Shown here: positions 1 through 64,000 of the stretch, piece after piece
Position numbering within the stretch: the stretch's first letter is position 1
How the letters are laid out: each line of letters starts with the position of its first letter
DNA from: Symbiobacterium thermophilum IAM 14863
GTDB lineage: Bacteria > Bacillota > Sulfobacillia > Symbiobacteriales > Symbiobacteriaceae
Direction of reading: 5' to 3'
Assembly (NCBI RefSeq): GCF_000009905.1
Contig: NC_006177.1
Coordinates: 1,302,001 to 1,366,000, forward strand
DNA length: 64,000 nt
Translations under genes and position numbers: made by a program
Notes under the pieces: generated by a model
The model's database searches: none
The model's input: the letters and a program-made list of their open reading frames with translations, nothing else
What the model was told of the DNA's origin: nothing

Positions 1-1067
1 AACAGGGTGAGGAGCGTGTTGGGCTGGTAGTAGGGCATGGAGAGGTACTGGGGCTGCGTCTCGATCTGCCCGTAGCCCACCAGCGCGCAGCGTTCCAGCA
101 GCTTCCGCAGCAGGGCCACCGCCCGGGGGTTGTCCGAGATGAGGTTGTCGCCGTCGGAGAAGTGGAAGGCGTAGAGGTTGTGCCGGTCGGGCGGGTACCG
201 CCGGTCGATGAGCTGCAGGGCATACTCGTAGGCCGAGGAGCAGCGGGTGCCGCCGGATTCGCCCCGGGTGAAGAAAGACTCCTCGTCCATCTCCTTCGCC
301 TCGGTGGTGTGGGCGACGAAGTGGAGCTTCACCCGCTCATACCGGGTGCGGAGGAAGCGGACCATCCAGTGGCAGAGGCTGCGGGCGATGTACTTCTCCC
401 CCGTGCCCATGGAACCCGAGGTATCCATCATGATGATCAGCACGGCGCTGGCTCCGGGGATCTCGGCCTCATCCCAGGTCCGGAAGCGCAGGTCCTCCCG
501 GCGGATCCCCGCCAGGGGCGGCCTTCCGGCCAGCCGGTTGCGCTTCATCGCTTCCAGCAAGGTGCGCTTCTTGTCGATATTGGCGTAGAGCCCCTGGCGC
601 CGCACGTCCCGCCACTCGTGGTGCAGCACGGTCAGGTGGGGCTCCTGTTTGGGTTCGAGGTGGGGGAGGGAGAGCTCAGCGAAGAGCAGCTCCTCCAGCT
701 CCTCCAGCGGCACGTCGGTCTCGAACCAGTCTTCGCCGGCCTCGTCGCCGGCGCCGCTGCCGCCGGCCGCCTCGGCTGCCCGGCCGGGCCGGCCGACGGG
801 CTCACCGGGGCGGACGGGGCCGTCCGCCTCGCCCACCCGGGGCTGCTTCTGCCAGTCCAGCCGGAACCGGTACTCCCTCAGGACCCGGATCGGCAGCCGC
901 ACCACCTTGCGGCCGTCGCTGGCGATAATGGCCTCGTCGCTCACGATGTCGGCCAGGTTGGCCCGGATGGCCTCCCGGATCCGCGCCTGGTGCCGCTCCT
1001 GGTCCATCTGCCCCTGGCGGTGCAGGGACCAGTCCTCCCGGGAGATGACAAACGGCAGGTCTGCCAT
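1..1067 (-). CDS. yhbH: YhbH/DUF444-family sporulation-associated protein (3' end outside window)
   Basis: The gene is read on the minus strand from ATG at 1067 and runs off the window, so the C-terminus is missing. A GGAGG-like site lies 7-13 bases upstream of the ATG. The protein starts MADLPFVISREDWSLH and contains a VWA-like segment with IIMMDTSGSMG, a MIDAS-type DxSxS motif, followed by a basic segment and HFSDGDN. This matches the YhbH/YeaH (DUF444) family. It lies 50 bases downstream of prkA, the conserved pairing seen in Bacillus (prkA-yhbH) and E. coli (yeaG-yeaH), so the two are probably co-transcribed. Its biochemical role is not established; in Bacillus it is expressed in sporulation. 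Confidence 0.9.
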   Translation of the reverse strand, partial: MADLPFVISREDWSLHRQGQMDQERHQARIREAIRANLADIVSDEAIIASDGRKVVRLPIRVLREYRFRLDWQKQPRVGEADGPVRPGEPVGRPGRAAEAAGGSGAGDEAGEDWFETDVPLEELEELLFAELSLPHLEPKQEPHLTVLHHEWRDVRRQGLYANIDKKRTLLEAMKRNRLAGRPPLAGIRREDLRFRTWDEAEIPGASAVLIIMMDTSGSMGTGEKYIARSLCHWMVRFLRTRYERVKLHFVAHTTEAKEMDEESFFTRGESGGTRCSSAYEYALQLIDRRYPPDRHNLYAFHFSDGDNLISDNPRAVALLRKLLERCALVGYGQIETQPQYLSMPYYQPNTLLTL

Positions 1068-1117
1068 CGCTCGCGCCTCCTCTGCGGCATGTTGCGTGCG
1101 CGGGGTCGCCCCTGTGG

Positions 1118-3031
1118 CTATCGGCTCAGCAGGGAGCCGACGTAGCGCAGCAGCTCGTGGGCGCAGGACGGGCAGTAGCCGTGCTCCTGCACCAGCCGCT
1201 CTGCCACCTCGTCCATGCGCCGCTGCTGTTCGGCGTCGGGCGCGTGCAGGGACGTGGTGATCTTGACGACGTCCTTCAGGTCCGCGAAGAGCTTCTTCTC
1301 GATGGCCTCCCGGAGCCGCTCGTGGGAGGTGTAGTCAAAGGTCATCCCCCGGCGGGCGTAGGTGGACAGCCGGATCATGATCTCCTCCCGAAAGGCCTTC
1401 TTCGCGTTCTCCGAGACGCCGATCTGCTCCTCGATCGACCGCATCAGCCGCTCGTCGGGCTCCCGCAGCTCGTCGGTCAGCGGGTCCCGGATCTTCCGGC
1501 CGCCGCAGAACGCCTCCACGTTGTCCAGGTAGTTGGCGAGGAGGGTGCGGGCGGAGTCCTCGTAGGCGTGGATGAAGGCCTTCTGGACCTCCCGCCGGGC
1601 GATGTCGTCGTACTCCTGCCGGGCCAGGGCGATGAGGGAGAGCAGCCGTTCCCGCTCCTCCGGGGTGATGGAGGGGTGCTGGTCCAGACCGTCCTTCAGG
1701 GAGCGCAGAATGTCCAGCGCGTTGATGCACGCCTTGTCGCTGTTCTCGCCCTTGCGGATGATCGCGGAGGAGATGCGGTTGATCACGTAGCGGGGGTCCA
1801 CCCCGCTCATCCCCTCGACGCCTTCGAATTCGCGCTGCAGTTCGGCCACGTCCTCCGGCGTGTACCCCTCCACGTGGGCGCCGTCGTAGAGCTTCAGCTT
1901 CTTCATCAGGTCCATGCCCGCCCGCTGCGACTCCTTCAGGCGGCTCAGCACGGAGAAGACGGCGGCCGTGTACAGCGCGTGGGGGGCGATGTGGACGTGG
2001 CCCGTGTCGGCCTGTCGGATCAGCTTCTCGTAGATGCGCACCTCGTCGGAGACCCGCAGGTTGTATGGGATGGGGATGACGATGATGCGGCTCTGCAGGG
2101 CCTCGTTTTTCTTGTTGGCGATGAACGCCCGGTACTCGGTCTCGTTGGTGTGGGCGACCACCAGCTCGTCTGCGGAGATGAGGGCGAAGCGGCCGGCCTT
2201 GAAGTTGCCCTCCTGGCTGAGGCTGAGCAGATGCCAGAGGAACTTCTCGTCGAGCTTCAGCATCTCCTGAAACTCCATGATGCCGCGGTTGGCCTTGTTC
2301 AGCTCGCCGTCGAAACGGTAGGCGCGGGGGTCAGACTCGGAGCCGTACTCGCCGATGGTGGAGAAGTCGATGGAGCCCGTGAGGTCGGCGATGTCCTGCG
2401 ACTTGGGGTCGGAGGGGCTGAAGGTGCCGATGCCCACACGGTCCGCCTCCGAGAGGAACACCCGCACCACGGGCACCTCCTCGATCCGGCCGCCGTACTC
2501 CTCCCGCACCATCAGCCGGCAGCGGGGGCAGAGGTCGCCCTCGATGACCACGCCCAGCTCCTTCTCCAGCATCGGCCGCAGCTCGCGGGGTACCAGGTGC
2601 AGCGGTTCCTCGTGCATCGGGCAACCGCGGATCGCGTAGACGGCTCCCTCCGGCGTGCGGCTGTACTCCTCCAGCCCCCGCTTCAGCAGGGCGACCAGGG
2701 TGGACTTCCCGCCGCTGACCGGACCCATGAGAAGGAGGATCCGCTTGCGCACGTCCAGGCGGCGGGCTGCGGGGTGCAGGTACTCCTCCACCAGCCGCTC
2801 CAGGGCGCGGTCGAGGCCGAAGAGCTCCTGCTCGAAGAAGCGGTAGCGCCGCACGCCGTTGACTTCCTCCACCCCGCGGGAGACGATCATGTTGTAGATG
2901 CGGGCGTGCGCATGCTGGGCCACGCGCGGGTTCCTGGCCACGATCTCCAGGTAGTCGGCGAACGTCCCCTCCCAGCGCAGGGACTCCTCCCGGTTCCGGT
3001 ATGCCTCCAGCTGCTGCAGCAGCGTGTTCAT
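1118..3031 (-). CDS. prkA: PrkA serine protein kinase / AAA-type protein
   Basis: About 637 residues, the normal PrkA length. A P-loop GPVSGGKST lies near residues 103-111, within a PrkA AAA domain, and the C-terminal half has the kinase-related PrkA region. A pair of cysteine segments (GCPMHEE and CPRCR, about residues 138-172) could bind metal. The start is set at ATG 3031, with AGGAGG 10 bases upstream; a GTG at 3037 is also in frame but too close to the Shine-Dalgarno site. In Bacillus PrkA is a sporulation-associated kinase/protease-like protein. Here it leads the prkA-yhbH operon and is preceded by a promoter-like element also found before spoIIR. Confidence 0.93.
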   Translation of the reverse strand: MNTLLQQLEAYRNREESLRWEGTFADYLEIVARNPRVAQHAHARIYNMIVSRGVEEVNGVRRYRFFEQELFGLDRALERLVEEYLHPAARRLDVRKRILLLMGPVSGGKSTLVALLKRGLEEYSRTPEGAVYAIRGCPMHEEPLHLVPRELRPMLEKELGVVIEGDLCPRCRLMVREEYGGRIEEVPVVRVFLSEADRVGIGTFSPSDPKSQDIADLTGSIDFSTIGEYGSESDPRAYRFDGELNKANRGIMEFQEMLKLDEKFLWHLLSLSQEGNFKAGRFALISADELVVAHTNETEYRAFIANKKNEALQSRIIVIPIPYNLRVSDEVRIYEKLIRQADTGHVHIAPHALYTAAVFSVLSRLKESQRAGMDLMKKLKLYDGAHVEGYTPEDVAELQREFEGVEGMSGVDPRYVINRISSAIIRKGENSDKACINALDILRSLKDGLDQHPSITPEERERLLSLIALARQEYDDIARREVQKAFIHAYEDSARTLLANYLDNVEAFCGGRKIRDPLTDELREPDERLMRSIEEQIGVSENAKKAFREEIMIRLSTYARRGMTFDYTSHERLREAIEKKLFADLKDVVKITTSLHAPDAEQQRRMDEVAERLVQEHGYCPSCAHELLRYVGSLLSR

Positions 3032-3053
3032 CCGCACTCCACCTCCTGGCTAT

Positions 3054-3084
3054 GAGTTATACCCAGCGCCGCAATCGTCGAAAC
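3054..3084 (-). promoter_or_regulatory. Putative sporulation-type promoter of prkA
   Basis: On the minus strand GTTTC (3084-3080) is followed after 15 bases by GGGTATAACTC (3064-3054), ending 23 bases before the prkA start. The 13-base core CTGGGTATAACTC recurs exactly upstream of spoIIR (58595-58607), there with GTTTA 15 bases upstream. The spacing resembles forespore sigma promoters, but the -10 differs from the Bacillus SigF consensus at several positions, so the sigma factor is uncertain. Confidence 0.5.
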
Positions 3085-3112
3085 ATACCGCGGAATGCCG
3101 CGAATGTGACCA

Positions 3113-3140
3113 GTACGTGAACATTTTAGTTGTCACGTAC
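3113..3140. promoter_or_regulatory. Inverted repeat, candidate MarR operator
   Basis: GTACGTGA (3113-3120) and its exact reverse complement TCACGTAC (3133-3140) are separated by 12 bases. The repeat overlaps the putative ECF promoter of the following MarR gene, a position suited to autoregulation. No matching palindrome is seen before the second MarR gene. Confidence 0.4.
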
Positions 3141-3142
3141 GT
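3117..3142 (+). promoter_or_regulatory. ECF-sigma-like promoter of the first MarR gene
   Basis: GTGAACATTT at 3117-3126 is followed by TACGT at 3138-3142. The same two blocks with identical spacing occur at 5408-5433 before the second MarR gene. GAAC followed by 17 bases and CGT fits the general -35/-10 layout of ECF promoters, and an ECF-type sigma gene lies between the two. Confidence 0.5.
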
Positions 3143-3184
3143 ATTGGGGGGTAGAGAGGTACGGGGACGGACCCCGAGGGAGAG

Positions 3185-3643
3185 GTGGTTGCATTGGCAG
3201 CGAGCGCTCTGCCGCTGGATCCCCTGGCATACGTGCAGACGGCGTCGGTGGTCTCCCACATCCTGCAGACCCGGTGCGACGGTTACCTGAAGCGCACCCA
3301 CGGCCTGAGCTGGCCGGGGTTCACGGTGCTCAGGACGCTGAAGCAGTGCGGGCCGACGTCGGCCAAGCGGCTGACGGCTGCCCTGGCCTGCACCCACAGC
3401 AACATCACCGGCATCGTCGACCGGCTGGAGCGGGACGGATGGGTGAGGCGGACCCGGTCGACCGAGGACCGCCGGGTGATCTACCTCGAGCTCACGGAGA
3501 AGGGCGAGCGGATCGACGAGGTGGAGGAGGGGCTGCATCGGTTCCTGACCCTGTCGCTGGGGCACTGGTTCGGCGAGGCCCACCCGCTGTTCGAGCGGCT
3601 CCAGGCCCTGGAGGCGCGGATGGGCGACGGGCAGGAGGCATGA
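3185..3643 (+). CDS. MarR-family transcriptional regulator (first paralogue)
   Basis: A 152-residue winged-helix regulator. The N-terminal helix is followed by the HTH region (LSWPGFTVLRTLKQCG...ACTHSNITGIVDRLERDGWV) and the beta-wing RRTRSTEDRRVIYLELTEKG, with the DRR signature of the family. GTG 3185 is the annotated start; TTG 3194 is an alternative. It is clearly paralogous to the MarR protein at 5457-5957: both share LSWP.F.VLR and IDRLERDGW. MarR proteins are usually ligand-responsive repressors; no ligand can be inferred. Its position beside surface-protein genes and an ECF-type sigma gene suggests a local regulatory circuit. Confidence 0.88.
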   Translation: MVALAASALPLDPLAYVQTASVVSHILQTRCDGYLKRTHGLSWPGFTVLRTLKQCGPTSAKRLTAALACTHSNITGIVDRLERDGWVRRTRSTEDRRVIYLELTEKGERIDEVEEGLHRFLTLSLGHWFGEAHPLFERLQALEARMGDGQEA

Positions 3644-3644
3644 G

Positions 3645-3690
3645 GATGCCCGGGCAGTGCGCGGAGGCAGCACAACGCCCGGGCATCTTC
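3645..3690 (+). terminator. Stem-loop after the first MarR gene
   Basis: GATGCCCGGGC (3645-3655) pairs perfectly with GCCCGGGCATC (3677-3687) across a 21-base loop, then TTCC. The T-run is weak, so termination is likely but not certain. Confidence 0.55.
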
Positions 3691-3822
3691 CGCGTCACCC
3701 CCCGGCGCCGGTGCGCGCCCGCGGGCGTGTGTGATTTCGCCGGCAGCGAAAATCACCCGCACGGGCGATGCCTATCTCCTTCATAATGAGACCGTCCAGG
3801 CATATTCCATCATTCGGGGGGA

Positions 3823-4500
3823 ATGGGACTTCGGTTCGTCTGGTCAAGCCTCCTGTCCGTGATCCTGACCGGCGGGCTGCTCGGCGCCACGACCCTCGCC
3901 CTGTTCACGGACCAGGCGGAGAGCAGCGGGCAGTTCACCGCCTGCACGCTTCCGCTGCGCTGCTCCACCGTGGTCAACACGGAGAGCGCCCTGTTCGGCG
4001 GCTCAGCGCCGGCGAGGATCACGAAAGCCGGCCCGACGGAACACGTGTTGCAGCCGGGTGAGCAGCACGACATCACCATCACGGTCGAACTGCCGAAGGA
4101 AGCCGGCAACGCGTACCAGAACGCCCAGGGCACGTTGACCATCACGTTCTTCGCACCCCAGAGGACGAACATGGAGTGGGTTCCCCTCGGGCCCAAGTTG
4201 AAGGCGGACAACGTTGCTGTCCCCGCGACCGGTCGGGTGTATGACCTGTGCCAGGTGGAACTGACCGGAGGAGAAGTCGTCAACCTGGACAAGGCGAGGG
4301 GGATCTGGATCCAGGTGTGGGATCCGACCCCGAAGTGGAACTGGGCGCCCATCATCGGGGACGATCACAACCTGTGGTCTGACAACGATCTGCCCAGCGG
4401 CGGCTACAACGTCTATATCTTCATGGAGGATGGTACGGTCTACCGGACCCTCACCATTCCCCATACGAGAAACCAGACGAACGAGCGGCGAACCTCCTGA
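3823..4500 (+). CDS. Exported TasA/camelysin-like surface protein
   Basis: A 225-residue protein with an N-terminal hydrophobic segment (FVWSSLLSVILTGGLLG) ending in ATTLALFTD. This is the SipW-processed motif seen in TasA, camelysin and related matrix proteins, and it recurs in four other proteins between 7 and 11.5 kb. The middle part (EHVLQPGEQHDITITVELPKEAGNAYQNAQ) resembles the beta-rich core of those paralogues, which also carry a .AGD.Y(Q/E).. stretch. The C-terminal 90 residues (IWIQVWDPTPKWNWAP...) have no recognisable family and make it longer than typical camelysin. It probably needs the signal peptidase at 8615-9205, although it stands alone 4.8 kb upstream. Confidence 0.72.
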   Translation: MGLRFVWSSLLSVILTGGLLGATTLALFTDQAESSGQFTACTLPLRCSTVVNTESALFGGSAPARITKAGPTEHVLQPGEQHDITITVELPKEAGNAYQNAQGTLTITFFAPQRTNMEWVPLGPKLKADNVAVPATGRVYDLCQVELTGGEVVNLDKARGIWIQVWDPTPKWNWAPIIGDDHNLWSDNDLPSGGYNVYIFMEDGTVYRTLTIPHTRNQTNERRTS

Positions 4501-4580
4501 CCGGAGGTCCGCCGCTTCCCTCGTCGGGCGACGGGCCGTGTTTCATGGGTGCGAAGCGCAGGGCCCGCGGGTGTTTGCTT

Positions 4581-5135
4581 TCATGAGAGGTAACCCTGGT
4601 CGACCCCTACACTGGCCAACTCACGGGAGAGGTACTGCAGGCCGTTGCGCAGCCGGCTCTTCACCGTTCCCAGCGGCAGGTTCAGCTCCTCGGCGATGTC
4701 GCGGTACGAATAGCCGGCCAGGAGCCGCAGGCTGAGCACGGAGTTGTAGTGCTGCGGCAGCCGGTGCAGGGCTTCGCGCAGGGCCTCGACGAAGGCCTTG
4801 CGCTCCAGCTCCGACTCCGGCCCCGGGGTCGGATCCAGCAGGTCCTCGGTCAGCAGGGCGGTGGTCTGGTGCCGCTGGCTGCGCAACACGTCGAGGGCGG
4901 CGTTGCGCGTCACCTTGTACAGCCACGCCCGCAGTTGGCTGGTGGGCTCCAGCGATTCCATGTGGCACCAGGCCTTGTACATGGCGTCCTGGCAGACCTC
5001 CTCGGCAGCGAAGGGGTCGCCCAGGAGGCGGTTGGCGTAGGAAAGGAGGGACCCGCCCATGACCTCCATAAGCCGTCCCAGCTGCTCGTCGTCGCTGAGC
5101 GCGGGCTGTGCCCACATCTCGACGCCTTCGCGCAT
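4581..5135 (-). CDS. ECF-type RNA polymerase sigma factor
   Basis: A 184-residue sigma-70 family protein with only regions 2 and 4, which is ECF size. Region 2 contains LLGDPFAAEEVCQDAMYKAW and LRAWLYKVTRNAALDVLRSQ; region 4 contains LPQHYNSVLSLRLLAGYSYRDIAEELNLPLGTVKSRLRNG. ATG 5135 is preceded by a purine-rich GAAGGG. No anti-sigma gene lies beside it, so its control is unclear. It lies between two MarR paralogues whose promoters share an ECF-like -35/-10 pair, which are good candidate targets. The next gene downstream on the other strand, at 3823-4500, converges with it. Confidence 0.9.
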   Translation of the reverse strand: MREGVEMWAQPALSDDEQLGRLMEVMGGSLLSYANRLLGDPFAAEEVCQDAMYKAWCHMESLEPTSQLRAWLYKVTRNAALDVLRSQRHQTTALLTEDLLDPTPGPESELERKAFVEALREALHRLPQHYNSVLSLRLLAGYSYRDIAEELNLPLGTVKSRLRNGLQYLSRELASVGVDQGYLS

Positions 5136-5456
5136 GACCCTTCAACCCCTCTCTATGTACAGACAGCAAACAGACCATAGTAGAACAATATGGACTAGCG
5201 AATGTTTCGGACCAGAGGGCGCCCCCTGCGCCGTAATCATAGCACCATTATGTAAGAACAAACAAGGGTGATTGTTCAGTCGTTTACTCACAATCTATCC
5301 ACGGGTCCCCCAGCAGGGGGGTGATGGCGGTCATTTTCGCATGAGGATATGCCGGACCTGATCATACTCGCAATCCAAGGGAAAATATGCACTTTCAATT
5401 GCTGTCTGTGAACATTTAACGGTGGCGATACGTTATGACAGGTAGAGAAACGGGAG
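5136..5456. other. AT-richer divergent control region between sigma and second MarR genes
   Basis: This 321-base gap has no gene. It is visibly richer in A+T than its surroundings. It holds an 11-base inverted repeat, ACAGACAGCAA at 5159-5169 and TTGCTGTCTGT at 5399-5409, one arm near each divergent start. A second repeat is GATTGT (5270-5275) with ACAATC (5290-5295). The ECF-like promoter for the MarR gene overlaps the right arm of the first repeat by two bases. Confidence 0.6.
5408..5433 (+). promoter_or_regulatory. ECF-sigma-like promoter of the second MarR gene
   Basis: GTGAACATTT (5408-5417) and TACGT (5429-5433) reproduce exactly the two blocks and the spacing found at 3117-3142. The -10 block lies 24 bases before the MarR start at 5457. 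Confidence 0.5.
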
Positions 5457-5957
5457 ATGGGGGTGGGTGTCCTGAGCCGGACCGACGTTGCGGCGGTGGA
5501 GCGCATCGCCATGGTGAGGCGGATGGCCAGCAGGCTCGAGCAGCAGTGCGAACGGTACCTGCGCTCGGCCTACGGCCTCAGCTGGCCCCAGTTCCAGGTG
5601 CTCCGGGAGCTGTCGGTGGAGCGCCCGACCATGCTGCAGCGGGTGAACGACGCCGTCTACTGCACCCGCGGCAACCTGGCGGCCATCATCGACCGGCTGG
5701 AGCGGGACGGGTGGCTGGAGCGCTTCCGCCTGCAGGGGGATCGCAGGGTTGTGATGCTGAGCCTCACGGAGAAAGGGGCCCAGGTCACCGCGATCGAGGC
5801 GGAGCTGCGCGCCCGCATCCGGGAGTGGCTGGAACCGGTGTGGCGGGAGGCCCAGGAGATTCAGGAGTACCTGGGCGTTCTGCTCCGGGACATGACCGAT
5901 CCGCTGGCCGCGGAAGAGGCGCTGAAGCCGAAGGAGCGGCTGGTCGCGGCCAGCTGA
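5457..5957 (+). CDS. MarR-family transcriptional regulator (second paralogue)
   Basis: A 166-residue winged-helix protein paralogous to the regulator at 3185-3643. It has LSWPQFQVLRELSVERPTML, then the recognition region NDAVYCTRGNLAAIIDRLERDGW and the wing with GDRRVVMLSLTEKG. The C-terminus (EALKPKERLVAAS) is longer than in its paralogue. ATG 5457 follows GGGAG closely; GTG 5463 or 5466 could also serve. The first gene downstream is convergent and the two are separated by a strong bidirectional hairpin. Ligand and targets are unknown. The shared promoter motif suggests that both MarR genes are under the same sigma factor. Confidence 0.88.
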   Translation: MGVGVLSRTDVAAVERIAMVRRMASRLEQQCERYLRSAYGLSWPQFQVLRELSVERPTMLQRVNDAVYCTRGNLAAIIDRLERDGWLERFRLQGDRRVVMLSLTEKGAQVTAIEAELRARIREWLEPVWREAQEIQEYLGVLLRDMTDPLAAEEALKPKERLVAAS

Positions 5958-5976
5958 CCGGGCGCTGCACAGGCGA

Positions 5977-6011
5977 GAAACGGGCCAGGGCACGGAGCCC
6001 TGGCCCGTTTC
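5977..6011. terminator. Strong hairpin between convergent genes
   Basis: GAAACGGGCCAGGGC (5977-5991) pairs perfectly over 15 bases with 5997-6011 across a 5-base loop. It ends in TTTC on the plus strand and the mirror image on the minus strand. It probably terminates both the MarR gene and the LuxR-type gene. Confidence 0.85.
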
Positions 6012-6026
6012 GCGTCGAGCGGTCTA

Positions 6027-6716
6027 CTAATCAATGTAATCGACGTGTCTGAGGCGTTGAACGGCGAGTTGCACGACGGAAGGGGCCGTCCCCGCCCCCT
6101 CGGCGATGGCTGCGGCGCCCACTGCGGCCCTCATCATCAGCCGTTTCCGCTGGGCCCACCGCTGCACCTTGCGGACCAGCCGGTCGGCCACCTCGACGGC
6201 CGCGGTCCGGTCGCTCCCGGGCAGAAGCAGCAGGTAGAGGTCATCCCGCCAGGGCAGGAGATGGTCACGGCTGCGGATGGACGTGGCCAGCAGGTCGGTG
6301 AGGATGGTGCCGGGCACCCTCGTCGCCAGGCCGGACTGGAAGAACTCCAGGTGGAGGAGGACCACGGTGGCGTTCATGCCCTCAGCCTGGTCCTGATGCA
6401 GGTCGGCGAAAATCCGCTGGAACTCGGCCGGCAGGTCCTCTGCCACCGTTCCGATCCGCGCGGGCGCGCTGGCGGCCTCCATCAGCGCCCGGTACAGCTC
6501 CACCCGGCTGCGCGTTCTGGTCTTGCGGTAGAGGTTGCGCAGGTGCGTCTTGACCGTGTTCTCGGAGATAAAGAGCGCGGCCGCAATCTCCTGGGTGGAG
6601 CGCCCGGAAACCAGCAGACGGCCGACCTCCAGTTCCCGCTGGCTGAGGTGCGCGCCCCAGATCCGCTCCAGGGAGTAGACGGCCACAGATGTCTTCTCGG
6701 CCTCCTGGATGCCCAT
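6027..6716 (-). CDS. LuxR-type HTH protein with C-terminal degenerate GGDEF-like domain
   Basis: A 229-residue protein. Residues 22-80 form a LuxR HTH (LSQRELEVGRLLVSGRSTQEIAAALFISENTVKTHLRNLYRKT). The C-terminal 110 residues read like a diguanylate cyclase fold that has lost catalysis: IRSRDHLLPWRDDLYLLLLPGSD takes the place of the usual R.GGDEF..LLPG.., followed by AVEVADRLVRKVQ and MRAAVGAAAI, and an SVVQLAVQRL end in place of the usual LL..AD.AL. The GGDEF residues are replaced by WRDDLY. The HTH is N-terminal, the reverse of most LuxR receivers. It may sense a nucleotide or partner protein and act on the divergent surface-protein cluster starting at 7056; that is inference. Confidence 0.75.
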   Translation of the reverse strand: MGIQEAEKTSVAVYSLERIWGAHLSQRELEVGRLLVSGRSTQEIAAALFISENTVKTHLRNLYRKTRTRSRVELYRALMEAASAPARIGTVAEDLPAEFQRIFADLHQDQAEGMNATVVLLHLEFFQSGLATRVPGTILTDLLATSIRSRDHLLPWRDDLYLLLLPGSDRTAAVEVADRLVRKVQRWAQRKRLMMRAAVGAAAIAEGAGTAPSVVQLAVQRLRHVDYID

Positions 6717-7055
6717 AATTCTGCACGCTCCTTTGCAGCATGAACAGTACTCCTCAAATTCGCCGAAAAGTCATGGCCTCCTGCTCACCCGGCGCGGGTG
6801 ATGTCCGAAAAGATCGAATTCATCCTCCCAGGTGATCTAACATAAAATATCATGCTTACGAAGTATTCCCCTGGCCGCCGGCGCGTGCGCGTGCCGGCGG
6901 CCTCATGCGCGTAGGACCGCGGCTCTCGCACCATCACTCCCTTAAATGTTCACTTGCCAAGACTGATATGAAGAATCATCCGCGAATTCATGCCCACAGG
7001 TGAGGCGGCCCTGTGCCATAATCGGCGCGACGGGAGGTGATGCCCGCTGCGACGC
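6717..7055. other. Divergent intergenic region before the surface-protein cluster
   Basis: This 339-base gap contains no gene. It holds a perfect 10-bp hairpin, GGCCGCCGGC (6873-6882) with 6893-6902, not followed by a T-run on either strand. TTAAATGTTCAC at 6942-6953 is the reverse complement of the MarR -35 motif but lacks the matching -10. A possible extended -10, TGCCATAAT, at 7014-7022 lies 34 bases before the next start. Confidence 0.5.
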
Positions 7056-8618
7056 ATGACGCGCAAGCGCCGGCTGCGGCAGAAGGCGATGCGGGCCCTG
7101 GGTCGCCAGATCCGGGAGTCCGGCAGCAGGTTGCCCCTGGTGCTGATCCCGGTGACGATGGTGATCTCCAGTCTGGCGGCCGGGCACGTGACCGGGGCGA
7201 CCTTCGCTCTCAACCAGGACGTCGGGCAGGCGCAGAGCATCCAGTTCCAGGCCCTGACCACATCGCAGGTGCTCCGTTTCACCTCGGGCCGGGTCCAGCT
7301 GGTGGAAGATGGCGGGCCGGACCAGGTGGGCTCGGAGGTCGTGCGGGTCTTCCGGATCATGAACATCAGCGACCGGCGCGTGGACCTCTCGGTGGAGCTG
7401 ACCGGCATCCCATGGGCACGGGCAGCACTCTCCCGCAGCGTGCTGGGCCCGGGCGAGACGGCCGAGATCGTGGTCAGCGGCACGCCGGATCAGCCGGGCC
7501 AGTACCAGGGTTACCTGACCGTGTACGGAATGGGCGGCTTCCTGGAGCTGGGCATGGAGTTCACCGTCGTGATCGTCCCGGCGCCGGATCCCTGCCGGCC
7601 CGCCGAATGGCCGGCGCCCGGAGCACGGGGCGGGGAGGCGTCGGGGGATCCGGTCCGGGAGCCTGACCCCGAGGAGACGGAGGAGTCCGAGGCCGTCATC
7701 GGCCTGCATCCCGACCTGCTGGGCCTGCCCGCCGAGGACGCGCCGGAGCCGGCCGCTGCGGAGCCCGACGGTGAACCGGAGGCTCCTGAGGCTGCCGACG
7801 AGGCCGGTCATGAGCCCGGGGAAGGGGCCGGGGAACCGGCGGCCCCCGGTGACGACGGGTCGGCATCCGAGTCAGGCGACGAGGCCGTTCCTTCCGGGGA
7901 CGGCGTGGATGGTGGCGCCGCCGCGCCCCCTGACACGACAGATCCGTGTGCTGACGCTCCCGGCGGCCAGCTGCCCGATCCGGCTCCGGACTGCGGGGTT
8001 CCCGCCGAGGCCGTCGTGGAGGAGGAGGAAGGCGAGCAGGCTGCGGAGCCCGATGACTGCGCCCCCGCTGCAGCTCCTCCCGGCGATGAGGCGGCCGAAC
8101 CCGGCGATGGCGACCAGGACGGCCGCAAGGAAGAGGACGAAGATGCGGCCGGGGAGCCGGTGGAGGACGACGCTGAGGGGACCGGCGATCCGCACGACGA
8201 CGAACTCACCGAGGGTGACACCGCCGGTGAGCCGGAGGACGACGCCGACGACAGTGGGTCTGGCGCTGAGCAGCCCGGCGACGCGGTCGGCGGGACCGAC
8301 GAGGCCGCCGACGACGGGATCGCAGGCGGGGACGGAGATGCCGGTTCCGGTGAGACCGACAGCGACGAGCCCGACAGCGACGGACCCGAAGACGGCGCAC
8401 CCGATGACGGTGACCCGGGCGTTAGCGATGATGCGGACGGCCCAGGCGCCGAGGACGCTGATGCTGACACCGGCGACGCCGACGGCGGCTCGCCTGGCGG
8501 CGAACAGGCCCACGGTGATTCTGCCGGCGATGACGGAGCGGATCCCGACGACACCGGGCAGCCGCTGACCGGGTCGGACGCGGCGGACGACGCCGACGCA
8601 GGGGGGCAGACGACGTGA
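7056..8618 (+). CDS. TasA-like exported protein with very long acidic tail
   Basis: A 520-residue protein. After a basic start, residues 26-47 form a signal/membrane segment ending in VTGATFALNQD, a close variant of the SipW motif GATFALFTD. Residues 50-173 look like a compact beta domain (VFRIMNISDRRVDLSVELTG...LGPGETAEIVVSGTP). From about residue 175 to the end the protein is almost only D, E, G, A, P and T, probably disordered and strongly negative, perhaps calcium-binding. ATG 7056 has its GGGAGGTGA site 15 bases away. A CTG at 7047 is in frame and better spaced, so the true start may be non-standard. Its stop overlaps the signal peptidase start by 4 bases. Confidence 0.7.
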   Translation: MTRKRRLRQKAMRALGRQIRESGSRLPLVLIPVTMVISSLAAGHVTGATFALNQDVGQAQSIQFQALTTSQVLRFTSGRVQLVEDGGPDQVGSEVVRVFRIMNISDRRVDLSVELTGIPWARAALSRSVLGPGETAEIVVSGTPDQPGQYQGYLTVYGMGGFLELGMEFTVVIVPAPDPCRPAEWPAPGARGGEASGDPVREPDPEETEESEAVIGLHPDLLGLPAEDAPEPAAAEPDGEPEAPEAADEAGHEPGEGAGEPAAPGDDGSASESGDEAVPSGDGVDGGAAAPPDTTDPCADAPGGQLPDPAPDCGVPAEAVVEEEEGEQAAEPDDCAPAAAPPGDEAAEPGDGDQDGRKEEDEDAAGEPVEDDAEGTGDPHDDELTEGDTAGEPEDDADDSGSGAEQPGDAVGGTDEAADDGIAGGDGDAGSGETDSDEPDSDGPEDGAPDDGDPGVSDDADGPGAEDADADTGDADGGSPGGEQAHGDSAGDDGADPDDTGQPLTGSDAADDADAGGQTT

Positions 8619-9205
8619 AGATCCTGCTGCGCATCCTCAGTGGAGCCGTGACAGCGGTACTGGCCATCGCCCTGGCGGGGACGGTGCTGTTGGCCCTCGC
8701 CGGGCGCAGGGCGCCCGACCGGATCCCGACGGTTTTCGACTACAAGGTGCTCACCGTGCTGAGCGGCTCCATGGAGCCGGCGATCAGGACCGGTGACGCA
8801 ATCATCGTGGAGCCGCTGAGGCCGGAGCACGAGATCCGGGAAGGCGACGTCATCACCTTCCGGGCGGCAGACGCCCCCGACATGCTGATCACCCACCGGG
8901 TCATCGGCATCGTGTCGGTCAACGGCGAGCCGGCGGCCTACGTGACCAAGGGCGACGCCAACGAGGCGCCTGACCTGGTCCCGGTTCAGCGGTCCCAGAT
9001 CGTCGGCATCCACCGGTGGCGGATTCCGTACTACGGCTACCTCTCGGACTTCATGCACACCAGGGAGGGGATCATCTCCCTCGTGATCGTCCCGGGCGTG
9101 CTGCTGATTGCCCTGGAGGTCCGCAAGATCTTCCAGGTGATCGCCGAGGAGGAGAAGGCCAGGCAGGCCGACGAGAAACCCGCCGACGCCCAGTCCCCCA
9201 GTTAG
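8615..9205 (+). CDS. sipW: SipW-type (ER-like) signal peptidase I
   Basis: A 196-residue membrane protease with N- and C-terminal membrane segments. Catalytic Ser52 lies in SGSMEP, and His94 in THRVIG replaces the lysine of ordinary bacterial signal peptidases. This defines the ER/archaeal/SipW class. GDAIIV and KGDANE boxes are also present. It starts at GTG 8615, overlapping the preceding stop, so it is translationally coupled to the acidic TasA-like gene. In Bacillus SipW processes TasA and TapA for biofilm fibres; here it presumably processes the five exported proteins carrying the ALFTD-type motif. A cytoplasmic charged tail (EEEKARQADEK) ends the protein. Confidence 0.92.
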   Translation: MKILLRILSGAVTAVLAIALAGTVLLALAGRRAPDRIPTVFDYKVLTVLSGSMEPAIRTGDAIIVEPLRPEHEIREGDVITFRAADAPDMLITHRVIGIVSVNGEPAAYVTKGDANEAPDLVPVQRSQIVGIHRWRIPYYGYLSDFMHTREGIISLVIVPGVLLIALEVRKIFQVIAEEEKARQADEKPADAQSPS

Positions 9206-9306
9206 TCACCTGCAGCCGGTCTGCAGTGCGAGTGTTGCCGGGCCTGCGCCCAGGCAGCGAATCCAGATTCCAGATCCAACACCATTTCTTTGGAGGGTGA
9301 GACCGA

Positions 9307-9825
9307 ATGAAGAGGATCCTGTTGAGCCTCGCAACCGTGGGTGCCCTGTCTGCTCTGGTTACCGGCGCCACCTTCGCCCTGTTCACCGCCAGCACCGAGA
9401 ACACGAACAACACCTTCACGGCCGGTACCGTCCGGTTCGGCAAGGACTTCAACGCCAGCTGTGATCTGAGCGCCGACAACATCGCGCCCGGCGACTCCGG
9501 CTCCTGCAGCTACACGATCACCTACGTGGGCAGCCTCGAAGCGTTCGTCGGCGTTGAGCACAGCGTCTCCGGCGACCTGTTCTCCGGCGACAACCCGATG
9601 ACCTACACCGTCAACGGCAAGAGCGACAGCGGCACCATCCTGCTGGGCAAGGCCAGCAACGGCGATACCGTGACCGCCGACGTCCAGTGGTCCTTCCCGC
9701 TCGCGGCGGGCGACGAGTACGAGGGCAAGAGCGGCACCATCAGCCTGACGTTCAAGGCGGTCCAGGTCCGCAACAACGAGGACGCCTCCGGGAACCCCAT
9801 CTCCTGGAATGAGGACGGGACCTAG
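9307..9825 (+). CDS. TasA/camelysin-like matrix protein (short form)
   Basis: A 172-residue protein of normal camelysin size. The signal segment LLSLATVGALSALV is followed by TGATFALFTASTENTNNTFTAGTV, the standard SipW-substrate N-terminus. The rest is a beta-rich domain with a pair of cysteines (NASCDLS...GSCSYTITYVG), ending PLAAGDEYEGKSGTISLTFKAVQVRNNE, a segment repeated in its neighbours. Start ATG 9307 follows GGAGGGTGA. It lies 101 bases after the signal peptidase and is the most typical family member here, so it is the best candidate for the main fibre subunit. Confidence 0.83.
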   Translation: MKRILLSLATVGALSALVTGATFALFTASTENTNNTFTAGTVRFGKDFNASCDLSADNIAPGDSGSCSYTITYVGSLEAFVGVEHSVSGDLFSGDNPMTYTVNGKSDSGTILLGKASNGDTVTADVQWSFPLAAGDEYEGKSGTISLTFKAVQVRNNEDASGNPISWNEDGT

Positions 9826-9870
9826 TCGAACCCGCGCCGTGAGCTGACACCGGAACACCAAGATGACGGA

Positions 9871-9904
9871 ACGCCCGCCGGGATCCACCGGTCCCGGCGG
9901 GCGT
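9871..9904 (+). terminator. Perfect 13-bp hairpin between two TasA-like genes
   Basis: ACGCCCGCCGGGA (9871-9883) pairs with 9892-9904 across an 8-base loop. No T-run follows (GGATTA), so it may attenuate transcription or stabilise mRNA, reducing expression of downstream genes relative to the gene at 9307. Confidence 0.55.
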
Positions 9905-9922
9905 GGATTAGGAGGTAACCCC

Positions 9923-10558
9923 ATGAGCAAGAAGACTCTGATGGTGCTGGGGTCAGCCGTGGCGATCTCCGCGCTTTCCATCGGCGGGACCCTGGCCCTG
10001 TTCACGGACGCGACGGACGCTTCCAAGGACTTCGTCGCCGGGACGCTCTGCCTCCGGTCCGACCGGAACGACGGCGACCCGGTCCCCGGCCCGATGTTCT
10101 ACATCACGCCGGAACAGGGCAAGACCCCGTCCGGCCAGCTCGGGATCAACGCCACCGGTCCCTGGGCCCCCGGCGACTCCCACACGCGGACCCTCACGGT
10201 CTATAACTCGCCTGACTGCAGCAGCATGGACGCCTGGCTCGTCAGCGTTGAGGCACGGCTGACGGAGGGCATCGAGGACCAGTACGAGCCGATGGCCGAG
10301 AAGTTGCACGTGAAGGTCAAGACGCCGAAGCGCGGCGGGCCTGACGAGGTGGTGGCCGAGGCGCCGCTCAGCGACTTCCTGGCGGGTCCCGTCTCCATCG
10401 CTTATCCTGACGGGACCAAGATTCCGCTTCACCTCACGAGCAACCGGCACATGAAGTTCGAGGTTACCTTTGACAAGGCCGCCGGAAACGACTACCAGGA
10501 CAAGACCCTGGTGGTGGACTTCATCGTGCACGCCGAGCAGATGAAGAACAACCCGTAA
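9923..10558 (+). CDS. TasA/camelysin-like exported protein
   Basis: A 211-residue protein starting at ATG 9923, with a very strong GGAGGT site 7 bases upstream; an upstream in-frame codon at 9863 is not used because it lies before a hairpin. The signal segment VLGSAVAISALSIG ends in GTLALFTDATDASKDFVAGTLC. It shares PGPMFYI, GPWAPGDSHTRTL and AAGNDYQDK...VDFIVHAEQMKNN with the protein at 10845-11471 (there RGPMFYI, GLWAPGDAHHRGF and HAEQLRNN at the end), so these two are close paralogues. It is probably exported and SipW-processed, and assembled outside the cell. Confidence 0.8.
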   Translation: MSKKTLMVLGSAVAISALSIGGTLALFTDATDASKDFVAGTLCLRSDRNDGDPVPGPMFYITPEQGKTPSGQLGINATGPWAPGDSHTRTLTVYNSPDCSSMDAWLVSVEARLTEGIEDQYEPMAEKLHVKVKTPKRGGPDEVVAEAPLSDFLAGPVSIAYPDGTKIPLHLTSNRHMKFEVTFDKAAGNDYQDKTLVVDFIVHAEQMKNNP

Positions 10559-10844
10559 TCCCAAAGCGGCCGAGCGACCCCTGGGAGCGCCTTCCCCTGG
10601 GGCACGGGGCGGAGAAACCGTTGCGGGAAGACGTGCCAGCGAGACCGCCGCGGCGGTCGGTTTCCGGCACGGCACCAGACGGTGGGATGGGTGGGCTGCG
10701 GAAGTGTGCGCAGGCTGCTGCACTGGAAAGGGTTCCCGTCCCCTTGTAGCCGAGGGCACACGTACTCGGGTGCGGAGGGATTCGCCCGGGGCGAAAACGG
10801 CGCCCCCGGGCTGATCCGAGCAGGACAAAGGAGGGGAAGATCCG
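10559..10844 (+). other. Long structured leader between two TasA-like genes
   Basis: 286 bases without a gene. A 16-bp perfect palindrome GACCGCCGCGGCGGTC (10643-10658) lies inside longer pairing arms, GTGCC (10633-10637) with GGCAC (10666-10670). A second stem, GCCCGGGG (10784-10791) with CCCCGGGC (10804-10811), lies close before the next start codon. This could be a folded leader or attenuator; it does not fit a riboswitch class I can name. Confidence 0.45.
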
Positions 10845-11471
10845 GTGATTCGCACATGGGTGATGGCGGCCGCACTTGTCCTGGTCACGGCGCTTGCCGG
10901 CGTGGGCGTCACCTTTGCCCTCTTCACCGACAGCCGGGAGGGCGGCAGCCATGAACTGGTGGCCGGCACGGTGAGAATCGATGGTGAACGGGTGAACGAC
11001 ACGGTCCGGGGGCCCATGTTCTACATCGACGGCGCGTCGGACGGTGTGACCCACGACGGGCAGGAAGGGCTGCTTCCGACCGGCCTCTGGGCCCCGGGTG
11101 ACGCGCACCACCGCGGCTTCCAGATCGAGAACGTCGGCACCCTGGATGTGAAGCTGACGGGCATGACGGCGGAGCTTAAAGCGGGCGACGAGGTCCTCGC
11201 CGGCGCGCTGGACGTGAAGATCTACGACGACCTGTACCTGGACGAGGACGGCCACGTGCTTAACCCCGAGGCAACCCTGATCTACTCGGGCAAGCTGGCC
11301 GAGTTCCTCGGCAGCGGCATGTCGTTCCCCACGCCCATCGAGCTGGCTCCGGGCGACCTGGCGTCGATCGGAATCCTGGTCTCCTTCCCGCTGGATGCGG
11401 GTGACGCGTACCAGGGCACGACGATCAAGGTTACCTTCAGCGCCCACGCCGAGCAGCTCCGGAACAACTAA
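10845..11471 (+). CDS. TasA/camelysin-like exported protein
   Basis: A 208-residue protein from GTG 10845, preceded by GGAGGGG. The hydrophobic N-terminus (VMAAALVLVTALAGVG) ends in VTFALFTDSREGGSHELVAGTV. It is closely related to the protein at 9923-10558 through RGPMFYIDG, GLWAPGDAHHRGF and the same HAEQLRNN ending. The C-terminal part LSF-type strands (ILVSFPLDAGDAYQGTTIKVTFSAHAEQ) is the conserved family core. It is 21 bases upstream of the large secreted protein at 11493, so the two are probably expressed together. Confidence 0.8.
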   Translation: MIRTWVMAAALVLVTALAGVGVTFALFTDSREGGSHELVAGTVRIDGERVNDTVRGPMFYIDGASDGVTHDGQEGLLPTGLWAPGDAHHRGFQIENVGTLDVKLTGMTAELKAGDEVLAGALDVKIYDDLYLDEDGHVLNPEATLIYSGKLAEFLGSGMSFPTPIELAPGDLASIGILVSFPLDAGDAYQGTTIKVTFSAHAEQLRNN

Positions 11472-11492
11472 CGGAGGGGGAGGGAAGCGATC

Positions 11493-13370
11493 ATGGCGCG
11501 TCTGTTGCGCAAGCTCACCGCCTGGCTGGTTTCCGGGGCGCTGGTCGTGGGGACGACCTTCTCGTTCGCCCCCCTTGCTGCGGCGCAGGAGCCGCTTCCG
11601 CCGGGGCTTGAGGACCTGGAGGTTCCGGGCCCGCTGCCGCCCGGGCAGCCGTCGGATCGCACGGGCACGGAGAAGTCTCCGGAGAGCGGCCTCCGCGCGA
11701 TGGCCAGCGGCCTTACCGTCTCGCCGATGACCAGCGCCGAGGATCTCGCGCGGGCCCTGGTTGGCTCCGGCATCACCATCACGGGTGTTTCCTACAAGGG
11801 CATGGACGCCGCATTCGGGTCCTTCAGCGGCGGGGAAGACATCATCGGCTTTGACGAGGGCATCGTCCTCAGCACCGGCAAAGCGGTCGACGTGAAGGGC
11901 CCGAACCAGCACCCCGACACCACGACCAACTGGTGCTACCATTCGTTCTTCCTCGGCTGCCTGGACTGGCTGCTCGGCGACTACAGCGGTGACAGGGACC
12001 TCGACAAGTTGGTGCCGGATCGCACCGAGGACGCCGCCGTGCTGACGATCCACTTCATTCCTGAGAACGACGTGATCTCGTTCCAGTACGTCTTCTCCTC
12101 GGAGGAGTACAACGAGTGGGTTGGTAAGAAGTACAACGACGTCTTCGCCTTCTTCGTCAACGGCCAGAACGTCGCGACCATTCCCGGGTCCGACGACTTC
12201 GTGTCCATCAACAACGTGAACCTGAACAAGAACAGGGCCTACTACATCAACAACGCCGACGGCCACCTGAACGTCGAGATGGACGGGCTGACCGTGGTCC
12301 TGTCCATCCAGGCCAGCGTCGCTCCGGGTCAGGCGAACACGCTGAAGCTGGCCATCGCGGACGTGGCCGACGGCCTGTACGACTCGGCGGTGTTCATCAA
12401 GGCTGGCAGTTTCGTGGATCAGCCCGCGGACACCGATGAAGACGGCGTGCCGGATGACGCGGACAACTGCCCGCTGACGCCGAACCCGGGCCAGGAGGAC
12501 AGCGACGGGGACGGCATCGGCGACGCCTGCGATGAGGACGACGACAACGACGGCGTGCCGGATGACGCGGACAACTGCCCGCTGACGCCGAACCCGGGCC
12601 AGGAGGACAACGACGGGGACGGCATCGGGGACGCCTGCGATGAGGACGACGACAACGACGGCGTGCCGGATGACGCGGACAACTGCCCGCTGACGCCGAA
12701 CCCGGGCCAGGAGGACAGCGACGGTGACGGCATCGGCGACGCCTGCGATGAGGACTACGCGCCGCCCCACTGGCCTGAGGATGCCGACCTGTACATCGTC
12801 GAACTCTGCGGTGTCGTGACGCTCTCGTGGGATCCGGCCTCCGGCCAGAATCTGACCTACTTCGTCTACGTCAACGGCGACGTCTACGCTGAGACCACCG
12901 AGACCTCGGTGGATCTGACGGGCCTGACCCCGAGCACCAGCTATACGATTGCGGTGCGGGCCCGCGACGGCGGAGGCGCCTGGGCCGAGGGCGGCCCCGA
13001 GAAGACCTACACCACGAACCCGCCTGACGCGGGCGGCCTGGGGGTGACGTGGATCAAGCCGCAGCCGGGTGACACCGCCGTGGCTGGCGAGGTCTACGTG
13101 ATCCAGTTCCGCTGGGGCGACTGCTCGGGCAACCTGTTCGACCGGACCGTTGCCGTGCGGGTGCGGGATGGTGCTACGAATGCCCTCGTCGCGGGGTTCG
13201 GTTACGGCAATCCCATCCGCTACGAGGATGGCATCTACGTGCTACCGTTGGACACTGCCCAGTTTGCGGCGATGCGCAACGGCGGGATCTTCAAGATCAT
13301 GGTGTACTTTGGGAGCAAGCTGCGCAGCACCACCGAGCTGGTGATCCTGTCGAGCGGCTCCGCCGAGTAG
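11493..13370 (+). CDS. Secreted choice-of-anchor-L protein with TSP3 and FN3-like repeats
   Basis: A 625-residue secreted protein. The Sec signal peptide ends near LAAAQ (residue 31), unlike the SipW-type signals before it. Residues 75-305 form a choice-of-anchor-L domain ([59 protein letters not shown]). Residues 317-424 hold three thrombospondin type-3 repeats with D-rich DxDxDG loops that bind calcium. An FN3-like domain follows ([21 protein letters not shown]...[18 protein letters not shown]), then a beta-rich C-terminal domain ([25 protein letters not shown]). No LPXTG or membrane anchor is visible. Probably an adhesive or calcium-dependent matrix protein. Confidence 0.8.
12441..12764 (+). 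repeat. Three tandem 108-bp coding repeats
   Basis: Units start at 12441, 12549 and 12657 with a period of exactly 108 bases (36 residues). They are nearly identical at the DNA level, with only a handful of synonymous or S/N changes, which suggests recent duplication or homogenisation. Each encodes one TSP3 unit ([20 protein letters not shown]). Confidence 0.95.
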
Positions 13371-13406
13371 CGCCCGGGCGCAGCTCCCGGCAGGTGGCCT
13401 GCGTGC

Positions 13407-13444
13407 GGCCGACCCGCTGGAACCACGGTTCCGGCGGGTCGGCC
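13407..13444 (+). terminator. Hairpin after the secreted protein gene
   Basis: An 18-base arm at 13407-13424 pairs with 13427-13444 with one G-U pair. The T-run is poor (GAGACTTGG), so efficiency is uncertain, but position and stem strength suit the end of the surface-protein operon. Confidence 0.65.
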
Positions 13445-13525
13445 GAGACTTGGTCGGCGCGTATCGAACCTTTTGCCCACCGCGTGCGTGTATAGGGTAA
13501 AAGCCCAGGAAAGGTGGCGTCAGAG

Positions 13526-13780
13526 ATGAGCGGGCGCATGGTGAGCAGGGCGCGTGAAAGATCAGACGTCCCGATGTCTCTCGCGGTCTGGCTGCGGTAC
13601 CAAGTCGAATCCATTCCCCACGTTGCCGCGAGGGACGGCCAGTTCTCGGCCCGCTGTGCGGCGGCCTCCCTCCGTGTGAAGCTCGGTGGGGCACTGCGGG
13701 CTAACCTGATCGACCCCGCCACGGCTGCAGAGTTGAATGCGATGTTGGACCAGGTCGGGCGGATCGAGGAGCCGGCCTGA
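13526..13780 (+). CDS. Small protein of unknown function
   Basis: An 84-residue ORF from ATG 13526, with GGAAAGG 11 bases upstream; a GTG at 13514 overlaps that site. It has its own possible promoter (TATAGG near 13491-13496) and a strong terminator right after it, so it looks like a genuine one-gene unit. The protein is helical and basic to neutral, for example RYQVESIPHVAARDGQFSARCAAASLRVKLGGALRANLIDPATAAELNAMLDQV, with no signal or membrane segment and one cysteine. I do not recognise a family. Confidence 0.5.
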   Translation: MSGRMVSRARERSDVPMSLAVWLRYQVESIPHVAARDGQFSARCAAASLRVKLGGALRANLIDPATAAELNAMLDQVGRIEEPA

Positions 13781-13801
13781 GCGGCGTGAATAGAAGAGAG
13801 A

Positions 13802-13834
13802 GCCACCTCGGGTCTGCCCCGAGGTGGCCTTTCC
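13802..13834 (+). terminator. Rho-independent terminator
   Basis: GCCACCTCGGG (13802-13812) pairs with CCCGAGGTGGC (13818-13828) across a 5-base loop, followed by the T-rich CTTTCCCTTT. Confidence 0.88.
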
Positions 13835-13968
13835 CTTTATTCCAGGAGGAACCATTCTCTCTGCGCCGAACACTAAGGAATATTCGCCGTAGATCGGCTC
13901 GTAGGTCATATGTGAAAAGAGTAACTACAATGGCGTCCCCATTCCGCGCGAAGCAGAGGTGATGACCC

Positions 13969-15639
<1,671 letters not shown>

Positions 15640-15642
15640 ACC

Positions 15643-16038
15643 ATGCGCACGATTCGCGTGCTCGTCGCCAAGCCGGGCCTGGACGGCCACGACCGCGGCG
15701 CCAAGGTGGTGGCCCGGGCGTTCCGGGACGCCGGGTTCGAGGTGATCTACACCGGCCTGCGCCAGACCCCGGAGCAGATCGCCGAGGCCGCCCTGCAGGA
15801 GGACGTGGACGTGGTCGCGCTTTCGATCCTCTCCGGGGCTCACAACACCCTGCTGCCCAGGACGGTCGCGGCCCTCCGGGCGCGCGGGCTGGACGACGTG
15901 CTGGTCCTGGCCGGCGGGGTCATCCCGGCGGAGGACATCCCCGCGCTGAAGGCCGCAGGCATCGCCGAGGTCTTCACCCCGGGCACGCCCACCCGGGCCG
16001 CGGTGGAGTTCATCCGGCAGCGGCTCCAGCCGGCATGA
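15643..16038 (+). CDS. mcmA2: Methylmalonyl-CoA mutase, B12-binding (small) subunit
   Basis: A 131-residue cobalamin-binding domain. The DxHxxG motif (DGHDRG, with the base-off histidine) is at residues 14-19, followed by [13 protein letters not shown] and the VLAGGVIP glycine loop. ATG 15643 starts only 3 bases after the large-subunit stop, so the two are translated together. It supplies adenosylcobalamin to the catalytic subunit. The MeaB/ArgK GTPase that often accompanies mutases is not in this cluster. Confidence 0.95.
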
Positions 16039-16060
16039 CGGCGCAGGTTAGCACCCGATT

Positions 16061-16088
16061 TTAGGATCTGGTTATTAGGATCTGGTCA
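16061..16088 (+). repeat. 14-bp tandem direct repeat before the epimerase gene
   Basis: TTAGGATCTGGTTA (16061-16074) is followed at once by TTAGGATCTGGTCA (16075-16088), 13 of 14 bases identical. It lies in the 68-base gap between the mutase small subunit and the epimerase, just before the Shine-Dalgarno site, and could be an operator or a recent slippage duplication. Confidence 0.7.
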
Positions 16089-16509
16089 TAAGAAGGGGTA
16101 CATGCTATGATGATGGAGATCGATCATATCGGCATCGCCGTCCGTGACCTGCAGGCGCAGATCGCGCTGTACCGGGACCGGTTGGGGCTGCGCTTCGAGG
16201 GCGTTGAGGAGGTGCCGGCGCAGAAGGTGCGGGTGGCCTTCTTCGCCGCAGGCGGCGCGCGCGTGGAGCTGCTGGAGTCGACCGCGCCGGACGGGCCCAT
16301 CGCCCGGCACATCGAGCGGCGCGGGGAGGGGCTGCACCACGTGGCGTACCGGGTGGCCGACATCCGGGCCGCCATGGCGGAGGCCCGGGCGCAGGGGATG
16401 GAGCTCGTCGACCAGGAGCCCCGCCCTGGCGCCCACGGCGCACTGGTCTGCTTCCTGCACCCCAGGTCGACGGGCGGCGTGCTGACCGAGCTGGTGCAGC
16501 ACGTGGGGA

Positions 16510-18069
<1,560 letters not shown>

Positions 18070-18090
18070 GCGGTCAAAGGAGGATGGCGG

Positions 18091-18600
18091 ATGACCAGAC
18101 GGTTTCGGGTGACCATCGGCGGCGTGACCTACAACGTGGACGTGGAGGAACTGACCCCGGCCGCCGGGGCCGGCTTCAGCCCTGCGGCACCGGGTCCCGC
18201 GGGCATCGCCGCGGCCGCCGGACCCTCCCCCGCGGCGTCGGCTGCGGCCCCGGCCGCGCCGCCTGTAATGGCGGCGCCCCCGGCCGCCGTTGCGCCTGCC
18301 CCCGCGGCCGCGCCTGCGTCCGCAGCGGCGTCGGCCCCCGCCCCGGCGGCCCAGCCTGCGGCCTCCGGCGGCGCCGCTCCCGCGGAGGGCAAGGCGGTCT
18401 GCGCGCCCCTGCCCGGCATGATCGTCAGCGTGCCGGTGCAGGTGGGGCAGCAGGTGCGTGAGGGCGACGTGGTGGCGGTGCTGGAGGCCATGAAGATGGA
18501 GAACGACATCACGAGCCCCTACGCAGGGACCGTGAAGCAGGTCCTGGTGAGCAAGGGCACGTCGGTCTCGATGAACGACCCGCTGGTGGTGATCGGCTGA
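18091..18600 (+). CDS. Biotin carboxyl carrier protein
   Basis: A 169-residue carrier. The N-terminus RRFRVTIGGVTYNVDVEEL is typical of carboxylase/decarboxylase gamma-type carriers. A long Ala/Pro-rich flexible linker (about residues 25-100) follows, then the biotinyl domain CAPLPGMIVSVPVQVGQQV with EAMKMEN; Lys135 is the expected biotinylation site. It carries carboxybiotin between the biotin carboxylase (18855) and the carboxyltransferase (16510). A GGAGGA site precedes ATG 18091. The linker is unusually rich in alanine, in line with the high GC. Confidence 0.94.
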   Translation: MTRRFRVTIGGVTYNVDVEELTPAAGAGFSPAAPGPAGIAAAAGPSPAASAAAPAAPPVMAAPPAAVAPAPAAAPASAAASAPAPAAQPAASGGAAPAEGKAVCAPLPGMIVSVPVQVGQQVREGDVVAVLEAMKMENDITSPYAGTVKQVLVSKGTSVSMNDPLVVIG

Positions 18601-18821
18601 TGGCAGGTCCGTGGCGAGCCCAGCTGCCGGCAGAGGTGGTGGCGGTCATCACCGCCGCCATCTCGGCGGCGATGGATCAGCCCGTGGGCAGTTTTGCGAT
18701 CCGTTCCATTGAGCCCGCGGCGACGGCGTGGGGGAACGGGCCGGCGGCCAGCGGCTGGGCGAAGGCCGGCGTGGTGCAGGCGCACCTGACCCGGGCGCAG
18801 TTCGGCGCACGCATCCGCTAG
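18600..18821 (+). CDS. Small carboxylase/decarboxylase accessory subunit-like protein
   Basis: A 73-residue protein whose ATG overlaps the carrier stop by one base. The sequence VVAVITAAISAAMDQPVGSFAIRSIEP...WAKAG resembles the short helical segment plus W..AG(R) found in delta/epsilon-type small subunits of methylmalonyl-CoA and oxaloacetate decarboxylases. There is no transmembrane helix here, unlike OadG. Its place between the carrier and the biotin carboxylase suggests it helps assemble the complex. Recognition is from memory of the pattern and only moderately sure. Confidence 0.5.
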   Translation: MAGPWRAQLPAEVVAVITAAISAAMDQPVGSFAIRSIEPAATAWGNGPAASGWAKAGVVQAHLTRAQFGARIR

Positions 18822-18854
18822 CGGACGCCAGAGCAGGGAGGGAGAGCGCAGAGC

Positions 18855-20204
18855 ATGTTCAAGAAGGTTCTGATCGCGAACCGGGGCGAGATCGCCATCC
18901 GGATCATCCGGGCCTGCCGGGAGCTGGGGATCAAGACGGTGGCCGTGTTCTCCGAGGCCGACCGGGAGGCGCTGCACGTGCGCATGGCCGACGAGGCCCA
19001 CTACATCGGGCCCGCGCCCTCCAACCAGTCGTACCTCTCGGTGCCGGCGATCATCACCGCGGCGACGGCCAGCGGGGCGGATGCCATCCATCCCGGCTAC
19101 GGCTTCCTGGCGGAGAACCCGTTCTTCGCCGAGGCCTGCCGCCAGTGGAACATCGCCTTCATCGGGCCCCACCCCGAGGCGATCCGGGCGATGGGGATGA
19201 AGGACGCCTCCAAGGCCCTCATGAAGAAGGCCGGGGTGCCAACCATCCCCGGCTCGGACGGTGTGGTGGAGAGCGAGGCCGAGGCCCTCAGGGTCGCGGA
19301 GGAGATCGGCTACCCGGTGATGGTGAAGGCGACGGCCGGCGGCGGCGGCCGGGGCATCCGCATCGCCAACAGCCCCGATGAGCTGGTGCAGGCCCTGCAG
19401 AAGGCCGCCAGCGAGGCCGGGGCGGCCTTTGGCAACGCCGCCGTGTTCGTGGAGAAGTACATCCAGGTGGGGCGGCACATCGAGGTGCAGGTGCTGGGCG
19501 ACCAGCACGGCAACATCATCCACCTGGGGGAGCGGGAGTGCTCGATCCAGCGGCGCCGGCAGAAGATGCTGGAGGAGGCGCCGGCTCCGTTCCTTCCCGA
19601 GGAGACCCGGCAGCGGATTCGGGAGGCCGGCGTGCGGGCCGCCCGGGCGGTGGGCTACGACAACGCCGGCACGGTGGAGATGATCTACGACGAGATGACC
19701 GGGGAGTTCTACTTCCTGGAGATGAACACCCGGATTCAGGTGGAGCACCCGGTGACCGAGGCGGTGACGGGCATCGACCTGGTCAAGGCCCAGATCCGCG
19801 TCGCGGCCGGCGAGCCCCTGCCGTGGAAGCAGGAGGACATCGTGATTCGCGGCCACGCCATCGAGTGCCGGGTCAACGCCGAGGATCCCGACAACAAGCT
19901 GTACCCCTCGACGGGGACGGTCACGGCCCTGGAGATCCCCGGCGGCCCCTGGACCCGCTGGGACGGCATGCTCTACCCAGGCTACCAGATGAAGCCGTTC
20001 TACGACTCGCTGGTGGGCAAGATCATCGTCTGGGGCGAGGACAGGAGCGACGCCATCGCCAAGATGCAGCGGGCGCTGGCCGAGTTCCGGGTGGAGGGCA
20101 TCAAGACCACGGTGCCGGTCCACCAGCGCATCCTGGCGTCGTCCGAGTTCCGGGAGGGCCGGTACTCCGTCGAGTGGCTGGAGGGTTTCCTGGGCATAAA
20201 GTAG
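18855..20204 (+). CDS. accC: Biotin carboxylase subunit
   Basis: A 449-residue ATP-grasp biotin carboxylase. It starts [32 protein letters not shown] and has [10 protein letters not shown], the glycine-rich loop [13 protein letters not shown], the catalytic [14 protein letters not shown] and the C-terminal [10 protein letters not shown]. It uses ATP and bicarbonate to carboxylate biotin on the carrier protein encoded 255 bases upstream. It is the last gene of the propionyl-CoA cluster; a hairpin terminator follows at once. Length and motifs are normal. Confidence 0.95.
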
Positions 20205-20209
20205 AAGAG

Positions 20210-20232
20210 GGCCGGGCGAATGCCCGGCCTTT
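20210..20232 (+). terminator. Terminator after biotin carboxylase
   Basis: GGCCGGGC (20210-20217) pairs with GCCCGGCC (20222-20229) across GAAT, followed by TTT. Confidence 0.75.
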
Positions 20233-20264
20233 GCCATGTTGCCTGCACCAGGGAGGCGTTCGGC

Positions 20265-20858
20265 GTGGATCTCAGCAAGCAGGAGCTTCGTCGCAGGATG
20301 ATCGCCGCCCGACAGGCCCTGGATCCGGCCGAGCGCGCCCGGTTGAGCGGGAGGGCCCAGCGGGCGGTGCTCGCCGCGCCGGAGTGGGCCCGTGCACGGA
20401 CGGTACTCCTCTACATCCCCGTGCGCGGGGAGGTCGACACCGCTGCCCTGGCCGCGGCCGGCCGTCAGGCGGGGAAGCGGCTCCTGCTGCCGCGGGTGGA
20501 ACGGGCCGAGCGCGGGCTCCGGCTCCACCGGTGGGACGGCACGCCGGAACAGCTCGTCCGGGGCGCCTACGGCATCCCGGAACCGCGGCCCGACCTGCCG
20601 CAGGAGGACCCGCGCGCGGTGGACCTGGTAGTCGTACCGGGTGTGGCCTTCGACCGCCGGGGCCGCCGGCTGGGCTACGGCGGCGGCTACTACGACCGGC
20701 TCCTGCCACAGCTGGCGAGAGCGGCCGCGATCGGCCTGGGATACGGGTTTCAGCTGGTGGAGCGGCTCCCCGCCGAAGCGCACGACGTGCCACTCGACGC
20801 CCTGGCCACCGACCTGGGCCTGACCCGCTTCCCGGCGTCGGCCGATCCGTCTCCGTGA
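20265..20858 (+). CDS. 5-formyltetrahydrofolate cyclo-ligase
   Basis: A 197-residue protein from GTG 20265, chosen because GGGAGG lies 8 bases upstream; the ORF extends further but into the terminator. It begins with KQELRRRMIAARQALDPAERA and carries the family motifs VPGVAFDRRGRRLGYGGGYYDRLL and IGLGYGFQLVERLPAEAHDVPLD. It converts 5-formyl-THF to 5,10-methenyl-THF using ATP in folate one-carbon metabolism. It is probably a single-gene unit: the next gene is convergent, 18 bases away. Confidence 0.93.
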   Translation: MDLSKQELRRRMIAARQALDPAERARLSGRAQRAVLAAPEWARARTVLLYIPVRGEVDTAALAAAGRQAGKRLLLPRVERAERGLRLHRWDGTPEQLVRGAYGIPEPRPDLPQEDPRAVDLVVVPGVAFDRRGRRLGYGGGYYDRLLPQLARAAAIGLGYGFQLVERLPAEAHDVPLDALATDLGLTRFPASADPSP

Positions 20859-20876
20859 CGGCGGCCGCCCGCGGCG

Positions 20877-21398
20877 TCACGCCTCGGCAGGGGCCCGCTC
20901 CACCCAGGCGGTGTGGACGGCGATGCCACCGTCGGGGAACACCGCCACCTGGGGAACATAGTAAAAGGACATGTTCGGGTTGCGGGCGTACCACGCCCGC
21001 ACCAGGTCAGCCGTCCAGAGCGCGGCCGCCTCTTCCAGCGCCTCGGCGGTCAGGGGCACCACCGTGCGCCGGCCGTCCAGTTCGTAGGTCAGCACCGCCT
21101 GCTCCAGCGGGATTTCCGACAGCGGCACCGCGATGCGGGTCCGCCGGTGGAGGTAGGTGCCCGGGAGCAGCCGGAAGTCGATGGGCGTGAAGTAGACGCC
21201 CGAGTTGCGGAAGGGCCCCAGGAGCGGCTCGGCCCACTGGGCGTACAGGGAGCGGTAGAAGGACTCGAACCTCTGCCACCGTTCGGACTCGGGGAAGGCG
21301 CTGGCCGGCAGCAGGCCCTTGTCGAGGATGCCGGGCAGGCTCTCGTCACCGCCCATCAGGTAGTGGTACAGCGTGTCGACGCGGCAGACGGTTGCCAA
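20877..21398 (-). CDS. Protein of unknown function, possibly ADP-ribosyltransferase-like fold
   Basis: A soluble protein of about 173 residues. TTG 21398 is preferred as start because GAGGTGAGG lies 5-13 bases upstream; a TTG at 21416 is also in frame but overlaps that site's upstream flank. I do not recognise the family. The N-terminal stretch VDTLYHYLMGGDESLPGILDKGLLP, followed by SGVYFTPID, is reminiscent of the LYH....L..IL..GL pattern of ADP-ribosyltransferase-fold proteins, but this is weak and the NAD-binding residues cannot be confirmed. It lies downstream of glpK on the same strand, separated from it by the insertion sequence. Confidence 0.6.
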   Translation of the reverse strand: MATVCRVDTLYHYLMGGDESLPGILDKGLLPASAFPESERWQRFESFYRSLYAQWAEPLLGPFRNSGVYFTPIDFRLLPGTYLHRRTRIAVPLSEIPLEQAVLTYELDGRRTVVPLTAEALEEAAALWTADLVRAWYARNPNMSFYYVPQVAVFPDGGIAVHTAWVERAPAEA

Positions 21399-21469
21399 AG
21401 TTTCCTCACCTCGCAAGAACCTGTACGACGGCGGTTTTTCCGGTTCCTTCGTACTCAGGTACGATTTGA

Positions 21470-21493
21470 GGCCGGGGGCTTCGGCCCCCGGCC
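21470..21493. repeat. Left 24-bp hairpin flanking the insertion sequence
   Basis: GGCCGGGGGC-TTCG-GCCCCCGGCC at 21470-21493 is identical to 23183-23206 at the other edge of the IS. It is both a hairpin and a candidate target-site duplication. Confidence 0.85.
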
Positions 21494-23182
21494 TCAGGCT
21501 GCAGACAAAGGCGCCTCTTGTGGCCGCTCAGCGGCTCACAGGAGGCGCTTCTTGGTATGTACTTCCAGAAATTCGCCTGGATTTGCCTCAGTTGGGTGCT
21601 GGGGAAGTGGGAAACGGAGGGTCTTTCCCGGTATCCTTAGGCGCTCAAGGCATACGAAGATCGCCGGCTCTCTAAGAGGGCCAGCTTCTTCAAGTTCTGC
21701 GCCAGGGCCGACACCAGGCACTGGTGCTGCACACGTTTTCGGCCTCTGTATCGCGCATACCGCAGACCGTGCAACTCTTTGGCATCGGCAAAACTGCGCT
21801 CTACCGTTTCCCGCCGACGCTGTGCGAGGCGCTGCCCTTCATCCGTCTTCACAAACTCCCGCGCCTCTTCCCGCAGGTGCTCGTAGAGGTGGCGATGGAT
21901 CACTTTCTGCTTCGTGGTGGAGCGAGTACACTGGCCAAGGAGTGGACACGACGCACAAACCGAAGCATCGGATCGGTAGACTCGGTAGCCGTCACGGTTG
22001 GTGGTGACGTACGTCAGCCACTGCTTGGCCGGGCAGCGGTAGGCATCCCGTGAAGCGTCATACTTGAAGCGCCACTTGCCCATCAGTTCCTTGGGCGAAG
22101 GGTGACGGCGATGCGCTACCGCAGCCTGAATCCCTCGCTTGGACAGCAGGTGCAGAACCTCCAAGGTGTTGTACCCGGCATCGACTCCAACCTTCTCGAC
22201 CTTCAGCCCGTGCCGGTCAACACGGGAAAGGCACGTGGGGTAAACCTGGGCGTCGGTCATCGCCGCCGACGTGACGAGCACGTCGAGGATGAAGCCGTGG
22301 CGACCATCGACGGTGCGGTGCTGCAGGTAGTGAAACCCGTCAGGCTTCCCCTCACGGCGAAGCATCGCCGCTTCCGGGTCCGTCAGGCTGACCGTCATCT
22401 CGTCAACCGACAGATCCGGCTGCGGGTCTTCTTTGCGTTCGGGCAAGGGCTTCAGCCCGTGGGCCTCGCGGTCAGCGTTCACTGCGGCCAGTAAGCCATC
22501 CTCCGTATCATCATTTGCCGCACACTCTTCCCGTTCGGCCCGACGAGCCGCCAGGTGCCGTTCCCGGGCTCTGGCGATGTCCTCCAGGGTAACGCCTTTC
22601 GTACCTTCTTTGGCAATCCGACGCTTGTTGGCGTTTGCCTTCAGGTGGCTGGAATCGGTGAAGATCATGCGACCATCGATGTATCCGGCATCAATGGCCT
22701 GCTTGACGACATGGTCGAACAGTTCCTCAAACAGGCCGGAGTCCTTCCACCGACGGCTGTAGTTCTTACCTGGCGTGGTGAAGTGCGGGACCGGATCGGT
22801 AAGCCCCAACCCCAAGAACCAGCGGTAGGCGACGTTGACCCGGATCTCCTCGACCAAACGCCGATCCGATCGGATGCCGAAGAGGTATGCGATGAGCTCC
22901 ATCTTCACCAGCACTACTGGATCGATGGCCGGTCGCCCCCGGTCGCTGTAGAACCTGGCCGTGCGTTCCCGGATGAAGTCAGTATCAAGTATCGCTTGGA
23001 TCTTCCGGAGCAAATGATCTTGGGGCACCAAGTCTTCGATCAGCACGAGCTCATACTTGCGCTGAGCATGTCCATGTTCCCGAAGCACCGCATTCACCAC
23101 CGCCAGATACTGCTTATGTTGCCATTGTACAACAAAATCCGGGCACCCGCGAGGGGTTACCCGGATTTTGTCTTCAACCTGA
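21494..23182 (-). mobile_element. IS1182-family-like insertion sequence (about 1689 bp)
   Basis: The ends form imperfect terminal inverted repeats. The left end is TCAGGCTGCAGACAAA; the right end read inward is TCAGGTTGAAGACAAA (14 of 16 match). It contains one intact transposase gene. The same 24-bp palindromic hairpin flanks it on both sides, suggesting insertion into the terminator between glpK and the downstream gene, with duplication of the hairpin. The exact ends could shift by a few bases because the hairpin is palindromic. Confidence 0.8.
21637..23100 (-). CDS. IS1182-family-like DDE transposase
   Basis: About 487 residues, apparently intact. The N-terminus (RKYELVLIEDLVPQDHLLRKIQAILD, then DRGRPAIDPVVLVKMELIAYLFGIRSDRRLVEEIRVNVAYRWFLG) is the DUF772-type region of this family. 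The DDE core includes IFTDSSHLKANANKR, VDAGYN and the cysteine cluster CASCPLLGQCT, ending ETVERSFADAKELHGLRYARYRGRKRVQ. The start is uncertain: GTG 23100, 23097 or 23088 are possible and none has a good ribosome-binding site. The reading frame runs on past the IS right end into glpK antisense sequence, which is not part of the gene. Confidence 0.9.
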   Translation of the reverse strand: MVNAVLREHGHAQRKYELVLIEDLVPQDHLLRKIQAILDTDFIRERTARFYSDRGRPAIDPVVLVKMELIAYLFGIRSDRRLVEEIRVNVAYRWFLGLGLTDPVPHFTTPGKNYSRRWKDSGLFEELFDHVVKQAIDAGYIDGRMIFTDSSHLKANANKRRIAKEGTKGVTLEDIARARERHLAARRAEREECAANDDTEDGLLAAVNADREAHGLKPLPERKEDPQPDLSVDEMTVSLTDPEAAMLRREGKPDGFHYLQHRTVDGRHGFILDVLVTSAAMTDAQVYPTCLSRVDRHGLKVEKVGVDAGYNTLEVLHLLSKRGIQAAVAHRRHPSPKELMGKWRFKYDASRDAYRCPAKQWLTYVTTNRDGYRVYRSDASVCASCPLLGQCTRSTTKQKVIHRHLYEHLREEAREFVKTDEGQRLAQRRRETVERSFADAKELHGLRYARYRGRKRVQHQCLVSALAQNLKKLALLESRRSSYALSA

Positions 23183-23206
23183 GGCCGGGGGCTTCGGCCC
23201 CCGGCC
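23183..23206. repeat. Right 24-bp hairpin flanking the insertion sequence; glpK terminator
   Basis: The second copy of GGCCGGGGGC-TTCG-GCCCCCGGCC lies 19 bases after the glpK stop. It is a natural position for the glpK terminator, although the sequence next to it on the minus strand is now the IS end. Confidence 0.8.
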
Positions 23207-23224
23207 TTCTCCGTGCGCCTGTGT

Positions 23225-26105
<2,881 letters not shown>

Positions 26106-26188
26106 GAGTGAGATCCTCCCTTCGATCCTTCGGTACGGACACCCATGGCTGTATTCAGCACGCCTGGTCGCCAGTCCTGCCGCCGGAG

Positions 26189-26216
26189 GGGGGGCGAACG
26201 CCCCCTTTTTTGAATA
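26189..26216 (+). terminator. Orphan terminator-like hairpin in a divergent region
   Basis: GGGGGC-GAAC-GCCCCC followed by TTTTTT on the plus strand. No plus-strand gene lies upstream of it before the minus-strand gdhA start, so it does not end a known gene. It could terminate a short plus-strand RNA or antisense reading, or form part of the gdhA leader fold. Confidence 0.6.
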
Positions 26217-26347
26217 CCCGGAAATGCCTGTCCCGCAGGCGCTATAGCCCCATATGCGCGAACGGTATATACAACTCTGGAACCTCCGCCGCCGGCTCAA
26301 CGTCTAGCAAAGCAACATCCGCATAGGGACAGGAGGAGGGTTCAGGC

Positions 26348-27340
26348 ATGACGATCATCACTGTACGGGGTCTGCGCAAGGTCTTCCGGGTACACCGCAA
26401 GCCGGAGTCCTCCTGGGCCCGCCTCCGGGCCGCGCTGCGGCCGCAGACGGTGGAGGTGGAGGCCGTGAGGGGCATCGACCTCACGGTGGACCGGGGCGAG
26501 ATGCTGGCCTTCATCGGCCCCAACGGCGCCGGGAAGTCCACCACGATCAAGATGCTCACCGGCATCCTCCACCCCACGGCCGGGCAGGCCGAGGTGCTCG
26601 GCCTCGTCCCCTGGCGTGACCGGCAGCGCCTCGCGTTCCGGATCGGCTCGGTGTTCGGACAGAGATCGCAGCTTTGGCTGCACCTGCCGCCCGTGGACAC
26701 GTTCAACCTGCTGGCCCGCATCTATGAGCTGGACTGGCTGGCGTACCTGCGGCGGCGGGCGGAGCTGGTGGAGCTGTTCGAGCTCGGGGAGATCATGCAC
26801 ACGCCCGCCCGGAAGTTGAGCCTGGGGCAGCGGATGCGCTGTGAGATCGCGGCCAGCCTCCTGCACCGGCCGGAGATCCTCTTCCTCGACGAGCCCACGA
26901 TCGGGCTGGACCCGGTGGCCAAGGGGGCGATCCGGGACCTGATCCGCCGGGCCAACCGGGAGGAGCGGGTGACCGTTTTCCTCACCTCCCACGACGCTGG
27001 CGATATCGAGCACCTCTGCAAGCGGGTGGTGATCATCAACCGGGGCCAGGTCATCCTGGACGGATCGGTGGGCGCCCTGAAGCGGGACTACATGCCGGAG
27101 CGGCAGATCGACCTGAAGCTGGCCGCGCCCGTCGCGGACGAGCTGAGCCTGCCGGGCGTGCGGGTGCTGAAGGCCTCCGCCTACGGGCTGAAGCTCGCGG
27201 TGGATACCCGGGTCTCCCCCATCGAGGCGACGGTGAGCCAGTTGCTCCGGACTTACCCGGTCCAGGACATCGCCATCACCATGCCGCCCATGGAGCAGGT
27301 GATCGCGGCGATTTACCAGGGGAAGGGGGTGGCCGGATGA
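26348..27340 (+). CDS. ABC-2 exporter ATP-binding protein
   Basis: A 330-residue ABC ATPase with Walker A GPNGAGKST, an RIGSVFGQRSQLWLHLPP Q-loop region, signature LSLGQRMRCEIAASLL and Walker B EILFLDEPTIGLDP, with the H-loop at LTSHDAGD. The C-terminal 90 residues are an accessory domain. It belongs to the DrrA/NatA-like group. It heads an operon with two permeases, overlapping the first by 4 bases (ATGA). Drug, lipid or polysaccharide export is possible; the substrate cannot be told from sequence. Confidence 0.93.
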   Translation: MTIITVRGLRKVFRVHRKPESSWARLRAALRPQTVEVEAVRGIDLTVDRGEMLAFIGPNGAGKSTTIKMLTGILHPTAGQAEVLGLVPWRDRQRLAFRIGSVFGQRSQLWLHLPPVDTFNLLARIYELDWLAYLRRRAELVELFELGEIMHTPARKLSLGQRMRCEIAASLLHRPEILFLDEPTIGLDPVAKGAIRDLIRRANREERVTVFLTSHDAGDIEHLCKRVVIINRGQVILDGSVGALKRDYMPERQIDLKLAAPVADELSLPGVRVLKASAYGLKLAVDTRVSPIEATVSQLLRTYPVQDIAITMPPMEQVIAAIYQGKGVAG

Positions 27341-28176
27341 GCGGTCGCTCCACGAAGCCGGGCGGTTCCCTGAGGCGTGTGGGCCGCCGTGTCATGAAGT
27401 ACGCCGAGGTCGGGCGGATCGCCGTGCGGTCCGGCTGGGCGTACCTGTGGAACCAGCTGCTGGCCACCCTCTTCCTGGTGGTGGTGCTGTACGTCTTCGT
27501 CCAGCTCTGGCGGACCACCTTCGCCGCCGAGGGGCCGGTGATCGACGGCTACACCCTCCCGGAGATGATCTGGTACCTGGTGGCCACCGAGGCGATCATC
27601 CTCTCGCTGCCCCGGGTTCACGCCGTGCTGGAGCAGGAGGTGAAGGACGGCGACCTGGCCCTGCGGCTCTCCAGACCGTACTCCTACCTGGGATTCCACT
27701 ACGCCTCCTTCCTGGGGGAAGCCCTGGTGAAGCTGGCGGTCATGCTGCTGGTCGGCGGCGCGACGGCCTACCTGACGGTGGGGCCGATCCCGTTCCGCTG
27801 GGGGACTGCCCCGCTGCTGCTGCTCCTCTACCTGACGACCCACGCCCTGAACTTCTTCTACGTCGCGACCGCGGGCCTGCTGGCCTTCTGGGCGGAGGAC
27901 GTGCTGGGGATCTACCTGCTCCTCGACCGGCTGAAGTGGATCCTGGGCGGCATGCTGATCCCCGTCGGGCTCTACCCGGAAGCCGTACGGCGGCTGGTCC
28001 GGTGGCTGCCCTTCCGGCACATGATCGGCGGGCCGGCGGAGCTGTTCGTGCACTTCTCGTGGGACGGGGCGGCGGCCCTGCTCCGCCAGCAGGCGCTGTG
28101 GCTGGTGGTCTTCGGGGTCATCTGCGTCGGCATTTACCGGCTCGGGGTAAGGAGGGTGGACCTGAATGGCGGCTAG
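27337..28176 (+). CDS. ABC-2 exporter permease (first)
   Basis: A 279-residue integral membrane protein with about six hydrophobic segments (LLATLFLVVVLYVFVQL, LVKLAVMLLVGGATAYLTV, APLLLLLYLTTHALNFFYV, WLVVFGVICVGIY and others). EQEVKDGDLALRLSRPYSYLGFH is typical of the ABC2_membrane_6 type, a 'region of one permease per operon pair' seen with this ATPase type. Start ATG 27337 overlaps the ATPase stop. It partners with the second permease to form the channel. Confidence 0.88.
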   Translation: MSGRSTKPGGSLRRVGRRVMKYAEVGRIAVRSGWAYLWNQLLATLFLVVVLYVFVQLWRTTFAAEGPVIDGYTLPEMIWYLVATEAIILSLPRVHAVLEQEVKDGDLALRLSRPYSYLGFHYASFLGEALVKLAVMLLVGGATAYLTVGPIPFRWGTAPLLLLLYLTTHALNFFYVATAGLLAFWAEDVLGIYLLLDRLKWILGGMLIPVGLYPEAVRRLVRWLPFRHMIGGPAELFVHFSWDGAAALLRQQALWLVVFGVICVGIYRLGVRRVDLNGG

Positions 28177-28984
28177 GCCCACGGGGCTCTTCGACGTCCT
28201 CCTCAGGCAGGCGGCGTTCGTCGGCGCTTATATGAAGGCCAACCTGGCGTCGGCGCTGGAGTACCGCGCCTCCCTTGTCTCGCAGGTGCTCGGCATGTTC
28301 ATCAACAACGCCCTCTGGGTCTTCTTCTGGACGCTCTACTTCACCCGCTTCCCGGTGCTCCGGGGCTGGACCCTGGAGGATGTGGTGGTGCTCTGGGCCG
28401 CGGCGTCCACCAGCTACGGCCTGGCGGTGGGGCTGATGGGCAACGTGCGGCGGCTGCCGCAGCTGATCGTGCAGGGGCAGCTGGACTACTTCCTGGCTCT
28501 GCCCAAGGACGTGCTGCTGCACGTGCTGGTGAGCCAGATCCGGATGATCCACCTGGGCGACCTGCTCTTCGGGCCGGTGGTGCTGCTGGCGGTGGTGCGT
28601 CCCACCTGGGGGCAGGTTGCGGTTTTCGCCGCCGCAACGGTGCTGGCGGCGCTGGTGCTCCTGGGCTTCCTCATCCTGTTGGGTTCGCTGACCTTCTTCC
28701 TGGGCAGCGCCGAAGCCGTGACTGACCAGGTGCACAACGCCCTGCTCCACTTCGCCACCTACCCGGCGACCATCTTCGACGGCGGCGTCCGGGTGCTGCT
28801 GTACACCGTGCTGCCCGCGGCGTTCATCTCCACCGTGCCGGTGGAACTGGTGCGGTCCTTCTCCTGGACGGGGATGCTGTGGCTGGCCTGCGCGGCTGCC
28901 GCATTCATGGGGCTCGGGATCTGGACGTTCCGCCGGGGCCTGCGCCGCTACGAGTCCGGCAACCTGATGATGATGCGCTCCTGA
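28166..28984 (+). CDS. ABC-2 exporter permease (second)
   Basis: A 272-residue membrane protein related to the first permease. LIVQGQLDYFLALPKDVLLHVLVSQIRMIHLGDLLFGPVVLLAV matches the QG.LD..L..P family stretch. It overlaps the previous gene by 11 bases, so the three genes are translated together. A terminator follows at 29059. The pair makes a heterodimeric transmembrane domain for the ATPase at 26348. Confidence 0.88.
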   Translation: MAARPTGLFDVLLRQAAFVGAYMKANLASALEYRASLVSQVLGMFINNALWVFFWTLYFTRFPVLRGWTLEDVVVLWAAASTSYGLAVGLMGNVRRLPQLIVQGQLDYFLALPKDVLLHVLVSQIRMIHLGDLLFGPVVLLAVVRPTWGQVAVFAAATVLAALVLLGFLILLGSLTFFLGSAEAVTDQVHNALLHFATYPATIFDGGVRVLLYTVLPAAFISTVPVELVRSFSWTGMLWLACAAAAFMGLGIWTFRRGLRRYESGNLMMMRS

Positions 28985-29058
28985 GATTTTCTCCCGCCCC
29001 GCTGTCCCGTGCCCTCCGCCTGCTTGCCCCGGACGGGCCTGAAAGCTTCCGTGCGGTT

Positions 29059-29091
29059 GCCCGCCTCCCGAAATGGGAGGCGGGCTTCTTT
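29059..29091 (+). terminator. Terminator of the ABC operon
   Basis: GCCCGCCTCCC (29059-29069) pairs with GGGAGGCGGGC (29075-29085) across GAAAT, then TTCTTT. Confidence 0.88.
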
Positions 29092-29102
29092 GCAGGAAAC
29101 CC

Positions 29103-29157
29103 TTGCCTTTTGCCCGCTCCATGGTACTATAGTGGTGAAGAGTGGTGGAAAGTGGGG
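29103..29157 (+). promoter_or_regulatory. mraZ promoter with MraZ-binding direct repeats
   Basis: TTGCCT (29103-29108), 16 bases, TACTAT (29125-29130) form a likely vegetative promoter. Downstream, GTGGTG (29132), GTGGTG (29142) and GTGGGG (29152) are spaced exactly 10 bases apart. MraZ is known to bind direct G-rich repeats of this kind in its own promoter, so this is probably the autoregulatory operator. Confidence 0.72.
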
Positions 29158-29249
29158 CGCTGTCCCATTGAACGGGCGGTGCCCGCCCGCACCCCTTCAC
29201 CATGCGGCCGGCGCCGCTGCAGGGCGCCCGGCGGCGGGGGACGACAGCC

Positions 29250-29672
29250 ATGTTCATGGGCGAGTTCCAGCACGCGATCGACGCAAAGGGGCGGCTCATC
29301 ATCCCGGCCAAGCTGCGCGAGGGGCTGGGTGAGCGCTTTATTGCCACCAAGGGGCTGGACCGTTGCCTGTTCGTCTTTCCGCTGGCCGAGTTCGAGGCCG
29401 TCAGCCAGAAGCTGCGGGGCCTCGGGATGAGCTCCAGCGCCGCCCGCGCCTTCAACCGCCTGTTCTTCTCCGGCGCCACCGAGTGCGAGCTGGATCCGCA
29501 GGGCCGCATCCTGCTGCCCGCCAACCTGCGGGAGTACGCCGGCATCCAGAAGGACTGCGTCATCGTCGGCGTGGAGAACCGGGTCGAGATTTGGGCGGCG
29601 GAGCGCTGGGCAGAGTACAGTGAGGAGGCCGGCGAGCTCTACACCGAGATCGCGGAGAAGCTGGGCTTTTGA
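29250..29672 (+). CDS. mraZ: Transcriptional regulator MraZ
   Basis: A 140-residue AbrB/MraZ protein, first gene of the dcw cluster. It has two double-psi-beta repeats: MGEFQHAIDAKGRLIIPAKLREGL and GATECELDPQGRILLPANLREYAG, each with the DxKGR/DxQGR signature. ATG 29250 fits the family start; an upstream ATG at 29202 would add 16 unrelated residues. It binds its own promoter and regulates division genes. rsmH follows after 15 bases. Confidence 0.95.
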   Translation: MFMGEFQHAIDAKGRLIIPAKLREGLGERFIATKGLDRCLFVFPLAEFEAVSQKLRGLGMSSSAARAFNRLFFSGATECELDPQGRILLPANLREYAGIQKDCVIVGVENRVEIWAAERWAEYSEEAGELYTEIAEKLGF

Positions 29673-29687
29673 CCGGAGGTTGTTCCC

Positions 29688-30644
29688 GTGGCCTTTCACC
29701 ACATCCCCGTGCTCCTGCAGGAGACCATGGAAGCGCTGGCCGTGCGGCCGGGCGGCACCTACATCGACTGCACGGTCGGAGGCGGCGGCCACGCGGCGGA
29801 GATCCTCCGCCGGTCGTCTCCCGACGGCCGCCTGATCGGGCTCGACCAGGACGAGAACGCCCTCCGGGCAGCCGGCGACCGGCTGGCGCCCTTCGGCGAC
29901 CGGGTGACGCTCGTCCGGACCAACTTCGAACACGTCGCCGACGTGGCGGACCGGCTCGGCCTCGGCGCCGCGGACGGCGTGCTCATGGACATCGGCGTCT
30001 CCTCCCACCAGTTCGATGAGGGGGAGCGGGGCTTCAGCTACCACCACGACGCCCCCCTGGACATGCGCATGGACCGCACCCGCCCCCTGACCGCGGCGGT
30101 GCTGGTCAACGAGTGGGAGGAGGAGGAGATCGCCCGGGTGATCCGGGAGTACGGCGAGGAGCGCTGGGCGAGCCGCATCGCGCAGTTCATCGTACGGGCC
30201 CGCCGCCAGCGCCCCATCGAGACCACCGGCCAGCTGGTGGAGATCATCAAGGCGGCCATCCCCGCGTCCGCCCGGCGGGAAGGGGGGCACCCCGCCCGCC
30301 GCACCTTCCAGGCGATCCGCATCGCCGTCAACGACGAGCTGGGAGCGCTGGAGCGGGGGCTGGAAGGCGCCCTGCGGGTGCTCCGGCCCGGCGGCCGGCT
30401 GGCGGTGATCACCTTCCACTCGCTGGAGGACCGCATCGTCAAGCAGACCTTCGCCCGGTGGGCGAAGCCCTGCACCTGCCCGCCGGACCTGCCGGTCTGC
30501 GTCTGCGGCAAGGCGCCCCTGGCCGAGCCCGTCACCCGCAAGCCGGTGCGGGCGTCGGGGGCGGAAGTGAAGGCCAATCCCCGGTCGCGGAGTGCGACGC
30601 TCCGGGCCGTTGTCAAGCTTCAGGCAGGCGAGGAGGCGAAGTGA
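29688..30644 (+). CDS. rsmH: 16S rRNA m4C1402 methyltransferase
   Basis: A 318-residue RsmH/MraW protein from GTG 29688 with GGAGG upstream. It has the SAM motif [29 protein letters not shown], and the family segments [20 protein letters not shown] and [18 protein letters not shown], ending in [24 protein letters not shown]. It methylates N4 of C1402 in 16S rRNA. It sits between mraZ and ftsL as in most bacteria. Confidence 0.96.
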
Positions 30645-30645
30645 G

Positions 30646-31152
30646 ATGTCGGCTGCACCGCAATGGAACCGGGTCCCGAAGGTCCAGCCCGCTCCCCAAG
30701 TCGCGCCGGCGCCCCGGCCGGTGCCGCGTCCGGCGCGCCCCCGGGTCAGCATCCCCGCGGTGCTCGGCCTGGCCGGGGCCTGGGCCCTGCTGATCTTCCT
30801 CGCCTTCGCGGTGGTGCAGACCCGGATGGAGATCCGCGCGGTGGAGGCCGCCACGGCGCAGGCGCAGCGGCAGATCGCCCACCTGCAGGAGCAGAACCGC
30901 GCGCTGGAGGCGATGATCGCCAACGCCGCGTCGGTGGAGGAGGTCCAGCGATGGGCGCTGGCCCACGGCATGCGGCCGCCCGCCGGGGTCGACGGGACGC
31001 TGGAGGGGCGTGCCGAGGCGGTGGCGGTGCGCACCCCTGCCCAGCCTGCGGCCGCAGAACCCGTGGCGACCGAGGAGGCGCCGACGCTCTGGCAGGCGTT
31101 GCGCGACCGCTTTACCGAGCGGGTGGGCGCGCTGGCCGCGGGCCTGCGGTAA
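30646..31152 (+). CDS. ftsL: Cell division protein FtsL-like
   Basis: A 168-residue small bitopic protein. A Pro-rich cytoplasmic N-terminus is followed by one membrane helix (AVLGLAGAWALLIFLAFAVVQ) and a coiled coil (EIRAVEAATAQAQRQIAHLQEQNRALEAMI). Sequence identity of FtsL is always low; position directly after rsmH (1 base apart) and topology identify it. It would stabilise FtsI and FtsQ/DivIC in the divisome. The extracytoplasmic tail is Ala/Glu-rich and longer than usual. A strong terminator follows, separating it from the rest of the dcw cluster. Confidence 0.82.
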   Translation: MSAAPQWNRVPKVQPAPQVAPAPRPVPRPARPRVSIPAVLGLAGAWALLIFLAFAVVQTRMEIRAVEAATAQAQRQIAHLQEQNRALEAMIANAASVEEVQRWALAHGMRPPAGVDGTLEGRAEAVAVRTPAQPAAAEPVATEEAPTLWQALRDRFTERVGALAAGLR

Positions 31153-31171
31153 CCGAAAGAATGGGAAGACG

Positions 31172-31210
31172 AACCGCCTGAGCCGGGTAGCGGCTCAGGC
31201 GGTTTGCTCT
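31172..31210 (+). terminator. Terminator after ftsL
   Basis: AACCGCCTGAGCCG (31172-31185) pairs perfectly with 31191-31204 across GGTAG, followed by TGCTCTT. Confidence 0.88.
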
Positions 31211-31226
31211 TGCGGCGCGATCCCCT

Positions 31227-31265
31227 ATTGCATATTCATGCGGTACCGGTCTATAATTATGCAAC
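31227..31265. promoter_or_regulatory. Pair of ARG-box-like sites over the upstream carAB promoter
   Basis: Two 18-base sites, 31227-31244 (core TTGCATATTCATGC) and 31248-31265 (core ATAATTATGCAA), are partial matches to the ArgR/AhrC box. Their centres are 21 bases apart, two helical turns, as is usual for ArgR sites. They overlap the TTGCAT (-35) and TATAAT (-10) of the upstream promoter. Confidence 0.45.
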
Positions 31266-31306
31266 GGCGGCCCGCGCTTGATTCGCCGGTCACAGGGGGG
31301 TATAAT
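31228..31306 (+). promoter_or_regulatory. Two tandem vegetative promoters of carAB
   Basis: Upstream promoter: TTGCAT (31228-31233), 18 bases, TATAAT (31252-31257). Downstream promoter: TTGATT (31278-31283), 17 bases, TATAAT (31301-31306). Both face carA, whose start is at 31384. The second is one of the best sigma-A matches in the window. Confidence 0.8.
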
Positions 31307-31383
31307 GCCGACGGACAAAGGTCCCCGACCGCGGATTAAGCGGGTGCCGCGACGCCCGCATCTGTGAGGAGGGTGCTGTTATA

Positions 31384-32493
31384 ATGAAAGGCTATCTGGT
31401 GTTGGAGGACGGGACGCTCTTCGCGGGCGCGGGCTTCGGCGCGCCGGCCGTGCAGGCCGGCGAGGTGGTGTTCAACACGGGCATGACCGGCTACCAGGAG
31501 GTCGTGACCGACCCGTCTTATTACGGCCAGATCGTCGTGATGACCTACCCCCTGATCGGCAACTACGGCGTCACCGCCGCGGACGGCGAGTCCCGGCAGC
31601 CGTGGATCAGGGGTCTTGTTGTGAAAGAGCTCTGCGACCGGCCGAGCCACTGGCAGGCCGTCGGGAGCCTTTCTGACTATCTGGCGGGCTGCGGGGTGCC
31701 GATCCTGGCCGGTCTCGACACCCGGGCGCTCACGCGCCACCTGCGCAGCCACGGGACCATGCGCGGGGTCATCGCCACGCTCCCCGAAGGCGCGGAGCCC
31801 GGTCCGGCCCAGGTGGCGGCCTGGGTGGAGACGGCCCGGGCGTTCCGGCTGGAGGGCGCGGTGCGCTCCGTCGCGACCGCGGCGCCCTACCGCATCCCCG
31901 GGCCAGGCCCGCGGGTGGTCGCCGTGGACTTCGGCGCCAAGGAGAACATCCTGCGGGAACTGACGGCGCGCGGCTGCGACGTGACGGTGGTGCCCGCCAC
32001 GGCGTCCGCGGAGGAGGTCCTGTCCCTGCGGCCGGAGGGCGTGGTGCTCACCAACGGTCCGGGCGCTCCCACCGACGTGCCCGAGGCGGTGGAGATGGTG
32101 CGCGGCCTGCTGTCGCAAGGCGACCTGCCGATCTTCGGCATCTGCCTCGGCCACCAGATCGCCGCCCTGGCCCTGGGGGCCACCACCTACAAGCTCCCCT
32201 ACGGCCACCGAGGGGCCAACCACCCTGTGAAGGAGCTGGCCACGGGCCGGATCCACATCACCAGCCAGAACCACGGCTACGCGGTGGCGGCGGAGAGCCT
32301 GCCGCCCGAGGTGGAGGTGACCCACGTCTCGCTCCACGACGGCACCGTGGAGGGGCTCGCCCACCGGCGCCTTCCGCTCTTCACCGTGCAGTACCACCCG
32401 GAGGCCTGCCCCGGTCCCCGGGAGAACCGCTACCTGTTCGACCGCTTCCTGGCCCTGGTGGACCGGAGCGCGGTCTCGACCCGGACGGCGTGA
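31384..32493 (+). CDS. carA: Carbamoyl-phosphate synthase small (glutaminase) subunit
   Basis: 369 residues. The N-terminal CPS domain has [21 protein letters not shown]; the C-terminal class-I glutamine amidotransferase domain has the nucleophile Cys254 in GICLGHQ and the His338/Glu340 pair in YHPEACPGP. It hydrolyses glutamine and passes ammonia to CarB for carbamoyl phosphate, used in arginine and pyrimidine synthesis. Start ATG 31384 follows GAGGAGGG. It lies unusually within the dcw cluster. ARG-box-like sites suggest arginine control. Confidence 0.96.
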
Positions 32494-32539
32494 GGAGATG
32501 AAGGGGTTCGGCGAGGCCCCATCCCAAGGAGGAAGCAGC

Positions 32540-35794
<3,255 letters not shown>

Positions 35795-35823
35795 GCGCGG
35801 GCGGCGTTTCAGTGGTGTGGTCA

Positions 35824-35871
35824 GGAGACCGTGGCCGGGTGCGCATGAGACCCCGGCCACGGTCTCCTTTT
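35824..35871 (+). terminator. Terminator of carAB
   Basis: A perfect 16-bp stem (35824-35839 with 35852-35867) with a 12-base loop, followed by TTTT. Confidence 0.9.
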
Positions 35872-35905
35872 CGCGACGGTCTTTGCCACCGTGGCACCAA
35901 AACAG

Positions 35906-35931
35906 AGAGCCCTGCATCCCTGCAGGGCTCT
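35906..35931. repeat. Second hairpin downstream of carB
   Basis: AGAGCCCTGCA (35906-35916) pairs with TGCAGGGCTCT (35921-35931) across TCCC. No T-run follows on the plus strand. On the minus strand it lies 127 bases beyond the lipoprotein stop and could help end that operon. A short TGTGCCATAAT nearby (35952-35962) looks like a promoter but faces no gene. Confidence 0.5.
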
Positions 35932-36057
35932 GCACGGTTGGAAAATCACCCTGTGCCATAATCTTGCAGCACGTGACCGACCTTATCCCGCAGTATTTGG
36001 GGACACTCGGGCCGAGGCAACTGTCCTGAGACCGAGAGATGCTTGGAATAGGCCGGA

Positions 36058-36654
36058 CTAAGGGAAATCTATGGGGCCGACATCCTCGATGACCTCTACT
36101 TCCCACAAGTCCGCTGGGAACGTAAACAGCACGTCGCCACCATCCCAGAGCACCCGCACCGTGGAGTCGCCGTTGAATGCTGCGATGATCTCATCCCGAC
36201 GGGAAAAATCATTAAATTCAAAATACGTCAGGAGAGCCATTTTCGGCTGTTCCGGCGTCAAGTCAACGTCCCACATTCCAGGGTCGAGGTTGGTTCCCAT
36301 GAGGGCCCGCGGGGTATACCTAAACACTTCTTGCGGCAGCCACACCGCTGCGTGTACATTCTCCAGCGTTTCTGAAGCGTGGGAAGTGATAACGACTTTA
36401 ACCGCAGCAAGTCCGGTGTTGGGAACTGCGGGATGCTGAAGGACCCGCAATATGGGTTCTACGGAGAAGTTCACCTCATCCAGGTGCCTTGGCTCCAGAT
36501 TCGGCGGAACATCGGAGGGAATCAGCTGAACCTCGGTGGGTGTAGTCACCTGGGGAGTGTTGCAACCGATCAAGAACATGCCGGCAGAGATGACGAGCGC
36601 AACAAGTGAGTGTCGCATGTTGATTCTGCTCATGAACCGGTTTCTACGGTTCAT
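36058..36654 (-). CDS. Putative lipoprotein of unknown function
   Basis: About 198 residues; the start may be 36654, 36633 or 36618 and none has a clear ribosome-binding site. The N-terminal stretch LVALVISAGMFLIGC is a type II signal with lipobox LIGC, so the mature protein should be lipid-anchored outside. The rest (EVNFSVEPILRVLQHPAVPNTGLAAVKVVITSHASETLENVHAAVWLP) looks like a beta-sandwich of 'alternative-pathway' type; no family is recognised. Base composition is clearly lower in G+C than the flanking carB and spoVD genes. It overlaps the upstream ORF by about 11 bases, suggesting an operon. Confidence 0.72.
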   Translation of the reverse strand: MNRRNRFMSRINMRHSLVALVISAGMFLIGCNTPQVTTPTEVQLIPSDVPPNLEPRHLDEVNFSVEPILRVLQHPAVPNTGLAAVKVVITSHASETLENVHAAVWLPQEVFRYTPRALMGTNLDPGMWDVDLTPEQPKMALLTYFEFNDFSRRDEIIAAFNGDSTVRVLWDGGDVLFTFPADLWEVEVIEDVGPIDFP

Positions 36655-36982
36655 AGGGAACACATTCCCAATATCTTTCTTGCATCACTACTCTATGTGC
36701 TTGGTAGGCGTGCCGGGTCCACCCCAAGATCCATGCATCGTCAAACAGGTGGCAGGCATCGTCATTCCGAACGAACTCTCCCACACCCCCGTTGTACCAC
36801 AACGCGTGCGCCACCCCATTTACATCGTAGAAAGCCATCCAGGCCAGAGCCTCGGTCTTGCGACGTTCTGTGCGTACTCCGACCCACCATGAGCCGTTCT
36901 TGTAGTACTCACCGTTTCGGAGATAGTACGAGTAACTTACATAGGACTTTGCCGTTGCCGGGTCAGGATCACTCGGAATCAA
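36644..36982 (-). CDS. Hypothetical protein or 3' part of a frameshifted gene
   Basis: 112 residues from TTG 36982, rich in Tyr and Trp: SYSYYLRNGEYYKNGSWWVGVRTERRKTEALAWMAFYD, then DDAWILGWTRHAYQAHRVVMQERYWE. There is no signal peptide and no ribosome-binding site, and the ORF begins right after the stop of the secreted-protein ORF at 37002-37409 but in another frame. The pattern 'YSY.Y......Y.NG.W....E...R...A' resembles the C-terminal part of secreted Bacillales proteins of unknown function. So this may be the second half of one gene broken by a frameshift. Confidence 0.5.
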   Translation of the reverse strand: MIPSDPDPATAKSYVSYSYYLRNGEYYKNGSWWVGVRTERRKTEALAWMAFYDVNGVAHALWYNGGVGEFVRNDDACHLFDDAWILGWTRHAYQAHRVVMQERYWECVPYEP

Positions 36983-37001
36983 ACTGTATATGAACGCGAT
37001 G

Positions 37002-37409
37002 TTACTGACTTACAACACCTACGGTCTTCCAATATGAGCCGAGAATCTTCAGCACAAAACTCCTGAGGACCGACAAAGCATGCTCTGATTTCGACGATTG
37101 CTCGATGAGGCCAGATCCCTGGTAGAAGTATAGGCCTGTCACTCGGACGTCACCTTCGGCAGCCTGAATCGCGACATCCCCCTGACGTCTTACCTGTACT
37201 GGACCGTTCCGACCTTGCTCGAACAGTTCTTTCCACTGAAGTTCGTACCGTTCTTGTTCTTCTGCCTCTGTAGAAAATAGGTATCCAGGTGGCGGGCTGG
37301 ATGGGGCCTCGAGCCGGGTGACTTGATGGGCTACTGCAATCGTAGAGCCCAAGGGTAGCAGTAATAGTACAACACTACAAGTCGCCACGGCCCGACGTAA
37401 GCGCCTCAC
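37002..37409 (-). CDS. Putative secreted protein, possibly truncated
   Basis: 135 residues from GTG 37409, with GGGAGG 8 bases upstream and a good promoter further up. Signal peptide: RRAVATCSVVLLLLPLGSTIAVAHQ. The mature part (QVRRQGDVAIQAAEGDVRVTGLYFYQGSGLIEQ...VLRSFVLKILGSYWKTVG) has no recognised family and ends abruptly. The next ORF starts 19 bases later in a different frame. GC content here is lower than in neighbouring dcw genes, pointing to acquired DNA. Confidence 0.65.
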   Translation of the reverse strand: MRRLRRAVATCSVVLLLLPLGSTIAVAHQVTRLEAPSSPPPGYLFSTEAEEQERYELQWKELFEQGRNGPVQVRRQGDVAIQAAEGDVRVTGLYFYQGSGLIEQSSKSEHALSVLRSFVLKILGSYWKTVGVVSQ

Positions 37410-37466
37410 GACAAGACCCTCCCTTGCAGATTCGCAGTTGCCGGAAGGGACAGAATATCAAATACA

Positions 37467-37496
37467 ATTTTACACGCGCCGTGACGTTTGAGTCAA
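37467..37496 (-). promoter_or_regulatory. Vegetative promoter of the minus-strand island
   Basis: On the minus strand TTGACT (37496-37491), 18 bases, TAAAAT (37472-37467). It is 57 bases upstream of the secreted-protein start at 37409. Confidence 0.72.
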
Positions 37497-37691
37497 CCCA
37501 GAAGGGCTATTTCGATGGTCGGTCCAGGAATGCGACGCAACCGCCCTCGTAGCACTGCCACCTCTCCGGGTCCCGTTTGCATAGCGGAAGACGAGCCCCT
37601 GGCGGCAAGGTACGTGGTTCTCCTTCTGCGCGGACAACCCGCCGCATAGACTCCTCTGAGGCCAACCCTGGCCCGGGGAGGAGCTGGAGCC

Positions 37692-39815
37692 ATGAGCACA
37701 GGCGTGCTGCAGCGGCGGCGCACGGTGGCCCTGATCGGCATCTTCGCCCTGGTCTTCACAGCGCTGACCGGCCGGATGATCTACCTGCAGATCGCCGCCG
37801 GCGACTTCTTCGCCGACAAGGCCTTCCGCTACCGCATGCGCCCGGTGCCCATCCAGGCCGACCGGGGGCAGATCCTCGACCGCAACGGCTACCCGCTCCT
37901 CACCAACCGGGTCTGCGAGTCGGTCTATGCCGAGCCGATCGTCATCCGGGACAAGGCCGCGGCGGCGCGGGCGCTCGCCCCGATCCTGAACATGCCGCCG
38001 GAGGAGCTGGAGCGGCGGATGAGCCGGCACACCTTCTTCGAGTGGCTGAAGCGCAAGGTGGACCCCGAGGTGGCGGCGCAGGTGAAGGCCCTGAACATCA
38101 CCGGCATTGGCCTCGCCCCGGAGAAGTGCCGGTACTACCCCGAGGATGAGCTGGCGGTGCACGTTCTGGGCATCGCGAACCTGGATCACCAGGGAATCGA
38201 GGGGCTGGAGCTCACCTACAACGAGTACCTGAAGGGGCAGAACGGCCAGATCCAGTGCGAGTACACCGCCCGGGGGCTGCCGATGGAGGACGGCGAGTGC
38301 CACGTGATCTACGGCACGCCGGGGCACGACCTGGTCACCACCCTCGACGTGAACCTGCAGCGCATCATCGAGCGGGACGTGGAGCGGGCCGTGCTGGAGA
38401 CCCGCGCGCAGCGGGCGGCCATCATCGTGATGGACGTGAAGACGGGCGAAATCCTGGCCCTGGCCCAGTGGCCCCGCTACGACCCCGAGCTGGGCGGCAA
38501 CTCCGACCCGCAACTGCGGCGCATCTTCACCGTCACCGACGCGCTGAACCCCGGCTCCATCTTCAAGCCCATCACCGCCGCGGCCGCGCTGGACAGCGGC
38601 GTCATCGACCGGAACACGGTCTTCAACGACACCGGATGCATGACGGTAGAGGGCTGGACCATCTGCAACTGGGACCGGAAGGGCCTGGGCAGCGTGCGCA
38701 TCGACGAGATCATGGCCAAGTCCTCCAACGTCGGCTTCGGTACCCTGGGCATGTGGCTGGGGGCCGACCGGTTCTACGAGTACCACTCCCGGTTCGGGCT
38801 GGACCGGCCCACCGGCATCGACCTGCCCGGTGAAGCCACGGGCCAGTACCGGCCAAAGAAGGACGCCACCGCCATCGACCTGGCGGTGCAGGCATACGGC
38901 CAGACCCTCACCGCCACGCCGATCCAGATGCTCACCGCCATCGCCGCGATCGCCAACGACGGCAAGCTGATGTGGCCCCATCTGGGCAAGGCCATCTACG
39001 ACCATGAAGGCAATCTGGTGAAGGAGATTCAGCCCCGGGTGGTGCGGCAGGTGGTCGCCCCCGAGGTGGCCCGGTACGTGCAGGAGCTGATGGTCGGGGT
39101 GGTGGAGAACGGCACCGGCAAGAACGCCCGGGTGGCCGGCTATCAGGTGGGCGGCAAGACCGGCACCGCCAACAAGGTCATCGGCGGGCGGATCGCGCAG
39201 GGCAAGTACATCGCCTCTTTCGTGGGCTTCGCCCCCTACCCGGATCCCCAGGTCGCGGTGCTGATCTCCATCGACGAGCCGCAGGGCGCCTATTACGGCG
39301 GCCAGATCGCCGCGCCGATCTTCGGCGAGGTGATGGGCTCCGTCCTGGCCTACCTGGACGCGCCCAAGTCGTCGGCCCCGCTCGAGCGGAAGCGGGAGCC
39401 GTGGGAGCCCGAGCCGCCGAAGGAACCGGAGCCGGCCCTGGTGCCCCCGCTGATCAACCTGCCGGTGCCGGAGGCGGAAAAGGCCGCCCGGGAGGCGGGC
39501 TTTGCCATCACCTTCATCGGCGACGGCAGCTACGTGGTGAGCCAGTTCCCCCTGCCTGGCGCCACCGCCTACAAGGGAGGCGAGATCGTCGCCAACCTGA
39601 CGCCGCCCCCGCCAGGATCCCGCCAGGTAACCGTGCCGGCGCTCTCCGGTCTTTCCCTGCACGAGGCCGCCCGCACCCTTGCCGAACGGGGCCTCCTGAT
39701 GCAGGCCGAGGGGAGGGGGGCCGTGTACCGGCAGGACCCGCCCGCCGGGACGCGGGTGCCCTCCGGGACGCCTGTCAAAGTATTCCTGAAATTACCAGAA
39801 AGAAATGGTCGCTGA
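37692..39815 (+). CDS. spoVD: Class B penicillin-binding protein, SpoVD/FtsI type, with PASTA domains
   Basis: 707 residues. A membrane helix (VALIGIFALVFTALTGRMIYL) is followed by a dimerisation domain (IQADRGQILDRNGYPLLTNR) and a transpeptidase domain with active Ser289 in PGSIFKP (SxxK), SSN at 344-346 and KTG at 489-491. Two C-terminal PASTA domains (about 590-640 and 642-703) give it SpoVD-like architecture. ATG 37692 follows GGGGAGGAG. It cross-links peptidoglycan in the septum or spore cortex. Only one such gene lies here, whereas Bacillus has both pbpB and spoVD, so it may serve both roles. Confidence 0.94.
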   Translation: MSTGVLQRRRTVALIGIFALVFTALTGRMIYLQIAAGDFFADKAFRYRMRPVPIQADRGQILDRNGYPLLTNRVCESVYAEPIVIRDKAAAARALAPILNMPPEELERRMSRHTFFEWLKRKVDPEVAAQVKALNITGIGLAPEKCRYYPEDELAVHVLGIANLDHQGIEGLELTYNEYLKGQNGQIQCEYTARGLPMEDGECHVIYGTPGHDLVTTLDVNLQRIIERDVERAVLETRAQRAAIIVMDVKTGEILALAQWPRYDPELGGNSDPQLRRIFTVTDALNPGSIFKPITAAAALDSGVIDRNTVFNDTGCMTVEGWTICNWDRKGLGSVRIDEIMAKSSNVGFGTLGMWLGADRFYEYHSRFGLDRPTGIDLPGEATGQYRPKKDATAIDLAVQAYGQTLTATPIQMLTAIAAIANDGKLMWPHLGKAIYDHEGNLVKEIQPRVVRQVVAPEVARYVQELMVGVVENGTGKNARVAGYQVGGKTGTANKVIGGRIAQGKYIASFVGFAPYPDPQVAVLISIDEPQGAYYGGQIAAPIFGEVMGSVLAYLDAPKSSAPLERKREPWEPEPPKEPEPALVPPLINLPVPEAEKAAREAGFAITFIGDGSYVVSQFPLPGATAYKGGEIVANLTPPPPGSRQVTVPALSGLSLHEAARTLAERGLLMQAEGRGAVYRQDPPAGTRVPSGTPVKVFLKLPERNGR

Positions 39816-39916
39816 TTTCGCAAGAAAGCGCCGAATTAAGGAGGTATCCCACCACTATTATGTGGAAATAATGGCAACAGAAGTGCAACCTCCGGTAAAG
39901 TGAGGCGGATCGCGCG

Positions 39917-41410
39917 ATGCGGGTGAAGGATTGCCTGGTTGTGGGCCAACTGCTTCAGGGGGACCCGGCGGCAGAGATCACCGACGTCGTCTACGATTCG
40001 CGGCAGGTGACGCCCGGCGCCCTGTTTGTCGCCCTGCCCGGGCGGAACGTCGACGGCCACGACTTTGCTCCGGAGGCGGTGCAGCGGGGGGCGGCGGCCC
40101 TGGTGGTGGAGCGTCCCGTCGCGGCGCCTGCCCACGTGGCCGTCATCCGGACCGACTCGACCCGTGCCGCCCTGGGCCGGCTGGCCGCCGAGTTTTGGCG
40201 CCACCCTTCCCGCCGGATGCGGGTGGTCGGGGTGACAGGGACCAACGGCAAGACGACGACCACACACCTGGTCAAGGCCGTCCTGGAGCGGCAGGGCCAC
40301 GTGGTCGGGCTCACCGGTACGGTGCACACGCTGATGCCCGGGGAGCGGCGGCCGGCAGGGCTGACGACCCCCGAAGCCTCGGACCTGCAGCGGCTTTTCC
40401 ACCAGATGGCGGAGGCCGGCTGTACCTATGCGGTCATGGAAGCCTCCTCGCAGGGACTCGACATGAACCGTGTAGATGATGTAGAGTTTGACCTTGGGAT
40501 ATTCACGAACCTGACCCAGGATCACCTGGACTATCACGGCACCTTCGGCGCCTACCGGGAGGCCAAGGCGAAGCTCTTCCGCCTGCTGAGCCGCCCCGGT
40601 TACAAGCCCCGCAAGGCCGCCGTGCTCAATGCCGACGACCCGGCCAGCGAGTACTACCGCTCCGTCACCGAGGTGCCCGTCTACACCTACGGGTTCCGCC
40701 CCGATGCCATGGTCCGGGCCGCGGACGTGGAGCTGAGCCCAGCCGGCACCCGGCTCCGGCTCTGCACGCCGCAGGGGGAGGTGCCGGTCAGCCTGAGGCT
40801 CGTGGGCCGGTTCAACGTATACAACGCCCTGGCCGCTGCTGCGGCCGGCGTGGCCGAGGGCATCGCGCTCGACGTGATCCGCGACGCGCTGGAGGCCGAG
40901 GAGGGGGTGCCTGGCCGGCTGCAGCCGGTCCGGGCCGGCCAGCCCTTCGGGGTCTTCGTGGACTACGCCCACTCCCCGGACTCCCTGGAGAACGTGCTGC
41001 ACACCGCCAGGGGCTTCACCCGGGGCCGGCTGATCGTCGTCTTCGGGTGCGGGGGCGACCGGGACCCCACCAAGCGACCCGTCATGGGGCGCATCGCCGG
41101 GTGCCTGGCGCACCACACCATCGTCACCTCCGACAACCCGAGGAGCGAGGACCCGGTCCGCATCGTCCAACAGATTGAGTCCGGCCTGGTGGACGGCCTT
41201 CTGCCCGGCCACACCTACGAGGTGGTCATCGACCGGGAAGAGGCGATCCGCCGGGCGGTGACCATGGCCGAGCCGGATGACGTCATCGTCATCGCCGGCA
41301 AGGGGCACGAGACGTACCAGATCTTCAAGGACCGCACCATTCCCTTCGACGACCGGGCGGTGGCCCGCTCGTTGATCGAGGCGCGCGTCGGAAAGGGCGG
41401 ATCGAGTTGA
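39917..41410 (+). CDS. murE: UDP-MurNAc-tripeptide synthetase MurE
   Basis: 497 residues. The ATP site GTNGKTTT is at 108-115, with ASSQGLDMNRV, NLTQDHLDYHGT and FVDYAHSPDSLENVL. The specificity loop reads DNPR (406-409), which in this family indicates meso-diaminopimelate rather than lysine. It adds that residue to UDP-MurNAc-L-Ala-D-Glu. The stop overlaps murF by 4 bases. Start is ATG 39917 after a GAGGCGG site. Confidence 0.96.
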   Translation: MRVKDCLVVGQLLQGDPAAEITDVVYDSRQVTPGALFVALPGRNVDGHDFAPEAVQRGAAALVVERPVAAPAHVAVIRTDSTRAALGRLAAEFWRHPSRRMRVVGVTGTNGKTTTTHLVKAVLERQGHVVGLTGTVHTLMPGERRPAGLTTPEASDLQRLFHQMAEAGCTYAVMEASSQGLDMNRVDDVEFDLGIFTNLTQDHLDYHGTFGAYREAKAKLFRLLSRPGYKPRKAAVLNADDPASEYYRSVTEVPVYTYGFRPDAMVRAADVELSPAGTRLRLCTPQGEVPVSLRLVGRFNVYNALAAAAAGVAEGIALDVIRDALEAEEGVPGRLQPVRAGQPFGVFVDYAHSPDSLENVLHTARGFTRGRLIVVFGCGGDRDPTKRPVMGRIAGCLAHHTIVTSDNPRSEDPVRIVQQIESGLVDGLLPGHTYEVVIDREEAIRRAVTMAEPDDVIVIAGKGHETYQIFKDRTIPFDDRAVARSLIEARVGKGGSS

Positions 41411-42972
41411 CACAGCTGTTTACCGCCGCCGAGATCGCGGCGCTCACCGGCGGCCGCCTGGCCGCCGGCGATCCCAACGCAGGGGTGAGCGGCATCGCCT
41501 GGGACAGCCGGCTGGTCCGGCCCGGCGACTGCTTCGTGGCCCTGGCGGGCGAACGGGCGGACGGGCACGACTTCGCGGCGCAGGCGGCCGCCCGGGGAGC
41601 GGCGTGCGTCCTGGCGGCCCGGCCGGTGCCGGCAGGGGATGCGGCCGTCGTCGTCTGTCCGGACCCGCTGCTGGGGCTGGGGCGGCTGGGGCTGGCCCTG
41701 CGCAGCCGCCATCCGCACCTGCGGGTCGTGGGCATCACCGGATCGGTGGGCAAGACCACCACCAAGGAGATGACCGCGGCGGTCCTGGCTGAGCGGTTCC
41801 GGGTCTTCCGGACCGAAGGAAACCTGAATTCGGAGGTGGGGCTGCCGGCGTCGCTCGCCGGCCTCACCGACGAGCACGAGGCGGCGGTGCTGGAGATGGG
41901 CATGCGCGCCCCGGGCGAGATCGCCTATCTGGCCTCCATCGCGCGGCCGCAGGTGGGGGTGGTCACCAACGTGGGCATCACCCACCTGGAGCTCCTGGGC
42001 ACGCAGGAGAACATCGCGCTGGCCAAGTCCGAACTGGTGCGGGCCTTGCCGCCGGACGGCGTCGCGGTGCTGAACGCGGACGACCCCCGGGTGCGGGCCA
42101 TGGCGGCGGCCACGCCCGCCCGGGTGTGGTTCTACGGACTCACGGCGCGGGAGGCGGCCGACGATGCGGCGGCTGCGCCGGTGGCGACGGGAACGGCCGG
42201 CGAGGCAGGCACGCCGGGGGGCCGCGTGGTCGGATGGGTGACGGCAGAGAACGCCCGGCCCGACGGCCCCATGGCCCAGCGGTTCCGGCTGGTCTGCCAC
42301 CTGGGTGAGGCGGACGTCCGCCTGCCCGCGCCGGGGCCCCACAACCTGCTCAACGCCCTGGCCGCGGCAGCCGTGGGGCTGTCCCAGGGCCTGGACCTGG
42401 AGGCGGTGGCCCGGGGGCTCTCCCTGTTCCGGAACGCCGGGAACCGGCTGCGGCTGGTGGAGGCCGGCGGCGTCCGCATCCTGGACGACACGTACAACGC
42501 CGCTCCGGCTTCCGTCATCGCCGCACTGGAGGTCATGCGGGGCTTCGCCGGCCCGGAGGGCCGCTGCGTCGCCGTGCTGGGCGATATGTACGAGCTGGGC
42601 GCCCTGGAGGTGGAAGGGCACCGGCAGGTGGGGATGGTGGCCGCCCGGCTGACCGACGAACTGGTGGCCGTGGGGCAGCTTGGCCGCCACATCGCCGAGG
42701 GCGCCCGGGCGGCGCTGGCCGGCGCGGGCGGCGGTTCGGCCGGGGCGGGCTTCCGGGGCGGGGAAGGGCCGCCGGAGGGGCAGGGGCCCGTCGCCGGCGG
42801 GGGGACCCGGCTCCGGGAGGTGCACCACGTGCCCGACAACGCCGGGGCGATCGCCTGGCTGAAGGAGCGGCTGCGCCCCGGGGATACGGTGCTGGTGAAG
42901 GGCTCCCGCGGCATGAAAATGGAAGAGATCGTTCAGGCGCTCGCAGCACACCTGGACCGGCCTCAGCCGTAG
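41407..42972 (+). CDS. murF: UDP-MurNAc-tripeptide:D-Ala-D-Ala ligase MurF
   Basis: 521 residues, longer than the usual 450. It starts at TTG 41407 overlapping murE (TTGA). ATP loop GITGSVGKTTTKEM is near residue 112; also EGNLNSEVGLP, EMGMRAPGEIAYL, VGITHLELLGTQENIA, ILDDTYNAAPASVIAAL and KGSRGMKMEEIV. It adds D-Ala-D-Ala to the UDP-MurNAc-tripeptide. Two low-complexity stretches explain the length: an Ala/Gly-rich stretch near residues 255-275 and a Gly-rich insertion near 440-465. These are probably surface loops. Confidence 0.95.
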   Translation: MTQLFTAAEIAALTGGRLAAGDPNAGVSGIAWDSRLVRPGDCFVALAGERADGHDFAAQAAARGAACVLAARPVPAGDAAVVVCPDPLLGLGRLGLALRSRHPHLRVVGITGSVGKTTTKEMTAAVLAERFRVFRTEGNLNSEVGLPASLAGLTDEHEAAVLEMGMRAPGEIAYLASIARPQVGVVTNVGITHLELLGTQENIALAKSELVRALPPDGVAVLNADDPRVRAMAAATPARVWFYGLTAREAADDAAAAPVATGTAGEAGTPGGRVVGWVTAENARPDGPMAQRFRLVCHLGEADVRLPAPGPHNLLNALAAAAVGLSQGLDLEAVARGLSLFRNAGNRLRLVEAGGVRILDDTYNAAPASVIAALEVMRGFAGPEGRCVAVLGDMYELGALEVEGHRQVGMVAARLTDELVAVGQLGRHIAEGARAALAGAGGGSAGAGFRGGEGPPEGQGPVAGGGTRLREVHHVPDNAGAIAWLKERLRPGDTVLVKGSRGMKMEEIVQALAAHLDRPQP

Positions 42973-43017
42973 ACCCCGGAGCGTTTGCTGCAGAACACGA
43001 GGAAAGGGCTCGATCGT

Positions 43018-44022
43018 ATGGAACAGACCACGCTGCTCCGCCTGGCCGGCGCCGGCCTTACGGCCCTCGCAGGGGCCCTCGCGCTGGGCCCGGTGGTCAT
43101 CCCGCTGATGCGGCGGCTGCGGGCCGGGCAGACGATCCGGGCGGAGATGTCAGCCCGCCACCAGGCCAAGGCGGGGACGCCCACCATGGGCGGCGTCATC
43201 TTCATCATCCCCGCCATCCTGGCGACGCTGATCTTCGCCCCCCGGTCGGGCGATGCGCTCCCCCGGCTGATCATCGCCCTGGTGCTCACGGTCGGCCACG
43301 GTCTGGTGGGCTTCGCCGACGATTACATCAAGGTCGTGCTGAAGCGGTCGCTGGGGCTCCGGGCCCGCGACAAGCTGCTGGCCCAGGTGGGCCTGGCGGC
43401 CGTGCTGGGGTACGGGGCGGTGGAGGTGCTCGGGCTGGGCACCGCCGTGACGCTTCCCGTGCTGAACCTCACCCTCGAGCTGGGCAGGCCGCTCTACTAC
43501 CTGCTCGTGCTCATCATGGTCTGGGGCACCGCCAGCGCCGTCAACTTCGCCGACGGGCTCGACGGCCTGCTGGGCGGCCTCAGCGTCATCACCTTCAGCT
43601 TCTACGGGCTGGTCGTCGCCCTGGCCCTGGGCCAGACCGACATGGCCGTGCTGGGCACGGCCCTGGTGGGCGGGGTCCTGGGCTTCCTGCACTACAACAG
43701 GCATCCCGCCCGGATCTTCATGGGCGACGTCGGTTCCTTCGCCCTCGGCGGCGCGCTTGCGGCGCTGGCGGTGCTCACCAAGACCGAGTTCCTGCTGGTG
43801 ATCGTGGGCGCCGTCTACGTGATCGAGGTGATCTCCGTCATTCTGCAGGTGCTCTCCTTCCGGCTGACGGGCCGGCGCATCTTCAAGATGGCGCCGCTGC
43901 ACCACCACTTCGAGCTGCTGGGCTGGTCGGAGGGCCAGGTGCTCCGCCTCTTCTGGGGCGCAGGGCTGCTGTTCACGCTCCTGGGCTGGCTCGTCCTGCC
44001 GGGTATGCTCGCGGGGCGGTAG
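43018..44022 (+). CDS. mraY: Phospho-N-acetylmuramoyl-pentapeptide-transferase
   Basis: 334 residues with ten likely membrane helices. Family motifs are GTPTMGGVIF, GFADDYIKVV (catalytic Asp pair), NFADGLDGLLGG, HYNRHPARIFMGDVGS and the loop APLHHHFELLGWSE. It transfers phospho-MurNAc-pentapeptide to undecaprenyl phosphate, forming lipid I. ATG 43018 follows GAGGAAAGGG; an upstream TTG at 42985 is not supported. In most genomes murD follows; here ftsW/spoVE does. Confidence 0.96.
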   Translation: MEQTTLLRLAGAGLTALAGALALGPVVIPLMRRLRAGQTIRAEMSARHQAKAGTPTMGGVIFIIPAILATLIFAPRSGDALPRLIIALVLTVGHGLVGFADDYIKVVLKRSLGLRARDKLLAQVGLAAVLGYGAVEVLGLGTAVTLPVLNLTLELGRPLYYLLVLIMVWGTASAVNFADGLDGLLGGLSVITFSFYGLVVALALGQTDMAVLGTALVGGVLGFLHYNRHPARIFMGDVGSFALGGALAALAVLTKTEFLLVIVGAVYVIEVISVILQVLSFRLTGRRIFKMAPLHHHFELLGWSEGQVLRLFWGAGLLFTLLGWLVLPGMLAGR

Positions 44023-44073
44023 GCGGGCCCAAGGCCCCTCCGCCGCAGGCACATAGTGAGGGGGTCGGCTCTC

Positions 44074-45174
44074 GTGCACGCACAGCGCAGGAGTCCGGAC
44101 TACACCCTCATGGCAGTGGTTGCGCTTTTACTCGGCATCGGAATTGTCATGGTGTACACGTCGAGTACCGCCATCGCGGAGGCGGACTTCGGCAACCGGT
44201 ACTACTTCCTGGTGCGCCAGGCGATCTGGGTGGGGATCGGCCTCGGCGCCATGGCGTTCTTCGCCGGGGTGAACCCGTGGTACTGGCAGAAGCACAGCCG
44301 CACGGCGCTGCTCGTGGCCGTCGTGCTGCTCTTGCTGGTGCTCATCCCCGGCATTGGCATCTCCCGGCTTGGCGCCCGCCGCTGGCTGGGCTACGGACAG
44401 CTGGCCTTCCAGCCGTCCGAGGTGGCCAAATTCGCTTACATCATGTGGCTCTCCACCTACCTGGCCCGCTACGCCCGGGACGTGACCGACTTCGTCCGGG
44501 GCCTTCTGCCCCCGGTGATGGTGATGGGCCTGCTCTTCGGGCTGATCATGCTGCAGCCCGATCTGGGCACCTCGCTCACCCTGGCCGGCACCGGCGTCCT
44601 GATGCTGTTCGCAGCCGGCGCCCGCCTCACCCACCTGGCGGGGCTGGGGGTCCTCGGGGCGGCGGGGGTCTTCGTCCTGGCGCGCATCGACGAGGAGCGC
44701 TGGAGCCGGATTACCACCTTCCTCAACCCCTGGGCCGATCCCACCGACTCCGGCTACCAGATCATCCAGGCGCTCCTGGCCTTCGGCTCGGGCGGGCTGT
44801 TCGGCGTGGGCCTCGGGGAGAGCCGGCAGAAGTACTTCTACCTGCCCGAGCGGCACACCGACATGATCTACGCCGTGCTGGGGGAGGAGCTGGGCTTCAT
44901 CGGCGCCGCACTGGTGCTGCTGCTCTTCTTCGCCTTCGCCTGGAGGGGCTACCGCATCGCCATCCAGGCGCCCGACCGTTTCAGCAGCCTGATGGCGGCG
45001 GGGGTGACCTCGCTGATCACGCTTCAGGCGGCGCTGAACATCGCCGTGGTCACCGCATCCATCCCGTCCACGGGCATCCCGCTGCCGTTCCTGAGCTACG
45101 GCGGCACCTCGCTGGTCATCACCCTCTCCGGCGTGGGAATCCTGCTCGGGATCTCCCGTTTCTGCCGGAACTAG
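44074..45174 (+). CDS. ftsW: FtsW/SpoVE SEDS-family peptidoglycan polymerase
   Basis: 366 residues and about ten membrane helices. GTG 44074 is preferred because GTGAGGGG lies 9 bases upstream; GTG 44056 would overlap that site. SEDS signatures: GARRWLGYGQLAFQPSEVAKFA, MLQPDLGTSLTLAGTG, WADPTDSGYQIIQALLAFGSGG, PERHTDMIYAVLGEELGFIG and the C-terminal IPLPFLSYGGTSL. It polymerises lipid II together with the class B PBP. Whether it serves division (FtsW) or sporulation (SpoVE) cannot be told; the place between mraY and murG fits either. Confidence 0.94.
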   Translation: MHAQRRSPDYTLMAVVALLLGIGIVMVYTSSTAIAEADFGNRYYFLVRQAIWVGIGLGAMAFFAGVNPWYWQKHSRTALLVAVVLLLLVLIPGIGISRLGARRWLGYGQLAFQPSEVAKFAYIMWLSTYLARYARDVTDFVRGLLPPVMVMGLLFGLIMLQPDLGTSLTLAGTGVLMLFAAGARLTHLAGLGVLGAAGVFVLARIDEERWSRITTFLNPWADPTDSGYQIIQALLAFGSGGLFGVGLGESRQKYFYLPERHTDMIYAVLGEELGFIGAALVLLLFFAFAWRGYRIAIQAPDRFSSLMAAGVTSLITLQAALNIAVVTASIPSTGIPLPFLSYGGTSLVITLSGVGILLGISRFCRN

Positions 45175-45223
45175 GCGGCGGGGTTCCGCGCGACGCGGCA
45201 ACGCACCTGAAGGAGGTCCTTCC

Positions 45224-46348
45224 ATGCGATACCTGATCACCGGTGGCGGCACCGGCGGCCACATCTACCCGGCGCTGTCCATCGCCCGCGCCCTGACCGA
45301 GCAGGACCCGGAGGCCGAGCTGCTCTACGTGGGCACCCGCACCGGGCGGGAGGCGGCCATCGTGCCGCAGGCCGGCATCGCCTTCGCCGTCATCTCCAGC
45401 GGCGGGGTGGTCAACCTCGGCCTCCTCCAGCGGGTGCGGGGCGGCCTGCGGGCCGCCCGGGGGCTGCTGGAGGCCCTGGGCCACATCCGGCGCTTCCGGC
45501 CGGACATCGTCATCGGCACCGGGGGGTTCGTCGCCGGCCCGGTGCTGGCGGCCGCCCGTCTCGCCCGGGTGCCGCTGGTCATCCAGGAGCAGAACGCCTT
45601 CCCCGGCGTCACCAACCGCCTGGCCGCCCGGTGGGCCACGGCGGTCTTTGTGCCGTATGAAGAGGCCCGGGCGCATTTCCCGCCGGGTGTGCGCCTGATC
45701 CGCGCCGGCAACCCCGTCCGGCCGGAGATCGCCTCCGCTTCCCGGGAGGCCGGCCGGCAGGCCCTCGGCCTGTCGGAGCGGGACCGGGTGCTGGTGATCA
45801 TGGGCGGCAGCGGCGGCGCACGGGACTTCAACCGGGTGGCCGCCGAGGCCGTCCTGCAGTTGGACGTGCCCGGACTCCGGGTGGTGCACATCACGGGAGA
45901 GCGGTACTTCGGCCAGGTGAAGGCGCAGTACGGGGACAGGGCCCCGCACGTCACCCTGCTGCCGTACGCGCACAACATGCCCGAGGTCTATGCCGCCGCG
46001 GACGCGGGGCTCTTCCGGGCGGGTGCCCTGACCCTGGCGGAAATCCAGGTGCGGCGGCTGCCCAGCGTGCTCATCCCCAGCCCCAACGTCACCCACAACC
46101 ACCAGGAGTGGAACGCCCGGACCCTGGAGCGGCGGGGCGCGGCGATCGTGCTGCGGGAGGGGGGGCTGACGCCCGCGGACCTTGCCGCCGCCCTGACCCG
46201 CCTGCTGACCGACGAGGCCCTGGCCGACCGCATGCGGGCCGCCCTGGGCGAGGTGGCCGACCCGGACGCGGCGCGGACCATCGCCCGGCGCATCGTCGGC
46301 ATCGCGCGCCAGAGCCGTGAGGCCCGGGAGGCGCGGCGGGGCCGGTGA
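45224..46348 (+). CDS. murG: UDP-GlcNAc:undecaprenyl-PP-MurNAc-pentapeptide GlcNAc transferase
   Basis: 374 residues. GT-B fold with MRYLITGGGTGGHIYPALSIA at the start, GTGGFVAGPVLAAA, PLVIQEQNAFPGVTNR, MGGSGGARDFN and the C-terminal donor site (RAGALTLAEIQVRRLPSVLIPSPNVTHNHQEWNAR). It makes lipid II at the membrane inner face. ATG 45224 has AAGGAGGT 7 bases upstream. murB follows with a small gap; the usual murC is missing. Confidence 0.96.
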   Translation: MRYLITGGGTGGHIYPALSIARALTEQDPEAELLYVGTRTGREAAIVPQAGIAFAVISSGGVVNLGLLQRVRGGLRAARGLLEALGHIRRFRPDIVIGTGGFVAGPVLAAARLARVPLVIQEQNAFPGVTNRLAARWATAVFVPYEEARAHFPPGVRLIRAGNPVRPEIASASREAGRQALGLSERDRVLVIMGGSGGARDFNRVAAEAVLQLDVPGLRVVHITGERYFGQVKAQYGDRAPHVTLLPYAHNMPEVYAAADAGLFRAGALTLAEIQVRRLPSVLIPSPNVTHNHQEWNARTLERRGAAIVLREGGLTPADLAAALTRLLTDEALADRMRAALGEVADPDAARTIARRIVGIARQSREAREARRGR

Positions 46349-46362
46349 AGGAGGGGTCCCCC

Positions 46363-47289
46363 GTGTCACCCATGGCGGAACGGTTGCGTAGCATAATCCG
46401 CGACCCGGGCCGCATCCGTCGGGCCGAACCCCTGAAGCGCCACACCTCCGTTCGCATAGGCGGGCCGGCCGACTATCTGGTGGAGGTGGCCGACCGCCAC
46501 GAGCTTTCCCGCCTGCTGCGCCTGGCAGGCGAGGAGGCCCTGCCTGTCTACATCCTCGGCAGCGGCAGCAACCTGGTGGTCTCCGACGAGGGGGTCCGCG
46601 GGCTCGTGCTCCGGCTCACCGGCGAGTTCGCCCGGATCGCCGTCGACGGCAGCACGGTCCGCGTCGGGGGCGGTTGCAGCCTGCCGAAGCTGGCCCACCA
46701 GGCCTCCCGGCGAGGCCTGGGCGGCCTGGAGTTCGCCTGTGCCATCCCCGGTACCGTCGGGGCCGGGCTGGTGATGAACGCCGGCGCGCACGGCGGCGAC
46801 ATGGCACAGGTGGTTGCGGAGGCGACCGTGATCTGGGGCGATGGACGCATGGAGCGGCTGTGCCCCGGGGAGATCGGCTTCGCATACCGCAGTACCCGCC
46901 TTCAGGGGACCTCGGCCATCGTGGCCGAGGTGGTGATGGCCCTGCGTCCCGCCGACAGGGCGGCGCTGGAGGGCGCGATGCGGCAGCATCTGAACCGGCG
47001 CCGCGCCACCCAGCCCCTGCAGTACCCCAACGCGGGATCGGTGTTCAAGAACCCGCCCGGGGACTACGCCGGCCGGCTCATCGAGCAGGCCGGGCTGAAA
47101 GGGGAGCGGGTGGGCGACGCCCAGGTTTCCGAGAAGCACGCCAACTTCATCGTCAACCTGGGCCAGGCCACGGCGAGGGATGTGCTGACACTGATGGACC
47201 GGGTCCGCAGTACCGTTGAACGGCGGTTCGGAGTGCGGCTGGAGGCCGAGGTGAAGATCTGGGGACACAATCCCTGGTTCCCGCCCTGA
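46363..47289 (+). CDS. murB: UDP-N-acetylenolpyruvoylglucosamine reductase
   Basis: 308 residues. The start is taken as GTG 46363 because GGAGGGG lies 7 bases upstream; an earlier GTG at 46345 overlaps the murG stop. FAD-binding signatures HTSVRIGGPADYLVEV and ILGSGSNLVVSDEG, catalytic region CAIPGTVGAGLVMNAGAHGGDM, and PNAGSVFKNP with the active Ser (type I/II intermediate). It reduces the enolpyruvyl group to make UDP-MurNAc. In Bacillus murB also follows murG. Confidence 0.95.
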   Translation: MSPMAERLRSIIRDPGRIRRAEPLKRHTSVRIGGPADYLVEVADRHELSRLLRLAGEEALPVYILGSGSNLVVSDEGVRGLVLRLTGEFARIAVDGSTVRVGGGCSLPKLAHQASRRGLGGLEFACAIPGTVGAGLVMNAGAHGGDMAQVVAEATVIWGDGRMERLCPGEIGFAYRSTRLQGTSAIVAEVVMALRPADRAALEGAMRQHLNRRRATQPLQYPNAGSVFKNPPGDYAGRLIEQAGLKGERVGDAQVSEKHANFIVNLGQATARDVLTLMDRVRSTVERRFGVRLEAEVKIWGHNPWFPP

Positions 47290-47339
47290 TGGACCGGCCT
47301 GCCGGCCTGCGGCTCCGGCCGCGGGAGGTCGCATGCATC

Positions 47340-48614
47340 GTGAAGCCAAATGAGCGCTACGTGGTCGCAGGGGGGTGCCGCCTGCAGGGCGAGGTGCCGG
47401 TCAGCGGAGCGAAGAACGCCGCCCTGCCGATCCTGGCGGCGGCGCTCCTGACGTCCGGCGAGTCGGTGATCCACAACGCGCCGATGATCCGCGACGTGGC
47501 GGTGATGATCGAGATCCTGCACAAGCTGGGGGCCCGGGTGGAGGAGGGGCCCGAGGGCGTCTCGGGACGCACCCTGCGCATTCGGGCGGACGGCCTGAAC
47601 GGCCAGGAGGTGGGGGCGGACTTCACCCGGGAGATGCGCTCCTCCATCTTCCTGATGGGACCGCTCCTGGCCCGGGTCGGCAAGATCCGCATCTCCTATC
47701 CCGGCGGCTGTGCGATCGGCCCGAGGCCGATCGATTTTCATCTCCGCGGGCTGGAGGCCCTGGGCGCCCGCATCGAGGAGCGGTTCGGCTACATCGAGGC
47801 CAGCGTTCCCCGGCGGCTCCGGGGGACTGAGATCTACCTGGACTTCCCCTCCGTCGGCGCCACGGAGAACCTGATGATGGCGGCCGTGCTGGCGGAGGGC
47901 ACCACGGTGATCCGCAACGCGGCACGGGAGCCGGAGATCGTGGACCTGCAGGCGTTCCTCAACAAGATGGGCGCGCGGGTGCGCGGGGCCGGGCTCGACG
48001 TGATCCGGATCGACGGCGTGAGCAAGCTGGGTTCGGTGGAACACACCGTGATTCCCGACCGCATCGAGGCCGCCACCTTCCTGGCGGCCGCGGCGATCAC
48101 CGGCGGGGAGGTGACCGTGCAGGGGGTGATCCCCGAGCACGTGGACGCGGTGACCGCGAAGCTGCGGGAGATGGGCACCACCATCCGGGAGTACGGCACC
48201 GCGGTCACGGCGGTGGGGCCCCGGCGGCTGAAGGCGGCGGACGTCAAGACCCTGCCCTACCCGGGTTTCCCCACCGACATGCAGCCGCAGATGATGGCCC
48301 TGGCGGCCACCGCCGACGGCACCAGCATCATCACGGAGACCATTTTCGAGAACCGGTTCAAGGTCGCCGACGAGCTGCGCCGGATGGGCGCCAACATCAA
48401 GACCGAGGGACGGACCGCGGTGGTGCAGGGGGTGCCGTCCCTCTCGGGAGCGACGGTGGTCTGCCCGGCGCTGCGGGAGGGGATGGCACTGATTCTCGCC
48501 GGCCTCCGGGCGGAGGGCGAGACCACCATCGAGGACATCTACCACATCGACCGGGGCTACCAGCACCTGGAGCAAAAGCTGACCCGGCTGGGGGCGACGA
48601 TCAGCCGGGTGTAG
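47340..48614 (+). CDS. murA: UDP-N-acetylglucosamine 1-carboxyvinyltransferase
   Basis: About 424 residues from GTG 47340, chosen because GGGAGG precedes it; an upstream ATG at 47289 overlaps the murB stop by one base and adds 17 residues. Motifs: GEVPVSGAKNAALPILAA, FTREMRSSIFLMGPLLAR, the catalytic cysteine in PGGCAIGPRPIDFH (Cys124 by this start) and YPGFPTDMQPQMMALA. It transfers enolpyruvate from PEP to UDP-GlcNAc, the first committed peptidoglycan step, and is fosfomycin-sensitive when the Cys is present, as here. Followed by a strong terminator. Confidence 0.95.
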   Translation: MKPNERYVVAGGCRLQGEVPVSGAKNAALPILAAALLTSGESVIHNAPMIRDVAVMIEILHKLGARVEEGPEGVSGRTLRIRADGLNGQEVGADFTREMRSSIFLMGPLLARVGKIRISYPGGCAIGPRPIDFHLRGLEALGARIEERFGYIEASVPRRLRGTEIYLDFPSVGATENLMMAAVLAEGTTVIRNAAREPEIVDLQAFLNKMGARVRGAGLDVIRIDGVSKLGSVEHTVIPDRIEAATFLAAAAITGGEVTVQGVIPEHVDAVTAKLREMGTTIREYGTAVTAVGPRRLKAADVKTLPYPGFPTDMQPQMMALAATADGTSIITETIFENRFKVADELRRMGANIKTEGRTAVVQGVPSLSGATVVCPALREGMALILAGLRAEGETTIEDIYHIDRGYQHLEQKLTRLGATISRV

Positions 48615-48648
48615 GAAACCGGGACCGGCGGCGGCCGGTCCCGGTTTC
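48615..48648 (+). terminator. Terminator after murA
   Basis: GAAACCGGGACCGGC (48615-48629) pairs perfectly with 48634-48648 across a 4-base loop, beginning at the stop codon; it ends in TTTC. Confidence 0.88.
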
Positions 48649-48769
48649 GCGGGTCTAAGCCTGTCCCCCGCCGCATAAGAGTTGACAGGCCCATGGGTTG
48701 GCCATCCCATGCCGACGCCGGCGGGCGCGCACCGGCGGCGGAAGACCATCAGCGAAGGAGGGCCAGGTT

Positions 48770-50011
48770 ATGGGACGCCCGCTCATCGAGATCGACCCGA
48801 CCAAGCCCATCTCGGAGTACTATGAGGTCATTCAGAACAGGTGGCACCCGGACATCCCGGCCGTCGCCAGCGTCCGGCCGGGCGAGGTCTTCACCGTGGA
48901 GTGCCCGGACTGGACCGGCGGCCAGGTGCGCAACGACGACACCGCCACCGACATCCGCGACATGGAGCTCTCGCCCAACCACCACCTGACCGGCCCCATC
49001 GAGGTGGCCGGCGCCGAACCTGGCGACCTGCTGGTCGTCGACATCCTGGACATCGGCCCCCACCCGAAGCAGAGCTGGGGCTACACCGGCATCTTCTGCA
49101 GGCACAACGGCGGCGGGTTCCTCACCGACCACTTTCCCCACGCCCACAAGGCCATCTGGGAGTTCGACGGCGTCTGGGCCCGATCCCGCCACGTGCCCGG
49201 TGTCCGCATCCCGTACCTGGCGCACCCCGGCATCCTCGGCACGGCCCCGTCGCATGACCTGCTGGCCCGGTGGAACGAGCGGGAACGCAAGCTCATCGCC
49301 CAGAACCCCGAACGGGTGCCGCCGCTCGCCCTGCCCCCCGAGCCCCGGAACGCAGTGCTGGGCGCGCTCCGCCCCGGGACGCCGGAGTACGAGCGGGTGG
49401 CCCGGGAGGCGGCCCGCACCATCCCGCCCCGGGAGAACGGCGGCAACCGGGACATCAAGAACCTCACCCGGGGCGCACGGGCGCTGCTGCCCGTGCACGT
49501 GAAGGGCGCCAAGCTCACGGTGGGCGACCTGCACTACAGCCAGGGCGACGGGGAGATCACGTTCTGCGGCGCCATCGAGATGCCGGGCTACATCACCATG
49601 TGCGTCGACCTCATCAAGGACGGCATGAACAAGTACAACCTGCACCACGCCATCTTCCAGCCGAGCCTGACCGAGCCGCGCTTCTCCAGCTACATCGTGT
49701 TCGAGGGCTATTCGGTGGACGAGGAGGGCCGGCAGTACTACCTGGACGCCCACGTCGCTTACCGGATGGCATGCCTGGAGGCGATCAACTACCTGAAGAG
49801 TTTCGGGTACACTGCCGAGGAGGCGTACATGATCCTGGGAACCGCGCCGATCGAGGGGCGCATCAGCTCCATCGTCGACATCCCCAACGCCTGCTGCACG
49901 CTCTGGCTGCCGACGGAGATCTTCGAGTTCGACATCCGCCCGCGCAAGGAGGGGCCTGTGCGGGTGGTCAGCGGCGGGAGGCTTCCCACGGCCCGATGGG
50001 AGGATCGGTGA
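48770..50011 (+). CDS. fmdA: Formamidase/acetamidase (FmdA family)
   Basis: 413 residues with the FmdA/AmdA fold: DIRDMELSPNHHLTGPIEVAGAEPGDLLVVDILDI, SWGYTGIFCRHNGGGFLTD, HPGILGTAPSHDLL, ENGGNRDIKNLTRGARALLPVHVKGAKLTVGDLHYSQGDGEI, and the near-C-terminal ISSIVDIPNACCTLWLPTEIFEFD. It hydrolyses short amides such as formamide to ammonia and formate. ATG 48770 follows GAAGGAGGG. A TTGACA lies at 48682-48687 but its -10 is weak. The gene stands alone between terminators inside the dcw cluster. Confidence 0.93.
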   Translation: MGRPLIEIDPTKPISEYYEVIQNRWHPDIPAVASVRPGEVFTVECPDWTGGQVRNDDTATDIRDMELSPNHHLTGPIEVAGAEPGDLLVVDILDIGPHPKQSWGYTGIFCRHNGGGFLTDHFPHAHKAIWEFDGVWARSRHVPGVRIPYLAHPGILGTAPSHDLLARWNERERKLIAQNPERVPPLALPPEPRNAVLGALRPGTPEYERVAREAARTIPPRENGGNRDIKNLTRGARALLPVHVKGAKLTVGDLHYSQGDGEITFCGAIEMPGYITMCVDLIKDGMNKYNLHHAIFQPSLTEPRFSSYIVFEGYSVDEEGRQYYLDAHVAYRMACLEAINYLKSFGYTAEEAYMILGTAPIEGRISSIVDIPNACCTLWLPTEIFEFDIRPRKEGPVRVVSGGRLPTARWEDR

Positions 50012-50023
50012 TCGGGTCGGCCC

Positions 50024-50065
50024 GGGGCGCGGGCCCTGCGATCTTCGCAGGGCCCGCGCCCCCTT
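50024..50065 (+). terminator. Terminator after the formamidase gene
   Basis: A perfect 18-bp GC-rich stem (50024-50041 with 50045-50062) with a 3-base loop, then CCTTT. Confidence 0.88.
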
Positions 50066-50180
50066 TGTCGCGGCTGCGGCGCGCGCCGCCCCCGGGCGCC
50101 CGGGGGCCGGAGTCTGCAGGAAAATGCAGCGACCGGAGGGAACACTTACTGCGACCCGCGCAGCACGGAGGTGACGCCCC

Positions 50181-51059
50181 ATGCCCCGCGTGTGCTTCAT
50201 CGTCAACCCCATCGCCGGGCGCGGACAGGCCCTGGAGCGATGGAGACAGATCGAGCCGCTGGCCGCCCGGCTGGGCGAGTACGGCGTCAAGTTCACGGAA
50301 CGCCCCGGACACGGCACCGACCTGGCCCGACTGGCCATTCAGGAGGGGTACGACCGGGTGGTCTCCATCGGAGGCGATGGCACGCTCAACGAGGTGGGCA
50401 ACGGCCTGGTGGGCACGAATGCCGCCCTGGCCGTCATCCCCGCGGGCAGGGGCAACGACTGGGTGCGCACCGCGGGCGTCCCGACCGATGCGGCGGAGGG
50501 CTGCCGGCTGGCCTTTGGCGGCCGGGTCGCCCGGATGGACGTGGGGCTGGCCCACGGCTACCGGTACTTCTTCAACGCGGCCGGATTCGGTTTCGACGCG
50601 GAGGTCTGCGCGCGGGTCAACACCTACGGGCAGCGCTTCCCGAAGTTCAGCTACGTGCGGGGGGTGTTCGACACCCTGTTCCACTTCACCGGCGTGCCGG
50701 TGGATGTGGAGATCGACGGCGAGCGGCGCCGGCTGAACCGGGTGCTGCTCCTGGAGGTGGGCATCGGCCGCTACTTCGGCGGCGGGATGCAGGTCTTTCC
50801 GCAGGCCGACATCGCCGACGGCCTGTTCGAGATCGCATGGGGCGAAGACCTGGGCCGGCTGGAGCTGATCCGGCTGGTGTCCTTGATCTACAGCGGCCGC
50901 CACGTCGGCCACCCGAAGGTGCGAATGGCGCGGGGGCGGAAGCTTACGGCCGACTCGCCGGAGAAGGTGGTCATCCAGCTGGACGGCGAGGTGGTCGGCC
51001 ACCTGCCGGTCACATTTGAGATCCTGCCGGGCGCGCTGAACGTCGTACTCCCTGGATGA
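50181..51059 (+). CDS. Diacylglycerol kinase-family lipid kinase (YegS/DgkB type)
   Basis: 292 residues. The N-terminal nucleotide-binding domain has FIVNPIAGRG and SIGGDGTLNEVGNGLVG with the GGDGT signature, and PAGRGNDWVRTAG. The C-terminal beta-sandwich has FFNAAGFGFDAEV and YFGGGMQVFPQADIADGLFEI, typical of DgkB/YegS. It probably phosphorylates diacylglycerol, and could instead act on another lipid alcohol such as sphingosine-like or undecaprenol substrates. ATG 50181 follows GGAGGTGA. It is inserted between murA and divIB. Confidence 0.9.
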   Translation: MPRVCFIVNPIAGRGQALERWRQIEPLAARLGEYGVKFTERPGHGTDLARLAIQEGYDRVVSIGGDGTLNEVGNGLVGTNAALAVIPAGRGNDWVRTAGVPTDAAEGCRLAFGGRVARMDVGLAHGYRYFFNAAGFGFDAEVCARVNTYGQRFPKFSYVRGVFDTLFHFTGVPVDVEIDGERRRLNRVLLLEVGIGRYFGGGMQVFPQADIADGLFEIAWGEDLGRLELIRLVSLIYSGRHVGHPKVRMARGRKLTADSPEKVVIQLDGEVVGHLPVTFEILPGALNVVLPG

Positions 51060-51154
51060 CGGCGTGACGGACACGGGAGAGGTCGGTGCCCGGCGGGGCT
51101 GGAGTATCATTGTCTCTGCGCATCTGCGGCGCTGCGAGAAGGGGCGGTGACGGG

Positions 51155-51934
51155 GTGACGACGAGCGCGGTGCCGATGAAGGGGAAGGGCTCGGCGCGGG
51201 CGCGCAGCCGGTGGGGCTTTGTGCTGGCCCTCGCGGTGCTGCTGGGCATCTGCCTGTTCGCCGCCTACCGCTCGGCCCTCTTCCGGCTGGAGCGGGTCCA
51301 GATCGGCGGAAATGAGCGGCTGAGCCAGGCCGAGGTGATGGCGATCGCCGGCGTCATGCCCGGCGACCTGAAGTGGGAGGTGACCGCCGAGCGCGTTCGG
51401 CAGCGGCTCCTGGCCGACCCCTGGGTGGAGTCGGCCGGCGTGACCTGGCGGGGCAACGCGCTGGTCATCACGGTGACGGAGCGGGAGCCGCTGGCCCTGC
51501 TCCAGTACCACGGCCGCTTCTACCTCGTGCTGGACGCCGAGGGGCGCGTCCTCGGCCAGCGGCTGCTGGAGGAAGGAGAACGGCTGCCGGTGGTGAGCGG
51601 GGTGACGGTGGAGCGCGCCCTGCGGGGGGACGTGCTGGACGACCTGGGCCTGAAGGACGCGCTCACCCTGCTCTGGTGGACGGGGGAGCCGCTGCTGGAG
51701 CAGTTGTCGGAAGTGCACGTGCGCGCGGACCGGTACCTGCGGCTCTACCTCACCGGCGGCACCACGGTGGAGGTCGGCGTGCTGCCGGACGATGCCGCGG
51801 CCCGGGAGGATCACATCCAGACCCAGCTCCGGGGCCTGTTGGATCAGCTGGACCGGGTGCCGGCGTCGGCCCGCGGCCGGTGCCAGATCGACCTGCGGGT
51901 CTACGGCAAGGTGCTGGCTCAGGGTTGCCAGTAA
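51155..51934 (+). CDS. divIB: Cell division protein DivIB/FtsQ
   Basis: About 259 residues from GTG 51155, preceded by a G-rich AAGGGGCGG site; ATG 51176 is an alternative. A short basic cytoplasmic tail is followed by one membrane helix (WGFVLALAVLLGICLFAAYRS), a POTRA domain (FRLERVQIGGNERLSQAEVMAIAGVMPGD...RLLADPWVESAGVTWRGNALVITVTEREPLALL) and the beta domain (FYLVLDAEGRVL). It scaffolds the divisome with FtsL and DivIC. Position before DUF881, Sbp, FtsA and FtsZ agrees with the Bacillus order. Confidence 0.92.
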   Translation: MTTSAVPMKGKGSARARSRWGFVLALAVLLGICLFAAYRSALFRLERVQIGGNERLSQAEVMAIAGVMPGDLKWEVTAERVRQRLLADPWVESAGVTWRGNALVITVTEREPLALLQYHGRFYLVLDAEGRVLGQRLLEEGERLPVVSGVTVERALRGDVLDDLGLKDALTLLWWTGEPLLEQLSEVHVRADRYLRLYLTGGTTVEVGVLPDDAAAREDHIQTQLRGLLDQLDRVPASARGRCQIDLRVYGKVLAQGCQ

Positions 51935-51949
51935 TGCGGGGGTGAGGCC

Positions 51950-52678
51950 ATGTCCGCACAGATGAGGAGGGTTCCCTGGGCGACGGCCCTGGTCGGGGTC
52001 GCCCTCGGACTTATGCTTTCGATGCAGTTCAAGGTGCAGCGCCAGGTGGCCCTGGCCGACCTGGCCGCGGTGCAGCGCACGGAGGAGCTGGTGGCCCAGC
52101 TGGCCGCCGCTGAGGCCCTGCGGGACGAGCTGGCCGCGGAGGTCGAGGCGCTGCGGCAGCAGCAGCTGATCTCGGTGAAGACCCAGAACGAGTACCAGGC
52201 CCTGGCGGAGCGGCTGGAGCAGGCGCAGATCCACGCCGGGCTCCTGCCCCTGACCGGTCCGGGCGTGACCGTGGTCATGGCCGACTCGGTGCTGCCGGTG
52301 ACGCCGGGCGAGAACGCCAACAACTTCATCATCCACGACGAGGACGTGCTCCGGGTGATCAACGAGCTGCGGGCGGCCGGCGCCGAGGCCATCGCGATCA
52401 ACGGGCAGCGGGTGACCAGCCGGACCGAGATCCGCTGCATGGGTCCGGTCGTCACCATCAACGGCGTGCGCACCGCGCCGCCGCTCAACATCGTCGCCAT
52501 CGGCAACCCGGACGAGCTGGAGCGGGCGATCATGATGAAGGGCGGGGTGGCCGAGTCGCTGAAGTACTGGGGCATTCAGATCACCGTGAAGAAGGAGACC
52601 TCGGTGCGGGTGCCCGCCTACACCGCGTCGCTCCGGCTGAACTACGCCCAGCCGGCCCTGGAGGAGGTCGCACCCTGA
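51950..52678 (+). CDS. DUF881-family membrane protein (YlxW/YlxX-like)
   Basis: 242 residues. N-terminal membrane helix (ATALVGVALGLMLSMQF), a coiled coil (RTEELVAQLAAAEALRDELAAEVEALRQQQ), then the DUF881 domain (GLLPLTGPGVTVVMADS, NNFIIHDEDVLRVINELRAAGAEAIAINGQRVTSRTEIRCMGPVVTING). In Bacillus, ylxW and ylxX of this family lie between divIB and sbp, as here. Function is unknown, probably outside the membrane near the divisome. Confidence 0.9.
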   Translation: MSAQMRRVPWATALVGVALGLMLSMQFKVQRQVALADLAAVQRTEELVAQLAAAEALRDELAAEVEALRQQQLISVKTQNEYQALAERLEQAQIHAGLLPLTGPGVTVVMADSVLPVTPGENANNFIIHDEDVLRVINELRAAGAEAIAINGQRVTSRTEIRCMGPVVTINGVRTAPPLNIVAIGNPDELERAIMMKGGVAESLKYWGIQITVKKETSVRVPAYTASLRLNYAQPALEEVAP

Positions 52679-52679
52679 G

Positions 52680-53066
52680 ATGTGGATCATCATCGTGGGC
52701 TTCATCGCCGGAATCCTGATCGGCATCTTCTCGCCGTTCACGCTGCCGGTCGCGTACGCACGGTACCTCTCCATCGCCGTGCTGGCCGCCCTGGACACCT
52801 CCTTCGGCGGGCTGCGGGCCAGCCTGGAAGGCACCTATGACAACGCCATCTTCATCACGGGCTTCTTTACCAACACCCTGCTGGCCGCCGGACTGGTGTA
52901 CCTGGGGGACCGCATCGGCGTCGACAACCTCTACCTGGCCGGCGTGGTGGCCATGGGCATCCGGATGTTCCAGAACCTGGGCATCATCCGCCGGTTGATC
53001 CTGCAGCGGTGGGGGTTCTTCCACCGGGACGAGGAGACGCTCCAGCACCACGGCCTCCAGGACTGA
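52680..53066 (+). CDS. sbp: Small basic protein Sbp (DUF1290)
   Basis: A 128-residue membrane protein with three or four helices (WIIIVGFIAGILIGIF, ITGFFTNTLLAAGLVYLG, LYLAGVVAMGIRMFQNLGIIRR) and the family segment LSIAVLAALDTSFGGLRASLEG. ATG 52680 starts 1 base after the previous stop. Sbp lies between ylxX and ftsA in Bacillus; its role is not known. Confidence 0.92.
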   Translation: MWIIIVGFIAGILIGIFSPFTLPVAYARYLSIAVLAALDTSFGGLRASLEGTYDNAIFITGFFTNTLLAAGLVYLGDRIGVDNLYLAGVVAMGIRMFQNLGIIRRLILQRWGFFHRDEETLQHHGLQD

Positions 53067-53224
53067 GCGCGCAGCCTGCGTATGCCACCCAGCTGGCTGC
53101 GCGCTTCCTCGTCGTCTCCCAAGAATTATAGCGCCAGCCATTATCAGGAGGAGGATTCCCCCACCGGGTGTTGAATGAAGTTAAGAAGTGCACGGATGAT
53201 GCCTGAGTGGAGGGGGCCGGCTCC

Positions 53225-54466
53225 GTGGCGGAGAACCTGGTTCTGGGTCTAGATGCCGGCAGCACCCACGTGGCGGCCGCCCTGGCCGAGGCGCCGGAGG
53301 GCGGGGAGCCGCGGGTGATCGGCGTCGGGCTCGTCCCTTCGGCCGGGGTCTACCGGGGGCTGATCAGCGACCTGAGCGCGGCGGCGCGGGCGATGCGGAA
53401 GGCCGCAGAGGCCGCCTGTGCGATGGCCGGTCGGCCGCAGGTGAACCGGGCCGTCATCTCCATCTCCGGCGCCCACCTCCGCTCCGAGGTCGGGGCAGCG
53501 GCCGTGGCCGTCCCCCGGCCGGCAGCGGGCGTGACGCCCGAACTGGTCCGCCGGGTCCTCGATGCCGCCGCGGAGGCGGTGGAGCCCAGCGCGGGCCGGG
53601 AGCGGGTACACGTGATTCCGCGCAGCTACCAGCTGGACGGCAGCGTGCCGCTGCGGGATCCTACGGGCCTCTGTGGGCGCACCCTCGCCGCCGAGGTCCA
53701 GGTGGTGACCGGCGACGCGCTGCACGTGCAGAATCACCTGCGGGCCGCCAGCCAGGCGGGCTTTGAGGTGGCGGACTACCTGGTGGCGGTGCGGGCGGCC
53801 GGCGAGGCGGTGCTGACCCCGGAGGAGCGGGAGGAGGGCGTCCTGCTGCTGGATATCGGCGGCGGCACCACCGGCGTCGCGGTGTACGAGCTGGGACATC
53901 TCTTCCACCTGGCGGTCCTGCCCGTCGGTGGCGACCATATCACCCACGACCTGGCGACCGTGCTCCGCATTCCGGTGGAGACGGCCGAGCGGCTGAAGCG
54001 GGAGCGGGGCTGGGCGGCTCCCCGCCTGGCGGGGGACGGCACCGTGACCCTGCCCACCCCGTCCGGGCTGAACACCTACGAAGTCAGCGAGAAATACGTG
54101 GCTGAGATCATCGGCTCGCGGGTGGAGGAAATCCTCCAGATGGCGGCGGCAGCGGTGAAGCGTTCGGGCTACGCCGGGCTGTTCCCCGCCGGGCTGGTGC
54201 TCACAGGCGGCGGAAGCCGCCTGCGCGGGCTGGCCGGCTATGCCGGCGATTGCCTGAGCCTGAAGAGCCGAATCGGCACACCGGCCGACTCCCTGGCCGC
54301 CGAGCCCGAACTGGCTGCGGCGGCCGGGCTGGCACTGTGGGGCGTGCGGGCCGCGCCGGCGGCCGCGGAGGGCGGGGAGCCCAGCGAACCCGCAACGGAT
54401 GCGGCCGAGGCGAGGCCGGCGCGAGCAGGACGGTTACGGGACTGGCTGAAAGCCCTGTTCCACTAG
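53225..54466 (+). CDS. ftsA: Cell division protein FtsA
   Basis: 413 residues from GTG 53225, set by GGAGGGGG 9 bases upstream; GTG 53207 overlaps that site. Actin-like fold: LVLGLDAGSTHVAAAL, SISGAHLRSEVG in the SHS2 (1C) subdomain, LLLDIGGGTTGVAVYELGHL, PVGGDHITHDLA and LVLTGGGSRLRGL. The final LRDWLKALFH is the amphipathic membrane-targeting helix that tethers FtsZ to the membrane. ftsZ follows after 24 bases. Some residues in the 1C subdomain are divergent, but the overall family is clear. Confidence 0.93.
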   Translation: MAENLVLGLDAGSTHVAAALAEAPEGGEPRVIGVGLVPSAGVYRGLISDLSAAARAMRKAAEAACAMAGRPQVNRAVISISGAHLRSEVGAAAVAVPRPAAGVTPELVRRVLDAAAEAVEPSAGRERVHVIPRSYQLDGSVPLRDPTGLCGRTLAAEVQVVTGDALHVQNHLRAASQAGFEVADYLVAVRAAGEAVLTPEEREEGVLLLDIGGGTTGVAVYELGHLFHLAVLPVGGDHITHDLATVLRIPVETAERLKRERGWAAPRLAGDGTVTLPTPSGLNTYEVSEKYVAEIIGSRVEEILQMAAAAVKRSGYAGLFPAGLVLTGGGSRLRGLAGYAGDCLSLKSRIGTPADSLAAEPELAAAAGLALWGVRAAPAAAEGGEPSEPATDAAEARPARAGRLRDWLKALFH

Positions 54467-54490
54467 CGCCACGTGAGGAGGATCACAGTC

Positions 54491-55555
54491 GTGAACGATT
54501 ATGAGCCGGGGTTTGAGCAGTTAGCCTGTATCAAGGTCATCGGCGTTGGTGGCGGCGGCAACAACGCGGTCAACCGCATGATTTCGGCCGGCCTCCAGGG
54601 CGTTGAGTTCATCGCCGTCAACACGGATGCCCAGGCCCTGAAGAGCGCGCAGGCCCCGACGCGGCTGCAGATCGGCGCCAAGTTGACCAAGGGGCTGGGG
54701 GCCGGGGCCGACCCGGAAATCGGCAACCGCGCCGCCGAGGAAAGCCGTGAGGAGATTGCCGCCGCGCTGCGCGGCGCCGACATGGTCTTCGTGACCGCCG
54801 GCATGGGCGGCGGCACGGGCACCGGCGCGGCGCCCGTGGTCGCGGAGATCGCCAAGGAGCTGGGCGCGCTCACGGTCGGCGTGGTGACCAGGCCGTTCAC
54901 CTTCGAGGGCAAGAAGCGGGCCATGCAGGCCGACAAGGGCATCCAGAACCTGCGGCAGAAGGTCGACACCCTGATCACCATCCCCAACGACCGGCTGCTG
55001 CAGGTGGTGGACAAGAAGACCAGCCTGATGGAGGCCTTCCGGGTGGCCGACGACGTGCTGCGCCAGGGCGTGCAGGGCATCTCCGACCTGATCGCGGTGC
55101 CCGGGCTGATCAACCTGGACTTCGCCGACGTGCGCACGATCATGTCCAACACCGGCTCGGCCCTGATGGGCATTGGCGTGGGCCGGGGTGAGTCCCGCGC
55201 CGCGGACGCCGCCCGGGCCGCCATCTCCAGCCCGCTGCTGGAGACGACCATCGACGGCGCCAAGGGCGTGCTGCTCAACATCACCGGCGGTCCGGACCTC
55301 GGGCTGATGGAGGTCAACGAGGCCGCGGAGATCATCGCCCAGGCCGCCGACCCCGAGGCGACGATCATCTTTGGCGCGGTCATCGACGAGTCGATCCAGG
55401 ACGAGATCCGGGTCACGGTCATCGCAACCGGCTTTGGCGACGGCGACTTCCCCGCCTGGGGCCGCCGGCGCGCCGGCCAGAACGCCGTGGGCGAGGTCAA
55501 GCCCATGGTGGACGAGCTGGACATCCCGGCCTTCCTGCGCCGTAAGCCGCAGTAA
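54491..55555 (+). CDS. ftsZ: Cell division protein FtsZ
   Basis: 354 residues. GTG 54491 has GGAGGA 8 bases upstream; GTG 54473 would overlap it. Tubulin-fold GTPase with [27 protein letters not shown], the signature [16 protein letters not shown] near residues 104-119 and the T7 loop [13 protein letters not shown]. The C-terminal peptide [14 protein letters not shown] is the normal binding site for FtsA and SepF. It forms the Z-ring. A terminator follows. Confidence 0.98.
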
Positions 55556-55576
55556 GCCTGTGACCGCCTGATTTTC

Positions 55577-55606
55577 AGCGCTCCCCGAGGTTCGGGGAGC
55601 GCTTTC
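55577..55606 (+). terminator. Terminator after ftsZ
   Basis: AGCGCTCCCCGA (55577-55588) pairs perfectly with TCGGGGAGCGCT (55592-55603) across GGT, then TTC. Confidence 0.88.
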
Positions 55607-55724
55607 GCGCGCGTGCCGCGGATGGAGCCGCTGGCTGGGGGTGCCGCGTGTGGGTTCTGCACGGGTGGAGCCGCGGCGGGGGCGGGCGGGCAGCGGCGCC
55701 CGGAAGTGGCGGCACACCGCGGAT

Positions 55725-55774
55725 TTCGACAGAAAGCGCGGCAAAGGCCCGCCAGGATGCGACCACAACCGACA
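55725..55774. promoter_or_regulatory. Candidate Spo0A boxes upstream of spoIIGA
   Basis: TTCGACA at 55725-55731 is the exact reverse complement of the 0A-box core TGTCGAA. ACCGACA at 55768-55774 matches it in 6 of 7 bases (TGTCGGT). A TAAGAT -10 candidate follows at 55787-55792. In Bacillus the spoIIG operon is activated by Spo0A through two boxes in a comparable arrangement. Confidence 0.5.
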
Positions 55775-55866
55775 GCCCCGCCGGGCTAAGATGTTGGCAT
55801 AAATCCCGGACTTGCTTCGTACTCTCGCGCTGCGGGACGGGGTGAGCCTGACGGGGGTGGCCTGGT

Positions 55867-56874
55867 GTGTCCGGTCTGCCCGCGGTCCGGCCGGATGTGT
55901 TCTTCCTGGTCAACTTCGGCCTCGACCTCGCCCTGCTGTGGTTCGCCGCCCGGGCGGCGCGCGTGCGGTACCGCGCGTGGCGGCTGTGGGTGGCTGCCCT
56001 GCTGGGAGCGGCCCTGGCGGTGCTGCCTGTCCTGCTGCCGGACGTCCCTGCCGCGGCGCCGGCCTCGCCTTCTGCCGGGCCGGCACCCAAGGCGGGGTGG
56101 CTGTTCTCCGGCGCCGCCCTGCTGGCGGGCAGCGCGGCGCTGGCGTGGCTCCTGGTCTGGCCCGGACCCTGGGCGCAGTTCGCCGCCGTGTTGGGCTTCT
56201 TCTGGACCGGCCTGATCCTGTCCGGGGGGCTGCTCTTCCTGCTGGCGGAACGCTACCCGGCCCTGTTCGCCGCACCGCCCGCCGCCCTGGTGGCGGGCGG
56301 CGCGGGCGTGGCCCTGGCGGGGGCGCAGCTCCTCTGGCAGGCGTACCGGGAAAGGGCCGAGGTGGACGACGGGCTGTACGAACTCGAGGTGCGCGTGGAC
56401 GGCCGGCGTGAGGTGGTGGAAGGACTGGTGGACTCCGGCAACCTGCTGCGCACGCCCGTCGGCCGGATGCCGGTGGCCGTGGTCGAGGGCGGCCGGCTGC
56501 GGAGCCTGCTGCCGCCGGCGGTGCTGGAGGCAGCGTCGTCCGGTCCCATGGGGCTGGACGGGCTGCCGGCCGAGTGGCAGAGCCGGTGCCAGCTGGTGCC
56601 CTTCGCCGCGGTGGGGCGGAGCGACGGGTGGCTGCTGGTGATCCGGCCGGACGGCCTCTCGGTCCGCCCGCGGGGACGGGGGGACTGGGTGCAGGTCGAG
56701 GGCCGGGTCGGACTGGCGGCGGGTCCGCTGGATCCGGAGGGGCGCTATGCGGCGCTGCTGCCGACTGCGATGATCGCCGCGGCGCGCCGGGCGCACGGCC
56801 GTGCCCGAGGGCGTCCCGTGGAGGCACAATCCGGCGAGAGAGGAGAGGGGAGGCCCGATGTACACGTTCGTTAG
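55867..56874 (+). CDS. spoIIGA: Sporulation sigma-E processing peptidase SpoIIGA
   Basis: 335 residues from GTG 55867. The N-terminal half has five hydrophobic segments, starting [16 protein letters not shown], and the C-terminal half is an aspartic-protease domain with [24 protein letters not shown]; Asp189 in DSGN is the catalytic residue. It cleaves pro-SigE in the mother cell after a signal from the forespore (SpoIIR). It overlaps sigE by 17 bases. The membrane part is very divergent from Bacillus, apart from the DSGN region. Confidence 0.9.
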
Positions 56875-57613
56875 GAGACAGATACTGGCGCTTCAGGGGG
56901 CCCTCTTCCGGGTGTCCACCCGCGTGCTGCGCTGGCTGGCGGCCAGGGGGCTGGTCCGGCCCAGGGCGATCTACTACGTCGGCTCCAGCGAGGCGCTGCC
57001 TCCGCCGCTCACCGGCGAGGAGGAGGCGGCCCTGCTGCAGCGCCTCACCCAGGGCGACGAGAGCGTCAAGAACACCCTCATCGAGCGGAACCTGCGACTC
57101 GTGGTCTACATCGCCCGCAAGTTCGACAACACCGGCATCTGGGTGGAGGACCTGGTCTCCATCGGCACCATCGGCCTCATCAAGGCGGTGAAGACCTTCG
57201 ATCCCTCCAAGCGGATCAAGCTGGCCACGTACGCTTCGAAATGCATTGAAAATGAAATCTTAATGTATTTACGCCGGGCGTCCCGCACCCGGAGCGAGGT
57301 GTCCTTTGACGAGCCGCTCAACAAGGACTGGGAGGGAAACGAACTGCTCCTTTCCGACGTCATGGGCACCGACAGCGACATCACTTACCGGGGCCTGGAG
57401 GAGGAGGTCGACCGGATGCTTCTCCGCAAGGCGATGGCCAAGCTGACCGGGCGGGAGAAGCGGATCATGGAGCTGCGGTTCGGCCTCGTCGATGGGCGCG
57501 AGCGTACCCAGAAGGAGGTGGCCGACCTGCTGGGGATCTCGCAGAGCTACATCTCCCGGCTGGAAAAGCGGATCTTCAAGCGTTTGAAAAAGGAAATCCT
57601 GCGCATGGAATGA
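56858..57613 (+). CDS. sigE: RNA polymerase sporulation sigma factor SigE precursor
   Basis: 251 residues from ATG 56858 with GGGAGG upstream. The protein has [62 protein letters not shown] (region 2) and [44 protein letters not shown] (region 4). The pro-sequence ends at [13 protein letters not shown], matching the Bacillus cleavage region; about 40 residues precede the cut, longer than the 27 in Bacillus. Early mother-cell sigma factor. Confidence 0.97.
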
Positions 57614-57629
57614 CGAATCGTCAAATATT

Positions 57630-57644
57630 TTACAGTGTCTGTAA
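57630..57644. repeat. Short inverted repeats between sigE and sigG
   Basis: TTACAG-TGT-CTGTAA lies at 57630-57644, and TGACG-AAT-CGTCA at 57611-57623 overlaps the sigE stop. Both are perfect and close together in an AT-richer gap of 129 bases before sigG; they may bind a regulator or form weak mRNA hairpins. Confidence 0.6.
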
Positions 57645-57742
57645 GCAATTCCTGAAGGCGGAATAGCGCTTCCCGGCCGTGGACATACTCCCACTTGAAT
57701 GGGGCAGCCGTTCGGCGCCCATGGGGGAGGCATCGTCCCGGC

Positions 57743-58516
57743 ATGATGATCAACAAAGTGGAGATCCCCGGGGTCAACACCGCCAAGCTTCCGGTCCTGA
57801 CCAACGCCCAGATGCGGGAGCTCTTCGTCCGGATGCGAAGCGGTGAGAAGGCGGCCCGCGACGAGCTGATCACCGGCAACCTGCGCCTGGTGCTCAGCGT
57901 CATCCAGCGGTTCAACAACCGCGGGGAGTACGTCGACGACCTGTTCCAGGTGGGCTGCATTGGCCTGATGAAAGCCATTGACAACTTCGACCTGGGGCAG
58001 AACGTCAAGTTCAGCACCTACGCCGTGCCGATGATCATCGGCGAGATCCGGCGGTACCTGCGGGACAACAACCCGATCCGGGTGAGCCGCTCGCTGCGGG
58101 ACATCGCCTACAAGGCCCTGCAGGTGCGGGACGCGCTGGTCAACCGGCTCTCTCGGGAACCGACGGTGCAGGAGATCGCCGACGAACTGGGGCTTCCCCT
58201 GGAAGAGATCGTCTATGCGCTGGACTCGATCCAGGAGCCGGTGTCGCTCTTCGAGCCCCTCTACAATGACGGGGGCGACCCCATCTACGTCATGGACCAG
58301 GTGAGCGACGAATCGCAGCAGGACTCGCAGTGGCTCGAGGGCATCAGTATCCGCCAGGCCCTGCACCGGCTGAACGAGCGGGAGAGGCTCATTCTGACGC
58401 TCCGATTCTTCGAGGGAAAGACGCAGATGGAGGTGGCAGAGGAGATCGGCATCTCCCAGGCGCAAGTGAGCCGTCTGGAGAAGGCTGCGCTGTCCCACAT
58501 GCGCAAGTACGTATAG
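57743..58516 (+). CDS. sigG: RNA polymerase sporulation sigma factor SigG
   Basis: 257 residues from ATG 57743 (or 57746). It starts INKVEIPGVNTAKLPVLTNAQM, the SigG-specific N-terminus, followed by region 2 (GEYVDDLFQVGCIGLMKAIDNFDLGQNVKFSTYAVPMIIGEIRRYLRDNNPIRVSRSLRD), region 3 and region 4 (LNERERLILTLRFFEGKTQMEVAEEIGISQAQVSRLEKAAL). Late forespore sigma factor. No pro-sequence. In Bacillus it follows sigE just as here. Confidence 0.97.
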   Translation: MMINKVEIPGVNTAKLPVLTNAQMRELFVRMRSGEKAARDELITGNLRLVLSVIQRFNNRGEYVDDLFQVGCIGLMKAIDNFDLGQNVKFSTYAVPMIIGEIRRYLRDNNPIRVSRSLRDIAYKALQVRDALVNRLSREPTVQEIADELGLPLEEIVYALDSIQEPVSLFEPLYNDGGDPIYVMDQVSDESQQDSQWLEGISIRQALHRLNERERLILTLRFFEGKTQMEVAEEIGISQAQVSRLEKAALSHMRKYV

Positions 58517-58530
58517 CGTTCACCGCTCAT

Positions 58531-58565
58531 GCCCTGTCCCCGAAGAGGGGATGGGGCTTGTTTTT
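58531..58565 (+). terminator. Terminator after sigG
   Basis: An 11-bp stem with two G-T pairs (58531-58541 with 58547-58557), loop GAAGA, followed by TTGTTTTT. Confidence 0.88.
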
Positions 58566-58576
58566 ATGTCAAGCTG

Positions 58577-58607
58577 GTTTAGATTATGGTTAACCTGGGT
58601 ATAACTC
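58577..58607 (+). promoter_or_regulatory. Putative forespore-type promoter of spoIIR
   Basis: GTTTA (58577-58581), 15 bases, GGGTATAACTC (58597-58607), 43 bases before the spoIIR start. The 13-base core CTGGGTATAACTC and the spacing match the element before prkA. Bacillus spoIIR is read by SigF, whose -35 (GYWTA) and 15-base spacing agree, but the -10 is not a close match. Confidence 0.5.
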
Positions 58608-58650
58608 TTCCCGAGACGATGGGACGCACATCCCCTCGGGAGGAGCGACG

Positions 58651-59292
58651 ATGAACCGGAAGCTGATCACCGGCTGGCTGCTGATCGTCCTGGGCCTCGG
58701 GCAGGCCGGCGGCGGCGTGCTCCTGGCGGCGGCCGCACGGGCGGAGGACGCGGCGCTGGCCGATCCGAATCTGGTGCGCATCCACGTGATCGCGCACAGC
58801 GATTCCCCGGAGGAGCAGGCGCTGAAGCTGGCGGTGCGCGACGCGGTGCTGGACCGGCTGCGCCCGGCCCTCTCCGGTGCCCGGAGCCGTGCGGAGGCGG
58901 AGGCCCGGATCGCGGTCTTGCTGCCGGAGCTGGAGCAGGCCGCCAGGGCGGTGGCGGCGGCGTGGGGCGCGGCCCACCCCGTGCGGGCCGAGCTGGGCAC
59001 CTACGCCTTCCCCGGCAAGGGGTACGGCGACCTGTACCTGCCCGCCGGGCGGTACCGGGCCCTTCGCATCCTGATCGGCGACGCCGCCGGCGCCAACTTC
59101 TGGTGCCTGGTCTATCCGTCCTTCTGCTACACCATCCGCGAGGTGCAGGTCCCTCCAACGGAAGCGGTGGGAACCACCCTCCCGGAGGGATGCGCGGACG
59201 GGTGCGCCGGGTCATGCACCGGTCGATATCCCGAGCCGTGGGCCGAAGGCTGTCCCGGGATCTGCACGGCCGGGTGCGTCAGCCCCCTGTAG
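58651..59292 (+). CDS. spoIIR: Stage II sporulation protein R with cysteine-rich tail
   Basis: 213 residues. N-terminal signal (LITGWLLIVLGLGQAGGGVLLAA), then the SpoIIR domain: LVRIHVIAHSDSPEEQALKLAVRDAVLD, YLPAGRYRALRILIGDAAGANFWCLVYPSFC. It is exported from the forespore and triggers SpoIIGA to process pro-SigE. The last ~34 residues are unusual: six Cys (181, 185, 189 and 201, 205, 209) form two C-X3-C-X3-C blocks. Bacillus SpoIIR lies far from sigE; here it follows sigG directly, putting the signal beside its receptor operon. Confidence 0.92.
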   Translation: MNRKLITGWLLIVLGLGQAGGGVLLAAAARAEDAALADPNLVRIHVIAHSDSPEEQALKLAVRDAVLDRLRPALSGARSRAEAEARIAVLLPELEQAARAVAAAWGAAHPVRAELGTYAFPGKGYGDLYLPAGRYRALRILIGDAAGANFWCLVYPSFCYTIREVQVPPTEAVGTTLPEGCADGCAGSCTGRYPEPWAEGCPGICTAGCVSPL

Positions 59293-59373
59293 ACCGGCCC
59301 CCGGCCGCGGCGGATTCGGCCAAGCCCGGTCCGCATAAGATTGGGTTGAGCAGCGCGGAGGAGGGCGGTCACG

Positions 59374-59619
59374 GTGGCCAAGGCATCGGACCTGCGCAAG
59401 GACGTGATCGACATCCGGACCGGACGCCGGCTGGGCGAGCTGATCGACGTGGAGATCGACGAGAAGTCCGGCCGGATCACGGCGATCATCGTGCCGGGAG
59501 AGGGCCGTTGGTTCGGCCTGTGGGGCGGCGGCCCCGACATCGTGATTCCCTGGACGAAGATCGTCTGCATCGGCCCCGACTGCATCCTGGTCGAGATCGA
59601 ACGGCCGATGCCGGTCTGA
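59374..59619 (+). CDS. ylmC: PRC-barrel protein of YlmC/YmxH family
   Basis: 81 residues from GTG 59374, after GGAGGAGGG. It is a PRC-barrel: DLRKDVIDIRTGRRLGELIDVEIDEKSGRITAIIVPG, then DIVIPWTKIVCIGPDCILVEI. YlmC/YmxH proteins are linked to sporulation in Firmicutes, but the biochemical role is unknown. Position after sigG/spoIIR and before ylmD matches Bacillus. Confidence 0.9.
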   Translation: MAKASDLRKDVIDIRTGRRLGELIDVEIDEKSGRITAIIVPGEGRWFGLWGGGPDIVIPWTKIVCIGPDCILVEIERPMPV

Positions 59620-59713
59620 CGGTCCATACGGGAGCGGTTCCCCGTCCCTCGGGTGAGCCGCTCCCTGCATTGTGCGGAACGGTCTCACCGGATGCGTCAG
59701 GATTGCGGATTTC

Positions 59714-59722
59714 TGCTAGAAT
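59714..59722 (+). promoter_or_regulatory. Extended -10 promoter element before ylmD
   Basis: TGC-TAGAAT (59714-59722) lies 43 bases before the ylmD start; no good -35 is seen. It could start the ylmD-ylmE-sepF transcript. Confidence 0.45.
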
Positions 59723-59764
59723 AGAGGCTATGAAAAGTTAACTTGTGAGAGGGGTTGGCGCCGG

Positions 59765-60676
59765 GTGAGCGTGGCGACGTGGGCGGAACACGACGGGGTG
59801 CCCGTGCTGCATCTGACCGGCCTGGAAGCGCTGGGGGGCGTCCGGGCCATCTTCACGGGACGGCGCGGCGGCGTCAGCCAACGCTGGGGCGGCGGGCTCA
59901 ACTGGAGCCTGAGCGTAGGGGACCGGCCGGAAGACGTGCGGGAGAACCGGCGCCGGACCCTGGCCATCCTGGGGCTGGCCCCCGGGTCGGCCTTCATGGG
60001 CGGCCTGGTGCACGGCAACCGGGTGGTGGCCGTCCGGGCCGACGGCTGCGACCCCACGGACGATAGTCGGAACCGCGCCGACGACGTGCGGGTGATCCCC
60101 GGCGCCGACGGTCTGATCACCGACCGGCAGGGCATCGCCCTGGTCATCACCGCGGCGGACTGCGTGCCGGTCTACCTGTACGACCCCGTCCGCCGGGTGA
60201 TCGGTGTGGTCCACGCCGGGTGGCGGGGCACCGTCGCGGGCGTCGCCGCCGAGGCGGTCCGGGCCATGCGCGAACACTACGGCTGTGATCCGGCCGACAT
60301 CCACGCCGCCATCGGCCCCTCCATCGGCCCCTGCTGCTACGAGGTGGACGAGGCGGTGGCGGGGCCGGTCAGGCAGCACTTCGGCGATGGGGCGGAGGGC
60401 CTGCTCCGGCCGTCGGCCCGGGCGGGGCGCCACATGCTGGATCTCTGGGCCGCCAACCGGCTGGATCTCACGTCCGCCGGGGTGGGACAGGTCCACGTAG
60501 CCGGTGCCTGCACCGCCTGCCAGCGCGACCGGTTCTTCAGCCATCGGGCGGAGGCCGGCGGCGCAGGCCGCGGCGCGGCCATCATCCTCCTGTCCCAGTC
60601 GGTGAAGGGAGGGTCCCCATGGGCACCGTCACGCAGCTGCGGCCAAAGCCCCGGCGACGCCGCCGATGGCCCGTGA
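59765..60676 (+). CDS. ylmD: YlmD/YfiH-family multi-copper-type purine nucleoside phosphorylase
   Basis: 303 residues from GTG 59765. It has IFTGRRGGVSQ, NLVHGN-like GGLVHGNRVV, ADGLITD, ITAADCVPV (Cys ligand) and GVVHAGWRGTV (His ligand), plus AAIGPSIGPCCYEV. The family (YfiH/LACC1) acts on purine nucleosides in vitro. The last 19 residues lie in a different frame over the next gene, which starts 58 bases before this stop. This tail (SRSCGQSPGDAADGP) is probably an overlap by read-through of the frame and not functional. Confidence 0.9.
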   Translation: MSVATWAEHDGVPVLHLTGLEALGGVRAIFTGRRGGVSQRWGGGLNWSLSVGDRPEDVRENRRRTLAILGLAPGSAFMGGLVHGNRVVAVRADGCDPTDDSRNRADDVRVIPGADGLITDRQGIALVITAADCVPVYLYDPVRRVIGVVHAGWRGTVAGVAAEAVRAMREHYGCDPADIHAAIGPSIGPCCYEVDEAVAGPVRQHFGDGAEGLLRPSARAGRHMLDLWAANRLDLTSAGVGQVHVAGACTACQRDRFFSHRAEAGGAGRGAAIILLSQSVKGGSPWAPSRSCGQSPGDAADGP

Positions 60677-61575
60677 TCCTCCTCGCCGTCGCCGCCCTTG
60701 GAACGGGGCTGTACATCTGGAACCCGGCGGTCCTCCTCACGGCCGCGCCGGCGGAACCCGATCCGCTGGCCGGCGTGCGGCAAGGCTCGCTGCGGGTGAC
60801 CCTGGAAGCGGACGCCGTGCTGGTGCGACGGGAGCAGGTCTACCGGGCCCCGCAGGCCGGCACGCTGCGCCGGCTCGCCGCCGAGGGGGCGCGGGTGCGG
60901 GTAGGCGGCCAGGTGGTGGCCTTCGCCCCGGGCCAGTCTGCGGCCGCCTTGGAGGAGGTCATCACGACGCCGGTCTCCGGCGTGGTCTTCTACCAGACCG
61001 ACGGCCTGGAGGAAGTGCTCACGCCCGAGGCGGTGGCGGGCTGGGGACCGGAGGCCTTCTCCACGCTGCCGTATCCCGACACCCGGGAGATCGCGGACGG
61101 CCCCGTGGAAGCCGGGGAGCCGCTCTTCAAGCTGGTGGACGACCTCTCGCTGGAGATGCTGCTTCGGGTTTCCGCGGACAGCCTGTCGGAGTCCCAGCAG
61201 GCCGTTCTGCCGGGCCAGGAGGTGGAGCTGCAGGTGAGCGGGCGCGACCTGCCCCTCACGGCCCGGGTGGTGCGCCTGGCCGCCGCGGGGCCGGACCTGC
61301 TGGTTCATCTGGAGGCGCCGCTGCCCTCCGCGGACGCCCTGCGGCTCCGGCGGATGCGGGTTTCGCTGCTCCTGGCGGAGTACGAAGGGATCATCCTGCC
61401 CCGGGCGGCCATCGACGTGGAGCAAGGGCGTACCGGGGTCTGGATCGCCCAGCGCGGCGGCTACCGTTTCGTGCCTGTCCGGGTGCTGGGCGGCACGGCC
61501 GACGAGGTGGCGGTGGAGGGGGATGTGCCGCCCGACGCGCAGGTACTGACCGCCCCGCCGCCCCGCAACCGATGA
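60619..61575 (+). CDS. HlyD/efflux-adaptor-like membrane protein
   Basis: 318 residues. A basic start (RPKPRRRRRW) is followed by one membrane helix (PVILLAVAALGTGLYIW) and an extracytoplasmic part resembling membrane-fusion adaptors: QVYRAPQAGTLRRLAAEGARVRVGGQVVAF and TTPVSGVVFYQTDGLEEVL are lipoyl-like halves, then LFKLVDDLSLEMLLRVS and GRTGVWIAQRGGYRFVPVRVLGG. No ABC or RND partner gene lies beside it. It sits inside the ylm operon, where Bacillus has none; similar proteins occur here in some clostridia. Function in division or sporulation is only guessed. Confidence 0.75.
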   Translation: MGTVTQLRPKPRRRRRWPVILLAVAALGTGLYIWNPAVLLTAAPAEPDPLAGVRQGSLRVTLEADAVLVRREQVYRAPQAGTLRRLAAEGARVRVGGQVVAFAPGQSAAALEEVITTPVSGVVFYQTDGLEEVLTPEAVAGWGPEAFSTLPYPDTREIADGPVEAGEPLFKLVDDLSLEMLLRVSADSLSESQQAVLPGQEVELQVSGRDLPLTARVVRLAAAGPDLLVHLEAPLPSADALRLRRMRVSLLLAEYEGIILPRAAIDVEQGRTGVWIAQRGGYRFVPVRVLGGTADEVAVEGDVPPDAQVLTAPPPRNR

Positions 61576-61635
61576 CCCGGGAAACCCGGGGCCATCCGTG
61601 GTAATTCCATCCGGTACTGGAAGGGAAGTTGGTTC

Positions 61636-62331
61636 GTGGTGTCGAAGATCATGGAAAATGTCAGCCTGGTCCTGGAACGGATCAGGCGGGCCGCGGAGCG
61701 GGCCGCACGGGATCCAGCCGGGGTGCGGCTGGTGGCCGTCACCAAGACCCGGACCGTAGAAGAGATCGAGGCGGTCCTCGCGGCCGGTATCCGGGACCTG
61801 GGCGAAAATCGGGTGCAGGAGCTGCGCAGCAAGGCGCCGTTCCTGCAGGACAGGCAGCCGACCTGGCACCTGATTGGCACGCTGCAGACCAACAAGGTGA
61901 AGCAGGCCCTCGAGTGGGCGGAGCTCATCCACTCCCTGGACCGGTCCGCGCTGCTGAGCGAGCTGGTCAAGCAGGCGGAGCGGCGGGGGAGGCCCGTAGA
62001 CGCCCTGGTGCAGGTCAACGTGTCCGGCGAGGCGTCGAAGCATGGGCTACCCCCGGGCGACCTGGAGCCGTTTCTGCGCCAGGTGGCGCAGCAGCGCTGG
62101 GTGCGGGTACGCGGGCTGATGACCATGGCTCCGCTCTCCGACAACCCCGAGGACGCCCGGCCGCACTTCCGCCGCCTGCGGCAGCTGCGGGACCAGATGC
62201 AGGCCCTCGGGATCGAGGGGGTCAGCCTCGAACACCTGTCGATGGGGATGTCGGGCGACTATGAGGTCGCCGTCGAAGAGGGCGCCACCTTGGTTCGCGT
62301 CGGCACGGCCATCTTTGGACCGCGAGATTGA
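61636..62331 (+). CDS. ylmE: PLP-dependent YggS/YlmE-family protein
   Basis: 231 residues; GTG 61636 or 61639 is the start. Family motifs: VRLVAVTKTR (PLP lysine), LGENRVQELRSKAPFL, WHLIGTLQTNKVKQAL, VQVNVSGEASKHG, RGLMTMAPL and LSMGMSGDYEVAVEEGATLVRVGTAIFG. It binds PLP and helps B6 and amino-acid balance; it is a fold-type III protein without known catalysis. sepF follows after 23 bases. Confidence 0.94.
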   Translation: MVSKIMENVSLVLERIRRAAERAARDPAGVRLVAVTKTRTVEEIEAVLAAGIRDLGENRVQELRSKAPFLQDRQPTWHLIGTLQTNKVKQALEWAELIHSLDRSALLSELVKQAERRGRPVDALVQVNVSGEASKHGLPPGDLEPFLRQVAQQRWVRVRGLMTMAPLSDNPEDARPHFRRLRQLRDQMQALGIEGVSLEHLSMGMSGDYEVAVEEGATLVRVGTAIFGPRD

Positions 62332-62354
62332 CCACCCGGGGAGGTAACCGATCA

Positions 62355-62966
62355 ATGCCGAACAAGCCTGGCCTCTGGAGTCGACTGGTGGACTACCTGG
62401 GGTTCGGTCCGGAAGAGGACGAGTTCGAGGACGGGGAGTTGGAGCAGGTCCAGCCCGCTTACCAGGAGGAGCCGCCGCGCCGCAGTGCGCCCGAGCGGCG
62501 GGGGCAGGTGGTGCCGATCAGCGCCGTGCCCAGCAAGCAGGGGACCGTGAAGGTGGTTGTCGTCGAGCCGCGCTCCTTCGAAGAGGTGCAGACGATCGTG
62601 GACCAGATGAAGGCGCGGCGCCCGGTGATCCTCAACCTGGAGTCGCTGGACAAGGACCTGGCCCAGAAGATCCTCAACTTCCTCAACGGGGCGATTTACG
62701 CGCTCAACGGCGAAACCCAGCGGGTCTCTGCCGGGATCTTCTTCTACGCTCCGCCTGGCATTGACGTCTCCACGATGGGGCGGGGCCTGACCGGCACGGC
62801 CATCGGCGGCGGCGCCGTCGACCTTCCCCCCGGCGTCCTGGAGAAGCTGATGGGCACCGCCTCCGGCAGCCAGGAGGGCGACCTGCTCGCCCGGACCGCC
62901 CGGCGGTCGGAGGAGGGCGATCGCACGGGCGCGGACCGGTCCAAGTTCGACTGGCGCAACCAGTAA
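62355..62966 (+). CDS. sepF: Cell division protein SepF
   Basis: 203 residues from ATG 62355 after GGAGGTAAC. An N-terminal amphipathic membrane-binding helix (GLWSRLVDYLGFG), an acidic linker, then the SepF domain (VVVVEPRSFEEVQTIVDQMKARRPVILNLESLDKDLAQKILNFLNGAIYALNGETQRVSAGIFFYAPPGIDVS). It bundles FtsZ filaments. The C-terminal ~55 residues beyond the core are longer than in Bacillus and of unknown use. Confidence 0.95.
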   Translation: MPNKPGLWSRLVDYLGFGPEEDEFEDGELEQVQPAYQEEPPRRSAPERRGQVVPISAVPSKQGTVKVVVVEPRSFEEVQTIVDQMKARRPVILNLESLDKDLAQKILNFLNGAIYALNGETQRVSAGIFFYAPPGIDVSTMGRGLTGTAIGGGAVDLPPGVLEKLMGTASGSQEGDLLARTARRSEEGDRTGADRSKFDWRNQ

Positions 62967-63005
62967 GCGGGTGCCGACCGCGGACCGAGAGGAGACCGGA
63001 GCTGG

Positions 63006-63296
63006 ATGCAATTTCTCATCTACCAGACGGTCAGCATCTTCCTGTCCATCCTGGAGGTGCTGATCTGGGCTCGTGTTCTCATGTCCTGGTTTCGACCGCG
63101 CTACAGAACCAGCAGCAACAGCTGGTTCTTTACGATTGAGGACTACGTATGGCGGGCCACGGAGCCCATGCTCGCTCCGATCCGAAACATCCTGCCCGAC
63201 ATGGGCATGATCGACTTCTCCCCGTTCGTGCTGATGATCCTGCTCGCCCTCGTGCGCCGGCTCGTGGGAATGCTGATCTTTGGGCCGCTCCTGTGA
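63006..63296 (+). CDS. ylmG: YggT-family membrane protein
   Basis: 96 residues with two membrane segments (LIYQTVSIFLSILEVLIWARVLMSWF and FSPFVLMILLALVRRLV) and the family stretch ATEPMLAPIRNILPDMGMIDFSPF. This YlmG/YggT family is near sepF in Firmicutes and its Cyanobacterial relatives affect nucleoid and division; exact role unknown. The Bacillus gene ylmH, an S4-domain protein, would come next but is absent. Confidence 0.92.
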   Translation: MQFLIYQTVSIFLSILEVLIWARVLMSWFRPRYRTSSNSWFFTIEDYVWRATEPMLAPIRNILPDMGMIDFSPFVLMILLALVRRLVGMLIFGPLL

Positions 63297-63317
63297 CAGG
63301 AGCAGGAGGAGTGGAAC

Positions 63318-63872
63318 ATGGGCATCACCCCGGTCGACATCGCCAACAAGGAGTTTCCGGTGCGGATGCGGGGCTACGACCGCGACGCCGTCGATGACTT
63401 CCTGGACCAGGTCGTCCAGGAGTTCGAGGCGCTCATCCGCGAAAACGCCAGCCTGCGGGAGCAGGTGGAGCACCTGAACCAGCGGCTGGAGCAGTACCGC
63501 AGCCTGGAGCAGACGATCAACCGCACGCTGGTGCTCGCCGAGGAGTCGGCGGAGGAGATCCGGGAGAACGCCCGGCGCGAGGCGGAACTGCTCATGAACG
63601 AGACCCGGGCCCAGGTGGAGCGCATGCTGGAGGCCGGTCAGGAGAAGGCGCGCCAGATCCTCGCGGATAACGCCGACCTCATCCGGGTGCTGGACACCCT
63701 GCGCACCCAGGTCAGGGCCCTGTTGAAATCGCAGCTCGAAGCCCTGGACGGGCTGCCCGATCCCCTGGCCCACGTGGCGGCGGCCCGGCTGTCCGACGCG
63801 GCGCCGGACCGGCCGGCCCGGGGGATCGAGCCCCGGAACGGTCTGTCCGCCCAGGCCGAGCGTAACCGCTAG
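63318..63872 (+). CDS. divIVA: Cell-division pole protein DivIVA
   Basis: 184 residues. N-terminal DivIVA signature: ITPVDIANKEFPVRMRGYDRDAVDDFLDQVVQEFEAL, then a long coiled coil (ENASLREQVEHLNQRLEQYRSLEQTINRTLVLAEESAEEIRENARREAELLMNETRAQVERMLE). It binds curved membrane and directs septum placement, and in spore formers chromosome anchoring. A GGAGGAG site precedes ATG 63318. Short Pro/Arg-rich tail at the end. Confidence 0.96.
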   Translation: MGITPVDIANKEFPVRMRGYDRDAVDDFLDQVVQEFEALIRENASLREQVEHLNQRLEQYRSLEQTINRTLVLAEESAEEIRENARREAELLMNETRAQVERMLEAGQEKARQILADNADLIRVLDTLRTQVRALLKSQLEALDGLPDPLAHVAAARLSDAAPDRPARGIEPRNGLSAQAERNR

Positions 63873-63889
63873 CGCGCGGCCGCTTTCGC

Positions 63890-63918
63890 TTGACAGCCCC
63901 ATGGGCCCGTGGTAACCT
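63890..63918 (+). promoter_or_regulatory. Vegetative promoter before the T-box leader
   Basis: TTGACA (63890-63895), 17 bases, TAACCT (63913-63918). Transcription would begin about 63925, just before the T-box element. Confidence 0.8.
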
Positions 63919-63931
63919 AATCCAATAACGT

Positions 63932-64000
63932 CCCGGCGATGATGAGGACGAGTAGCAGGCGGGCGCGGGTCAGAGAGCCGGTCGTACGGGTGCGAGACCG
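63932..64000 (+). ncRNA. Start of a T-box leader (partial), probably for ileS
   Basis: GATGATGAGGACGAGTAG (63939-63956) resembles the conserved beginning of T-box stem I, and AGAGAGCCGG (63973-63982), GGGTGCGAGACCG (63988-64000) match its AGAGAG and GGUG..A..C.G segments. The window stops inside stem I, so the specifier cannot be read. In Bacillus divIVA is followed by ileS, whose leader is a T-box sensing uncharged tRNA-Ile. Confidence 0.82.

Follow-up and report, generated by a model that had tools for sequence, protein, structure and literature searches.

Predicted ECF-type promoters before two MarR genes that flank an ECF sigma factor gene in Symbiobacterium thermophilum

Promoters of the sigma-W and sigma-M type carry CGT or CGTA in the -10 box at a spacer near 16–17 bases, like the promoters described here. 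The hallmark of ECF promoters is AAC at -35 and CGT at -10, with which the layout before the two MarR genes of our locus agrees, and the -35 box of the MarR promoters resembles the sigma-W -35 box, ATTGAAACCTTT (PMC8103513). The likeness to the sigma-W and sigma-M regulons of Bacillus subtilis lies in a two-domain sigma factor and in a -35 AAC followed by TTT, as in the sigma-W box (PMC8103513). Unlike in those systems, the ECF sigma factor encoded here (sigma-1) has neither a recognisable anti-sigma neighbour nor an autoregulatory ECF promoter, and its nearest putative targets are the MarR genes, which lie beside a SipW/TasA-like cluster. The NCBIfam SigM and SigW models match sigma-1 far below their cut-offs.

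A cognate anti-sigma gene next door is usual for ECF sigma factors, not universal, and where promoters have been predicted for ECFs, about 55% show positive autoregulation (PMC8103513). A review of ECF groups (PMC8999054) describes transcriptionally regulated ECFs that lack an anti-sigma factor, namely HrpL (ECF32), SigE/SigQ (ECF39) and the TetR-linked ECF203, as well as the PadR-linked ECF265. Sigma-1 resembles these groups in having no recognisable anti-sigma neighbour, conserved regulators adjoining its gene and a strongly conserved upstream region, with a putative sigma-A-like promoter, at which control is likely to be exerted. It differs in that its linked regulators are two MarR proteins whose own genes bear predicted ECF-type promoters. 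No MarR-linked ECF group was found in the passages of the review consulted or in the literature searched. The neighbouring cluster is like the tapA-sipW-tasA matrix operon of Bacillus in encoding a SipW-type peptidase together with TasA/camelysin-like proteins that depend on SipW, but gene order and regulators differ, and a predicted ECF-type promoter lies only before the 3' neighbour of the cluster, an 84-aa gene, and not before the cluster genes themselves. The predicted regulon described here is new and of a kind already known.

Gene content and conservation of the locus

We analysed a window of 64,000 bases (1302001–1366000 of the single-contig, 3,566,135-base genome, G000) together with two sister genomes of the same genus (G001 and G002) and five more of the order, eight genomes in total. 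Sigma-1 is the ECF gene of the window, and sigma-2 is its paralogue at G000:1167253–1167744. Within the reach of their contigs, G001 and G002 have the same gene order, prkA, MarR1, sigma-1 (opposite strand), MarR2, luxR-type gene (opposite strand) and SipW/TasA-like genes. Between MarR1 and sigma-1, G002 has an equivalent of the SipW-type gene and G001 has none. Window positions 3823–11471 hold a non-Bacillus cluster of matrix- or surface-like type, with a SipW-type peptidase and several SipW-dependent proteins; a 520-aa protein encoded within it at 7056–8618 is very acidic and rich in Asp and Glu. An Rfam search of window positions 2900–7200 gave no match.

Table 1 Features of the locus and of related sites (window positions unless a genome or locus is named).
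Feature	Position	Strand	Evidence or detail
Predicted ECF-type promoter of MarR1, TGAAC-ATTT ... TACGT-ATTG	3118–3146	+	-35 GAAC 3119–3122, -10 CGT 3140–3142
Inverted repeat GTACGTGA-N12-TCACGTAC spanning MarR1 promoter	3113–3140	.	8-bp arms
MarR1, 152 aa as listed	3185–3643	+	PF01047 E 4.6e-16, above cut-off
SipW-dependent signal peptide protein (camelysin/TasA-like)	3823–4500	+	TIGR04088 E 8e-9
Sigma-1, ECF-type, 184 aa, no C-terminal extension	4581–5135	-	Pfam regions 2 and 4, NCBIfam
Most conserved intergenic block of locus, upstream of sigma-1	about 5225–5307	-	alignment
Putative sigma-A-like promoter of sigma-1	5237–5265	-	TTGTTT 5265–5260, 17 bases, TATGAT 5242–5237, TG extension; by eye
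Inverted repeat AAACAAGGGTGATTGTTC overlapping sigma-1 -35 box	5260–5277	.	perfect GAACAA-N6-TTGTTC in G002
Predicted ECF-type promoter of MarR2, TGAAC-ATTT ... TACGT-TATG	5409–5437	+	motif and conservation
MarR2, 166 aa	5457–5957	+	PF01047 E 2.8e-11, above cut-off
LuxR/GerE-type regulator, conserved neighbour	6027–6716	-	domain match and synteny
SipW-type signal peptidase	8615–9205	+	NF046067 E 8e-43 (below cut-off); TIGR02228 above cut-off
Three SipW-dependent/TasA-like surface proteins	9307–9825, 9863–10558, 10845–11471	+	profile matches; third scores slightly below model cut-off
Third predicted ECF-type promoter, CGAACCTTTTGCCCACCGCGTGCGTGT then GGGTAAAA	13465–13491	+	core 13466–13489; conserved in G001 (C106:4859) and G002 (C3:74638)
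84-aa orphan protein behind third promoter	13526–13780	+	85% and 70% identical in sister genomes
ECF-like promoters near rny/ymdB/spoVS	L142 about 3721–3749 and about 4490–4515; G000:1922220, 1922989	-	conserved

Sigma-1 is composed of regions 2 (PF04542, residues 29–88) and 4 (PF08281, residues 117–167) only, connected by a short linker, as in ECF (group 4) sigma factors, and it matches the sigma70-ECF model TIGR02937 above its cut-off (E 3.8e-30). The first-pass annotation had called it the only ECF-type sigma gene. It is ECF-type, lies between the MarR genes and is the only one seen in the window, but the genome as a whole contains 13 matches to sigma-1 at E ≤ 1e-10, sigma-1 included. Its orthologues are 90% and 81% identical in the sister genomes; in a search of the eight order genomes they were found in the genus only, and the three sequences form a clade of their own. 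Sigma-2, the closest paralogue (45% identity), is present in all eight and follows a DUF72-like gene, in surroundings that are for the most part retained throughout the order. The two sigma factors form one clade (support 96/91) and have GTVKSRL in region 4.2 in common. Two candidate elements before sigma-2 were dropped: GAACAG-N6-CTGTTC falls inside the end of the upstream gene, and an ECF-like site in G004 is absent from the other genomes.

Domain and profile matches reveal no anti-sigma domain among the neighbours of sigma-1 (a SipW-type secreted protein and MarR in G000, MarR only in G001), in agreement with the first-pass annotation. Upstream of sigma-1, no GAAC..CGT site is present on the minus strand in any of the three species. 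Therefore, two usual ECF features are missing from sigma-1, which is a non-canonical ECF by its lack of an adjacent anti-sigma gene, and still an ECF.

Both flanking genes belong to the MarR family, as had been proposed, and their products are about 42% identical. In a tree they are sister paralogues, with a pair support of 88/85 only, and the MarR1 and MarR2 clades each hold just the three members of the genus; a third, family-wide MarR (G000:2882999) is found beyond it. The true start of MarR1 is probably TTG 3194 by alignment, as this codon aligns with ATG in both sister species. The distance from the motif to MarR1 thus becomes about 51 bases, and the upper end of the 24–43 bases given previously for the two genes has to be corrected.

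Predicted promoters of the MarR genes and their class

The motif GTGAACATTT-N11-TACGT, reported previously as two copies of identical spacing, lies exactly where it had been placed, at 3117–3142 (GTGAACATTTTAGTTGTCACGTACGT) and 5408–5433 (GTGAACATTTAACGGTGGCGATACGT). By pattern search these are the only two exact matches in the whole genome, the reversed control has none, and the pattern does not occur in 100 dinucleotide shuffles of the window. Allowing three mismatches adds one unrelated match in the window. The first half, GTGAACATTT, taken by itself has four occurrences genome-wide, of which the window contains three. The third window copy, at 6944–6953 on the minus strand between the luxR-type and 520-aa genes, was dropped, being without a second box and not kept in G001 or G002; the fourth genomic copy (3128903) lies within a likely coding gene.

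When the three species are aligned, each of them shows both motif copies in recognisable form and at unchanged spacing. Before MarR1 the boxes read TGAACATTT, TGAACCTTT and TGAACATTT, followed by TACGTAT, TACGTAT and TACGTTA; before MarR2 the first box is TGAACATTT in all three, followed by TACGTTA, TACGTTA and TTCGTTA. The ECF layout of AAC and CGT is thereby conserved at both genes. The copies are local identity peaks, with 70–75% identical columns in 20-base windows versus 20–35% on parts of the flanks. The first-pass annotation had named random frequency and lack of conservation as grounds for abandoning its reading; the motif is rare in the genome and conserved in the sister genomes. A plus-strand consensus scan (9-of-12 rule) around the two MarR genes finds no site of sigma-70 type. 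The best 26-base ungapped identity of the whole intergenic regions, compared with shuffles, is non-discriminating, and the top MarR1–MarR2 window lies elsewhere. Block synteny, together with the motif copies as conserved islands at equal spacing in the sister genomes, indicates that the blocks before MarR1 and MarR2 are almost certainly ECF-type promoters, as judged from their AAC and CGT boxes.

The MarR1 promoter is also spanned by an inverted repeat, of which 7 of 8 pairs are kept in G001 and which is poorly kept in G002 and absent at MarR2. It is possibly an operator, but a weak candidate.

We searched the three genomes for GAAC-N-TTT-N13-CGT-WW with one mismatch, as well as with a variable spacer, and inspected the genes behind the matches. 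The core GAAC-N-TTT-N13-CGT occurs without mismatch three times in the window, each time before a gene, and at all three sites (Table 1) the bipartite boxes are conserved at fixed spacing. Two further class members are conserved in three species. One precedes the 84-aa gene at the far (3') end of the SipW/TasA-like cluster, about 8 kb from sigma-1; the product has no Pfam match and could possibly be an anti-sigma factor or adaptor. The other precedes a gene for a TPR protein (G000:3166122, G001:C31:5121, G002:C2:138900), 1.86 Mb from the locus. These two promoters run counter to the earlier description of the circuit as self-contained, and the promoter class represents a predicted regulon of at least four genes (MarR1, MarR2, 84-aa and TPR). 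Most class members have a GGTRRA-like stretch about 7 bases past CGT, near the expected transcription start.

A sequence-only model was built from twelve sites and applied to the first 150 candidates of each genome. In each genome the model retrieves all of its own sites well above the other candidates scored, which is partly by construction. Among the candidates scored, the MarR1 promoter is the top class member in the genome (model R1, E 3.1e-7), being itself in the model.

ECF-like sites of other kinds were observed as well. Near rny, ymdB and spoVS, about 770 bp separate a pair of conserved ECF-like promoters, CGAACTTTTGTG..CGTATTGATTGGTGAGCGCAC and CGAACTTTTCTC..CGTCA, of a different sub-class; the sub-class CGAACTTTTGTG..CGTATTGATTGGTGAGCGCAC precedes ymdB-spoVS in all three species. 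A second promoter class, GTAACCTTTT-N13-CGTTA/CGTTT, precedes an ECF gene followed by a 380-codon reading frame in two species (G000:2714491, G001:C207:27101; L158/L159) and a yycI-like gene in three (L160/L161/L164), these genes being named by eye. Since this class is distinct from that of the MarR promoters, at least two classes of ECF-type promoter seem to be in use in the genus.

Alternative readings of the conserved boxes

The boxes TGAAC(A/C)TTT and TACGT(A/T), with a GAAC-to-CGT spacer of 17 bases, would act as -35 and -10 elements of ECF type, and such promoters would drive MarR1, MarR2, the 84-aa orphan gene and the TPR-protein gene. Sigma-1 would be the likeliest reader of the MarR promoters. 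Adjacency, common distribution and the nearness of three of the four class members favour it, and on comparative grounds we lean towards sigma-1 as the factor that reads them. The promoters may instead be read by another ECF sigma factor, most plausibly sigma-2, or by several overlapping ones, with the adjacency of sigma-1 being incidental. The 13 ECF-type matches in the genome and the common clade and region 4.2 motif of sigma-1 and sigma-2 are consistent with such a reader, as is the presence of a sub-class CGAACTTTT..CGTATTG before ymdB-spoVS in three species. Moreover, GAAC-TTT-CGTAT sites exceed the control in G003 (23 versus 7) and G004 (11 versus 5), both of which have sigma-2 and lack sigma-1, indicating that the box pair alone does not name sigma-1. 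However, four members of the class were found in the genome and three of these are no more than 9 kb away from sigma-1, the sigma-1 gene was found together with both MarR genes, in the genus only, and the neighbourhood of sigma-2 is unrelated. A different or shared reader is rather unlikely in our judgement, though it deserves serious consideration.

That the block is the operator of a regulator, with a coincidental ECF look, is improbable. Autoregulation by the MarR proteins would be an example of such a function: members of this family commonly bind close to the promoters of their own genes, and the MarR1 copy does lie inside an 8-bp inverted repeat; the GTGAACATTT copy at 6944–6953, which has no second box, would also fit. 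However, the conserved element is bipartite and non-palindromic, the inverted repeat is missing at MarR2 and decayed in G002, and the lone copy is unconserved. In addition, the unrelated 84-aa and TPR genes have both boxes at the same spacing. The presence of the element before these non-paralogous genes also makes it highly improbable that the blocks are a functionless leftover of the MarR1/MarR2 duplication. As sister paralogues, the two genes could have upstream DNA of shared descent, but the duplication is older than the three species (both copies are present in each, at about 42% identity) and the boxes stand out from the remaining upstream DNA.

Control of the sigma-1 gene and a possible feedback loop

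The block upstream of sigma-1 is 80–90% identical over about 80 bp and is single-copy, with no second copy in any of the three genomes. Being the most conserved upstream DNA of the locus, it points to transcriptional control, and we think that the sigma-1 gene is controlled in this way. A sigma-A-like promoter would drive the sigma-1 gene, and a conserved inverted repeat overlaps the -35 box of this promoter; the 9-of-12 consensus scan does not pick the promoter. The inverted repeat looks like an operator, and its position over the -35 box suggests that a DNA-binding regulator probably determines how much sigma-1 is made.

A near-copy of this inverted repeat, AAACAAGTTTGTTTGTTC, is conserved in two species (G000:1565963, L147 3464–3481; G001:C81:133, L148 133–150), where it precedes two genes, one small and membrane-protein-like, the other PAS/chemoreceptor-like. 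It may be a second target of the regulator that would act at the sigma-1 promoter.

MarR proteins characteristically bind an inverted repeat of 16–20 bp at a promoter, and MarR1 and MarR2 are natural candidates for the one at sigma-1 because they are encoded beside it. The repeat is absent from the MarR promoters and from upstream of the third MarR gene, and no palindrome common to the promoters of sigma-1 and the third MarR gene was found. With the repeat found at neither place, the MarR–operator step is not independently backed, and control of the sigma-1 gene by the MarR proteins is a tentative proposal. A MarR product bound at the sigma-1 promoter would close a negative feedback loop. The complete circuit would be a genus-specific one without an anti-sigma factor, in which sigma-1 drives four genes, those for the two MarR regulators, the 84-aa protein and the TPR protein, and in which a MarR product, or the pair of them, shuts off the sigma-1 gene by covering its -35 box. 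The MarR pair would then replace the anti-sigma factor and supply the signal input. Taken as a whole, it is speculative and we would not expect every part to hold.

The locus adjoins a SipW/TasA-like surface cluster, and the regulation of such clusters outside Bacillus is little known. The predicted regulon is a small, well-bounded ECF regulon in a little-studied high-G+C Firmicute lineage, and the prediction can be tested with a single mutant. If MarR control of sigma-1 proves true, the locus would provide a worked case of an ECF sigma factor under MarR-type repressors instead of an anti-sigma factor.

Follow-up and report, generated by a model that had tools for sequence, protein, structure and literature searches.

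A LuxR-type regulator with a degenerate GGDEF domain that keeps I-site residues lies divergent to SipW/TasA-type matrix genes in Symbiobacterium thermophilum

The open reading frame at 6027-6716 (minus strand) of the 64,000-nucleotide stretch of Symbiobacterium thermophilum IAM 14863 DNA analysed here (the window) encodes a 229-aa protein in which a LuxR-type helix-turn-helix (HTH) is joined to a GGDEF-derived domain that has lost the active site of a diguanylate cyclase and has kept the three residues of the c-di-GMP-binding I-site. We propose, with about as much belief as doubt, that this protein is a transcription factor of the one-component type. Its sensor would be a GGDEF domain that has lost catalysis and become a c-di-GMP receptor, and would control the LuxR HTH and the neighbouring matrix operon.

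Results

The window corresponds to positions 1,302,001-1,366,000 of a genome that consists of one contig of 3,566,135 bases. The start codon of the regulator gene, read from the sequence, is the ATG at 6716, and a Shine-Dalgarno motif, AAAGGAG, can be read directly at 6728-6734 on the same strand; orthologues in the genus add support to the open reading frame. The LuxR/GerE HTH occupies residues 23-76 (6489-6650, minus strand; PF00196, E = 1e-18; AlphaFold2 block pLDDT 86-97). This domain is present in all 7 members of the family described below, and its top PDB match is VpsT (3kln). It is followed by the degenerate GGDEF domain at residues 94-225 (6042-6437, minus strand). A sequence-only reading of this DNA had pointed out the fusion of a LuxR HTH to a GGDEF-like domain, and both halves are borne out, the first by PF00196 and the second by Pfam and profile-profile comparisons. 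A Pfam search gave no EAL domain in the 229 aa. PucR/CdaR proteins have their HTH_30 at the C-terminus, after GGDEF_2; ORF 6027-6716 is unlike them in that its HTH is of the GerE type and N-terminal, preceding the GGDEF-like domain, and no PucR domain is present.

Searches covered 61 related genomes and 154 genomes of the class, in the latter with no more than 18 candidates scored for each genome. Full-length relatives were found in only 4 of the 154 class genomes: the genome of the window itself (G000), two others of the same genus (G002 and G001) and one of a sister genus in the same family (G003). Any match at all was seen in 21 of the 154, the other 17 being matched solely at or close to the HTH. 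Among 398 genomes drawn evenly from the phylum, with scoring limited to 7 candidates in each, nothing beyond G000 reached E ≤ 1e-22. Genome contigs were also scanned, taking the best 80 of 544 relatives, and an HTH and a GGDEF domain within 400 residues occurred only in the G000-G003 members (open reading frames of at least 100 codons, 176 loci). The earlier remark that such a fusion is unusual agrees with this distribution.

In the genus, the orthologues that stand divergent to matrix genes share 80% and 59% identity with the window protein. Each of the three genus genomes has two members, the matrix-linked one and a diverged one that is about 28-30% identical to the window protein and adjoins spoVR-yhbH-prkA. 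The second G000 copy (257 aa; L031:4866-5639, C1:1299866-1300639) lies just upstream of the window, convergent with spoVR and beside yhbH-prkA, and reads RWSEDQF at the signature; such a second LuxR HTH plus pseudo-GGDEF copy is seen in all three genus genomes, with the I-site partly lost in two. The sister-genus member (L035:2405-4468) has 687 aa, with a hydrophobic N-terminal half, then the HTH, then the pseudo-GGDEF domain. Judged by eye, its N-terminal half is probably membrane-spanning, and this long form resembles the membrane LuxR regulators of other class genomes (L040 and L042). A shared origin with membrane-LuxR regulators of matrix clusters was considered; among 17 LuxR-matching regions outside the family, SipW/TasA-like genes were near just one (L187).

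Evidence that the C-terminal half derives from GGDEF came from several comparisons. In the window protein alone, residues 139-223 matched PF00990 (GGDEF) with E = 6.1e-4, at 20.0 bits against a curated cut-off of 23.8 bits, and weakly matched PF17853 (GGDEF_2; E = 8.8e-4). PF00990 was matched by each of the 7 family members with an E of 0.1 or lower (3.8e-12 for the strongest). In a profile-profile comparison, the C-terminal halves of the 7 members aligned with 26 GG[DE]EF domains over 139 columns (probability 99.1, E = 1.7e-18, score 113.4), compared to a top score of 19.3 in 100 column shuffles; the window protein by itself scored 55.2. This test is partly selected, because many of the 26 domains were chosen for matching the same profile, a selection of which the Pfam matches are free. 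A profile search of PDB sequences led to diguanylate cyclases (6d9m, 8.3e-7; SiaD, 5e-5; DosC, 7.4e-5; PleD, about 0.002), with 14 sequences at E ≤ 0.01, including one putative disulfide isomerase at 0.01.

Structure prediction against diguanylate cyclases, the check put forward with the sequence-only reading, gave a divided answer. From a 7-row alignment without GGDEF rows, AlphaFold2 modelled the HTH well and left the C-terminal half unpredicted (block-mean pLDDT 39 to 68). From a 9-row alignment that included 7 GGDEF rows, the pLDDT was 85.9, the best Foldseek matches were GGDEF domains (1.5e-5), and the comparison with PleD (9g86) gave a VIA Z of 14.6 and an rmsd of 2.6 over 131 residues; this model is a compatibility test and not independent proof, because the 7 GGDEF rows are part of its alignment. 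Together, the sequence comparisons indicate that the C-terminal domain of ORF 6027-6716 is homologous to GGDEF.

Active-site and I-site residues were scored in the alignment of the 7 members with the 26 GGDEF domains, using the PleD residues as listed in the available text of PMC12943098 and PMC7288161. The residues W156-Y161, WRDDLY (6234-6251, minus strand), stand where (Y)GGDEF is expected, and the same columns fall on GGDEF in the profile-profile alignment. The loss of the signature noted earlier is therefore upheld, while the exact motif needs correction from WRDDLY to RDDLY, since W156 aligns to the Y that precedes the signature. Six residues in PleD numbering (D327, N335, G368, G369, E371, and K442) are gone in 7 of 7 members, and with them the GG(D/E)EF motif plus D327, N335, and K442 required of an active diguanylate cyclase; the E370 position is an aspartate in 3 of 7. 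At D344, where the alignment is gappy, three of the four matrix-linked members have lost the residue and the three diverged copies have it. By these alignments the active site is wholly lost and the product of ORF 6027-6716 almost certainly does not synthesize c-di-GMP, as the sequence-only reading had anticipated; catalytic and GTP-binding positions are both among the losses.

That reading had also raised nucleotide sensing, which finds only indirect support, and at a site other than the one considered there. The active site, where GTP binds, is gone; the I-site, at which GGDEF domains bind c-di-GMP, is intact in its three scored residues. Another possibility is that the ligand is not c-di-GMP but some other nucleotide, GTP or (p)ppGpp for example. 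PMC7288161 describes GTP sensing by a degenerate GGDEF domain, and PDB entries 9g85 and 9g86 are given as PleD with c-di-GMP and (p)ppGpp, yet we regard this alternative as improbable, because N335 and K442, two residues that bind GTP, are missing from all 7 members and D344, in a stretch with alignment gaps, from 3 of 4 matrix-linked ones.

The I-site of GGDEF domains consists of an RxxD motif and a distant Arg (R359, D362, and R390 in PleD) and binds the product c-di-GMP, according to PMC7288161 and PMC12943098. Our scoring covers these three residues; a fourth, PleD R313, comes from the partner domain. The equivalents in the window protein are R148, D151, and R179, and each of the 4 matrix-linked members has the full set. 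The RxxD, R148-S-R-D151 (6264-6275, minus strand), lies exactly five residues ahead of the signature position in all four, which together with the R390 equivalent is the sequence pattern of PopA/PelD-type receptors. The third residue, R179 (6180-6182, minus strand), is kept in all 7 members; among the three diverged copies, R359 is kept in two, D362 in two, and R390 in three. The sister-genus member carries most weight because the other three matrix-linked members are closely related, and it keeps all three residues at an overall identity of 36%. In the alignment, 37 columns show conservation in 75% or more of the 26 GGDEF domains. The four matrix-linked members all keep 8 of these, a set that takes in the three I-site columns (chance of this in a random draw, 0.007) and five others.

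In three genus pairs, dN/dS was 0.21, 0.34, and 0.46 for the C-terminal domain and 0.03, 0.16, and 0.08 for the HTH. The C-terminal domain, the faster-evolving half of the regulator, is thus constrained but less so than the HTH.

The main alternative to a c-di-GMP receptor is that the pseudo-GGDEF domain serves as a ligand-free dimerisation domain, with the regulator working through its abundance or through autoregulation. PucR/CdaR-type factors with GGDEF_2 similarly combine a transcription factor with a GGDEF-like domain, for which the available text of PMC7652997 reports no function; moreover, the active site is wholly gone and the diverged copies are partly without I-site residues. Structure or ancestry could also explain why the I-site columns are kept. 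Nevertheless, the retention of the three I-site residues in all four matrix-linked members, when most other conserved GGDEF columns have changed, argues for ligand binding, and we consider the dimerisation alternative possible though unlikely.

The gene divergent from the regulator (7056-8618, plus strand) encodes a product with a conserved N-terminal part of 175 aa and an acidic low-complexity tail, for which no Pfam or NCBIfam family was matched; its linkage makes it a likely regulated gene. It is followed by a SipW-type signal peptidase (8615-9205, plus strand; NCBIfam SipW, E = 8.2e-43, below the model cut-off; TIGR02228, 3.1e-34) and by three TasA/CalY-like SipW-dependent proteins on the plus strand, at 9307-9825 (PF12389, 7.4e-8; TIGR04088), 9863-10558 (PF12389, 2.4e-7; TIGR04088), and 10845-11471 (PF12389, 2.8e-5; TIGR04088 at 17.3 bits, below cut-off). 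SipW comes after the 7056 gene in G000, G001, and G003, in the last of which it is cut by the contig end; the G002 contig ends earlier.

Downstream of the TasA-like genes, a large secreted protein (11493-13370) carries near-identical DxDxDG-type repeats that by eye look thrombospondin-type-3-like. On the other side of the regulator, two MarR-family regulators (3185-3643 and 5457-5957), about 38-40% identical to each other, enclose an ECF sigma factor (4581-5135, minus strand) and a SipW-dependent protein (3823-4500), giving a cluster of regulators packed closely beside the matrix genes.

The divergent position of the regulator relative to the matrix cluster, already remarked on in the sequence-only reading, proved to be conserved in 4 of 4 genomes, the sister genus included. 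Within the genus this synteny alone is weak, because a wider block (prkA, MarR, and ECF sigma) is likewise conserved there, and it could be argued that the regulator acts on something besides the matrix operon and that the linkage is an inherited neighbourhood. We judge this very improbable, given that the divergent pair holds in the sister genus as well and that, of the 154 class genomes, the same 4 hold both genes, the full-length matches to the N-terminal part of the 7056 product being in these. One further genome (G119) gave a partial match to this product (97-167), and G004, a genome of the same family, has neither the regulator nor the 7056 gene.

The shared intergenic region, 6717-7055, contains several candidate operators. 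A perfect dyad, TCACCCG-GCG-CGGGTGA, lies at 6785-6801 and is identical in G002. Two copies of GAATTCAtnCnnnCAGGTGA are also present, copy 1 (GAATTCATCCTCCCAGGTGA) at 6816-6835 and copy 2 (GAATTCATGCCCACAGGTGA) at 6984-7003; the exact pattern occurs only twice in the G000 genome. The spacing between the copies is 168 bp in G000 and G002 and 167 in G001, which carries a third copy between them. Intergenic matches to TCACCC-N4-GGGTGA with up to 3 mismatches numbered 2, 2, 4, and 3 in G000, G002, G001, and G003, counts that were reached 6, 3, 0, and 0 times in 500 dinucleotide shuffles. A sigma-70 promoter scan of 5900-7100 found none, and no known c-di-GMP riboswitch appears in the window, as Rfam gave none at gathering scores. 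These dyads could belong to another regulator, for example the MarR protein at 5457-5957.

Across G000, GAATTCAYNCNNNMAGGTGA with up to 2 mismatches was found in 4 places: the two intergenic copies, upstream of a secreted subtilase, and one other. A perfect dyad TTCACCC-ATGC-GGGTGA is seen 5' of the secreted subtilase-like gene in G000 (L205/L216; C1:848005) and in G002 (L207; C154:11485), which makes it another candidate target of the regulator. Five orthologous response regulators with a similar HTH have a TCACCC-N4-GGGTGA-like dyad nearby (3 exact, 2 with one mismatch). Three of the five dyads, in G000, G002, and G001, sit inside long hairpins (97-base stretches, -52.8 to -62.1 kcal/mol) that may be terminators; for this reason the response-regulator dyads were downgraded from strong to weak support for an operator. 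Among four further loci checked for the dyad, L234 and L235 had none, L236 had one match with one mismatch, and L237 had four.

Discussion

LuxR HTHs generally bind a dyad as a dimer. At the I-site, c-di-GMP is described in PMC7288161 as a dimer that crosslinks two GGDEF domains. Because the I-site ligand crosslinks domains and LuxR HTHs bind dyads as dimers, binding of c-di-GMP would be expected to switch both the dimer state and the DNA binding of the regulator. We infer the following sequence of events for the product of ORF 6027-6716. The true diguanylate cyclases of the cell would supply c-di-GMP, which on binding to the kept I-site (R148, D151, and R179) would crosslink two pseudo-GGDEF domains and thereby set how the LuxR HTH dimerises. 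This DNA-binding domain would in turn recognise TCAYCC-N4-rGGTGA dyads within 6717-7055, from where the regulator would control, by activation or repression, both its own gene and the 7056-SipW-TasA operon that diverges from it. The messenger is probably present in the host, since the G000 genome has 7 strong GGDEF, 3 EAL, and 1 PilZ profile matches. Control of matrix expression by the regulator is suggested by the linkage and by the dyads in the shared promoter region.

Known systems provide precedents for each part. PdeL (YahA) of Escherichia coli likewise has an N-terminal LuxR-like HTH joined to a c-di-GMP-turnover domain, and its binding site is an imperfect palindrome upstream of its own gene (PMC5052742). 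PdeL is a case in which such a domain governs an N-terminal LuxR HTH, although the domain there is an active EAL phosphodiesterase and not a dead GGDEF domain with an I-site. PopA of Caulobacter and PelD of Pseudomonas share with our protein a degenerate GGDEF domain and an I-site. PopA, which binds c-di-GMP at the RxxD of its I-site, is the precedent for an I-site-only GGDEF receptor (PMC12564702), and PelD is classed under I-site receptors (PMC7288161). However, PopA steers proteolysis and PelD exopolysaccharide synthesis, and neither is described as DNA-binding in the available text of PMC12564702 and PMC7288161. Regulators of the VpsT/CsgD type use a LuxR-type HTH to control biofilm matrix, VpsT with c-di-GMP (PMC3359988). 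VpsT differs in having a REC-type domain (PMC7288161) and a C-terminal HTH (158-209 of 225), in contrast to the N-terminal HTH and GGDEF-derived sensor of ORF 6027-6716.

Receptors based on a degenerate GGDEF domain are thus known, as are c-di-GMP regulators of the LuxR type; it is their combination that is new. Searches of the open-licence literature found no description of a LuxR HTH and a dead-GGDEF sensor joined in a DNA-binding protein, nor did such a search on TasA/SipW in Symbiobacterium give one of this combination. More tentatively, and with slightly less confidence than in the receptor reading itself, we suggest a lineage-specific class of c-di-GMP-responsive factors in which an N-terminal LuxR HTH and a dead GGDEF domain keeping only its I-site would directly couple c-di-GMP to a SipW/TasA-type operon in Gram-positive-related bacteria. 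The class would comprise a short soluble form in the genus, a long form with a hydrophobic N-terminus in the sister genus, and a second, partly I-site-less copy beside spoVR-yhbH-prkA.

The regulator beside these biofilm-matrix genes may therefore be a messenger-sensing switch for them. If true, it would provide a direct link from c-di-GMP to a TasA-type matrix, and would illustrate clearly how an enzyme domain can be pared down to the site that binds its product.
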